From positions 1-33,811 of IMG/VR virus record IMGVR_UViG_3300011440_000043: a stretch of 33,811 nt of DNA; one strand, given 5' to 3'. Every line of letters starts with the position of its first letter. Within the stretch, counting starts at the first letter, position 1. The DNA is from a virus. Shown piece after piece: positions 1-33,811 of this stretch. A program made the position numbers and the translations under genes. Under the pieces are notes generated by a model. It searched no databases. It saw only the letters and a program-made list of their open reading frames with translations, and was not told the DNA's origin.

Positions 1-30
1 ATTTTCTCACGCACTTACCGGGGTACCTTT

Positions 31-1638
31 TTGGGTAACGCTACGGCGGTTCAAAGGGCGGCACAGGGGAACCTGGCCGACAAACGCAAGCGCAAATTGC
101 CGTGGGAGAAAAAAGGGCTGTCGCGCGTCGAACGGGTGATCGCGTTTCTTGAGTTTTTACCGATTACCAAGGGCATCAAGATCGGGACCAACCTGAAATT
201 GTTGCCGGGTCAACGGCAGTTTATCGAGCGGGTCTATGGGTCGACCGAGGTGCGGATAGCGGTGCGATCCGAGGCGCGCGGCAACGGCAAGACGGGGTTG
301 GTGGCCGGCCTGGCGCTGTGCCATCTGCTGGGACCGGAAGCCGAGGAGCGCGGCGAGTGCTATTCAGCGGCGGTGAACCGGCAGCAATCGGCGCTGATGC
401 ATGACGAGATGACGGCGATCATCGAGGCGGTGGACGAGTTTGCGGCGGTGACCAGGATCCGCAGCGGTGGCCAGCGGCGCTGCATTGAGGTGACCGACGG
501 CAAGGGCAAGGGTTCCAAATACGAGGCGCTATCGTCCGATGCGCGGCGCGGCCATGGCCTGGCGCCGAGCTGGTGGGCCTATGACGAGATGGCGCAGACG
601 CGGGACCGCAAGTTATTCGACGCGCTGCGGACCGCGATGGGCAAGCGCAAGTCTTGCCTGGGGATCATTCTGTCGACGCAGGCCGAGGACGACGAACATC
701 CGCTGTCGCAATTGATCGACGACGGGCTGGCCGGCAACGATCCGGCGCTGATTATTGACCTGACCTGTGCGCCGGTGACGGCGGATGTGTTCGACCACGA
801 CGTGATCCGCGCTGCCAATCCGGCGCTGGGGATATTCCTGGATCCCGAAACCCTGTTCAAGGAGGCCGACCAGGCGCGGCGGATGCCGAGCGCGGAAAGC
901 GCATTCCGCAATCTGAGATGCAACCAGCGCATAGCTGCGGCGAGCGATCTTTTGTGCACGCCGTCGGTGTGGAACCTGGGCGACGAGACTGTCGACGACG
1001 AGATTTTTCATGATGGCCGGCCGGTGTATGGCGGGCTGGATCTGTCGGCGCGGCTGGACCTGACGGCGCTGGTGCTTTGCGCCGAGGACGACCGGTCGCG
1101 AATTCATATCAAGGCGATGGCCTGGACGCCGGAAAAGACCCTGTTGACGCGGACGCAGCGCGACGGCGCGCCCTATGACGCCTGGCACCGTGGCGGCCAT
1201 TTGCTGGCCACGCCGGGACTGACGATCGATTATGACTATGTCATCGCGGACATTGCCACGGCGACCGAGGGCATGAACCTGGCGCGGATTGGCTATGACA
1301 AGTGGAACATCATACGGCTGATGTCGGACATGGCGCGGCTCGGGATTACGCTGCCGCTGGAGGGTTTTGTCCAGGGCTACAAGAGCTATTCGCCGGCGAT
1401 CCGTGAATTCGAGGTGGCGGCGACCGAAGGCCGGCTGGTGCATGGCGGTCATCCGGTGCTGCGGTGGTGCATTTCCAACACGGTGCTGCACCATGAAGCC
1501 GGCACGCCGCAGGGCAACCGCAAGCCGGAAAAGCGTCGCACCTATGGCCGGATTGATTTGGCGGTGGCGCTGTTGATGGCGCTCGGCTCGATGAAGTGTG
1601 GAGAACCGGCGGTCGAAGCGTCGGCGCTGATCGCATAA
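31..1638 (+). CDS. terL: Terminase large subunit (packaging ATPase-nuclease), 5' end uncertain
   Basis: The motor that pumps phage DNA into proheads and cuts it. The N-terminal ATPase domain shows a Walker A loop RGNGKT (residues 83-88) after a GQRQF adenine-binding-like segment, and a Walker B strand WWAYDE (181-186). A likely coupling motif (ILSTQAED) lies near 212-219. The C-terminal RNase H-like nuclease shows GGLDLS (D336) and RIDLAVA (D508) as candidate metal ligands. At 535 aa it fits HK97-type terminases. The TTG at 31 is only the first start in the window: the frame is open back to base 1, so the real start may lie outside. No small terminase was recognised. The next gene follows after 14 nt behind a GAAAGGA ribosome site. 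Confidence 0.93.
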   Translation: MGNATAVQRAAQGNLADKRKRKLPWEKKGLSRVERVIAFLEFLPITKGIKIGTNLKLLPGQRQFIERVYGSTEVRIAVRSEARGNGKTGLVAGLALCHLLGPEAEERGECYSAAVNRQQSALMHDEMTAIIEAVDEFAAVTRIRSGGQRRCIEVTDGKGKGSKYEALSSDARRGHGLAPSWWAYDEMAQTRDRKLFDALRTAMGKRKSCLGIILSTQAEDDEHPLSQLIDDGLAGNDPALIIDLTCAPVTADVFDHDVIRAANPALGIFLDPETLFKEADQARRMPSAESAFRNLRCNQRIAAASDLLCTPSVWNLGDETVDDEIFHDGRPVYGGLDLSARLDLTALVLCAEDDRSRIHIKAMAWTPEKTLLTRTQRDGAPYDAWHRGGHLLATPGLTIDYDYVIADIATATEGMNLARIGYDKWNIIRLMSDMARLGITLPLEGFVQGYKSYSPAIREFEVAATEGRLVHGGHPVLRWCISNTVLHHEAGTPQGNRKPEKRRTYGRIDLAVALLMALGSMKCGEPAVEASALIA

Positions 1639-1652
1639 CGAAAGGATAGGCT

Positions 1653-2078
1653 ATGGCTACCTTTAACAAATATCTGCTGTTCGTCGACGAAATCGCGGCC
1701 GGTGGCCACAATCTGAAAACCGCGGTGCTGAAGTGCGCGCTGACCAACACCGCGCCAACGCTGGCGACCGATACGGTCTGGAACCTGACGGTGGCGCCGG
1801 CGCCGGTTGCGGCCAACAACTACACCGCAGGCGGCAACACGTTGGTGACGGCGTCGGCGACGACATCGGCCGGCGTGTTTAAACTGGTGTTGAACGATAC
1901 CGTGTTCACCGCGACCGCCGGCGGCATCGGGCCATTCCGCTATGCGATCATCTACAATTCGAGCGCGACCAACAAGGTGGTCGGTTCGTATGATTACGGT
2001 TCATCGATCACGCTGGCCGACACCGAGACGTTCACGGTCGATTTCGATCCGACCAACGGCGTGTTGACGCTGACGTAA
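1653..2078 (+). CDS. Putative phage structural/decoration protein
   Basis: A 141-residue protein rich in Thr, Ala, Gly and Asn, with alternating hydrophobic strands and almost no helix-forming stretches. That composition fits a small beta-sandwich virion protein, for example a decoration or fibre-associated protein. An AAGGA ribosome site sits 7 nt before the ATG. The last base of its stop codon is the first base of the next ATG, so it is translationally coupled to the fibre-like gene that follows. No catalytic motif or signal peptide is visible. The exact role is unknown; structural is an inference from composition and position. Confidence 0.72.
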   Translation: MATFNKYLLFVDEIAAGGHNLKTAVLKCALTNTAPTLATDTVWNLTVAPAPVAANNYTAGGNTLVTASATTSAGVFKLVLNDTVFTATAGGIGPFRYAIIYNSSATNKVVGSYDYGSSITLADTETFTVDFDPTNGVLTLT

Positions 2079-3361
2079 TGGCCGACCAGCTACTGACGTC
2101 ATATCCCGAACTGGCGTTGACGCATGTGCTGGGTCACACCAGCGGCAACGTTGTAGGCAGGGCGGCGGTTTCGTCGTTGGGCGGTGGCGGCTCACCGGGC
2201 GGCTCAACACTGCAATTGCAGTATAACAACGGGGGCGCGTTCGCGGGCCTTGCCGGTTCGTCGGTTAGCGGCGGCACCCTTTCGCTCAACGGCGGCACGA
2301 TCACGGCGAACGCGCCGATACTGAATTTGGTGCAGGAGTGGAATAACGCGACCACGGGGTTCAAAGGGATCGCCCTCAATATCACCAACACCGCTTCGCA
2401 GTGGGACAGTATGCTGCTCGACATGAAGGTCGGCGGTGCAAGTATGCTTGCCGTTAGCCCGTCGGGTCAGATTTTTGCAACTTCAATATCTGGGCCAGCC
2501 ACTGGGGCGCTTGGCGGCGCGCCCGAAGGCAAACTGGAGTTTGTGTTCGGTGGATTATCGTTAAACACTCAAAACAATACGATGGCTATCTATACCTATG
2601 GCGCGGGCACCACGCCCAAACAGTGGCTTTTGCGCTCCGATAACCTATGGATGTGGTCTGCCGACAATGCTGGCGCTGTCGGGGAAGTGGCGCTGTCGCG
2701 ACCAACTACCGCTACGATAGCTATTACCCACAACACCAAAACATCCCCAACAGCATTTCAAGTCTACAACACCACCGACAGTGCTATAGCCCCTCCGACC
2801 AACTACGAACGCGGCGTGTTCGATTGGACGACGACCGCCAACACGTTGACCATCGGGGCGCAGAAGGGCGGAACAGGGACCGGCCGAGACATCAAATTTG
2901 TCGCGGCATCAACTCTACATGCTAACAATTGGCTGGGCTATGGCGGCAGTGCGGGAGGGTTTAAGCTCAATTATGAAGTGGGGTACGAATCCCTTTCGCA
3001 GATTATATTGCACGATAATGTGCGCGAAGTATTCCTGATCAGCCCTAACACCAAGGCGTTCAATTTTCTCGGCGACTGGTTAATTACATTTTCAGCAAAT
3101 ACGTCTTCTGGCGTTTGTTGGAGCAACATTGATGCTGGTCTCGGCCGTGCCGCAGCCGGCGTCCTTGAAATCAACAACGGCACCGCAGGCACGTTCCGCG
3201 ATTTGAAGCTGCGCAGCGTCTACGCCACTACGAAAGCAGGTGCGCCGGTTGCCGCTGATGTTCCTGCCGGAACGTTCATGGTCATCCGCGACACGTCCGG
3301 TTCTACCACCAAATTGTACTACAACAACGGCGGCACGTTGCAGAGCGTTGCGCTAGCATAA
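2078..3361 (+). CDS. Putative tail fibre / receptor-binding structural protein
   Basis: A 427-residue Gly/Asn/Thr/Ser-rich protein. The N-terminal segment with LQLQYNNGG followed by GTLSLNGGTIT resembles strand-turn repeats of phage fibres and appendages. The C-terminus (PVAADVPAGTFMVIRDTSG... LYYNNGGTLQSVAL) is a pattern familiar from the ends of fibre and appendage proteins. It starts at the TAATG overlap with the preceding gene. Base composition drops in the middle: 27/60 GC at 2701-2760 and 24/60 at 3061-3120, against roughly 60-65% in the flanking genes. This suggests the body was acquired separately, as often happens with receptor-binding genes. Receptor specificity cannot be read from the sequence. 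Confidence 0.65.
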   Translation: MADQLLTSYPELALTHVLGHTSGNVVGRAAVSSLGGGGSPGGSTLQLQYNNGGAFAGLAGSSVSGGTLSLNGGTITANAPILNLVQEWNNATTGFKGIALNITNTASQWDSMLLDMKVGGASMLAVSPSGQIFATSISGPATGALGGAPEGKLEFVFGGLSLNTQNNTMAIYTYGAGTTPKQWLLRSDNLWMWSADNAGAVGEVALSRPTTATIAITHNTKTSPTAFQVYNTTDSAIAPPTNYERGVFDWTTTANTLTIGAQKGGTGTGRDIKFVAASTLHANNWLGYGGSAGGFKLNYEVGYESLSQIILHDNVREVFLISPNTKAFNFLGDWLITFSANTSSGVCWSNIDAGLGRAAAGVLEINNGTAGTFRDLKLRSVYATTKAGAPVAADVPAGTFMVIRDTSGSTTKLYYNNGGTLQSVALA

Positions 3362-3373
3362 GGGGATTACACA

Positions 3374-3661
3374 GTGGCCAATCCGAATACCGTCATCAAC
3401 AATTTCAGCGAGACTATCATCCAATACATTCGGCTGACGCAGACACTGCGCACCATGAACGATCAGTTGGCGCAGGACCCGGAGATCATCACCGAGTACT
3501 TTGCACAGACGCCCGGCACTGGCTTTCCCGGCTCCGGTGCCCGCACCGACATCGACGCGACAGATGTTGCGGCGGCGCAGGCGGCCATCGAACAGATGCT
3601 GTTCGCTTTTGACAGTGGCGAACCGCCGCAAAAGGCCGCGCTCTACAAGATGCAGCCATGA
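3374..3661 (+). CDS. Small hypothetical phage protein (95 aa)
   Basis: Predicted to start with GTG at 3374, behind AAGGGGATT at 3360-3368. The product begins MANPNTVINNF and has two helical stretches, around residues 10-45 and 65-85, separated by a Gly/Pro-rich loop. It has no signal peptide, membrane segment or recognisable catalytic motif. It lies inside the fibre cluster and overlaps the next gene by 4 nt (ATGA), so it is probably co-translated with it. A short helical protein between fibre genes could be a trimerising or assembly helper, but nothing in the sequence proves that. Confidence 0.62.
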   Translation: MANPNTVINNFSETIIQYIRLTQTLRTMNDQLAQDPEIITEYFAQTPGTGFPGSGARTDIDATDVAAAQAAIEQMLFAFDSGEPPQKAALYKMQP

Positions 3662-3861
3662 TGGAAATTACGATCAGGTTCACGCAACAAGAGGTGCTCG
3701 CGCTTCAGCAACTGATCCATATCGCCGTGCAGGCGCGGGGAATGGAGGTCGCCGAGGCGGGCGTCGTTTTGTCGAAGAAGATAAAGGATGCCGCCGATCT
3801 GTCGGCAAAGGGGGAAGAAACACCTAAGGATATTTCCATGTACCCTCGCGCCGCCGAATAA
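3658..3861 (+). CDS. Small hypothetical helical phage protein (67 aa)
   Basis: A 67-residue protein starting MMEITIRFTQQEVLALQQLIH and almost entirely helix-predicting to about residue 50, with heptad-like leucine/valine spacing. Its start overlaps the preceding stop by 4 nt (ATGA), which supports real translation. It lies just upstream of the large glycine-rich fibre gene. Function unknown. It could be a small helper of the neighbouring fibre, but only position supports this. Confidence 0.6.
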   Translation: MMEITIRFTQQEVLALQQLIHIAVQARGMEVAEAGVVLSKKIKDAADLSAKGEETPKDISMYPRAAE

Positions 3862-3874
3862 ATAAGGGCGCAAC

Positions 3875-6385
3875 GTGGCTGTAACGAAGCGCGTATTTAT
3901 TACGGTTACAGGCGCAGGAACATTTACAATCCCGGCTGACTGGGCCGCAACCAACACCATCGAGATTATCGGCGGCGGGGGTTCGGGACGCGGCAATACG
4001 ACCGGCGGCGCTGGCGGCGGCGGCGGCGGCCAGTATCGCAAGCTTACCAACATCACGAAGACGCCTTCCACCGTCATCAACCTCGCGGTTGGCATCGGCG
4101 GGGCGGTCGCATCCGGATCCTCCACGGCGGGCGGCAATACGTGGTGGGACGGCACCACGTTTGCGGGTGCGGCACTGAGCGCGCAAGGCGGCGCGGGCGG
4201 CGGCGCGCCTACGGCGGGCGCGGGCGGCACAACCGGCACGGGCGGCACCGGCGCTAATGGCGGCGCCGGCGGCGCGGGCTCTACCGTCCTGACGGCGGGC
4301 GGCGGTGGCGGTGCGGCAGGACCCGGCGGCGTAGGCGGCATCGGCGGGGCGGGCGACAGCAACGCCACGAGCGCTGACTTCGGCGGCAGCGGCGGCGGTG
4401 GCGCGGGCCTTACCGGCGCAGGTGGTAACGGCGGCGCTGGCACAAACACGGCTGGTGCGGCTGGTGCGGCGGGCGCGGGCGGTGGCGGCGCCGGTGGCGC
4501 TGGCGGGTCTGGCAACGGCTTACAACCTGCCGCTGGAACGGGCGTCTGGACCTCGACGCACCTGCCCGACACCACGACGGCCAGCGTGGTCACGATCGCG
4601 CCAGGCGGCGGTGGCGGTGGCGGTGGCTCGGCAGCATCCAGTTCCGGCGGCGCGGCGCGCGTCTACGGCGGCGGCGGCGGCGGTTCGGGCATGCTTGCGG
4701 CGGGCGCCGGGGCCGGTGCGCAAGGCGTCATTGTCATCACCTGGACAACGCTTGAAAACCGGACCCTGCCAGCCGACGCCGGTTCGTTCGCGCTGGACGG
4801 GCAGACCGTCACGCTGACCTATGTGCCCGCGCCGGCAGCGGGGGAAAGCATCGCAGCCGATACCGGCGCGTTCAATTACTACGGCTACCGGCACGTTGAT
4901 GGCGTTGCCATTCTCGACGAAGATAGCGACAGGATCCTTGACGAAGGCGGCGACAGCATTGTCGAGGTCGAGGATTTACACCAGGAGACGTATCTACGCG
5001 CAGCCAGGATAGCGGCTGCGGCCAATGGTTCGTTCGTTCTCGCCGGCATTGACGCCACGCTGACAAAGGCAGCGGCGGTTGTTCACCGCACGCTGACCGC
5101 GGAGCCTGGCGCGTTCGTGCTGTCGGGCAAGGCGGCGATCGCGCGCTATGGCCGCGCGGTCGGTGCTGTCAAGGGCACGTTCACACTGGCCGGCCAGACC
5201 ACCGGCTTGCGCACGGCGCGCAAGATGGCCGCGGCCAAGGGCGCATTTGTCCTGGCCGGCATTGACGCCACGCTGACGAAATCGACCGCGGTCGTTCACC
5301 GCACGCTGCCGGCCGAACAGGGCGCGTTTGTGCTGTCGGGCAAGGCGGCGGCGGTTCGATACGATCGCAAGCTGATTGCAGCCAAGGGCACCTTCGTTCT
5401 GTCGGGCCAGGCGGCGGCGCTGGCCTACGGCTCGGCAAAGGTCATGACGGCATCGGCCGGCGTGTTCACATTTGCCGGCCAGCCGGCGATTGCGCGCTAC
5501 GGTCACAAGCTTACGGCGGTCAAAGGTTCGTTTGTTCTCGCCGGCCAGCCGGCGATTGCGCGCTACGGTCACACGCTCGCGGCGATCAAGGGCACCTTCG
5601 TTCTGGCGGGGCAAGCGGCCGGCCTGAAATATGGCCACGTCGCGGTCGCGGCGAAAGGAACCTTTACGCTCAACGGCCAGGCGGCGGCGCTGGCCTACAA
5701 GCGGGTGATGCCGGCGGCCAGCGGCGCGTTCGTTGTCACCGGCCAGCTGGTCAACCTGGTTCATTCGGCCGACCATAATTTCAGTATGCCGGCGGCCAGC
5801 GGCGCGTTTGCGCTGTCGGGCAAGGCGGCGATTACCCGCTACGGCCACAAGCTGGCGGCGGTCAGGGGCACGTTCGTTCTGGCCGGCCAGCCGGCCGTCA
5901 CGGGCTGGGGCCGGGTTGGCGTTTCGGCCAAGGGCACCTTCACGCTGGCCGGGGTGCCGGCGGGCTTGCGGTTCGGCCACAAGCTTACGGCGGCGGCAGG
6001 TAGCTTCGCGCTATCGGGCAAGGCTGTCGGCCTGGTTTATTCGGCGGATCAAAACCGCCGGATGATTGCGGCGCCGGCGGCGTTTGCTCTGTCCGGCAAG
6101 GTTGCGCTTTTGCGGCAAGGGCGCGCGATCGCCGCGGCAAAGGGAACCTTCACGGTTACCGGCCAGCCGACTACGCTGCGCTATCCGAGGCGGTTCCGGC
6201 TCGATGCCGGCACGTTCACGATCGCCGGCCGCGACGCGATCCTGTTCTACACGTCGCTGACGCTGTCGCCGACCGCACCGGGCCAACTGATAGTAGCCAG
6301 TGCGGGCGACAGGATCATTGCGGTTGAAGCCGGCGACCGCATGATCGTGCTCGATGCCGACCGGCAAGAATTGATGGCGGCATAG
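3875..6385 (+). CDS. Glycine-rich repeat tail fibre-like protein (836 aa)
   Basis: Starts at GTG 3875 with AAGGGCG upstream. Residues about 1-30 (TFTIPADW...IEIIGGGGSG) match the opening of phage glycine-rich domains. Residues about 30-290 are dominated by Gly-Gly/Ala runs of the kind that can pack as polyglycine helices in phage adhesins. After about residue 295 come some twenty copies of a 20-25 residue unit built on G-[TSA]-F-[VTA]-L-[AS]-G-[QK], for example KGTFVLAGQAAGLKYGH, probably beta-hairpins forming an extended rod. The C-terminus contains GDRIIAVEAGDRMIVLDADR and abuts the fibre-tail adaptor gene, 2 nt downstream. Long antisense frames over this gene are by-products of its repeated GGC/GCC codons. 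Fibre function is inferred. Confidence 0.78.
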   Translation: MAVTKRVFITVTGAGTFTIPADWAATNTIEIIGGGGSGRGNTTGGAGGGGGGQYRKLTNITKTPSTVINLAVGIGGAVASGSSTAGGNTWWDGTTFAGAALSAQGGAGGGAPTAGAGGTTGTGGTGANGGAGGAGSTVLTAGGGGGAAGPGGVGGIGGAGDSNATSADFGGSGGGGAGLTGAGGNGGAGTNTAGAAGAAGAGGGGAGGAGGSGNGLQPAAGTGVWTSTHLPDTTTASVVTIAPGGGGGGGGSAASSSGGAARVYGGGGGGSGMLAAGAGAGAQGVIVITWTTLENRTLPADAGSFALDGQTVTLTYVPAPAAGESIAADTGAFNYYGYRHVDGVAILDEDSDRILDEGGDSIVEVEDLHQETYLRAARIAAAANGSFVLAGIDATLTKAAAVVHRTLTAEPGAFVLSGKAAIARYGRAVGAVKGTFTLAGQTTGLRTARKMAAAKGAFVLAGIDATLTKSTAVVHRTLPAEQGAFVLSGKAAAVRYDRKLIAAKGTFVLSGQAAALAYGSAKVMTASAGVFTFAGQPAIARYGHKLTAVKGSFVLAGQPAIARYGHTLAAIKGTFVLAGQAAGLKYGHVAVAAKGTFTLNGQAAALAYKRVMPAASGAFVVTGQLVNLVHSADHNFSMPAASGAFALSGKAAITRYGHKLAAVRGTFVLAGQPAVTGWGRVGVSAKGTFTLAGVPAGLRFGHKLTAAAGSFALSGKAVGLVYSADQNRRMIAAPAAFALSGKVALLRQGRAIAAAKGTFTVTGQPTTLRYPRRFRLDAGTFTIAGRDAILFYTSLTLSPTAPGQLIVASAGDRIIAVEAGDRMIVLDADRQELMAA

Positions 6386-6387
6386 AT

Positions 6388-6663
6388 ATGGCAAGACGCT
6401 GGACCGATCCGAAGGATCCCGATGAGATCCTCGATTACGGGGTTGACTGGGAACAGCCGCTGGCCGGCGATCTGATATCGACCTCTACCTGGACCGTGCC
6501 GGTGGGCGTCACCGGCGGTATCCAGACCAAGACCGACACCACCACCACGATCTGGCTATCCGGTGGGACCGCCGGCCAGGATTACGATTTGCTCAACCGG
6601 ATCGTCACGGTTGGCGGCCGAACCCGCGACCAGACCTGCACGCTGCGGGTCAGGACCAAGTAG
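6388..6663 (+). CDS. Phage fibre-tail adaptor-like protein
   Basis: A 91-residue protein with DPKDPDEILDYGVDW, then ISTSTWTVP, a Thr-rich strand region and a C-terminus with GRTRDQTCTLRVRTK. This pattern (Asp/Pro-rich start, 'DYxxDW', 'STSTWTV', terminal 'xxxRTxDQTxTLRV') is typical of small phage fibre-tail adaptor proteins. It follows the repeat fibre gene by 2 nt, which agrees with an attachment role for that fibre. A GG-containing leader lies before the ATG. The name is recalled from the family pattern, not from a search. Confidence 0.72.
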   Translation: MARRWTDPKDPDEILDYGVDWEQPLAGDLISTSTWTVPVGVTGGIQTKTDTTTTIWLSGGTAGQDYDLLNRIVTVGGRTRDQTCTLRVRTK

Positions 6664-6674
6664 GAAACCACACC

Positions 6675-8699
6675 ATGATCACCAAGGAAACCGCGGCGCC
6701 ACCGCCGGGTGCGAACCCGCGTGAATTCGTCATGAGCGATGGCACGGTCGACCGCATGGGCGACATTGTCGAGGCATCGGGCTGGCAACTCAGCGACATC
6801 AAGTCACCGCCGCCGGTGCTGTTCAACCACAACCGCGATGTTGTGTTGGGTGTCTGGAAAAATCTGCGGGTCGATCGCGGCCGGCTGATCGGCACCATCC
6901 AATGGATGGAAACCGACTATCCCTTGGTGCGCTATGCGCGCCAACTGGTCGACCAGGATATTCTGCGCACCGTGTCGGTTGGGTTTCAACCGACCGAATA
7001 TGAACCGCTCGATCCAAAGAAACCGCACGGTGGCCAACGGTTTACCCGCCAGCAATTGCTGGAATGCTCGATCGTCTCGGTGCCGGCCAATCCGAATGCA
7101 CTGGCTGTTTCCCGTCAACTGCAAATCCCACGCGATATCGAAAGCGTCCTGTTCGGCAAGCCTGCCGCAGAACCGGCGACGATCGATCGCGTGTATCACG
7201 GCAAGCCTGCCGCACCATCCCATGAAATCAAAAGGGGTTCGACCATGTCGACCACTTCAACCGTTGCTGCACGAATACTCAATGCCCAGAACAATATCCA
7301 TGTCTTGCGCGATGCACTCAACGAGCTGTCGGGCAAGGAGAATATGAACGAAGACGAAGCGCAGCGTTATGGCGACCTGCCGAAACAGATCGACGCCGCG
7401 AAAGCCGAACTGGAAACGCACCAGGCGGCCGAGCGCGCCATGATGGACGACATCGCCAACAACCGATCGACGCCGTCGCAGCGGGAGGAACCCATCACCT
7501 ATCCTGCAACGCAATCGCAGGAGATCGCGCCGTTGACGCTGCCGCGGGCAGACGTGACGCGCACCTTCGCAATGCCGAAAAAGAAAATGGAATATTCGGA
7601 ATTGCTGCTTCGCTCGCTGGCGTGCTGGACCAAGGCCGAGGCATCGCATGAGCGCAATCTCGACAAGGCGCTTCGCGAGATGTACCGCGGTGACGAGTTC
7701 ACCGGCCAGGTGCTGCGCGCGGTGACCAATCCGGCGACAACGACGACGGCGACGTGGGCGGCCGAACTGACCGACACGCTGACGACCGGCTTCCTCGATC
7801 GGCTGATCCCGGCCAGCATCTACACGCAACTGACGGGCATGGGTGTCAAGTATACCTTTGGCAATGCCAATCAGTTGAAGATCCCGGTTCGGGCGGCAGC
7901 GGCTGTCGGCGCCGTCGGTTCGTTGGCCGGCGCGTGGGTTGGTGAGGGTGCGGCCAAGCCGGTCCGTCGGGCGAGCTTCTCGACCGTGTCGCTGGTGCCT
8001 AACAAGCTGGCGGTGATCTCGACGTTCACCGAGGAGATGGCAACCTATAGTCCCTACGCGATCGAAAGCATCATTCGCCAGGGCATGGCCGACGATACCT
8101 CGATTGCGCTCGACAGCTATCTGATCGACGCCGTTGCGAGCTCGGCAACGCGGCCGGCCGGGTTGCTGAATGCGGCGGCCTGGGGCACCGGCACCATCGC
8201 GCCGTCGGCGGCAACGCCTGCCACCGCGGCGATGGTGGCGGATCTCAAGGCGCTTGTCGCGGCGCTGACTGCACAGAACGGCGGACGCAAGATTGCCATT
8301 CTGATGAACCCGGCACAGGCGCTCGCGCTCGGGTTTGCGCAGACGACGACCGGCGATTTCCTCTTTACGGATCGCCAGCAGGCCGGGAGCAAGTTCGGGG
8401 TGTCGTTCGTGGTGAGCAACTCCATACCTGCGGCGCGTGTCATCGCCGTTGATACGGAGGACTTCGCATCGGCCACCGGGGACGCACCGAAGTTCGCGGT
8501 ATCGACCGACGCAACACTGCACGAGGAAGATACGACACCGCTGCCGCTGGCAACGGGTGCACAGGGTAGCGGCGTGCTTGCCACGCCGATGCGGTCGCTG
8601 TTCCAGACCGACGCGGTCGCGGTGAGAATGACGCTCTACGTGTCATGGGCGATGCGGCGTTCCGGCATGGTGCAAACCATCTCGCCGGTGATCTGGTAG
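6675..8699 (+). CDS. HK97-type prohead protease fused to major capsid protein
   Basis: One 674-residue frame with two head-assembly functions. Residues about 15-150 form a prohead protease of the S78/HK97 type: FNHNRD (His52), TVSVGF (Ser101) and LLECSIVSVPANPNA (Glu130) are the expected catalytic His, Ser and acidic residue. Residues about 150-190 are a linker with two copies of GKPAA. Residues about 191-270 are the helical scaffold-like delta region. From about 285 onward is an HK97-fold capsid, with the ordered start LLRSLACWTKAE and the end MRRSGMVQTISPVIW. A strong ribosome site precedes Met191, so free capsid protein can probably also be made (separate entry). In HK97 these are two genes. 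A terminator-like hairpin follows. Confidence 0.9.
   Translation: MITKETAAPPPGANPREFVMSDGTVDRMGDIVEASGWQLSDIKSPPPVLFNHNRDVVLGVWKNLRVDRGRLIGTIQWMETDYPLVRYARQLVDQDILRTVSVGFQPTEYEPLDPKKPHGGQRFTRQQLLECSIVSVPANPNALAVSRQLQIPRDIESVLFGKPAAEPATIDRVYHGKPAAPSHEIKRGSTMSTTSTVAARILNAQNNIHVLRDALNELSGKENMNEDEAQRYGDLPKQIDAAKAELETHQAAERAMMDDIANNRSTPSQREEPITYPATQSQEIAPLTLPRADVTRTFAMPKKKMEYSELLLRSLACWTKAEASHERNLDKALREMYRGDEFTGQVLRAVTNPATTTTATWAAELTDTLTTGFLDRLIPASIYTQLTGMGVKYTFGNANQLKIPVRAAAAVGAVGSLAGAWVGEGAAKPVRRASFSTVSLVPNKLAVISTFTEEMATYSPYAIESIIRQGMADDTSIALDSYLIDAVASSATRPAGLLNAAAWGTGTIAPSAATPATAAMVADLKALVAALTAQNGGRKIAILMNPAQALALGFAQTTTGDFLFTDRQQAGSKFGVSFVVSNSIPAARVIAVDTEDFASATGDAPKFAVSTDATLHEEDTTPLPLATGAQGSGVLATPMRSLFQTDAVAVRMTLYVSWAMRRSGMVQTISPVIW
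7231..7247 (+). promoter_or_regulatory. Internal ribosome site and ATG for free capsid protein
   Basis: Within the protease-capsid frame, AAAAGGGG ends at 7237 and is followed 7 nt later by an in-frame ATG at 7245 (codon 191). Translation from here would give a 484-residue protein starting MSTTSTVAARILNAQ, which is exactly where a stand-alone HK97-type capsid precursor would begin. This is the strongest ribosome site in the region and suggests abundant capsid with a small amount of fused protease. Confidence 0.65.
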
Positions 8700-8702
8700 C
8701 AA

Positions 8703-8747
8703 AGCCGTTCCGCGCTCCGGTATTCAACCGGAGCGCGGGAAACGGTT
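8703..8747 (+). terminator. Strong hairpin after capsid gene (terminator-like)
   Basis: A perfect 12-bp stem (8710-8721 with 8727-8738) has a 5-nt loop ATTCA. It can be extended by AGCCGT/ACGGTT at the base, with one G-U pair and a small bulge. The run of T after it is short (TTT), so it may act as a partial terminator, an mRNA 3'-end stabiliser for the capsid message, or both. It sits 4 nt after the capsid stop. Confidence 0.55.
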
Positions 8748-8772
8748 TGAAAACGATAGAGGGATAATTCCG

Positions 8773-9309
8773 ATGACGAAGTCATTCACGGCGCTTATCA
8801 CGCCGTTCGATCCGTCCCTGAAACCCGATCAGGGATTGCCGACGCCGCAACCGCCAAAGCCAGGCCAACCGCCGCGTCCCGACAACACGCTGCCGGGAAT
8901 GCTTCCGCGTCCAGAGCATCCGATATTTTATCCGTTGCCGCCGGGGGCGCCGGTCTATCCCGACCAGGGACTGCCAGGCGATCAACCTTATCCCGATCAG
9001 GGTTTGCCTGGTTCTCAGCCGCGACCGGACAATACGCTGCCGGGTTCGCAGCCGAAGCCGGATCAGGGTCTGCCAGGCGATCAGCCGAAGCCGTCACATC
9101 CGATCGTGCTGCCGCCCGATAGTGGTGGATGGGATCCGGTTTATATCTGGGGGCCGACCGATCCGCGGCCGACACCGCCGATCGCGTTGCCGCCGCCCGG
9201 TTCACCGCCGCAAGGTCCGATCGATTGGCGCGCTGCATGGACGCCGACAACCGGCTGGATCGTGATCGGCGTGCCGAACGTGCCGCACGCTGTGCCGTCT
9301 AAAAAGTGA
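8773..9309 (+). CDS. Proline-rich repeat protein (putative head-associated)
   Basis: A 178-residue protein with about 25% proline. It carries six copies of a motif PD[QN][GT]LPG (for example KPDQGLPGDQ and RPDNTLPGSQ) between residues about 17 and 105, then a Trp-containing C-terminal segment (GPIDWRAAWTPTTGWIVIGVP). GAGGG lies 9 nt before the ATG. The repeats should form an extended polyproline rod, and the C-terminal part looks like a small folded domain. Position just after the capsid gene suggests a head fibre or decoration protein; that is inference. No signal peptide or membrane segment. Confidence 0.65.
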   Translation: MTKSFTALITPFDPSLKPDQGLPTPQPPKPGQPPRPDNTLPGMLPRPEHPIFYPLPPGAPVYPDQGLPGDQPYPDQGLPGSQPRPDNTLPGSQPKPDQGLPGDQPKPSHPIVLPPDSGGWDPVYIWGPTDPRPTPPIALPPPGSPPQGPIDWRAAWTPTTGWIVIGVPNVPHAVPSKK

Positions 9310-9320
9310 AAGGAAAACCA

Positions 9321-9707
9321 ATGGCAGACACCGACAACAAGCCAAAAGCCGAGCAACGGGCGCTTGAACCGGATGCCGCGGGCAACGTGGTGATCGACGT
9401 GATCATGGGTCCCTATCGCAACCAGCGCTTGACAATGCCGGCGGCGGAAGCTCAGACGGCGATCAATGATCATTGGGCGCGGGATCCATATTCCGGCGTG
9501 CCCTACGGCGAAGGGCACGAACCGCTCGACGACGAACACCGGGCGGAAGCGCTCACAGCCGCGAACACCTGGGCGCAAACCCAATGGGATGCCGGCAAGG
9601 AGGAACCACCGCCACCGGAAGGCGGCGAGGGTGAGGCCGGCATTACCGGGCGCCGGCGCAGCCTGGCGGCTGAAGATCAACCCGGCTATAAGACGCGGTC
9701 GCGTTAA
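9321..9707 (+). CDS. Hypothetical phage head-region protein (128 aa)
   Basis: The ATG at 9321 was chosen because AAAGGAAAACCA precedes it at good spacing. An in-frame GTG at 9306 has no such site and would overlap the preceding gene. The product has a folded middle (VVIDVIMGPYRNQRLTMPAAEAQTAIN is not characteristic of a family known to me), then HWARDPYSG and an acidic/proline-rich tail ending GYKTRSR. Its stop overlaps the portal start by 1 nt (TAATG). Located between the proline-rich protein and portal, it may be a small head-assembly factor. Function unknown. Confidence 0.62.
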   Translation: MADTDNKPKAEQRALEPDAAGNVVIDVIMGPYRNQRLTMPAAEAQTAINDHWARDPYSGVPYGEGHEPLDDEHRAEALTAANTWAQTQWDAGKEEPPPPEGGEGEAGITGRRRSLAAEDQPGYKTRSR

Positions 9708-11131
9708 TGGCCGGCATGATGCAATCCCTGGCGCGGCTGATTACGCCGCGCCAGAAGGCCAACCCGGCCGGCGAGGGCAACTATCATCCGGGGCCTTACA
9801 CGGTTTCGGGCGGGTGGTTGCCGTCCGCCTGGGGCCAGTATCTTAACTACTGGCAGATGGACCTTGATCCGCTGACGGCGCCGTCCAGCTCGATTGTCGA
9901 GGCTTGCGTGTGGGCCTACGTTCGCGCGATCGCGCAATTGCCGGGATATCACCGGCTCGAACTCGACAATGGCGGCACCGAAACCATCACGACGTCGGCG
10001 CTGGCCAGGTTGTTGAGGGCGCCTAACCCGTACCAGACACCGAGCGATTTCCTGGTGCACCTGATCCGCTCGCTGTTGCTCAACGGCAACTCGTATTGGA
10101 TCGCGCAGCGCAACGATCGCGGCGAGGTCGAGGCGTTGCACTGGACCGATCCCAGGGCGTGCCGGGTGCGCGAGGTCGGCGTGCAAGGCCAGGCGTTCAG
10201 GGAGGTGTTCTACGAGATCGGCGACAACCCATTGTTTGACAGCGTCATCGGGCGTTCCAACCTGGTGGTGCCGGCGCGGGATGTGTTTCACGTGAAATTA
10301 GCGACGCCGCGGCATCCCCTGGTCGGCGAGACCTGGCTGGCCGCGCTGCCAACCGAGATCGGCCAGAACGCCGCCATCAACAATTCGCTGACGCAGGCGG
10401 CGGCCAACATGCGGCCGGCCGGCGTGATCCAGACCGAACTGGCGCTAACCAAGGCGCAGATCGACGAGCTAAAGCAAATCTGGAACGAGCAGGCGAGTAA
10501 CCTGACCGCTGGCGGGGTGCCGATCCTGACGCGGGGTCTCAAGTTTCAGCCGCTGACCATGTCGGCCAGCGACCAGCAGGTGATCGACCAGAAGAAACTC
10601 AACGACCGGATGATTGCCGCGGTGTTCGGCGTGCCCGCTATTTTGCTCGGGATGACCGACAGCGGCACGCAAAAATCCGCCGAAGCCGTCATGGGCGAAT
10701 GGCTGGCCGCCGGCCTGGGATGGATGATCAATCACATCGAAGTAGCGCTGGATCAATTCGTCGGTCTCAACGCCAACTCGATCGGCAAGGGCCGCGAATA
10801 TACCGAGTACGACACCGAGGCGCTGTTGCGCTCGGCGTTCAAGGAAAAATACGAGGGCCTCGCGAGGGGCGTGCAAGCCGGGATCCTGGCGCCGGATGAG
10901 GCGCGCTATAAGGTCGGCTACGGCGCGGTGGCCGGCGGCCACGGCAAAATGCCGAGGGTGCAGCAACAAATGGTGCCGCTCGATTTCGAACCGCCGGAAC
11001 CAGCGCCTGCGCCGGCATTGCTAGCACCGCCGGACGAAGCCGAGCCGGATCAGGACGACCGCGAGGACGAACAAGCCGCGCTAGCCATGTTCCACTTGAA
11101 AACCGAGATGTCCAATGCCCGCATTGCCTGA
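9707..11131 (+). CDS. Phage portal protein (HK97 gp3-like)
   Basis: Forms the dodecameric ring at the unique head vertex through which DNA enters and leaves and onto which the tail docks. The 474-residue sequence has the landmarks of the HK97-type portal family: VEACVWAYVRAIAQLPGYHRL near residue 65, LLNGNSYWIAQRNDRGEVEALHWTDP, HVKLATPRHPLVGETWLAA, AANMRPAGVIQTE, and FGVPAILLGMTDSGTQKSAEAVMGEWLAAGL in the clip/wing region. The C-terminal tail is acidic and Pro-rich (about 425-460). It starts at a TAATG overlap with the preceding gene and overlaps the collagen-like gene at its 3' end. It lies downstream of the capsid gene, the opposite of HK97 order. Confidence 0.93.
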   Translation: MAGMMQSLARLITPRQKANPAGEGNYHPGPYTVSGGWLPSAWGQYLNYWQMDLDPLTAPSSSIVEACVWAYVRAIAQLPGYHRLELDNGGTETITTSALARLLRAPNPYQTPSDFLVHLIRSLLLNGNSYWIAQRNDRGEVEALHWTDPRACRVREVGVQGQAFREVFYEIGDNPLFDSVIGRSNLVVPARDVFHVKLATPRHPLVGETWLAALPTEIGQNAAINNSLTQAAANMRPAGVIQTELALTKAQIDELKQIWNEQASNLTAGGVPILTRGLKFQPLTMSASDQQVIDQKKLNDRMIAAVFGVPAILLGMTDSGTQKSAEAVMGEWLAAGLGWMINHIEVALDQFVGLNANSIGKGREYTEYDTEALLRSAFKEKYEGLARGVQAGILAPDEARYKVGYGAVAGGHGKMPRVQQQMVPLDFEPPEPAPAPALLAPPDEAEPDQDDREDEQAALAMFHLKTEMSNARIA

Positions 11132-11744
11132 TCGCGCCGTGCTGCGCGCTGTCGCTGACGTGGTGATCACCGAGGAAAAGGCGCGCGCCGCCGCCGACCG
11201 CGAATTGGCCGGCGACCTTTTGCGGCTGCGCGAGCGGATCGACGAATATGGCAATGTCATCGAAACCCGGTTCCTGGGCCTGGAGCACCGGATGAGGGAA
11301 CAGATCGCGACGACCGTGGCATCGCTCGGACTGAAAGACGGCGCGCCGGGCGAGCGCGGCGAGGACGGGCAGGACGGGCCGGCGGGGCCGCCAGGCGAGC
11401 CGGGCGAAGTCGGGGCCGCCGGCGATCCCGGCTATCCAGGGCGCGCGTGTGGCCTCTACAGCGCGGCGGCGGCCTATCGGGCGATGGATGTGGTGGCGTT
11501 CAATGGCAGCGAATGGCGCGCCGTCGCCGACGATCCTGGGCCGTTGCCAGGGGCTGGCTGGATGCTCGGCGCCAAGGGGGTCAAGGGCGAGAAGGGCGAA
11601 CGGGGCGGCCGTGGCGAAGCCGGCGACCGCGGGCCGCCAGGGCCGGCCGGTGTCGGCATTTCCGACATCGTGATCGATGCCGGCGTGCTGGTTATCATGT
11701 TGACCGACGGTAGCCGCAGAGAGTTCGTGATGGAGGCGGCATGA
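11115..11744 (+). CDS. Collagen-like repeat protein of the head-tail region
   Basis: A 209-residue protein. Residues about 1-75 form a helical, heptad-rich segment (KARAAADRELAGDLLRLRERID). Then come G-X-Y collagen repeats, about 13 triplets starting GAPGERGEDGQDG. A small domain follows with YSAAAAYRAMDVVAFNGSEWRAV, the pattern of carbohydrate-binding-like or fibre 'wrap' modules. A second collagen block (GAKGVKGEKGERG) and a strand-rich C-terminus (DIVIDAGVLVIMLTDGSRREF) complete it. Coiled coil plus collagen triplets imply a trimeric rod, so it is probably a head or neck fibre. The start lies inside the portal gene (17-nt overlap), and the stop overlaps the connector start by 4 nt. Confidence 0.75.
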   Translation: MPALPDRAVLRAVADVVITEEKARAAADRELAGDLLRLRERIDEYGNVIETRFLGLEHRMREQIATTVASLGLKDGAPGERGEDGQDGPAGPPGEPGEVGAAGDPGYPGRACGLYSAAAAYRAMDVVAFNGSEWRAVADDPGPLPGAGWMLGAKGVKGEKGERGGRGEAGDRGPPGPAGVGISDIVIDAGVLVIMLTDGSRREFVMEAA

Positions 11745-12277
11745 GCGTATCAGTCGAGACCATCGACCGCTGGGAACTGCCCGACGCCATGCTGGCGCTG
11801 ACCAAGTCACATTTGCGCGTCGACCATTCCGGCGACGACCAATATATCCGCGAAACCATCAAGCGCGCGATCGGCCGGATCGAGGCAACCCACGGCGTCA
11901 CCATCAACCCGACCACCGTTTTCTGGACACCATCGGCAGCCGCGTTCGTGCAGGGCGCCGCCATGCTGCCGGCGATCGTGGCGCATGATTTCACCGCCGA
12001 CGCCGGCGGCGATGTCACGGCGGATTATTCCATCGTTTTGAAATGGGACGACATCCACGGCGTTCCGATCCAGCGGCTGGTCGGCGCCGCGGCGTCCGGC
12101 CTGGCGATTACGCTGGAACTCGGCTTCGACGACGAAACCCTGCCGCCGCAATTGCAGGACCAGATCCTGCGCCATGCCGCGCACCTGTTCGAGCACCGGG
12201 AGATCCTGTTGCCGGGGTCGGCCTATGTCGCGCCCGATCTGATGATGGATGCGACATGGTGGATGCCAAAACTATGA
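11741..12277 (+). CDS. Head-tail connector protein (HK97 gp6-like)
   Basis: A 178-residue protein beginning with a Trp-containing strand and then LTKSHLRVDHSGDDQYIRETIKRAIGRIEATHG. The 'K-x-HLRVD...DD-x-YI' signature is typical of gp6-like connectors, which form the ring under the portal. The C-terminus has LFEHREILLPGS, also typical. The ATGA overlaps on both sides place it in the head-completion operon, between portal and head closure genes. Confidence 0.87.
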   Translation: MSVSVETIDRWELPDAMLALTKSHLRVDHSGDDQYIRETIKRAIGRIEATHGVTINPTTVFWTPSAAAFVQGAAMLPAIVAHDFTADAGGDVTADYSIVLKWDDIHGVPIQRLVGAAASGLAITLELGFDDETLPPQLQDQILRHAAHLFEHREILLPGSAYVAPDLMMDATWWMPKL

Positions 12278-12492
12278 AAACCGTCGAGATGTTTCGCGAC
12301 TATGACTACCTGCTGCATCCGCGCAAGACCGTGCGGTTTCGTGGCGGTGTCACCTATGCCCGCGTGCTTGAGGCCGCCGCACGTGAAATCGAGCGCGCTG
12401 GCGCCGGCCGGATTGCGTTGCCTTCCGATCCGGTCGGCACCTACATGACCGACGCCGGCCTGGTGTTTATCCGAACCAAGGGTGAGCGCTGA
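12274..12492 (+). CDS. Small hypothetical head-completion region protein (72 aa)
   Basis: The product begins MKTVEMFRDYDYLLHPRKTVRF and ends with LVFIRTKGER. The ATG at 12274 overlaps the preceding stop as ATGA. An in-frame ATG at 12256 would add six residues and is a weaker alternative. The protein is compact, with a strand-rich start, one helix (ARVLEAAAREIERAG) and no membrane segment. Its stop overlaps the head closure start by 1 nt. Short proteins at this spot are common in siphovirus head-tail modules; function unknown. Confidence 0.7.
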   Translation: MKTVEMFRDYDYLLHPRKTVRFRGGVTYARVLEAAAREIERAGAGRIALPSDPVGTYMTDAGLVFIRTKGER

Positions 12493-12857
12493 TGCCGGCG
12501 CCGGAATATGGCGCGGGAAGCCTGCGCTATCGGTTGCGGTTTGCCGAACGCGACACGGTCAACGACGAGTATGGCAACCCGTCGACGGGGTGGGTCGACC
12601 GCTTCACGGCGGCCGCCAACATCACCGCCAAGGTCGGCGGCGAGGCGGTGGATGCGGCGCGGCTGGCCGGCCGGCAACCCGTCATCCTGACCGTGCGGCG
12701 TTCGCCCGACACCAGGCAAGTCACCACCGACTGGAAGGCAACCGAGGTTGAAACCGGCACCGAGTTTAATATCAGGACGGCGATCGATCCGTTCATCGGC
12801 GACGGCAAGCATGGGCTGTGGATCGAGATGATCGCGGAAACGGGAGTAGCGGTATGA
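12492..12857 (+). CDS. Phage head closure protein (SPP1 gp16 / HK97 gp7-like)
   Basis: A 121-residue beta-barrel-type protein: YRLRFAERDTVNDEYGNPSTGWVD is the usual opening (R-x-x-F-x-R... D-x-x-G-N), AANITAKVGGEAVDAARLAGRQPVILTVR follows the family pattern, and EVETGTEFNIRTAID lies in the second half. Such proteins seal the connector after DNA packaging. It starts with a TGATG overlap and follows the gp6-like connector order expected for this module. Confidence 0.85.
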   Translation: MPAPEYGAGSLRYRLRFAERDTVNDEYGNPSTGWVDRFTAAANITAKVGGEAVDAARLAGRQPVILTVRRSPDTRQVTTDWKATEVETGTEFNIRTAIDPFIGDGKHGLWIEMIAETGVAV

Positions 12858-12876
12858 CGATCGCAAGGGCGACACC

Positions 12877-13284
12877 GTGAGTTATTCCGATCCGTCGCTG
12901 GCGCTGCAAAAGGGCACACTCTCAATCATGAAAGCCGGCGCCACCGGCGCGCTAACGGGTGGCCGGATCTATGACGGCGTGCCAGGCGGCGCGCAAAAAC
13001 CCTATGTGTCATTCGGGCTGTTTCAGGTGTTGCCAGAGCATGGCGATTGCCTCGACGGTGGCGAGGCGTTCGTGACGATCGACGCCTGGGCCGCCGGCCC
13101 CGATACCGTGCAAGTCAAACAGATAGGCGCCGCGATCGCGGCCGACCTCGACCGCGTTGAAATCGTGGTCGACGGCCAGCGCCTGATTGAACTCTCGATC
13201 GAGCAAGCCCAATACATGCGCGATCCTGACGGCATCACCGCGCACGCCGTCATCACGCTGCACGCCTGGACCGAACCACTCTAG
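12877..13284 (+). CDS. Tail terminator / tail completion protein (DUF3168-like)
   Basis: A 135-residue protein starting at GTG 12877 with AAGGG 7-8 nt upstream. The sequence has the DUF3168 pattern: 'GRIYDGVPGGAQKPYVSFG' near residues 28-46 (usually V-Y-D-x-V-P-x-x-A-x-x-P-Y-V), EAFVTIDAWA and a terminal ITLHAWTEPL. DUF3168 proteins cap the tail tube at the head-proximal end. It is the last gene before an intrinsic terminator, immediately upstream of the tail tube gene. Confidence 0.85.
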   Translation: MSYSDPSLALQKGTLSIMKAGATGALTGGRIYDGVPGGAQKPYVSFGLFQVLPEHGDCLDGGEAFVTIDAWAAGPDTVQVKQIGAAIAADLDRVEIVVDGQRLIELSIEQAQYMRDPDGITAHAVITLHAWTEPL

Positions 13285-13303
13285 CCTAGTATCTGAAAAC
13301 CTT

Positions 13304-13335
13304 GGCCTCGTCGGGAAACCGGCGGGGTCTTTTTT
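13304..13335 (+). terminator. Rho-independent terminator before tail tube gene
   Basis: An 11-bp GC-rich stem, with G-U pairs, pairs 13304-13314 with 13319-13329. A GAAA tetraloop and then TTTTTT at 13330-13335 complete a textbook intrinsic terminator. It separates the head-completion genes from the tail tube gene, whose ATG is 14 nt further on. Confidence 0.8.
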
Positions 13336-13349
13336 ATTGGAGTAAGACC

Positions 13350-13787
13350 ATGGCCCAAGCCACCACCTATCCCTTTAGCCAGTTTCTTGTGAAGATCGGG
13401 GACGGCGCCGAGCCGGAAGTATTCACCGATCCCTGCGGCCTGACCTCGAAAGGGTTAACCCGAACCGCCAATCTCAACGACACCAACGTTCCCGACTGCG
13501 CCGATCCCGACGCGCCGTCATGGCTCGGTCGCGACGTGGTGTCGTACCAAGCGGCGATCGCCGGATCCGGCGTGGTGGCGACGGAAAGTTTCGACACCTG
13601 GGAGGATTGGTGGGCCGCCAGTGAAACCCGCAACGTGCGGATCGAGCTCGGCAATCCCGTGGCCTATGCCTGGATCATGCCGGCCAAAATACAGGAGTTT
13701 GCCATTACCGCCGAGCGCGGCAACAAGGTGCAGATGACGGTGAACCTTGTCAGCGATGGCGCGGTGGTGCCGCAGGTAATTCCATAA
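13350..13787 (+). CDS. Major tail tube protein
   Basis: The ATG at 13350 follows GGAG by 7 nt; a longer reading from 13302 would run through the terminator and is discarded. The 145-residue product (MAQATTYPFSQFLVKIGDG) has KGLTRTANLNDTNVPDCADPD, then YQAAIAGSGVVATESFDTWEDWWA and a strand-rich end. This is the pattern of phage tail tube proteins of the lambda gpV/TP901-1 class in proteobacterial phages. Position before the tail assembly chaperone and tape measure genes supports it. It polymerises as rings around the tape measure. Confidence 0.85.
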   Translation: MAQATTYPFSQFLVKIGDGAEPEVFTDPCGLTSKGLTRTANLNDTNVPDCADPDAPSWLGRDVVSYQAAIAGSGVVATESFDTWEDWWAASETRNVRIELGNPVAYAWIMPAKIQEFAITAERGNKVQMTVNLVSDGAVVPQVIP

Positions 13788-14230
13788 TGAGTATGGAAGA
13801 TGGCAGCGTGACGCTGCAATTCGGGGGCGGCGAATATCCGTTCCGCATTGCATTCGGACAGTGGCGCGAACTACAGGAAAGCGTCAACAAGCCGCGCATC
13901 GAAATCGGCGAACCGGCCGTGGGTCCGATGGTGTTGCTGCAATCATTGGAGCGCGGCAACGTCTGGCCGCATGATGTGCGCGAAGTGATCCGGCTTGGTC
14001 TGATCGGCGGCGGTATGAAACCCGATCGGGCGCTGGTGCTGGTCAAGCGGCATGTGGAAGCTGAACCGATATTCCTGGCGATGCTGTTGGCTCGCCAGGT
14101 ATTGCACCGCGCGATGTTCGGCCCGCCTGATGATCCCGTGGGAAAAGAACCGGCGCCGATCGAACCGGAGACGGCGACGGAGGAAACCTTATCCGGTTCG
14201 GCATCATCTACGGGGTCGGTGCTGCAATAG
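13787..14230 (+). CDS. Tail assembly chaperone, upstream frame (gpG-like, GTA gp10-type)
   Basis: A 147-residue protein binding tape measure during tail assembly. MSMEDGSVTLQFGGGEYPFRIAFGQWRELQESV with the later REVIRLGLIGGGM...ALVLVKRHVE matches the gene-transfer-agent-type chaperone family (TAC_11-like). It starts 1 nt into the stop of the tail tube gene. At codons 119-120 the gene carries GGGAAAA in the correct phase for -1 slippage, so a minority product should continue into the downstream frame (separate entries). The low-complexity tail after residue 122 (Pro/Glu/Thr/Ser) is what is replaced by the shift. Confidence 0.87.
   Translation: MSMEDGSVTLQFGGGEYPFRIAFGQWRELQESVNKPRIEIGEPAVGPMVLLQSLERGNVWPHDVREVIRLGLIGGGMKPDRALVLVKRHVEAEPIFLAMLLARQVLHRAMFGPPDDPVGKEPAPIEPETATEETLSGSASSTGSVLQ
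14140..14146 (+). other. Slippery heptamer GGGAAAA for programmed -1 frameshift
   Basis: Read in the chaperone frame this is G-GGA-AAA, the X-XXY-YYZ form needed for simultaneous -1 slippage. It differs only in the last base from the GGGAAAG site of lambda gpG-T. The -1 frame is open from 14134 to the TAA at 14398-14400. Shifted ribosomes would make a fusion of 120 chaperone residues plus 84 more (204 aa) ending in the 55-residue downstream segment. Confidence 0.75.
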
Positions 14231-14232
14231 GC

Positions 14233-14400
14233 ATGAAGCCTGCCGACGTCGACGCCTGTTCGATCTGGCAATTCGCGGCGTGCGTCGATGGCTGGAACCG
14301 GGTTCACGGTTCCGAGCCGAAGCCAGAGGCGCCGAGCGATGCGGATTTCGATGCGATGCTAGAAGCCTCTGCCGAGCATGAGGCGCGACATGGCGCCTAA
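14233..14400 (+). CDS. Tail assembly chaperone, downstream frame (gpT-like extension)
   Basis: The 55-residue segment MKPADVDACSIWQFAACVDGW... ends EARHGA. It has the 'x-D-x-x-x-W-x-F-A-x-x-x-x-G-W' pattern common to the second frame of siphovirus tail chaperones. It is open upstream in the same frame to 14134, so the main product is probably a -1 frameshift fusion made at 14140-14146. Independent re-initiation at ATG 14233, 2 nt after the upstream stop, is possible. It overlaps the start of the gp10-like gene. Confidence 0.72.
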   Translation: MKPADVDACSIWQFAACVDGWNRVHGSEPKPEAPSDADFDAMLEASAEHEARHGA

Positions 14401-14791
14401 CAAATCGGTGCTCGCGTTCCGCAAGATGACGGTGGACATGCAGCGCGAGATATTCAACGACGCGGTGGCGGAGTTGGACAGCCAGGCGGATGCGTTGCTC
14501 GGGGTGATGCGATCGGCGGTGCCGCACGGGGCAACCAGCAACCTGGCCAACTCGCTGCGCAAGGAACCAGGCAAGAAAGAAACCGTGGTGGTGATCAGGG
14601 CGGGCGGATCATCTACCACAGTACAGCATGGCGGCAAATCTTACGATTACGCGCGCGCCGTCGAATTCGGCGCGCTGGATATTCCGGCGCAACCGTTCTT
14701 TTTCCCAAGCTATCGCCTGATGAAAAAGAGCATGCGCAGCGCGATGCGGCGCAAGATCACCAAAAACATCAAGAAATTCTCGGCAGAGTAA
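14378..14791 (+). CDS. HK97 gp10-like tail/neck protein
   Basis: A 137-residue protein. The helical first half (FNDAVAELDSQADALLGVMRSAVP) leads into 'HGATSNLANSLRKEPGK' and then VRAGG-type strands. 'YDYARAVEFGALDIPAQPFFFPSYRLMKKSMRSAM' is the hallmark of gp10-like proteins (E-x-G... P-A-x-P-F-x-x-P). The start is either 14378 or 14390, both ATG; 14390 has a weak AGG before it. In HK97 this gene sits between head closure and tail tube genes; here it lies after the chaperone, next to tape measure. Confidence 0.8.
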   Translation: MRRDMAPNKSVLAFRKMTVDMQREIFNDAVAELDSQADALLGVMRSAVPHGATSNLANSLRKEPGKKETVVVIRAGGSSTTVQHGGKSYDYARAVEFGALDIPAQPFFFPSYRLMKKSMRSAMRRKITKNIKKFSAE

Positions 14792-14795
14792 ATTT

Positions 14796-16487
14796 ATGGC
14801 AGACACCGCAGCGTTAGTAGTCGCGCTATCCGCGCAACTGACGAAATTTGAAAAGGATATGCAGAAGGCCGGCATCATGGCCGAAAGGGCCGTCGGCGAT
14901 ATCGAGGGCAAATTCTCGCGGATGAACCCGAAAATTTCAACATCGTTCTTCGGCAATTTCTTTTCCAACATCGCCACAAAGGGAATGGATGCTGCGATCA
15001 AGGGCGTCACCGATCTAATCAGCCGCTTTGAGGATCTGCAAAAGACGGCGGAATATGCCGGGGTGTCGCTGGGGTGGCTGTACAGTGTGCAGGAGGCCGG
15101 TTCGAAAGCGGGCGCATCGATTGGTAGTGTCAACGAAGCGGTAAAAAGTCTGGCGTTTAGTCTCGATGAGATGAAGCGCGGCGGCGATAACGCCCTTAAG
15201 ACTTTGCTCGATGCCAACCCGCAATTTATGAAGGGCGTCAATCGCGACACCATGGATGTCGCCAAAACGCTGGAGGTGGTTTCCAACATCATCCAGGCGC
15301 TGCCGAACCAGATCCAGCGGGTCGATGTCGCTACAAAACTTGGGATGCCGGCCGCCGCCGTGGCGCTGTTGCAACAGGGTGGCGATGCCGTGGCACAGAT
15401 GGCGGCCAAGGCCGAGGCGGCGGGGCCGGCGCTGGAAAAGATAGCGGCGCAAAGCAAGGCCATTACCGAATGGTGGGCGCTGTTCGCCAGCAACCTGTCA
15501 TCCGGGTTCATCGATCTGTTCTTTGAGAAACTGAAACTGCGGCTGGAACAGATCATCGCGCTGTTCGAGAAACTGCAATTCGGGCAAGAGGGCACCGCGC
15601 TCGGCAATTTCATTGACAGTTCGTTGCCAAAGCTGCGCGAATTCTCCGCCGGTCTGTCAGAGATTGAAAAGCCGCGCAAGGTGGAGGTGCCGGCGCCGCG
15701 CGCCGGCACCGCGACTGATCCGTTCGCGAACAAGCCAAGCGGCGGCGGCGGGGCGGATCCGTTCGAGCGCGCGGTGCAGAACGTTGAAAAGCATACCGCC
15801 GCCACGCAAGCCAATACGCAATCGGTTGGCCTCAACGTTGCCGAACAGGAGCGGATGCGCGTCGTGGCCGAGCTCAACGCCGTGGCTTCGCGCAACGGCG
15901 CCAGCGCCACCGCCGAGCAAACCAAGCGGATGGAAGAAGCTGCCGAGGCGGCCGGCAAAGCGCGCATGGAATATGCCATTGCCCAGGAGCGGCTGAACAA
16001 GCTCAACGCGGCCAGCCAGGCGTTCGGCTCGGCGCTGGCGAATTCGTTTGCCGATGCGATCCTGGAGGGCAAGAAACTCAACGACGTGATGGCGGACCTG
16101 TTGCGATCGCTGGCGCGGATGGCGATCAACTCGACCATCATGTCGCTGTTCACGCCTGGCGCCGGGCAGACGGCATCACCGTTCGCGTCGCTGTTCAAGG
16201 CCGAGGGCGGGCCGGTGTCGGCGGGCCGTCCCTACATCGTCGGTGAGCGCGGGCCGGAACTGATGATCCCGAACCAGGGCGGCATGATCGTTCCCAATGA
16301 CGTGCTGCGCCAGGGATCCCAGGGCAGCGGATCCTTTGTGTATTCGCCGGCGATCGATGCCAGGGGCGCCAGCGTCGAGGCGGTGGCGCGGCTGGCGCAG
16401 ATCATGGAAGCGGATCGGGCTTCGTTCGCCAGCCGCACCGTGGCCACGATCCAGCAGGCCAGGCGCGGCCGGGTGCCGGGGCTATGA
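14796..16487 (+). CDS. Tail tape measure protein
   Basis: Sets tail length and occupies the tube lumen. The 563-residue, helix-rich sequence starts ALVVALSAQLTKFEKDMQKAG, a typical opening with a repeating A-x-x-x-F-x-x-D-x-x-x-A pattern. The middle is Ala-rich helix. The end has the conserved FKAEGGPVSAGRPYIVGERGPELMIPNQGGMIVPND signature found at tape measure C-termini. At about 1.5 A per residue it would give a rather short tail of roughly 80-85 nm (rule of thumb). ATG at 14796 is 4 nt after the previous stop. The next small gene begins in its stop codon. Confidence 0.92.
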   Translation: MADTAALVVALSAQLTKFEKDMQKAGIMAERAVGDIEGKFSRMNPKISTSFFGNFFSNIATKGMDAAIKGVTDLISRFEDLQKTAEYAGVSLGWLYSVQEAGSKAGASIGSVNEAVKSLAFSLDEMKRGGDNALKTLLDANPQFMKGVNRDTMDVAKTLEVVSNIIQALPNQIQRVDVATKLGMPAAAVALLQQGGDAVAQMAAKAEAAGPALEKIAAQSKAITEWWALFASNLSSGFIDLFFEKLKLRLEQIIALFEKLQFGQEGTALGNFIDSSLPKLREFSAGLSEIEKPRKVEVPAPRAGTATDPFANKPSGGGGADPFERAVQNVEKHTAATQANTQSVGLNVAEQERMRVVAELNAVASRNGASATAEQTKRMEEAAEAAGKARMEYAIAQERLNKLNAASQAFGSALANSFADAILEGKKLNDVMADLLRSLARMAINSTIMSLFTPGAGQTASPFASLFKAEGGPVSAGRPYIVGERGPELMIPNQGGMIVPNDVLRQGSQGSGSFVYSPAIDARGASVEAVARLAQIMEADRASFASRTVATIQQARRGRVPGL

Positions 16488-16603
16488 GGGTGGTCAAGTG
16501 GCTGAAATGGTGGCGGGTGATGGATGAGATGAACCGCGTTGCGGCGGTATGTGAAACCGAAGCGGAAGCCGAAGCCTATATAGCGGGGCAGCCGGCACCA
16601 TGA
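16484..16603 (+). CDS. 39-residue micro-protein between tape measure and tail-tip genes
   Basis: MRVVKWLKWWRVMDEMNRVA... ends AYIAGQPAP. Its ATG overlaps the tape measure stop (ATGA at 16484) and its own stop overlaps the next ATG (ATGA at 16600). Such double coupling is strong evidence of translation despite the small size. The N-terminus is Trp/Lys-rich and amphipathic, the rest is acidic helix. It may be a coupling peptide that keeps ribosomes on the message, or a small tail factor. Function unknown. Confidence 0.6.
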   Translation: MRVVKWLKWWRVMDEMNRVAAVCETEAEAEAYIAGQPAP

Positions 16604-17235
16604 GCATCACCTATCCGATCGACCTGTTGCCAACCTTTCCAGGCTGGACCATCGGTTTCTCGCTGCGCTATCGCCAGGAACAATCGACGCAAGCGAGCGG
16701 GCGCGTGATCGTCAAGGATATGGGATCGCCGCTGTGGACGATGCGGGCCATGACAAAGATGCTTTCGCCGAACGCGCTGGATAAATGGCGCGCGGAATTG
16801 AACAAGCTGGAAAACGGATTGCAGACCTTCAAAGCCTATCCGATGTCGCGGTGCTATCCGCAAGCCTATCCGCGGGGATCCTGGCCGACCGGCGGCGCGT
16901 TCACCGGCACCGGGATCGTCACCGCGGTCAACGCCAACCGTAAGGCCATATCGATCCAGGCGGTGCCGGCCGGGTTCGTGCTGACGGTCGGCGATTACAT
17001 TTCGATCGACGGTGACCTGCACCAGGTGATGGAAGCCGCGACCGCCAACGGTTCGGGCGTGACGCCGCAATTCGAGGTCCGGCCGCATCTGTGGCCGGCG
17101 GCGGCGGTGGCCGATCCGGTGCTGGTCAAGCAACCGGCCTGCACCATGGCGATCGTTCCGGGGTCGGTCACGTCGGATGCGCAACTCAACGGCTGGGGCA
17201 GCATTTCCTTCAGCGCGATCGAGGCGCGGCTGTGA
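16600..17235 (+). CDS. Putative distal tail / tail-tip protein (211 aa)
   Basis: MSITYPIDLLPTFPGWTIGFSLRYRQEQSTQASGRVIVKDMGSPLW is strand-rich, and 'GDYISIDGDLHQVMEAA' and 'LNGWGSISFSAIEARL' resemble parts of distal tail proteins that hexamerise below tape measure. Its position directly after tape measure and before the tail-tip cluster is where a distal tail protein belongs. No specific family could be named with certainty. ATGA and GTGA overlaps couple it to both neighbours. Confidence 0.7.
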   Translation: MSITYPIDLLPTFPGWTIGFSLRYRQEQSTQASGRVIVKDMGSPLWTMRAMTKMLSPNALDKWRAELNKLENGLQTFKAYPMSRCYPQAYPRGSWPTGGAFTGTGIVTAVNANRKAISIQAVPAGFVLTVGDYISIDGDLHQVMEAATANGSGVTPQFEVRPHLWPAAAVADPVLVKQPACTMAIVPGSVTSDAQLNGWGSISFSAIEARL

Positions 17236-17894
17236 GAGACATTACCGCCGAAAACTGGACGGCGCTGCAACAGCGCGCGGTGATGCCGAGGGATTTTATC
17301 TGGTTTGTGGTGCGCGATCGAACCACCGGCGGCGCCGTGACCGATGGTTACTGGTCGGACATCGGCACCATCTCGGCGCAGATTATTGATCCCGACACCG
17401 GCGGGTTTATCACGCGGACGTTTTACGGCGCCGGTTCGCTGATCCAGATTTCCGACATCCCGCTGGTGAGCAACATCACGGTGCAGAACATTACCGTGAC
17501 GCTGTCCCAGGTGGCCGATCGGGTCAACGCGCTGGTGCGGCAATATGATTGCAAGCAGGGCCGCGTTGAAATCTACCGCGGGCTGTTCGATCCGCAAACC
17601 CGCCAGATGGTGTCGCCGGCCACGCCGCGGTTTGTCGGCACCATCGACCAGGCGCCGATCCGCACGCCGCGCGAGGGCGAAAGCGGCGACGTGCAACTAA
17701 CCTGCACCAGCAACACCATCGAGCTAACCCGCACCAATCCCGACACGCGGTCGGATGCGTCGCAACGGCTGCGCTCGGCGACGGATGATTTCTTTAACGA
17801 CGTGGCGGTGGTCGGATCCTGGCAGCATTTCTGGGGCAAGTTCGGCGGTGAGGTGCGGGCCGGCGTGGCGCGCAAGGCGCCGGAACGGAAATGA
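17232..17894 (+). CDS. Putative tail-tip / baseplate protein (220 aa)
   Basis: GTG at 17232 overlaps the previous stop as GTGA; a longer in-frame reading from 17091 runs through the upstream gene and is rejected. The product is strand-rich in its first two thirds (IGTISAQIIDPDTGGFITRTFYGAG). It ends with RSDASQRLRSATDDFFNDVAVVGSWQHFWGKFGGE, a pattern familiar from tail-tip proteins upstream of J-like hubs in proteobacterial phages. It may correspond functionally to the minor tail protein L/DUF2163 class. The next gene overlaps by 4 nt. Confidence 0.7.
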   Translation: MRDITAENWTALQQRAVMPRDFIWFVVRDRTTGGAVTDGYWSDIGTISAQIIDPDTGGFITRTFYGAGSLIQISDIPLVSNITVQNITVTLSQVADRVNALVRQYDCKQGRVEIYRGLFDPQTRQMVSPATPRFVGTIDQAPIRTPREGESGDVQLTCTSNTIELTRTNPDTRSDASQRLRSATDDFFNDVAVVGSWQHFWGKFGGEVRAGVARKAPERK

Positions 17895-18352
17895 TCCTTG
17901 ACGCGGTGCCGCAGGATGAAACCGCGGTTATTAAACTGTTGCGGCAATCGCATGAAGCGGCCGGCTTTCACCGCGACGACGGTGGGTTTTCATTCGCGTT
18001 TGATCCGGCCTATGCGCAGCGTCTTTTCATGGCGCACCTGATGGCACCGGAGGCAATCTGTCTGGTGCTGAAACCCGGCACCGAGGAGAAGGCGCGCGGC
18101 GTGCTGATGGCCTGCACATCCGAGCATCCGTTCGGGCCGGTGAAAATCGCCAAGGAAACCGTGTGGTTCATCGATCCGCTCTATCGCGGCATTTCAGCGA
18201 TCAAGATGCTGGATGAATATGAACACTGGGCGGAAGCGCGCGACTGTCAATTCGCAGGCATGGCCGGCATGGGTGACGATCCCGATGTGGCCAAGCTCTA
18301 CCGGCGCCGGGGCTACCAGGCCGCCGAAGTCCATTTCCTGAAAGCGCTATAA
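17891..18352 (+). CDS. GNAT-family acetyltransferase in tail module
   Basis: A 153-residue GNAT-like fold: LLRQSHEAAGF...AQRLFMAHLMAPEAICLVLKPG, then EETVWFIDPLYRGISAIKMLDEYEHWAEARDC (a motif-A-like turn and acetyl-CoA-binding helix), and a C-terminal LYRRRGYQAAEVHFLKAL (motif B 'F/Y-x-x-x-GF'-like). GNAT enzymes move acetyl groups from acetyl-CoA to amines. The target here is unknown. It overlaps the gene before it (ATGA) and the J-like gene after it (TAATG), so it is co-expressed with tail-tip proteins. It might modify tail-tip proteins or a host factor; that is inference. Confidence 0.72.
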   Translation: MILDAVPQDETAVIKLLRQSHEAAGFHRDDGGFSFAFDPAYAQRLFMAHLMAPEAICLVLKPGTEEKARGVLMACTSEHPFGPVKIAKETVWFIDPLYRGISAIKMLDEYEHWAEARDCQFAGMAGMGDDPDVAKLYRRRGYQAAEVHFLKAL

Positions 18353-21300
18353 TGGCCATTTTCTCGCTGGCGGCTGGCGCACTATTAACCGCAATCGGAG
18401 TGGTCGGCGCGTCTACCTTTGTGACCGGTGTGGTGGCCACCGGCCTGGCGGTCGTCGCCGGTATCGGGCTTAACTATGTCGCCAAGGCGTTGTCAGGCAC
18501 GCCGGAAGAAACCGCCGACAAGGATGCGCCGCTACAGGGATCCGAGGGCACGCTGACCGCCGGCGGCGCGGTGTCGAGGGCGTTCGGGGTCGGCTATCAC
18601 GCCACCGCGGGATCGCTGGTCTATGCCAACTACTGGGGCAACGCCGGCAAAACACCGAACGCCTACCTGACACAGGTGATTGCGGTCGGCGATCTTCCTC
18701 GCGAAGCACTGCTGGAAGTTTGGGTTTCCGGCGAACGCTGCACGCTGGTGCCTGGTCGGGCCGATGCCAACAAGGGCACACCGCTGGAAGAATACTACAA
18801 GCCGGATGTCGAGGGCGGGCCGAGCGTCGACCATCTCTGGATCAAATACTATAACGGCACGCAAACCGCGGCGGATCCGTATCTGACCGGCCAGGTGGCG
18901 TCGGCCGATCGGCCCTATCCGGCAACGCGGGTCGGTGTCGGGGTCTGCTACGTCATCGCCACCAGCCTGGTGGCCGATGAATTGTTCGTAGGTTTCCCGA
19001 CCTTTCGTTTCGGGATGAGCGGCGTTCCGCTTTACGATCCGAGCAAAGACAGTACCAACGGCGGCAGCGGCTCGCATCTGTGGTCGAACCCCGCGACCTG
19101 GGGCGGCGACGGCGATCAATTGCCGGCGGTGCAGGCCTATAACATCCTGCGCGGTGTCCGCTTCAATGGCGCCTGGATGTTCGGGCTGCAAAACATGACG
19201 GGGCCGGCGCGGCTGCCGGCGGCGAACTGGATCGCGCAAATCGCCAAGTGTCGCGCCACCGTGATAGGCGAAGCCGGCGCCGAGCCGACCTATCGATCGG
19301 GCGGCATGATCAACGTCGATGCCTCGCCGGCTAACGCGGTGGAAGCATTGCTGACAGCGTGTCAGGGCCGGCTGTCGGAAATCGGCGGGTTCTATAAAAT
19401 TCATCTCGGCACACCGGACAGCGCAACCTTTGCCTGGGCCGATGCCGATTTGCTCTCGACCGAAGAACAGGTTTACCGGCCATTCTTTGGCCTGGCCGAT
19501 ACCGTCAACGGCATCCAGGGCACCTATCCCGATCCGGCGCAAGCCTGGGAAACCGCCACCGCACCGGCGCTGTACCGCACCGACCTGGAAATCCTCGATG
19601 GCAATCGCCGGCTGATGGCCAACCCGCAATTTGCGTTTGTGCCTTATCGCGGCCAGGTGCAGCGGCTGCAAAAGTCGGGGCTGGAAGAAGCACAGCGGGC
19701 GCGGACCCATGTGCTTAGTTTTCCGCCGGCCTATTGGGTGGTTGAACCTGGCGATGTCGGAAGCTGGAATTCGTTCCGCAACGGCTATGTCGACAAGCTG
19801 TTTCGCGTCGATAGCGTGGTGGATCGCGCCAACCTGGATTGCGTGTTCAACGTTACCGAGGTGGATCCGTCGGACTATGATTGGGACCAGGTGGTTGATT
19901 TCACCGGCGTTGCCACCGGGCCGACGGTTTTTGCCAGGCCGGCGCCGCAAGGCGTGGTCGATTGGACCGCCGAGGGTACGGTGCTTTACGACAGCGACGG
20001 GCTGGGCCGGCACGCCGCGATCCGCATCACCTGGGACAATACGCTGTCCGGCATCATTGGCGTGCAATACGAGGTGCGGCTGAAAATAGATTTCTCGGAA
20101 GTGGGCCGCGGGCGCACCGATCAATATCATGCCGGCGCGCTGATCATATCGCAGGGCATCCTGCCGCGAACCGAGTACCAGATACGGATGCAATACATTC
20201 CGACCGCACCGCGTCAAATGCTGTGGTCGGATTGGATCGACGTTCTTACACCGGACATCGCGATTGCCGACATCCCGGCCTGGATTACCCATCAGGTGAC
20301 CGTGGTGACGGATTTCCTCAACGATCGGATCGAGGAACTCAACCAACGGATTTCCACCGTGGTCTCGACCAGCGGTCAGCGCAACTGGCTTGATCAAAAA
20401 GAGGTGCGTTCGCAACTATCGTCGCGATCCGATGCGGCGTTCGCGGAAATCAGCCGGGTCGAAACCGTGGCCACCGACGGCGACACCGCCCTGGCCAGCG
20501 ACATCGAAACCCTGACCGCCGAGGTCGGCGACAACTCGGCGCAGATTACGATCAACGCCACCGCGATCGCCTCGATCGAGGGCTGGGGCGCGGCGCAGTA
20601 TGCCGTCACGTTGGATGTCAACGGCTACGCCAGCGGCTTTGAATTGCTCAACGGCGGCGCCGGCATATCGACGGCAACCTTTGTGCAGGACAAATTTCAG
20701 ATTGCGGCACCAGGTGTCGGCGGCGGCGCGCCGGTGCCTATCTTCACGGTGGCCAATGTCGGCGGCGCGCCGAAGGTGGCGCTGCGCGGCGATATGTATG
20801 TGGATGGTACGATCGCCGGCATTGCGCTGATTGCCGACACCATCACCGCCAGGGAGATCGCGGCCAGCACCATCACGGCAACGGAGATCGCCGCCGACAG
20901 CATCACCGCCGATCGGCTGGTGACCGGCACCATCACATCCGACAGCGGCAAGATCGGTGCGCTTAGTGTCAAGAGCTTGAGCATCGGCGATCAGGCGGTG
21001 GTGGTGCCGGTAGCGCAGACGCTTAATAACATTCTTACTGGAACGACTGCTAACGCCAGTTCATTCACTATGACATTCGACACAACCGGACTGGCGGGCA
21101 AGCCTATCACCGTGATTGCGGGCTGGGTAGGCCAGCAAAGTTTCACTGGCTCAGGCGGCAATCCGCAATCAACCTTGAAAATATTAGGCGGTACTATTCA
21201 GTCAGTCATAACCAGCAATAGTGCCGATTGGATGTGTGCTCTTACCGGTTCGTCAACATTTGCCGCCAATGGTGGCACTGAAAACGTAACGGTTGCGATT

Positions 21301-21375
21301 GATTGGGTATCGTCCGGCGCGGGCGGTGCGGCGCTTGGTGGGCGTACATTGTGGGCGATGGTGGGCAAACGATGA
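18352..21375 (+). CDS. J-like central tail hub / host-specificity protein (1007 aa)
   Basis: The largest protein, at the tail tip. Residues 1-50 contain two hydrophobic stretches (FSLAAGALLTAIGVVGAS; GVVATGLAVVAGIGL) as in tail-hub proteins that may breach membranes. Residues about 60-350 form the hub start (RAFGVGYHATAGSLVYANYWG; 'NGTQTAADPYL'). Middle domains include RVDSVVDRANLDCVFNVTEVDPSDYDW and fibronectin-like strands ('ITWDNTLSGIIGVQYEVR'). A helical segment of residues about 650-720 leads to repeated 'TITAxEIAA' units and a beta-rich C-terminus from about 880. GC falls sharply in that C-terminal part (26/60 at 21181-21240 against 40/60 at 20881-20940), consistent with swapping of the receptor-binding end. 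Confidence 0.87.
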   Translation: MAIFSLAAGALLTAIGVVGASTFVTGVVATGLAVVAGIGLNYVAKALSGTPEETADKDAPLQGSEGTLTAGGAVSRAFGVGYHATAGSLVYANYWGNAGKTPNAYLTQVIAVGDLPREALLEVWVSGERCTLVPGRADANKGTPLEEYYKPDVEGGPSVDHLWIKYYNGTQTAADPYLTGQVASADRPYPATRVGVGVCYVIATSLVADELFVGFPTFRFGMSGVPLYDPSKDSTNGGSGSHLWSNPATWGGDGDQLPAVQAYNILRGVRFNGAWMFGLQNMTGPARLPAANWIAQIAKCRATVIGEAGAEPTYRSGGMINVDASPANAVEALLTACQGRLSEIGGFYKIHLGTPDSATFAWADADLLSTEEQVYRPFFGLADTVNGIQGTYPDPAQAWETATAPALYRTDLEILDGNRRLMANPQFAFVPYRGQVQRLQKSGLEEAQRARTHVLSFPPAYWVVEPGDVGSWNSFRNGYVDKLFRVDSVVDRANLDCVFNVTEVDPSDYDWDQVVDFTGVATGPTVFARPAPQGVVDWTAEGTVLYDSDGLGRHAAIRITWDNTLSGIIGVQYEVRLKIDFSEVGRGRTDQYHAGALIISQGILPRTEYQIRMQYIPTAPRQMLWSDWIDVLTPDIAIADIPAWITHQVTVVTDFLNDRIEELNQRISTVVSTSGQRNWLDQKEVRSQLSSRSDAAFAEISRVETVATDGDTALASDIETLTAEVGDNSAQITINATAIASIEGWGAAQYAVTLDVNGYASGFELLNGGAGISTATFVQDKFQIAAPGVGGGAPVPIFTVANVGGAPKVALRGDMYVDGTIAGIALIADTITAREIAASTITATEIAADSITADRLVTGTITSDSGKIGALSVKSLSIGDQAVVVPVAQTLNNILTGTTANASSFTMTFDTTGLAGKPITVIAGWVGQQSFTGSGGNPQSTLKILGGTIQSVITSNSADWMCALTGSSTFAANGGTENVTVAIDWVSSGAGGAALGGRTLWAMVGKR

Positions 21376-21809
21376 CGCTAAACATAGAAAAGTTTTATAT
21401 CTACTATCGCCCGGACGATGGCGAAATAATGGGGTGGGGAAACGGTCACGATCCAGATCCGATTGGTGGATTATCGTTTGCGTTTGTTGATTTTTTCAAC
21501 CCCGATCCATCTACACAAAAATTCGATGGCGATGGCGTGGTTTTGAAAACAACAGAAGAACGATACAAGGCAGGCTTGCCAACGCCGCGCGATATTGCGG
21601 TGATGGTGTTTGTCGAACTGCGCCGCACCGATCCGTTCATGCTGCCGGATTATCCGATTGACGATAATGCTTTCGATGGCTGGAAAGCCTACCGCAAGGC
21701 ATTGCGTGACCTGTCCAAGGGCCGCAACAATCCGGCCGACATGATCAACGCCTGGCCATTGCCGCCTGACGGCGCCGATCCAATCACCGCTTTGCGCGAA
21801 AGGTTATAG
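21372..21809 (+). CDS. Tail fibre assembly chaperone-like protein (145 aa)
   Basis: ATG 21372 overlaps the J-like stop as ATGA; a longer in-frame reading is discarded. The N-terminal half is strand-rich and of low GC, matching the J C-terminus. The C-terminal region ELRRTDPFMLPDYPIDDNAFDGWKAYRKALRDL matches the 'R-x-x-L/F-L-x-x-D-x-P...W-x-x-YR-x-x-LRDL' pattern of the phage tail assembly chaperone family. It sits between the hub and the tailspike, so it may assist folding or attachment of either one. Confidence 0.72.
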   Translation: MTLNIEKFYIYYRPDDGEIMGWGNGHDPDPIGGLSFAFVDFFNPDPSTQKFDGDGVVLKTTEERYKAGLPTPRDIAVMVFVELRRTDPFMLPDYPIDDNAFDGWKAYRKALRDLSKGRNNPADMINAWPLPPDGADPITALRERL

Positions 21810-21811
21810 CG

Positions 21812-23656
21812 ATGGCCCTACCAATCTATTCCACCGGCACGGTTTCGGTCGCGGCAGGCGGTACCGTTGTCACCGGCGTCGGCGGCGCCTGGACCGGTAC
21901 CAACGTCAAGCAGGGCGATTTCATTTCCATTGCCGGGTCAACCGCGGTGCTGGTTACCGAGGTCACTGATACCACGCACCTGATGATTGCACCGTGGCCA
22001 GGCGCGGCGCAGGCCGGCGCGGCCTATTCGATCTACCAAAATTATGTCGGCCGGGTCGTCGGCGTCGCCGCGGCGGAAGATGTCGGGGTAATGCTGGAAA
22101 AGCTGCACGTTGATGGCCTGCCATTTATTGTAGGGCCGACCGAGGCGGCGCCAGATCCGTCCTATGGCGACGACGGCCAACTCGCCTTCAAGCCGACGAC
22201 CGGCGAGTGGTGGACCAAGACCGGCGGCGTTTGGGTGCCGTCGACGGGCATTGGCGGCAGCGCTGCCACGATCGACTATGACACACGCGCCGCGGTGGCG
22301 GCGGCCAATGTTCCAGTCAGCTTTAGCTATGTTCGCACCGCCGGCTATTCCGCCGCGGGCGATACTGGCGGCGGGCTATATGCCAGGGTCGGCTCGGCGC
22401 CGGCGCATCCCGGCAAGGTTCAATCGGCGGATGGCGCCTGGTGGGAACTGCGCGTCGAAAGCCATGTGCTGGCCGAACAGCTCGGCGCCAAGGGCGACGG
22501 CGCTACCAACGACCTCACGGCGTTGAACGACGCCGTGCTGTACTGCGCCGCGACACTGGCCACGCTGCGGCTGGGACCGAACGAATATCGGATTAACAAC
22601 ACGCTGGAAATCACAAGCTCGATCCGGATCGAGGGCGCATCGATGATGATGTCGCGGATCACCAGCAATGCGCTGGGCAATGACGCGATCCGCATTCATG
22701 CCAATGGCGGGGCTATCACCGGGCCGGAAATCACTAATCTCTCGATTAACTACACCGCCAAAGCATCGGCAGGCAGCTACGCGATCCGGCTTAAATCAAC
22801 ATCGAGCGGTCTGGTCTATTATTGCTATCTCAACAACCTTTGTATCAACGCCAACGCCTTCGGCGGTGTGTCGGTTGAATGTGGTTTCTGGCATGTGCTG
22901 CATAAAATATATGTGCTAAGCGTCGGCGCCAACGGTATCGGTTTCAATTTCCAGGGCACCAGCGCCAGCGCTTTGACCGGCAATATTTTCATGTCAAATT
23001 GCGCGGCGATGCAGGGCACGGCGTCGACCAGTACCGCCGGCATGGTGGTGGATAGCTGGGCCGAAGGGCTCTATATCGAAAATTGCACGCTCGAAACGCC
23101 TGGCCTTAATTACGGTCTCTGGATCAGGAATACCAAGGGCGCCAGCTATTCGCCGCGCAACCTGTTCTTTGACACCATGGTCTGTGATGCCAACCAGACC
23201 TGCGGATTGATCATCGACGCCGCGTTGCAGGTTAATTTTGCCAATTGCTGGTTCACCAGTGCGCAGACCAGCGTCGGCATTCAGATGACGCAAGCCAGTA
23301 GCATCACGTTTACCTCGTGCCAAATTATTTCGAACTGGCACAACGGCGCCGCCTGGACGACGACTGCCTCGCAGATCACCTTTAACGGTTGCGTGTTTGA
23401 CAATAACGGACAAGCCGGCGTCGGCACCATGGACGCTATTTATCTCGCGGCCGGCGTGAGTGATTTTATGATTACCAATTGCACGTTTTATCGCGGCATC
23501 GGAACGACAAAGACACATCGTTATTCGGTGACTGTCGCCGCGGGTTCGTCGAACCGCTACATCATTTCCCATAACAATCTGTTCGGCTATCTGACGGGGG
23601 CGTTGAGCGACGGCGGCAGCGGCGTCAACAAGGTGGTGTCGGGAAATATTACCTGA
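21812..23656 (+). CDS. Beta-helix tailspike (pectate-lyase-like domain)
   Basis: A 614-residue protein. Residues 1-60 (GTVSVAAGGTVVTGVGGAWTGTNVKQGDFISIAG) are a phage tail-fibre N-terminal attachment domain. A WWTKTGGVW linker follows, then LGAKGDGATNDLTALNDAV (about 227-245), the signature of pectate-lyase-3-type beta-helix tailspikes. The rest repeats short strand-turn units (for example 'ITNCTFYRGIG', 'FNGCVFDNNGQ') typical of right-handed beta helices. It probably binds and perhaps cleaves surface polysaccharide; catalytic residues cannot be assigned by eye. The next start overlaps the stop by 1 nt. Confidence 0.85.
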   Translation: MALPIYSTGTVSVAAGGTVVTGVGGAWTGTNVKQGDFISIAGSTAVLVTEVTDTTHLMIAPWPGAAQAGAAYSIYQNYVGRVVGVAAAEDVGVMLEKLHVDGLPFIVGPTEAAPDPSYGDDGQLAFKPTTGEWWTKTGGVWVPSTGIGGSAATIDYDTRAAVAAANVPVSFSYVRTAGYSAAGDTGGGLYARVGSAPAHPGKVQSADGAWWELRVESHVLAEQLGAKGDGATNDLTALNDAVLYCAATLATLRLGPNEYRINNTLEITSSIRIEGASMMMSRITSNALGNDAIRIHANGGAITGPEITNLSINYTAKASAGSYAIRLKSTSSGLVYYCYLNNLCINANAFGGVSVECGFWHVLHKIYVLSVGANGIGFNFQGTSASALTGNIFMSNCAAMQGTASTSTAGMVVDSWAEGLYIENCTLETPGLNYGLWIRNTKGASYSPRNLFFDTMVCDANQTCGLIIDAALQVNFANCWFTSAQTSVGIQMTQASSITFTSCQIISNWHNGAAWTTTASQITFNGCVFDNNGQAGVGTMDAIYLAAGVSDFMITNCTFYRGIGTTKTHRYSVTVAAGSSNRYIISHNNLFGYLTGALSDGGSGVNKVVSGNIT

Positions 23657-23958
23657 TGGTTCAAGAAGCCAAAGGCTGGATCAAGGAAAACTCCGGGCTG
23701 GTCTATTTTCTCATTGCACAGATGCTTGCGTTGGGGACAGGCGGCGCGAGCATACTTGCCTACATGGTCAAGCTCGAAACACGGGTGAGCATCATGGAGG
23801 ATCGCGGCGCGGCGTATACCGTGAGCCGTATGGACGAAATGAAATTGAAAATCAATTCGCTGGAAGCGCAGATCGAAAACAACGAAGCCAGCATCAAACG
23901 GATCGTTGACGTCATGACGCGCGAGCTAGGCAAGCAACCACAACCACCGAGGCCATAA
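23656..23958 (+). CDS. Small membrane-anchored coiled-coil protein (lysis accessory candidate)
   Basis: A 100-residue protein with one hydrophobic helix (about 15-38, LVYFLIAQMLALGTGGASILAYMV) and a long coiled coil (RMDEMKLKINSLEAQIENNEASIKRIVDVM) in the C-terminal half, ending in a Pro-rich tail. This layout resembles small phage membrane proteins next to endolysins (XhlA-like and holin-associated proteins). It starts in the tailspike stop (TGATG). The antisense HNH-like gene begins to overlap its downstream spacer only; endolysin follows 531 nt later. Confidence 0.68.
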   Translation: MVQEAKGWIKENSGLVYFLIAQMLALGTGGASILAYMVKLETRVSIMEDRGAAYTVSRMDEMKLKINSLEAQIENNEASIKRIVDVMTRELGKQPQPPRP

Positions 23959-23977
23959 CATGCGAGGGCATAATAAA

Positions 23978-24478
23978 TCAACGCTTCCGGCGGTTGTTGG
24001 CCTGTTGCTTCTGTGTTGCCCACCGGCAATTGCTTGGTTTGTACCCATCTTCGTTATTAATGCGATCTATTGTCAGCCCGATAGGACGGCGGCCCATGTC
24101 GGCAATGAAATTTTCGTAAGTCTTCCAACGTTTACAGACCTTGATGCCGCGTCCGCCGTAGCGGTGATAGGCATGATTGTTGGGGTTGGTGCAGCGTTGG
24201 ATCATGGCAGACCATGACATGTATTCGCTAGTGACCTTGTCATTGCGAGCATCGGCTTCGCCGTGACTGAGATGGGATGCTCGGTCAATCTCGCGATGGT
24301 AACAGCCGCACGAGTTGGTGTTGCCAGTCTGAAGGTTGTATCCATAAGCGACAATTTCGTTGCCGCACTTACAAATGCAGGACCAAACAACACGACCGTT
24401 TTTAACGCGGCCGGCGATGCCGCGCACGAGCAATCGTCCAAAGCGCTGCCCTGTTATGTCAACAAGTTTTCTAGGCAT
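23978..24478 (-). CDS. HNH-type homing-endonuclease-like protein, antisense in lysis cassette
   Basis: A 166-residue protein. The N-terminal domain DITGQRFGRLLV...WSCICKCGN...NSCGCYH is a four-cysteine zinc-ribbon-like module. The C-terminal part has SWSAMIQRCTNPNNHAYHRYGGRGIKVC, FIADMGRRP and then LTIDRINNEDGYKPSNCRWAT..QQANN, the pattern of small phage HNH/homing endonuclease-like proteins. It lies on the strand opposite to all surrounding late genes. Its start is 10 nt from the endolysin start, with no good ribosome site. Local GC is lower (28/60 at 24001-24060). It looks like a selfish insertion. The 85-residue plus-strand frame over it (23960-24217) is probably non-coding. Confidence 0.75.
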   Translation of the reverse strand: MPRKLVDITGQRFGRLLVRGIAGRVKNGRVVWSCICKCGNEIVAYGYNLQTGNTNSCGCYHREIDRASHLSHGEADARNDKVTSEYMSWSAMIQRCTNPNNHAYHRYGGRGIKVCKRWKTYENFIADMGRRPIGLTIDRINNEDGYKPSNCRWATQKQQANNRRKR

Positions 24479-24488
24479 GAGGTGTCAG

Positions 24489-25469
24489 ATGTACAACAGC
24501 ATTACAATATCGAGCGGGCACGGGAAGTACGTTCGCGGAGCCGCAGGAAATCCGGGTCTTGATGAGGTCGACGAGGCGCGTCTCGTCGTTGAGCACTTGG
24601 CTAATGAGCTTATTGCGCGAGGGGTCGAGGTGCAAACCTTTCACGATGACGTCTCCAAAAGCCAGAGTGAAAACCTTACCCGTATTGTTGACTGGCATAA
24701 TAGTAAGCCATGCGAAGTAGCATTGTCAATCCACTTCAATGCCTATAGCCAGTGCACCAAGCCGATGGGCACCGAATGCCTGTACCTCACCCAACATGAA
24801 CTAGCGCAGGACGTGGCCGACACTATCGCGTCAACAGGCTTCATCAATCGCGGCGCGAAGAAACGCACCGACCTAAAATTCCTCAACTCCACCGACATGC
24901 CCGCCATTCTGGTGGAGGTCTGCTTCGTTGACAGCACGGCGGATTGCGATCTGTACATCGAGCAATTCCACAACATCTGTTGCCGTCTGGCCGACACGTT
25001 GGCCGGTGTGGGTGGTGATGTGGAGATTGAGCCACCGCCGCCGGTACAAGACGACGTGCTTTTTTATGCCAAGGGTCGATGCTCGCATTTCGGTGGTCCG
25101 GATGACACGGGGGTGTCGCCGTCGGAAGGTCTGGCGTTCATCTTCTCGGTGGATGATGCGCCGCAGCTATTCCTACCTTTCCAGCCGGAGGGAACAACCG
25201 GGCTGGCTCGGCGACTTAATCCTTACATCCATTATGTCGCGTGTCGCTGGGATTATAGCGTCACACCGAAACCGTCGCTGCTTGAACATGTTGCGATGGT
25301 GCGCGCGCCACGGACGGGGCTTGAGATGAAAGCATTTCCAGCCGACTGGGGACCGCATGAGGAAAAGACCGGCCGGGTTGCTGACCTTTCCCCCGGCCTG
25401 ATGGATGACCTCCAGATTACGACGGACGACGAAGTGGAAGTGATTTATCCCTATGTTCCGGAGGACTAG
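24489..25469 (+). CDS. Endolysin: N-acetylmuramoyl-L-alanine amidase with C-terminal barrel-like domain
   Basis: Start at ATG 24489 behind GAGGTG; longer in-frame readings (from 24360) run into the antisense gene. Residues about 1-190 form a zinc amidase of the Amidase_3 type: SSGHG (His11), LDEVDEA (Glu29), SIHFNA (His82) and VEVCFV (Glu143) are the expected metal ligands and catalytic Glu. It would cut the amide between MurNAc and the stem peptide. After a proline-rich linker (EPPPPVQDD) comes a 120-residue domain with CSHFGGPDDTGVSPSEGLAF and TGRVADLSPGLMDDLQITTDDEVEVIYP, resembling double-psi beta-barrel (RlpA/expansin-like) modules. No signal peptide, so it needs a holin. Total 326 aa. 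Confidence 0.88.
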   Translation: MYNSITISSGHGKYVRGAAGNPGLDEVDEARLVVEHLANELIARGVEVQTFHDDVSKSQSENLTRIVDWHNSKPCEVALSIHFNAYSQCTKPMGTECLYLTQHELAQDVADTIASTGFINRGAKKRTDLKFLNSTDMPAILVEVCFVDSTADCDLYIEQFHNICCRLADTLAGVGGDVEIEPPPPVQDDVLFYAKGRCSHFGGPDDTGVSPSEGLAFIFSVDDAPQLFLPFQPEGTTGLARRLNPYIHYVACRWDYSVTPKPSLLEHVAMVRAPRTGLEMKAFPADWGPHEEKTGRVADLSPGLMDDLQITTDDEVEVIYPYVPED

Positions 25470-25471
25470 CC

Positions 25472-25684
25472 ATGATTGCATCCCTGATCTATCTGGTGGT
25501 CTACATCATTGTCCTGGCGCTGGTGCTGTTCCTGCTCAACTATCTAAACGACCAGGTGGTGCCGGAACCGTTTCACCGCGTGGTGCGCATTGCTATCCTG
25601 GTGATCGGCGTGCTGGTCGTGATCCTGTTGCTGCTTAATTTCCTTGGCGTGATCGACGGCGGCGCGCCGCGATTGCTGCGGTAG
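25472..25684 (+). CDS. Holin candidate (two transmembrane helices)
   Basis: A 70-residue protein with two strong hydrophobic helices: ASLIYLVVYIIVLALVLFLLNYL (about 3-25) and AILVIGVLVVILLLLNFLGVI (about 41-61), separated by a short charged loop (NDQVVPEPFHRVVR). It begins 2 nt after the endolysin stop. Two helices, small size, charged tail (RLLR) and position make a class II holin likely: it would form the membrane hole that lets the amidase reach peptidoglycan. Confidence 0.72.
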   Translation: MIASLIYLVVYIIVLALVLFLLNYLNDQVVPEPFHRVVRIAILVIGVLVVILLLLNFLGVIDGGAPRLLR

Positions 25685-25856
25685 AACAGCAGGCGAACGG
25701 CGCTGTGTCAGCCGTGTGTCAATCTTCTGGACGTTCCTGACCCGTTCCGGCAAAAACCGTCCCGAACTGACGAGGCTTTTCTGACTTTGTTCAACAATTT
25801 CAAGTGTTGCGCTTTATCCGTATTCCCCTATATGGGGCTCCCTATAGGGTGTTAAC
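25685..25856. other. Intergenic region between lysis genes and integrase; candidate attP location
   Basis: Non-coding, 172 nt. It is the usual place for the phage attachment site, since integrase ends at its right edge. It contains TATTC followed by CCCC-TATAT-GGGG (25825-25837) and then the perfect palindrome CCCTATAGGG (25840-25849), and two TGTGTCA copies near 25705-25720. No tRNA 3' end is recognisable, so the actual core site cannot be named. Both the late rightward and the leftward transcripts end here, but no clear intrinsic terminator was seen. Confidence 0.45.
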
Positions 25857-26840
25857 CTATTGATTCCGCTTGTACGCCGCCTCAGAAATTGACACACCCG
25901 TGTCAAAAAGCTTGTCTGTCACGGTCGGATCTTCGTCGGCGTGCAAGTAGGTGTTGAACAGGTGCTGTGCTGACTTCCAGCCGCCTGCCTTGGCTATCGT
26001 CTTAACGCCTATTCCTTTGTCGTGGAGGGCCGTAGCGAAGCCGTGGCGGCAACTGTGGAAGGTGAGTTGTTCAATCCCAGCAGTTCTAGCAGTCCGATCC
26101 CATGCGTCTCTGGCTGTGGTGTACGCGATGTCGAATGGCTTTCGATCTCGGGGAAGTTGGGCGAGGGCGATGAAAAGGTCCGCTGGTAGGTGGGCCTCCC
26201 GTTCGCTCCCAAGTTTAGATTGGCGTATGAGCACTGTGCGTCTTTTAAAATCAACGTCACCCCATTGAACAGATAGAGCCTCAGTAATCCGGGCGCCGGT
26301 TGCGAACAGGAAGAGGGCGAGTGTTCCAACATCCACTCGGTCAGCGTGGGCTCTGAAGGCATTGATCCACTCCAATGTGACGGGTTGCTTGATCTTGGTA
26401 TCGACCTTAAAGCGTTTCATTCTCAGCGGCGGGCACAGATTCAGTTCCGCGCAATGATTGATGATCGCGAGCGTCGGGACGATCACTTGCCGATTGCGGG
26501 TTGAGTTTTTGGCATTTGGATAGATGTCGATTGCGCTTTGTCGGATCGAGCCAGCATTCATGTCCGCAATCCGGGCATCGCGCCAATACCTCGTCAGAGA
26601 CGGGATGAACCTTGCGGACTTCCCAGCCTGCAAGTATAGCGCGGCAGCTTTTGGCCATGTCAGCGCCTTTTCTTTTCCATCAAGACCACGCTTCCAGAAC
26701 TTGTCTTCAATCGCGGACGTAATTCTCTGCGCGGTTTCCTTGTCAGATGCGCCAGTAGATCCACGGAGTCGATTTCCGGCAAGCGTTCCCCGATACTGCC
26801 AGACAGTGCTTCCCGGACGGCGGTAGATTTTGAGGGGCAT
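25857..26840 (-). CDS. int: Tyrosine-family site-specific integrase
   Basis: Integrates and, with excisionase, excises the prophage. The start MPLKIYRRPGSTVWQYRGTLAGNRLRGSTG is typical of rhizobial phage integrases. A SAM-like core-binding domain spans about 60-140 and the catalytic domain follows. Catalytic residues seen: Arg184 (ATGARITEA), Lys209 (QSKLGS), His262-x-x-Arg265 (FHSCRH), Trp288 (GGWKSAQHLF, the H/W position) and Tyr298 (NTYLH). The 327 aa are full-length. Its first 181 bases overlap the 3' end of the excisionase gene in another frame. It is last in the leftward operon. Confidence 0.94.
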   Translation of the reverse strand: MPLKIYRRPGSTVWQYRGTLAGNRLRGSTGASDKETAQRITSAIEDKFWKRGLDGKEKALTWPKAAALYLQAGKSARFIPSLTRYWRDARIADMNAGSIRQSAIDIYPNAKNSTRNRQVIVPTLAIINHCAELNLCPPLRMKRFKVDTKIKQPVTLEWINAFRAHADRVDVGTLALFLFATGARITEALSVQWGDVDFKRRTVLIRQSKLGSEREAHLPADLFIALAQLPRDRKPFDIAYTTARDAWDRTARTAGIEQLTFHSCRHGFATALHDKGIGVKTIAKAGGWKSAQHLFNTYLHADEDPTVTDKLFDTGVSISEAAYKRNQ

Positions 26841-27007
26841 AGCCTTGTCGCCTCCCTGATGGCGTCGACATCTTCGGGCCAGAACACCATACGATTGCCG
26901 AGTTCATGTCCAGCGCCGATCCGGCGCGCGAGGCTTCTCAACCGTTTTTCGCTCCAGCCAAGGTGCCGGGCCAGGTCGCGGGGCGTGGTTGTTTCTGGCA
27001 GGGTCAT
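26660..27007 (-). CDS. Excisionase-like helix-turn-helix protein
   Basis: The 115-residue product starts at ATG 27007, overlapping the upstream micro-gene stop as ATGA. A longer in-frame reading from 27208 is not needed. MTLPETTTPRDLARHLGWSEKRLRSLARRIG is a winged-helix/MerR-like DNA-binding start. 'GNRMVFWPEDVDAIREATRLCPSKS' continues the pattern of alphaproteobacterial phage excisionases, and the C-terminus (RRELRPRLKTSSGSVVLMEKKRR) belongs to the same pattern even though it lies inside the integrase gene. This supports true dual coding over 181 nt. It would direct integrase toward excision. Confidence 0.8.
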   Translation of the reverse strand: MTLPETTTPRDLARHLGWSEKRLRSLARRIGAGHELGNRMVFWPEDVDAIREATRLCPSKSTAVREALSGSIGERLPEIDSVDLLAHLTRKPRRELRPRLKTSSGSVVLMEKKRR

Positions 27008-27084
27008 TTGAACACATCGCTTAATATCAACCAGAAAATCAGCGCGGCAATCACCGGGATTATGCCGATGAGAACTATTCTCAT
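27004..27084 (-). CDS. 26-residue single-helix membrane micro-protein
   Basis: The short product MRIVLIGIIPVIAALIFWLILSDVFK is almost a pure transmembrane helix with an Arg near the start and Lys at the end. Its ATG at 27084 overlaps the upstream stop (ATGA), and its TGA at 27006-27004 overlaps the excisionase start (ATGA). Double coupling argues for real translation despite its size. It is too short for standard gene callers. A small membrane peptide in a lysogeny-side operon could be a superinfection-exclusion or toxic/regulatory peptide; function unknown. Confidence 0.6.
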   Translation of the reverse strand: MRIVLIGIIPVIAALIFWLILSDVFK

Positions 27085-27311
27085 CTGTCCTGCTCCGGTG
27101 CGAGTGCGGCGTCGGCGAGATATTCATCTGTTGTCCAAATGCCTTTTTCACTTTTGTAGTGAGCGGCGGCTTCATGATCTTCAATTGAATACTCATCGTG
27201 ACCGGCAATCTTCCGCAGTGCCGCCTCCAGCGCCTCGATGCGGTCTGCGGCCTCGATCATGTCATCTGTCGCGGTGATCGGATTTCTCAGCCTCTCCAAA
27301 AGGTAGCTCAT
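27081..27311 (-). CDS. Small hypothetical protein, paralogue of the upstream gene (76 aa)
   Basis: MSYLLERLRNPITATDDMIEAADRIEALEAALRKI ends ADAALAPEQDR. The start ATG 27311 overlaps the upstream stop as ATGA. The 'A-x-RIEALEAALR' heptad and the ALAPE end are shared with the neighbour at 27308-27544, and a 25-bp identical stretch (27220-27244 and 27429-27453) shows a shared origin. Short helical proteins with this motif occur in many alphaproteobacterial phages; function is unknown. Confidence 0.68.
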   Translation of the reverse strand: MSYLLERLRNPITATDDMIEAADRIEALEAALRKIAGHDEYSIEDHEAAAHYKSEKGIWTTDEYLADAALAPEQDR

Positions 27312-27453
27312 TTGTCCTGATGCTCCGGTGCGAGGGCGGCGCGGGCTGCCCATAGATGTTCTCGCGAAATATGCCCCAACGCTTTACTAAGAGATGGCGC
27401 ATCAGTTTTCATCGCGAATGGCTTCAGCGCCGCCTCCAGCGCCTCGATGCGGT
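27220..27453. repeat. 25-bp direct repeat in tandem paralogues
   Basis: Bases 27220-27244 and 27429-27453 are identical. They encode the RIEALEAAL heptad core of the 76- and 78-residue proteins. Similar ends (ALAPE) and the same order suggest one gene duplicated in tandem, with the core kept at the DNA level. Confidence 0.75.
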
Positions 27454-27544
27454 TCGCTGCGGCCCGCAGTTCGTCAAAATCTACATAGTTTCCATTCACC
27501 ATCTGCCGCAACGATGCTGCATATCCACTGGCCTCGCTGTTCAC
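27308..27544 (-). CDS. Small hypothetical coiled-coil protein (78 aa)
   Basis: The GTG start at 27544 overlaps the upstream stop as GTGA. The product MNSEASGYAASLRQMVNGNYVDFDELRAAANRIEALEAALKPF ends AARAALAPEHQDK. It is mostly helix with a heptad core shared with the next gene downstream, which looks like its tandem duplicate. No membrane segment or catalytic motif. Function unknown; perhaps a small dimeric adaptor. Confidence 0.68.
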   Translation of the reverse strand: MNSEASGYAASLRQMVNGNYVDFDELRAAANRIEALEAALKPFAMKTDAPSLSKALGHISREHLWAARAALAPEHQDK

Positions 27545-27801
27545 TTCTTATCTCCTTTTTTCATCGGGATATCCGGCTGCGGAACCGGTCCGAATGGCGT
27601 CGGCTCGATGCACAACATCAATTCATCCCGCGACCATTTCGACAGATCGATCGCGGATCGCGTCACCATCAGGTTGTCGTTTAGGACGTAGGCGCACTTC
27701 AAATACAACGCCTTGTCCTCGCTGGTGAGGGTGTCGGGGTCGATCGCCGCGGCGGGCGCGGCCAGCATCGTGGCCATGATCATGGCTGTGGCGGTTCTCA
27801 T
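27541..27801 (-). CDS. Exported small protein with signal peptide (86 aa)
   Basis: Residues 1-19 (MRTATAMIMATMLAAPAAA) form a clear Sec-type signal peptide with an AAA cleavage site, so the mature protein is periplasmic. It then has DPDTLTSEDKALYLKCAYVL, two cysteines (36 and 64) that could pair, and a charged C-terminus (KKGDKK). The ATG overlaps the 31-residue gene's stop (ATGA), and the stop overlaps the GTG of the next gene. A secreted protein in a lysogeny-linked operon suggests envelope modification or superinfection immunity; that is inference. Confidence 0.7.
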   Translation of the reverse strand: MRTATAMIMATMLAAPAAAIDPDTLTSEDKALYLKCAYVLNDNLMVTRSAIDLSKWSRDELMLCIEPTPFGPVPQPDIPMKKGDKK

Positions 27802-27893
27802 AGTGGTGTCGTTTCTGAAATGATGATGGCGTAAATGCTTACGAGCATCGCGACGGTGAGGGCGGCGGCGACAATGGCGGTGAGATCGATCAT
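27798..27893 (-). CDS. 31-residue single-helix membrane micro-protein
   Basis: The short product starts MIDLTAIVAAALTVAMLVSI and ends ISETTPL; it is one transmembrane helix with a short soluble tail. The ATG at 27893 overlaps the upstream stop as ATGA, and its TGA overlaps the start of the exported protein as ATGA. Position inside an unbroken chain of 4-nt overlaps is the main evidence for it. Function unknown. With the exported protein and the 26-residue peptide it makes an envelope-directed set. Confidence 0.6.
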   Translation of the reverse strand: MIDLTAIVAAALTVAMLVSIYAIIISETTPL

Positions 27894-28147
27894 TTATCTC
27901 TCCCGTAGTGCGCTGCTTCGGCGGCGTATGCGGCGCGCTCGGCGCGATCGTCCGCGCGGCGATCCATTTCCAGCCTGATCAGCGCGGCGGTGAAGGCTGG
28001 CGCGTCGTCGAGGCCGGTCACGAACCGCTCGATCGCCGCCTCATATTCCCGCTCGGCGGGGTCCTGCTCGGGCGGATCGCCCGGACGCCAGTCGTGCTTT
28101 CGCAGGTCGCGGCGGTGGTCGTGATCTTCGGGTGTCGGGTGGCGCAT
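27890..28147 (-). CDS. Small hypothetical charged protein, first gene of leftward operon (85 aa)
   Basis: Start chosen at ATG 28147 because the operator palindrome (28184-28202) then lies upstream. An in-frame GTG at 28192 would put the operator inside the gene and is the alternative. The product (MRHPTPEDHDHRRDLRKHD) is His/Asp/Arg-rich, with a helical C-terminal part (EREYEAAIERFVTGLDD... AALIRLEMDRRADDRAERAA). No membrane segment or domain recognised. It heads the chain of coupled genes that ends at integrase. Confidence 0.6.
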   Translation of the reverse strand: MRHPTPEDHDHRRDLRKHDWRPGDPPEQDPAEREYEAAIERFVTGLDDAPAFTAALIRLEMDRRADDRAERAAYAAEAAHYGRDK

Positions 28148-28183
28148 GTGGTGGTGTCCCCAAGGCGGTTGCGATGGGGATAG

Positions 28184-28202
28184 TGTTGCCACATAGGCAA
28201 CA
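28184..28202. promoter_or_regulatory. Operator palindrome upstream of leftward operon
   Basis: A perfect 7-bp inverted repeat TGTTGCC-ACATA-GGCAACA. Its core GTTGCC-N5-GGCAAC matches the palindrome in front of the Cro-like gene. It lies just before the first leftward gene and is the probable binding site of the XRE repressor and/or the Cro-like protein. Confidence 0.72.
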
Positions 28203-28205
28203 ACA

Positions 28206-28225
28206 CGTCAATGAAAATGTTGACG
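28206..28225. promoter_or_regulatory. Inverted repeat beside leftward operator
   Basis: CGTCAA (28206-28211) and TTGACG (28220-28225) flank an 8-bp spacer. On the minus strand the first half reads TTGACG, a good -35 hexamer for a leftward promoter, but no convincing -10 at standard spacing was found. It could be a second protein site or part of the promoter. Confidence 0.35.
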
Positions 28226-28271
28226 CGTAGGAAACCGAATTTTCAAGGTGTGGAAAAGTGGTGCCGGAAAG

Positions 28272-28592
28272 CTAGTCGTTTGTGCCGGTTTTCAAGGCCT
28301 TGAGCAGGCGGATCGCCTGACGCCTTGTATTGTCGTCCATGTCGCGCAGTAGATCATCGGCGCTGGGCTGGGCGGGATCGTTAAATAAATCCCTCGGCGT
28401 GCAATTTAATGCTTCGGCAATAGCTCCCTGCGCGCCTAGCAGGATGTCCCGTTCGCCTGTCTCCCACCGTGAAATGGTGCTTTTGGTGGTGCCGATCCGG
28501 GCGGCCAGCTTCTCTTGGCTTAATCCCCGATGATCTCGCCATTCCGCGATGTAGAGCCTGGTGGGTTTTTTGGGACCGATCCGGGTAACCAT
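28272..28592 (-). CDS. CI-like XRE repressor without peptidase domain
   Basis: A 106-residue protein. The HTH domain of residues about 13-70 is clear: AEWRDHRGLSQEKLAARIGTTKSTISRWETGERDI (recognition helix TKSTISRWE). The tail (SADDLLRDMDDNTRRQAIRLLKAL) is a short helix, probably for dimer formation. It lacks the S24 self-cleavage domain of lambda CI, so prophage induction may depend on an antirepressor or other signal. It is divergent from the Cro-like gene, with operators between them, the arrangement of a lysogeny switch. Confidence 0.85.
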   Translation of the reverse strand: MVTRIGPKKPTRLYIAEWRDHRGLSQEKLAARIGTTKSTISRWETGERDILLGAQGAIAEALNCTPRDLFNDPAQPSADDLLRDMDDNTRRQAIRLLKALKTGTND

Positions 28593-28626
28593 ACAGGAAA
28601 CCTAGCCCAAACAACCCCTTACGTCA

Positions 28627-28678
28627 TTATCCTAGATGGCAACTTTTGACTTGACCGTCCGTTGCCTACATGGCAACG
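28627..28678. promoter_or_regulatory. Switch operators and rightward promoter
   Basis: A perfect palindrome CGTTGCC-TACAT-GGCAACG (28660-28678) shares the core GTTGCC-N5-GGCAAC with the leftward operator. A half-matching copy lies at 28627-28643 (TTATCC-TAGAT-GGCAAC), centred 34 bp upstream, about three helical turns. Between them are TTGACT (28646-28651) and TTGACC (28651-28656), candidate -35 hexamers for the cro promoter. The full palindrome covers where the -10 would lie. Confidence 0.72.
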
Positions 28679-28686
28679 TGCGACGC

Positions 28687-28887
28687 ATGAATAAACTCCG
28701 CGAATATCGAATTTCACTCGGGCTTTCACAGGCCGACCTCGCTGCTTCGGTCGGGGTCCAGAAAGCCACCATTTCACGAATTGAAAAAGGCAAGCGCACC
28801 CCTTCGATGGGGCTCGTTGCTCGCATTGTGGAGGCGAGCGACGGCGCATTGTCTGCTGACGATTTTCTGCCTGCCAAGAGTGCGTAA
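28687..28887 (+). CDS. Cro-like XRE regulator
   Basis: The ATG at 28687 was chosen because the operator palindrome ends 8 nt before it. An in-frame ATG at 28636 would put the operator inside the gene. The 66-residue product MNKLREYRISLGLSQADLAASVGVQKATISRIEKGKRTPS is a bare HTH of the Cro/XRE type (recognition helix QKATISRIE). No ribosome site is visible; with a -35 at 28651-28656 the message could be nearly leaderless. Position, size and direction mark it as the first rightward gene. Confidence 0.82.
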   Translation: MNKLREYRISLGLSQADLAASVGVQKATISRIEKGKRTPSMGLVARIVEASDGALSADDFLPAKSA

Positions 28888-28889
28888 TT

Positions 28890-28963
28890 CCGCGCGGGGA
28901 TGTGCCCCCGTTACCGCGCGGATGCCACCGGGGCCGTAACTGTCAGGGAGCGGTTCCGGTGGC
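28890..28963. promoter_or_regulatory. Two adjacent stem-loops in leader after cro
   Basis: The first pairs CCGCGCGG copies at 28890-28897 and 28914-28921. The second pairs GCCACCGG (28924-28931) with CCGGTGGC (28956-28963). They lie just after the Cro-like stop and before the next GTG. No T-run follows, so a simple terminator is unlikely. They may be a Rho-dependent stop region, an antitermination element or a site of mRNA processing. Confidence 0.4.
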
Positions 28964-28992
28964 GACCAAATCAACAACAAGGAAAACCCATC

Positions 28993-29298
28993 GTGGAAAA
29001 CACCGCAAAGCTCACCCTCATAGAAGCACTCCAGCCCGAAATTGCTCCGTTCACCGACCAGGTTCACGAACTCATGCTTGAAAGCATTAGCAAAATTGCC
29101 GACCAGTGGATCGAGCAACTGTCCATCCTGCGCAAAAACGCCGACGCGCTAGAGGCGCAGATCATTGCCTGTGTCTCCAAAACCAAAAGCGACATCACCA
29201 CGCTGCACGAACTCGGTGCCAAGGTGGCCGAGGAAGCCAAGCGCGGCCAGGATGTTTGCAAGCAACTCGCCGACGGCGTTGGCAAAATCGCGCCGTGA
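28993..29298 (+). CDS. Early coiled-coil protein (101 aa)
   Basis: GTG 28993 follows AAGGAAAAC by 5 nt; a longer in-frame reading starting at 28900 covers the leader hairpins and is rejected. The product (MENTAKLTLIEALQPEIAPF) is all-helical with heptads in SISKIADQWIEQLSILRKNADALEAQI, probably an oligomeric coiled coil. It overlaps the GcrA-like start as GTGA. No known family was recognised. As the first gene after Cro it may be a regulator or scaffold of early proteins. Confidence 0.68.
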   Translation: MENTAKLTLIEALQPEIAPFTDQVHELMLESISKIADQWIEQLSILRKNADALEAQIIACVSKTKSDITTLHELGAKVAEEAKRGQDVCKQLADGVGKIAP

Positions 29299-29750
29299 AA
29301 CGCTATCCCTACCGAGTACCCTGGGAGCAAACACCCGGCATGTCGGAACGGCTGGCCGAGCTGCATGCCGATCCCAGGCATTACACCTGCCGCGAGATTG
29401 CCGGCATGCTGTCGCGGGAGTTTAAAAAGCGCGTGACCAGGTGCGCCGTGATCGGCAAGGCGCACCGGATGGCGCTGCCGTTTCGTGCGCTGCCGATCGT
29501 CGAGAAAAAACCGCGCAAGCAAAAGCGGAAATATTCGCCGCGGACCAGGGTTGTCGAGGCTCCGCCGCGTCCGCCGCGCATCGAGCACAACGGCGTGCTG
29601 ACCATCTACCAGACCGGCTATGGCGACTGTCGGTTTCCGATTGGTGAATTTCCGTTCGTGTACTGCGGCAAGGAGCAGATCGAGGGGCGGCCGTACTGCG
29701 CTGAGCATTACGCCGTGACGCATATTGAAGCGCGGAAGGTGTGGGCATGA
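29295..29750 (+). CDS. Phage GcrA-family transcription regulator
   Basis: The GTG at 29295 overlaps the previous stop as GTGA; longer readings are shadows. The 151-residue product contains the GcrA DNA-binding pattern (SERLAELHADPRHYTCREIAGMLSREFKKRVTRCAVIGKAHRMAL; AVIGKAHR is diagnostic) and the C-terminal GDCRFPIGEFPFVYCGKEQIEGRPYCAEHY (Cys112, Cys124, Cys135, His138). In Caulobacter GcrA binds sigma70 and activates promoters carrying adenine-methylated GANTC. I saw no GANTC in the phage regulatory regions near 28590-28690, 28888-28993 or 32942-33050, so host promoters may be the target. Middle (66-92) is basic linker. Confidence 0.85.
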   Translation: MKRYPYRVPWEQTPGMSERLAELHADPRHYTCREIAGMLSREFKKRVTRCAVIGKAHRMALPFRALPIVEKKPRKQKRKYSPRTRVVEAPPRPPRIEHNGVLTIYQTGYGDCRFPIGEFPFVYCGKEQIEGRPYCAEHYAVTHIEARKVWA

Positions 29751-30109
29751 TGGACCTGTTCGACCATGCCGAGAGGTCCGCGCAGGCCATGCTGGCGAAG
29801 GATGCCGGCATGAAGCAGGCGGCTGACAACGCCGACCAGGCGTGGTGCGACCTGATGCTGGAACTAGTGCGGCTGACGTGCCTCGAACAGCCAAGGTTCA
29901 CCGTCGACGACCCGATGGACCGTTATGAGATGCTGGAGGGCTACAAGCCGGCGACGCACGAACTGCGTGCGATGGGGCCGGTGATGATGCGCGCCGCCAA
30001 GGCCGGCTACTGCCGCAAGGCGAACGTGGCGCCGATCCCGTCGCGGCGGCGGTCGCTGCACGCAAGCCCGCGGGCGGTTTGGGAAAGTTTGATTTTTCGT
30101 CACCGATGA
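29747..30109 (+). CDS. Hypothetical early phage protein (120 aa)
   Basis: ATG 29747 overlaps the GcrA-like stop as ATGA. The N-terminal helix-rich half (MMDLFDHAERSAQAMLAKDAG) is followed by a compact region, LRAMGPVMMRAAKAGYCRKANVAPIPSRRRSLHASPRAVWESLI, with basic and aromatic residues near the end. This suggests a small nucleic-acid-binding or partner-binding protein, but no family could be named. It sits between GcrA-like and DUF1376 genes, so it is an early function. Confidence 0.65.
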   Translation: MMDLFDHAERSAQAMLAKDAGMKQAADNADQAWCDLMLELVRLTCLEQPRFTVDDPMDRYEMLEGYKPATHELRAMGPVMMRAAKAGYCRKANVAPIPSRRRSLHASPRAVWESLIFRHR

Positions 30110-30119
30110 GGATTTCTGG

Positions 30120-30695
30120 ATGCGCCGCAATTGGATGCCGCTCTATATCCCCGATTTTCTCGCCGACACGACGCGCCTGTCGGCGGCGGAAACCGGCGCG
30201 TATCTGTGCCTGATCATGGATTACTGGATGCATGACGGGTTGCCGGATGACGACGCAAAGCTGGCGGCGATTGCACGGTTGCCGCTGAAGTCCTGGCGGC
30301 AGATGCGGCCGACCATCGAGGCATATTTTCAGGACGGCTGGCGCCACAAGCGGATCGACGCCGAGCTGACAAAAATGGTTGGAACTTCGATCCGGCGGAA
30401 AGAGGCGGCGAGCAAGGCCGGGACCATTTCGGCGATCAAACGGGCCAACGCAACGTCAACGCAGCGTGCACGTCACGTTGACGCTGCGTACACGCCGCGT
30501 GCACCCAGCGTGCACCACACTACACAAGAAAGAATTATTACTACTACCTGTTCCTCTGCTGCGCGCGAGGAACCGGCTGTGGATAACTCCGGCAGTTTGC
30601 CCGCTGAAACACCGGCTGGCTCGGCAGGAAAGCAAGGAATTACAAGCGCTTCCCCAGAACTCCAAGCCATTTTAGCGAGGAAATACGGCCGATGA
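30120..30695 (+). CDS. DUF1376 replication-associated protein
   Basis: Residues about 1-85 match DUF1376 (MPLYIPDFLADTTRLSAAETGAYLCLIMDYW... LPDDDAKLAAIARLP), a domain common in phage replication regions and thought to function near initiation. The C-terminal part is a low-complexity basic/Ser/Ala linker and ends with PELQAILARKYGR. GAGGA lies 8 nt before the ATG. The linker coding sequence carries an 11-bp repeated DNA array (separate entry) that protein repeats do not explain. The annealase gene starts in its stop codon (ATGA). Confidence 0.82.
   Translation: MRRNWMPLYIPDFLADTTRLSAAETGAYLCLIMDYWMHDGLPDDDAKLAAIARLPLKSWRQMRPTIEAYFQDGWRHKRIDAELTKMVGTSIRRKEAASKAGTISAIKRANATSTQRARHVDAAYTPRAPSVHHTTQERIITTTCSSAAREEPAVDNSGSLPAETPAGSAGKQGITSASPELQAILARKYGR
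30442..30518. repeat. 11-bp iteron-like array inside DUF1376 gene (candidate replication origin)
   Basis: Tandem 11-bp units start at 30453 (ACGTCAACGCA), 30464 (GCGTGCACGTC), 30475 (ACGTTGACGCT), 30486 (GCGTACACGCC), 30497 (GCGTGCACCCA) and 30508 (GCGTGCACCAC). A weaker unit lies at 30442. The core is RCGTNNAC. Eleven is not a multiple of three, so the periodicity is a DNA signal. An AT-richer stretch (30525-30545, with AATTATTACTACTAC) follows, like the unwinding region of lambda ori, which also lies inside an initiator gene. Confidence 0.62.
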
Positions 30696-31411
30696 ACCAG
30701 ATGCCCGAAAAGGTTTCCGTGATCCCGGCCGACGACCCGCCGCCGGCCGCCGTGACGCCGCTCGACATGCTCAACCGCGCGGTTTTGGCCGGCGCCGACA
30801 TTGCCATGATTGAAAAGCTGATGGCTTTGCATGAGCGCTGGGATGCCAACCAGGCGCGCAAGGCGTTCGACGAGGCGGTTGCCTCGGCGAAGCGGGCGAT
30901 CCCGCCGATCGCCCGCAACGTGGCCGGCCACAACGCCAAAAAATACGCCGACTTCGCCGCGATCGCTAGGGTTGTGGATCCGATCATCGGCGCGCACGGG
31001 CTGTCGTACCGTTTCAGGACCACGCAAACCGACCGCATCAGCGTGACGTGCATTCTCAGCCACAAGGCCGGCCACGCCGAGGAAACCACGCTGTCAGGGC
31101 CGGCCGACACCAGCGGCAACAAAAACGCCATTCAGGCCATTGGCAGCACCTTGACCTATCTGCAACGCTACTCGCTGGTGCAGATGCTGGGACTGGCCGC
31201 CGGCAATGACGACGACGGCAAGGCGGCCGGCGACAGTGAGGCTATCACCGAGGAGCAACTGGCCGACCTGGTTGCGCTGGCCGACGACGTTGGCGCCGAC
31301 AAGCAAGCATTCTGCAAATACTTTGAGGTGGAAAGCCTAGCGGATATCCGAGCCAAAGACTTTCCGCGCGCGGTGGCTGCGCTCAACAAAAAGAGGACGC
31401 GCGCGCCGTGA
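30692..31411 (+). CDS. ERF-family single-strand annealing protein
   Basis: A 239-residue protein. Residues about 55-165 match the ERF superfamily: NVAGHNAKKYADFAAIARVVDPIIGAHGLSYRF, then ISVTCILSHKAGHAEETTLSGPAD and AIQAIGSTLTYLQRYSLVQMLGLA. 'K-x-Y-A-D...V-x-P-x-L/I-x-x-x-GL' and 'T-Y-x-x-RY-x-L' are the family marks. It should anneal complementary single strands with the YqaJ exonuclease downstream, a Red-like pair. The C-terminal part (EAITEEQLADLVALADDVGADKQAF) is a helix-loop domain common after ERF. It overlaps its neighbours by 4 nt on both sides. Confidence 0.85.
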   Translation: MNQMPEKVSVIPADDPPPAAVTPLDMLNRAVLAGADIAMIEKLMALHERWDANQARKAFDEAVASAKRAIPPIARNVAGHNAKKYADFAAIARVVDPIIGAHGLSYRFRTTQTDRISVTCILSHKAGHAEETTLSGPADTSGNKNAIQAIGSTLTYLQRYSLVQMLGLAAGNDDDGKAAGDSEAITEEQLADLVALADDVGADKQAFCKYFEVESLADIRAKDFPRAVAALNKKRTRAP

Positions 31412-31581
31412 AAACGATCTCGGTTCGCCTTTCGGCTGGTGTGCACAAGCGTTTGAAGGAAAGCGCAGAGTTGGCTGGGCGCAGCATGTCAGAGCAGATG
31501 ACTTATTTGGTCGATCGATCGTTCTGGATCGATGAAATGATGTGGCACATTGCTAAGGTAATTCAACAAAAAGAGGGCTGA
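31408..31581 (+). CDS. Ribbon-helix-helix (Arc-like) small protein, 57 aa
   Basis: GTG 31408 overlaps the annealase stop as GTGA, and the TGA at 31579-31581 is immediately followed by the YqaJ ATG. The product MKTISVRLSAGVHKRLKESAELAGRSMSEQMTYLVDRSF is a classical ribbon-helix-helix: strand (ISVRL), helix A (AGVHKRLKESAELAG), helix B (SMSEQMTYLVDRSF). The remaining 20 residues are a C-terminal helix. RHH proteins bind DNA as dimers. It probably tunes early or late transcription. Confidence 0.72.
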   Translation: MKTISVRLSAGVHKRLKESAELAGRSMSEQMTYLVDRSFWIDEMMWHIAKVIQQKEG

Positions 31582-32223
31582 ATGAGCGGAGAAATCATCC
31601 AAGGTTCGGACGAATGGAAAGCCTTGCGTCTCGGCAAAGTCACCGCGTCCCGCGTTACCGACATGGTGGCGCGCACCAAAAGCGGCTACGGCGCCAGCCG
31701 CGCCAACTATGCAGCCCAAATCATCGTAGAGAGGCTTACCGGCGTCCCCATTGAAAGCGCGTTTATGACGCCGGCCATGCAACACGGCGTCGACACCGAA
31801 CCGGAAGCGCGCAACGCCTACTGCTTCTACAGCGGCTGGGATGTGCACGAGGTGGCGTTTGTAGCTCACCCAACGATCGCCGATGCCGGCTGTTCGCCGG
31901 ATGGCCTGGTTGGTGACGATGGGCTGATCGAAATCAAATGTCCCAACACGGCAACCCATCTGGATACGTTGCTAGGACAATCAACGCCGGCCAGGTACAT
32001 CGACCAGATCCAGTTTCAGCTCGCGTGCACCGGCCGCGAATGGTGCGACTTTGTGAGCTACGACAATCGTCTGCCGGAAAACATGCGCATGTTCGTGCGG
32101 CGCGTTATGCGCGACGAAAAGCGGATAGCCGAACTGGAAACCGAGGCGGTGGCGTTCCTGGACGAGATCAACGCCAGGATCATCCAGCTTGAAAACCTTT
32201 ACGGTGAGCGGGCAGCGGCATGA
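31582..32223 (+). CDS. YqaJ-type (lambda exonuclease family) recombination nuclease
   Basis: A 213-residue protein. The N-terminal QGSDEWKALRLGKVTASRVTDMV is the usual YqaJ start, and AMQHGVDTEPEARNAY (Glu73/Glu75) follows. 'CSPDGLVGDDGLIEIKCP' gives the PD-(D/E)XK catalytic set Asp107, Glu117, Lys119. 'YIDQIQFQLACTGREWCDFVSYD' is another family mark. It digests one strand of a double-stranded end to give the substrate for ERF annealing. It directly follows the RHH gene. Confidence 0.88.
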   Translation: MSGEIIQGSDEWKALRLGKVTASRVTDMVARTKSGYGASRANYAAQIIVERLTGVPIESAFMTPAMQHGVDTEPEARNAYCFYSGWDVHEVAFVAHPTIADAGCSPDGLVGDDGLIEIKCPNTATHLDTLLGQSTPARYIDQIQFQLACTGREWCDFVSYDNRLPENMRMFVRRVMRDEKRIAELETEAVAFLDEINARIIQLENLYGERAAA

Positions 32224-32489
32224 CCGACACGACCGACCATAAAACATGGTCTGAACTCAACCCGGTCACGCAAGCCGCGCTGCGTTGCAAGGAACCTGTT
32301 TTCTGGGCGTTCCTGAAGGAAAACGGTTTCACCACCAAAAGGATCGAAGACGAGGAAACCGCGGCTGATGTGGTGCGCTCGGTCTGCGAGATCCAATCTC
32401 GCCGCGAGTTGTCCAACCCGTCCATTGCACAGGCGATCTGGTACGACATGGATGGACTGTTTCAGGCATGGAAAGCACGGGAACGATAA
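32220..32489 (+). CDS. Small hypothetical phage protein (89 aa)
   Basis: The ATG overlaps the nuclease stop as ATGA. The product MTDTTDHKTWSELNPVTQAALRCKEPVFWAFLKENGF shows a pattern (A-x-x-RC-x-x-P-x-FW-x-FL) that recurs in alphaproteobacterial phages, followed by VVRSVCEIQSRRELSNPSIAQAIWYDMD. It is helical throughout, with no known catalytic residues. It lies between the recombination nuclease and the DUF6362 gene, so it may help replication/recombination. Function unknown. Confidence 0.65.
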   Translation: MTDTTDHKTWSELNPVTQAALRCKEPVFWAFLKENGFTTKRIEDEETAADVVRSVCEIQSRRELSNPSIAQAIWYDMDGLFQAWKARER

Positions 32490-32941
32490 TGCTGTGGACC
32501 GGCGAGATGGTTCGCGATCGCCTCGTCGAGGCGTTCGAAATCGACCGCCGTATGCCAGGCACCGGCATGAGGCGCGCCGCATCGGCCTGGCCAGTAAAGC
32601 CGATGCACAGTTTCGCCGACATGGTTAGTTGGGACGCCGGCGAAGCAAGCGAGCGGGTGATGACATCCTGGGAACGTGGGCCAGCGTCACCGCAGGAAAT
32701 CACCAGGATGGAAGAAGCCTTTGAGTGGCTGCAACATCTATCAACCAATGAAGCCAGGGAATTGGAAATCTGGGCCAAGTGCGTCGCACTCGGTCTATCC
32801 CTTAGCGCTGCGATAAAACACAAGGGTTGGTCGAGAACGTCGTTTTATCGTAAAAGGGATGCTGCGGCGCAGTTTCTGGCCGACCGGCTTAACCGGAAGA
32901 CTAACCCTCCCGTGTGGATGCGCAGGACCACCATCCCTTGA
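32489..32941 (+). CDS. DUF6362-like HTH protein (late-gene region)
   Basis: ATG at 32489 overlaps the upstream stop (TAATG); an in-frame ATG at 32468 lies inside the preceding gene. The 150-residue product has MLWTGEMVRDRLVEAFEIDRRMPGTGMRRAASAWPV, as in DUF6362 (W-x-x-x-x-V-x-x-RL-x-x-A...P...A-WP), and a C-terminal helix-turn-helix, LGLSLSAAIKHKGWSRTSFYRKRDAAAQFL. It lies just upstream of the HNH/terminase side, so it could be a late-gene regulator or act at DNA packaging. A small-terminase role cannot be excluded. A 16-bp direct repeat begins at its 3' end. Confidence 0.7.
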   Translation: MLWTGEMVRDRLVEAFEIDRRMPGTGMRRAASAWPVKPMHSFADMVSWDAGEASERVMTSWERGPASPQEITRMEEAFEWLQHLSTNEARELEIWAKCVALGLSLSAAIKHKGWSRTSFYRKRDAAAQFLADRLNRKTNPPVWMRRTTIP

Positions 32942-32974
32942 CATTCAAACAAGTTGTTCCACCATCCCTTGACA
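32928..32974. repeat. 16-bp direct repeat with -35-like TTGACA; part of candidate late promoter region
   Basis: CCACCATCCCTTGACA occurs at 32928-32943 and 32959-32974, 31 bp apart. The first copy overlaps the end of the DUF6362 gene. Each contains the consensus -35 TTGACA. An 8-bp inverted repeat TTGTTCCA (32954-32961) / TGGAACAA (32977-32984) overlaps the second copy. No strong -10 is visible. This 109-nt gap precedes the HNH-kinase gene and the packaging genes, so it is a sensible late promoter with a protein-binding site. Confidence 0.6.
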
Positions 32975-33000
32975 CTTGGAACAAATGGTACACATTTCGG

Positions 33001-33017
33001 CCCTATTCCAGATAGGG
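33001..33017. promoter_or_regulatory. Palindrome CCCTAT-N5-ATAGGG upstream of HNH-kinase gene
   Basis: A perfect 6-bp inverted repeat with 5-bp spacer TCCAG, 34 nt before the HNH-kinase start. The same half-sites make up the palindrome CCCTATAGGG near the integrase (25840-25849). It may be a binding site for a phage regulator, for example the RHH or HTH proteins encoded nearby, or for integrase-linked factors. Confidence 0.45.
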
Positions 33018-33050
33018 TTGCGAGATGTGTGCGCAGCCACACACACCCCC

Positions 33051-33811
33051 ATGAAACCACTTCCGTTCTATAAAACCAGGGCATGGCAGAACGCCAGGCG
33101 CCAGGCGCTGCACGATTACGATTGGCGCTGTTCTAATTGCGAGAAATCGCTGGTCGGACTGGGCCGAGGCGCTCACGTTCACCACCGCAAGGAATACACG
33201 CGTGCGCCGGCCTTGGGGATCGAGCCGCTAAACCTGCTGCCGCTGTGCCGATCCTGTCATAACAAGCTGGAACCACGCACCGGCAATGCCGCGGAAAAGG
33301 TCAATCGGGCAAGGCCTATCCTGCCAAAGCCTGGTTGCCGGGTGATGCTGGTATGCGGTCCCGTAGGTAGTGGTAAGTCAAGCTATGTAGCGTCCCACAA
33401 GGGACCAAATGATACCGTTCTGGACTTTGATGCCATCGCCAAGGAACTGGGCTATGGGCGTGAACGTGCCAGCCTGGTGTCCACCCATGTGGAGCAGGTG
33501 CTGGAGGAACGTAACAGGCGCCTGTGTGCGTTGGTACGTGCACCACCTGATCAAGTGGCATGGGTGATCCTACTCGCACCATCGGCCTCCCTACGGGCTT
33601 GGTGGTGTAGGCAATTGCATGTGGCACCTGGTGACATGGTGCTACTGGTACCAACAAAGCAGGAACTACGTCAGCGGATACTGTCCGATCCAACCAGGGC
33701 CAAGGTGATCGACCTGCATATGACCCTGCTAGATAGGTGGTTCGAGCGTGAACATGCCAACGATCCAGGGTTTCACTCAACGCAGTGCGATATACACGGC
33801 AACCCGACTGA
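33051..33811 (+). CDS. HNH endonuclease fused to P-loop kinase-like domain (3' truncated by window)
   Basis: An uninterrupted frame from ATG 33051 to the window end, 253 codons so far. Residues 5-75 are an HNH nuclease: CSNC (27-30), HVHHR (42-46), then 'EPLNLLPLCRSCHNK' (Cys66, Cys69, His70). Residues about 95 to the end form a P-loop NTPase: VMLVCGPVGSGKSSYV (Walker A 103-110), TVLDFDAIAKELG (Asp-rich strand) and AWVILLAPSAS, then 'LLVPTKQELRQRILSDPTRAK' as in phage polynucleotide-kinase-like proteins. HNH proteins near terminase help packaging cuts in HK97. The fusion and codon usage (many CTA, GTA, CCA) are unusual. A terminal Cys/His (CDIHGNPT) is still in frame. Confidence 0.82.
   Translation, partial: MKPLPFYKTRAWQNARRQALHDYDWRCSNCEKSLVGLGRGAHVHHRKEYTRAPALGIEPLNLLPLCRSCHNKLEPRTGNAAEKVNRARPILPKPGCRVMLVCGPVGSGKSSYVASHKGPNDTVLDFDAIAKELGYGRERASLVSTHVEQVLEERNRRLCALVRAPPDQVAWVILLAPSASLRAWWCRQLHVAPGDMVLLVPTKQELRQRILSDPTRAKVIDLHMTLLDRWFEREHANDPGFHSTQCDIHGNPT

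Follow-up and report, generated by a model that had tools for sequence, protein, structure and literature searches.

The iterons of phage lambda are 18–19 bp long. They lie in the middle of the initiator gene O, with an AT-rich tract after them, number four in lambda and six in Stx phages, and are each an inverted repeat (PMC7466680). DnaA-trios are triplets of the bacterial BUS oriC (PMC8287927), where three or more of them come after a DnaA box and a short spacer. The Rac prophage carries an active origin, oriJ (PMC3945230). YdaU of Rac belongs to the same family, DUF1376 (PF07120), as the protein discussed here. That family is formally one of unknown function; many temperate phages encode a member, the Rac prophage of E. 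coli K-12 among them.

The DNA that we analysed (33,811 nt of a soil phage, IMG/VR record IMGVR_UViG_3300011440_000043; hereafter the window) contains a DUF1376 gene with an array of 11-bp repeats in its linker-coding part. Judging from sequence, we consider it likely that this array is a phage replication origin lying within its own initiator gene, in the manner of lambda O, and that its iterons are bound by the DUF1376 protein. An in-gene iteron origin is a known kind; the family-wide 11-bp variant appears undescribed, and those parts of the literature covered by our search hold no report of 11-bp iterons in DUF1376 genes.

The analogy to lambda ori that an earlier note on this DNA had drawn fits the layout: an initiator gene, an array in a disordered linker, an AT-rich stretch and, in many relatives, a helicase or loader gene as neighbour. 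As in lambda ori, the in-linker array is kept at the DNA level and an AT-rich tract adjoins it. The repeats themselves are not of the lambda type, since there are about six direct units of 11 bp here as opposed to longer inverted-repeat iterons there. Gamma-proteobacterial DUF1376 phages resemble lambda in holding the gene between cII-like and DnaC/P-like genes; unlike in lambda, it is an ERF gene and not a recognised loader gene that comes after the DUF1376 gene in the window. The gamma-proteobacterial members are longer. The protein of the window has a short helix at its C-terminal end. Membership of the lambda O family (Phage_rep_O) was considered and rejected, as a Pfam search at E 0.01 gave PF07120 only.

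A phased 11-bp array inside a DUF1376 gene

The features of the locus are as follows (window coordinates, strand):

30120–30695, plus strand: DUF1376 (PF07120) gene, 191 aa, proposed to encode an initiator and to hold its own origin (Pfam and PHROG matches)
30129–30368, plus strand: DUF1376 domain, predicted all-helical and proposed to bind DNA (AlphaFold2 pLDDT mostly 92–98 per block)
30393–30443, plus strand: portion of the post-domain helix, RRKEAASKAGTISAIKR, residues 92–108, candidate specificity helix (within helix 77–118 of the model; Ala/Gly pattern at residues 97/100)
30447–30518, plus strand: 11-bp iteron array with six clean units at 30453–30518, core RCGTNNAC (autocorrelation, synonymous null, same period in relatives)
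30517–30552, plus strand: stretch rich in AT and poor in G, putative DNA unwinding element (69% AT; family-wide profile)
30534–30548, plus strand: ATTATTACTACTACC, a run of [CT]T[AT] triplets, DnaA-trio-like on the bottom strand (subfamily enrichment)
30550–30573, plus strand: inverted repeat GTTCCTC-10-GAGGAAC (present in the sequence)
30562–30567, plus strand: CGCGCG element (family-wide linker enrichment)
30578–30586, minus strand: strict DnaA box TTATCCACA, 60 bp past the array and the sole one of its kind in the window
30654–30686, plus strand: C-terminal predicted helix, residues 179–189, possible partner-binding peptide (AlphaFold2 model)

From 30453 onward the units read ACGTCAACGCA, GCGTGCACGTC, ACGTTGACGCT, GCGTACACGCC, GCGTGCACCCA and GCGTGCACCAC. 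All six match RCGTNNAC at a spacing of exactly 11 bp, as the earlier note had described; they lie between codons 110 and 133, and a weaker half unit (30442–30452) stands ahead of them. Autocorrelation over 30443–30520 reaches 0.67, 0.64 and 0.58 at lags 11, 22 and 33, with 0.11–0.33 at other lags, and in a ranking of lag-11 sites within the window the array comes first at 0.71, the runner-up site scoring 0.49. A motif scan found the array motif to be essentially absent from the rest of the window.

The earlier argument that such a period cannot come from protein repeats is correct in practice but goes slightly too far: a peptide repeat of 11 residues would yield a 33-bp period, and for this reason a synonymous test is the proper proof of a DNA-level repeat. 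We therefore rely on synonymous recodings of the array's 24 residues that follow the codon usage of the window (300,000 trials). The 42 lag-11 matches observed in the array, against 27.2 expected, were attained in five recodings, which confirms the lag-11 excess, and the observed sum over lags 11, 22 and 33 was reached in none. Between the window and a close relative (L002), synonymous changes affect 1 of 33 array codons and 30 of 108 codons upstream.

The product of 30120–30695 matches PF07120 at 67.4 bits (cut-off 30.1; E 1.4e-18, Pfam) and is thus a DUF1376 member; PHROG families annotated as 'primosomal protein' also match it (E 1e-17). In the AlphaFold2 model a helical domain of high confidence is joined by a long helix (residues 77–118), a linker of low confidence that is probably disordered (residues 119–178), and a C-terminal helix. 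In this layout the array encodes the end of the long helix and the linker, so that it sits in a part of the protein tolerant of change. Neither a PDB profile search nor Foldseek against the PDB gave a significant match, the best PDB folds being weak and helix-turn-helix-like (E about 0.5 or worse); significant structural matches were confined to uncharacterised phage proteins, namely viral DUF1376 and Lin1244-like proteins. The C-termini of relatives come in two alternatives, ...ARKYR or ...KGWV, which suggests that these endings are exchangeable partner-binding tails.

Period, cores and protein domain among relatives

Viral contigs as well as annotated phages and plasmids gave 81 non-identical DUF1376 genes, and we tested the linker of each against synonymous recodings of itself. 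Lag 11 had a mean z of +2.45 and lag 22 one of +1.73 (about 79 genes), with the next-best lags at about +0.6. With one gene per 50%-identity cluster (29 genes), the mean lag-11 z was 2.01 and the Stouffer z 10.8, while 150 other ORFs from the same loci, taken as a control, gave z = 0.00 ± 1.01. Multiple-of-3 lags had no excess (mean z -0.08); frame-keeping slippage would enrich just these lags and is hence an unlikely cause. Some genes (L052, L112, L108 and L102) show no array. Scans of genome contigs gave no relatives, whether the query was a single protein or an alignment.

Between lineages the linker peptides share little and the repeat cores vary, and the spacing alone is constant. Cores are ACGTCAACGTC, AAGCAAACG or AAGCCACGG in Bradyrhizobium-type phages, GCAAATGCA in Rhizobium phages and TTCAACGACCG in Rahnella and Pseudomonas members, and the linker of E. 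coli K-12 YdaU (Rac), encoded near 1421470–1421600 of NC_000913.3, has helically phased TTCAA-type sites 22, 11, 12 and 12 bp apart. The earlier note had looked to homologues with the same linker peptide but no 11-bp periodicity as evidence against its reading; we found instead that unrelated linker proteins still keep the 11/22-bp DNA period. Taken at the level of sequence comparison, these tests show that an 11-bp array is maintained at the DNA level in the DUF1376 linker.

Array and protein domain also travel together. In L005 and L015 the domains are 30% identical and the cores differ, and the DNA from the AT-rich stretch onward is 92% identical. This comparison shows that recombination has linked different domain-plus-array modules to one downstream piece, domain and array having been exchanged together. 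In most genes, Ala at both residue 97 and residue 100 of the post-domain helix accompanies AACG-rich cores, and Gly at both accompanies AAGC-rich cores. The pattern recurs in two domain backgrounds (L006/L007 against other window-type genes, and L063 against the L013/L048 type), with exceptions in L031, L102, L112 and Rac-type genes. That residues 97/100 track the iteron core is suggestive only, the independent switches being few, the residues picked post hoc and the exceptions as listed.

Elements behind the array

The AT-richer stretch that the earlier note placed after the array is borne out: 30517–30552 is the most AT-rich 36-mer of 28.6–33 kb and ranks among the highest 0.06% over the window as a whole. 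The same holds for the family, as the zone 18–42 bp behind the arrays is AT-enriched and G-depleted relative to synonymous nulls (63 genes). Further on, 44 of 78 DUF1376 genes have CGCGCG in their linker, against 11.4 ± 2.9 expected; for the DNA that encodes their domain the figures are 23 observed and 22.4 expected. The order of array, AT-rich and G-poor stretch, and CGCGCG element is repeated in many relatives. The inverted repeat that overlaps the CGCGCG element in the window is of doubtful function as a hairpin (synonymous null p 0.10, without conservation). An Rfam search gave no match in the window, and GC skew, which the earlier note had proposed as a check, has no clear switch.

Runs of at least three CTA/CTT/TTA triplets are found in the AT-rich stretch of 10 of 22 Bradyrhizobium-type genes, against 0.9 expected, and in 2 of 56 others; in the window, ACT makes up 27 of 484 Thr codons. 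Despite this run, the locus does not belong with the DnaA-trio or BUS systems, because the DnaA box is not where such a system needs one: there is none adjacent upstream of the run, and the trio-like run is confined to one subfamily. In contrast to BUS oriC, there is no DnaA box at the site of the iterons, and the one box present is on the far side. A DnaA-dependent oriC was likewise rejected, as the window has one strict box and no DnaA-box cluster. DnaA boxes are not a family feature either, the strict form occurring among DUF1376 genes only in the window and in L005. The DnaA-box and DnaA-trio likeness of the locus is thus weak.

Genes beside DUF1376 in relatives encode DnaC-like loaders or a helicase loader, a lambda P-like protein, or DnaB-like helicases, and in E. 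coli Rac ydaU is followed by the gene for the DnaC-like YdaV. The C-terminus of the Rac-SA53 copy contains a DnaT-like stretch that scores under NCBI's cut-off. In the window, no DnaB, DnaC, P-like or loader gene was recognised among the selected ORFs scanned, and ERF and YqaJ recombination genes come after the DUF1376 gene. An ORF upstream of it (29106–29750) has a GcrA cell-cycle regulator domain. In Rhizobium phage RHph_N28_2 (L053:4255-4830) a gene for a DnaA-like protein lies directly behind the DUF1376 gene.

A hairpin with an invariant 11-nt loop, TCACTTCGTTC, is found behind the array region in DUF1376 genes of Rhizobium, Acetobacter, Komagataeibacter and Microcystis phages, for example in L078, L106, L110 and L108; L117–L207 have it as well. 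Its stems compensate (CTTCC/GGAAG, CATCC/GGATG, GGTTCT/AGAACC). Inside phage replication-like genes the hairpin encodes the peptide SSLRSE. It also occurs in phage genes other than DUF1376 and in non-coding repeats; because it is found outside coding regions too, it may have other roles. A strong 11-bp DNA period ahead of the hairpin is seen in replication-like ORFs that the DUF1376 model does not match (L123, L143, L147, L176, L177 and L180).

Proposed initiation and alternative readings

Dozens of related phage genes share the design of an array beside readily melting DNA, which is therefore a probable replication start. The family-wide 11/22-bp period supports the candidate origin proposed in the earlier note; DUF1376 binding, melting, helicase loading and the origin activity itself are steps that we infer. 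In this scheme the DUF1376 domain and the helix that follows it would bind the array with one protein per helical turn, and hence from a single side of the DNA. Once assembled, the protein would melt the adjoining AT-rich stretch, the host DnaB helicase would be recruited next, either directly or through a loader, and theta replication would begin, much as with lambda O at ori-lambda. Points against the scheme are the DUF1376 genes that lack an array, the structural matches, significant only to uncharacterised phage proteins, and the fact that no DnaB, DnaC or P-like gene was recognised among the ORFs scanned in the window.

Regulators also use phased repeats, and two HTH repressor-like genes lie nearby (28272–28592 and 28636–28887), so the array might instead be an operator through which DUF1376 or a phage repressor controls transcription of the early operon, with no role as an origin. 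We regard this as unlikely: the array is deep in a coding region and away from a promoter, a motif scan gave nothing comparable around the repressor genes, and the AT-rich stretch and CGCGCG are coupled to the array across the family. It is rather improbable that a host protein such as DnaA or a nucleoid protein, and not DUF1376, binds the array, the gene merely housing the site. The perfect DnaA box 60 bp downstream and the trio-like run adjoining the array would fit such a protein, but the rarity of strict boxes among DUF1376 genes speaks against it, as does the fact that the iteron cores are unlike DnaA boxes and switch together with the DUF1376 domain.

Centromere-like sites hold tandem phased repeats as well, and recombination genes (ERF, YqaJ) are found downstream; in many phages, however, the relatives have a helicase or loader gene beside them, and no ParA-like neighbour was seen, which makes a partition, packaging or recombination site very improbable. 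Linkers are of low complexity and evolve fast, and a period could in principle arise in them by chance, from tandem slippage or a repetitive peptide. Here the synonymous nulls exclude the peptide as cause and the multiples of 3 favoured by in-frame slippage are not in excess, so that the family-wide test has already largely refuted this neutral reading, to which we give hardly any credence. We thus return to the origin within an initiator gene as the reading we prefer.

The design may extend beyond DUF1376. Ahead of the TCACTTCGTTC hairpin, 23 ORFs unmatched by the DUF1376 model have a mean z of 1.45 at lag 11 and 1.30 at lag 22, and this excess hints at an origin design wider than the family. 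It is quite possible, though somewhat less likely than not, that initiator genes of several unrelated N-terminal families, DUF1376 and others with the embedded TCACTTCGTTC hairpin, have one kind of origin in their linkers. Such an origin would combine 11-bp iterons in helical phase with a G-poor tract for melting and either a CGCGCG element or a hairpin, and the iteron sequence would co-evolve with the recognition helix. If true, this would be a general, unnamed origin architecture of temperate phages, and both the origin and the specificity of its initiator could be read from sequence alone.

For the DUF1376 family itself, an array selected at the DNA level provides a concrete candidate function, that of an origin-binding initiator, and would allow the origin to be placed, with a precision of about 100 bp, in dozens of phages. 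Moreover, because the cores vary by lineage and the spacing is constant, the family forms a natural data set for the specificity of initiators for their iterons.
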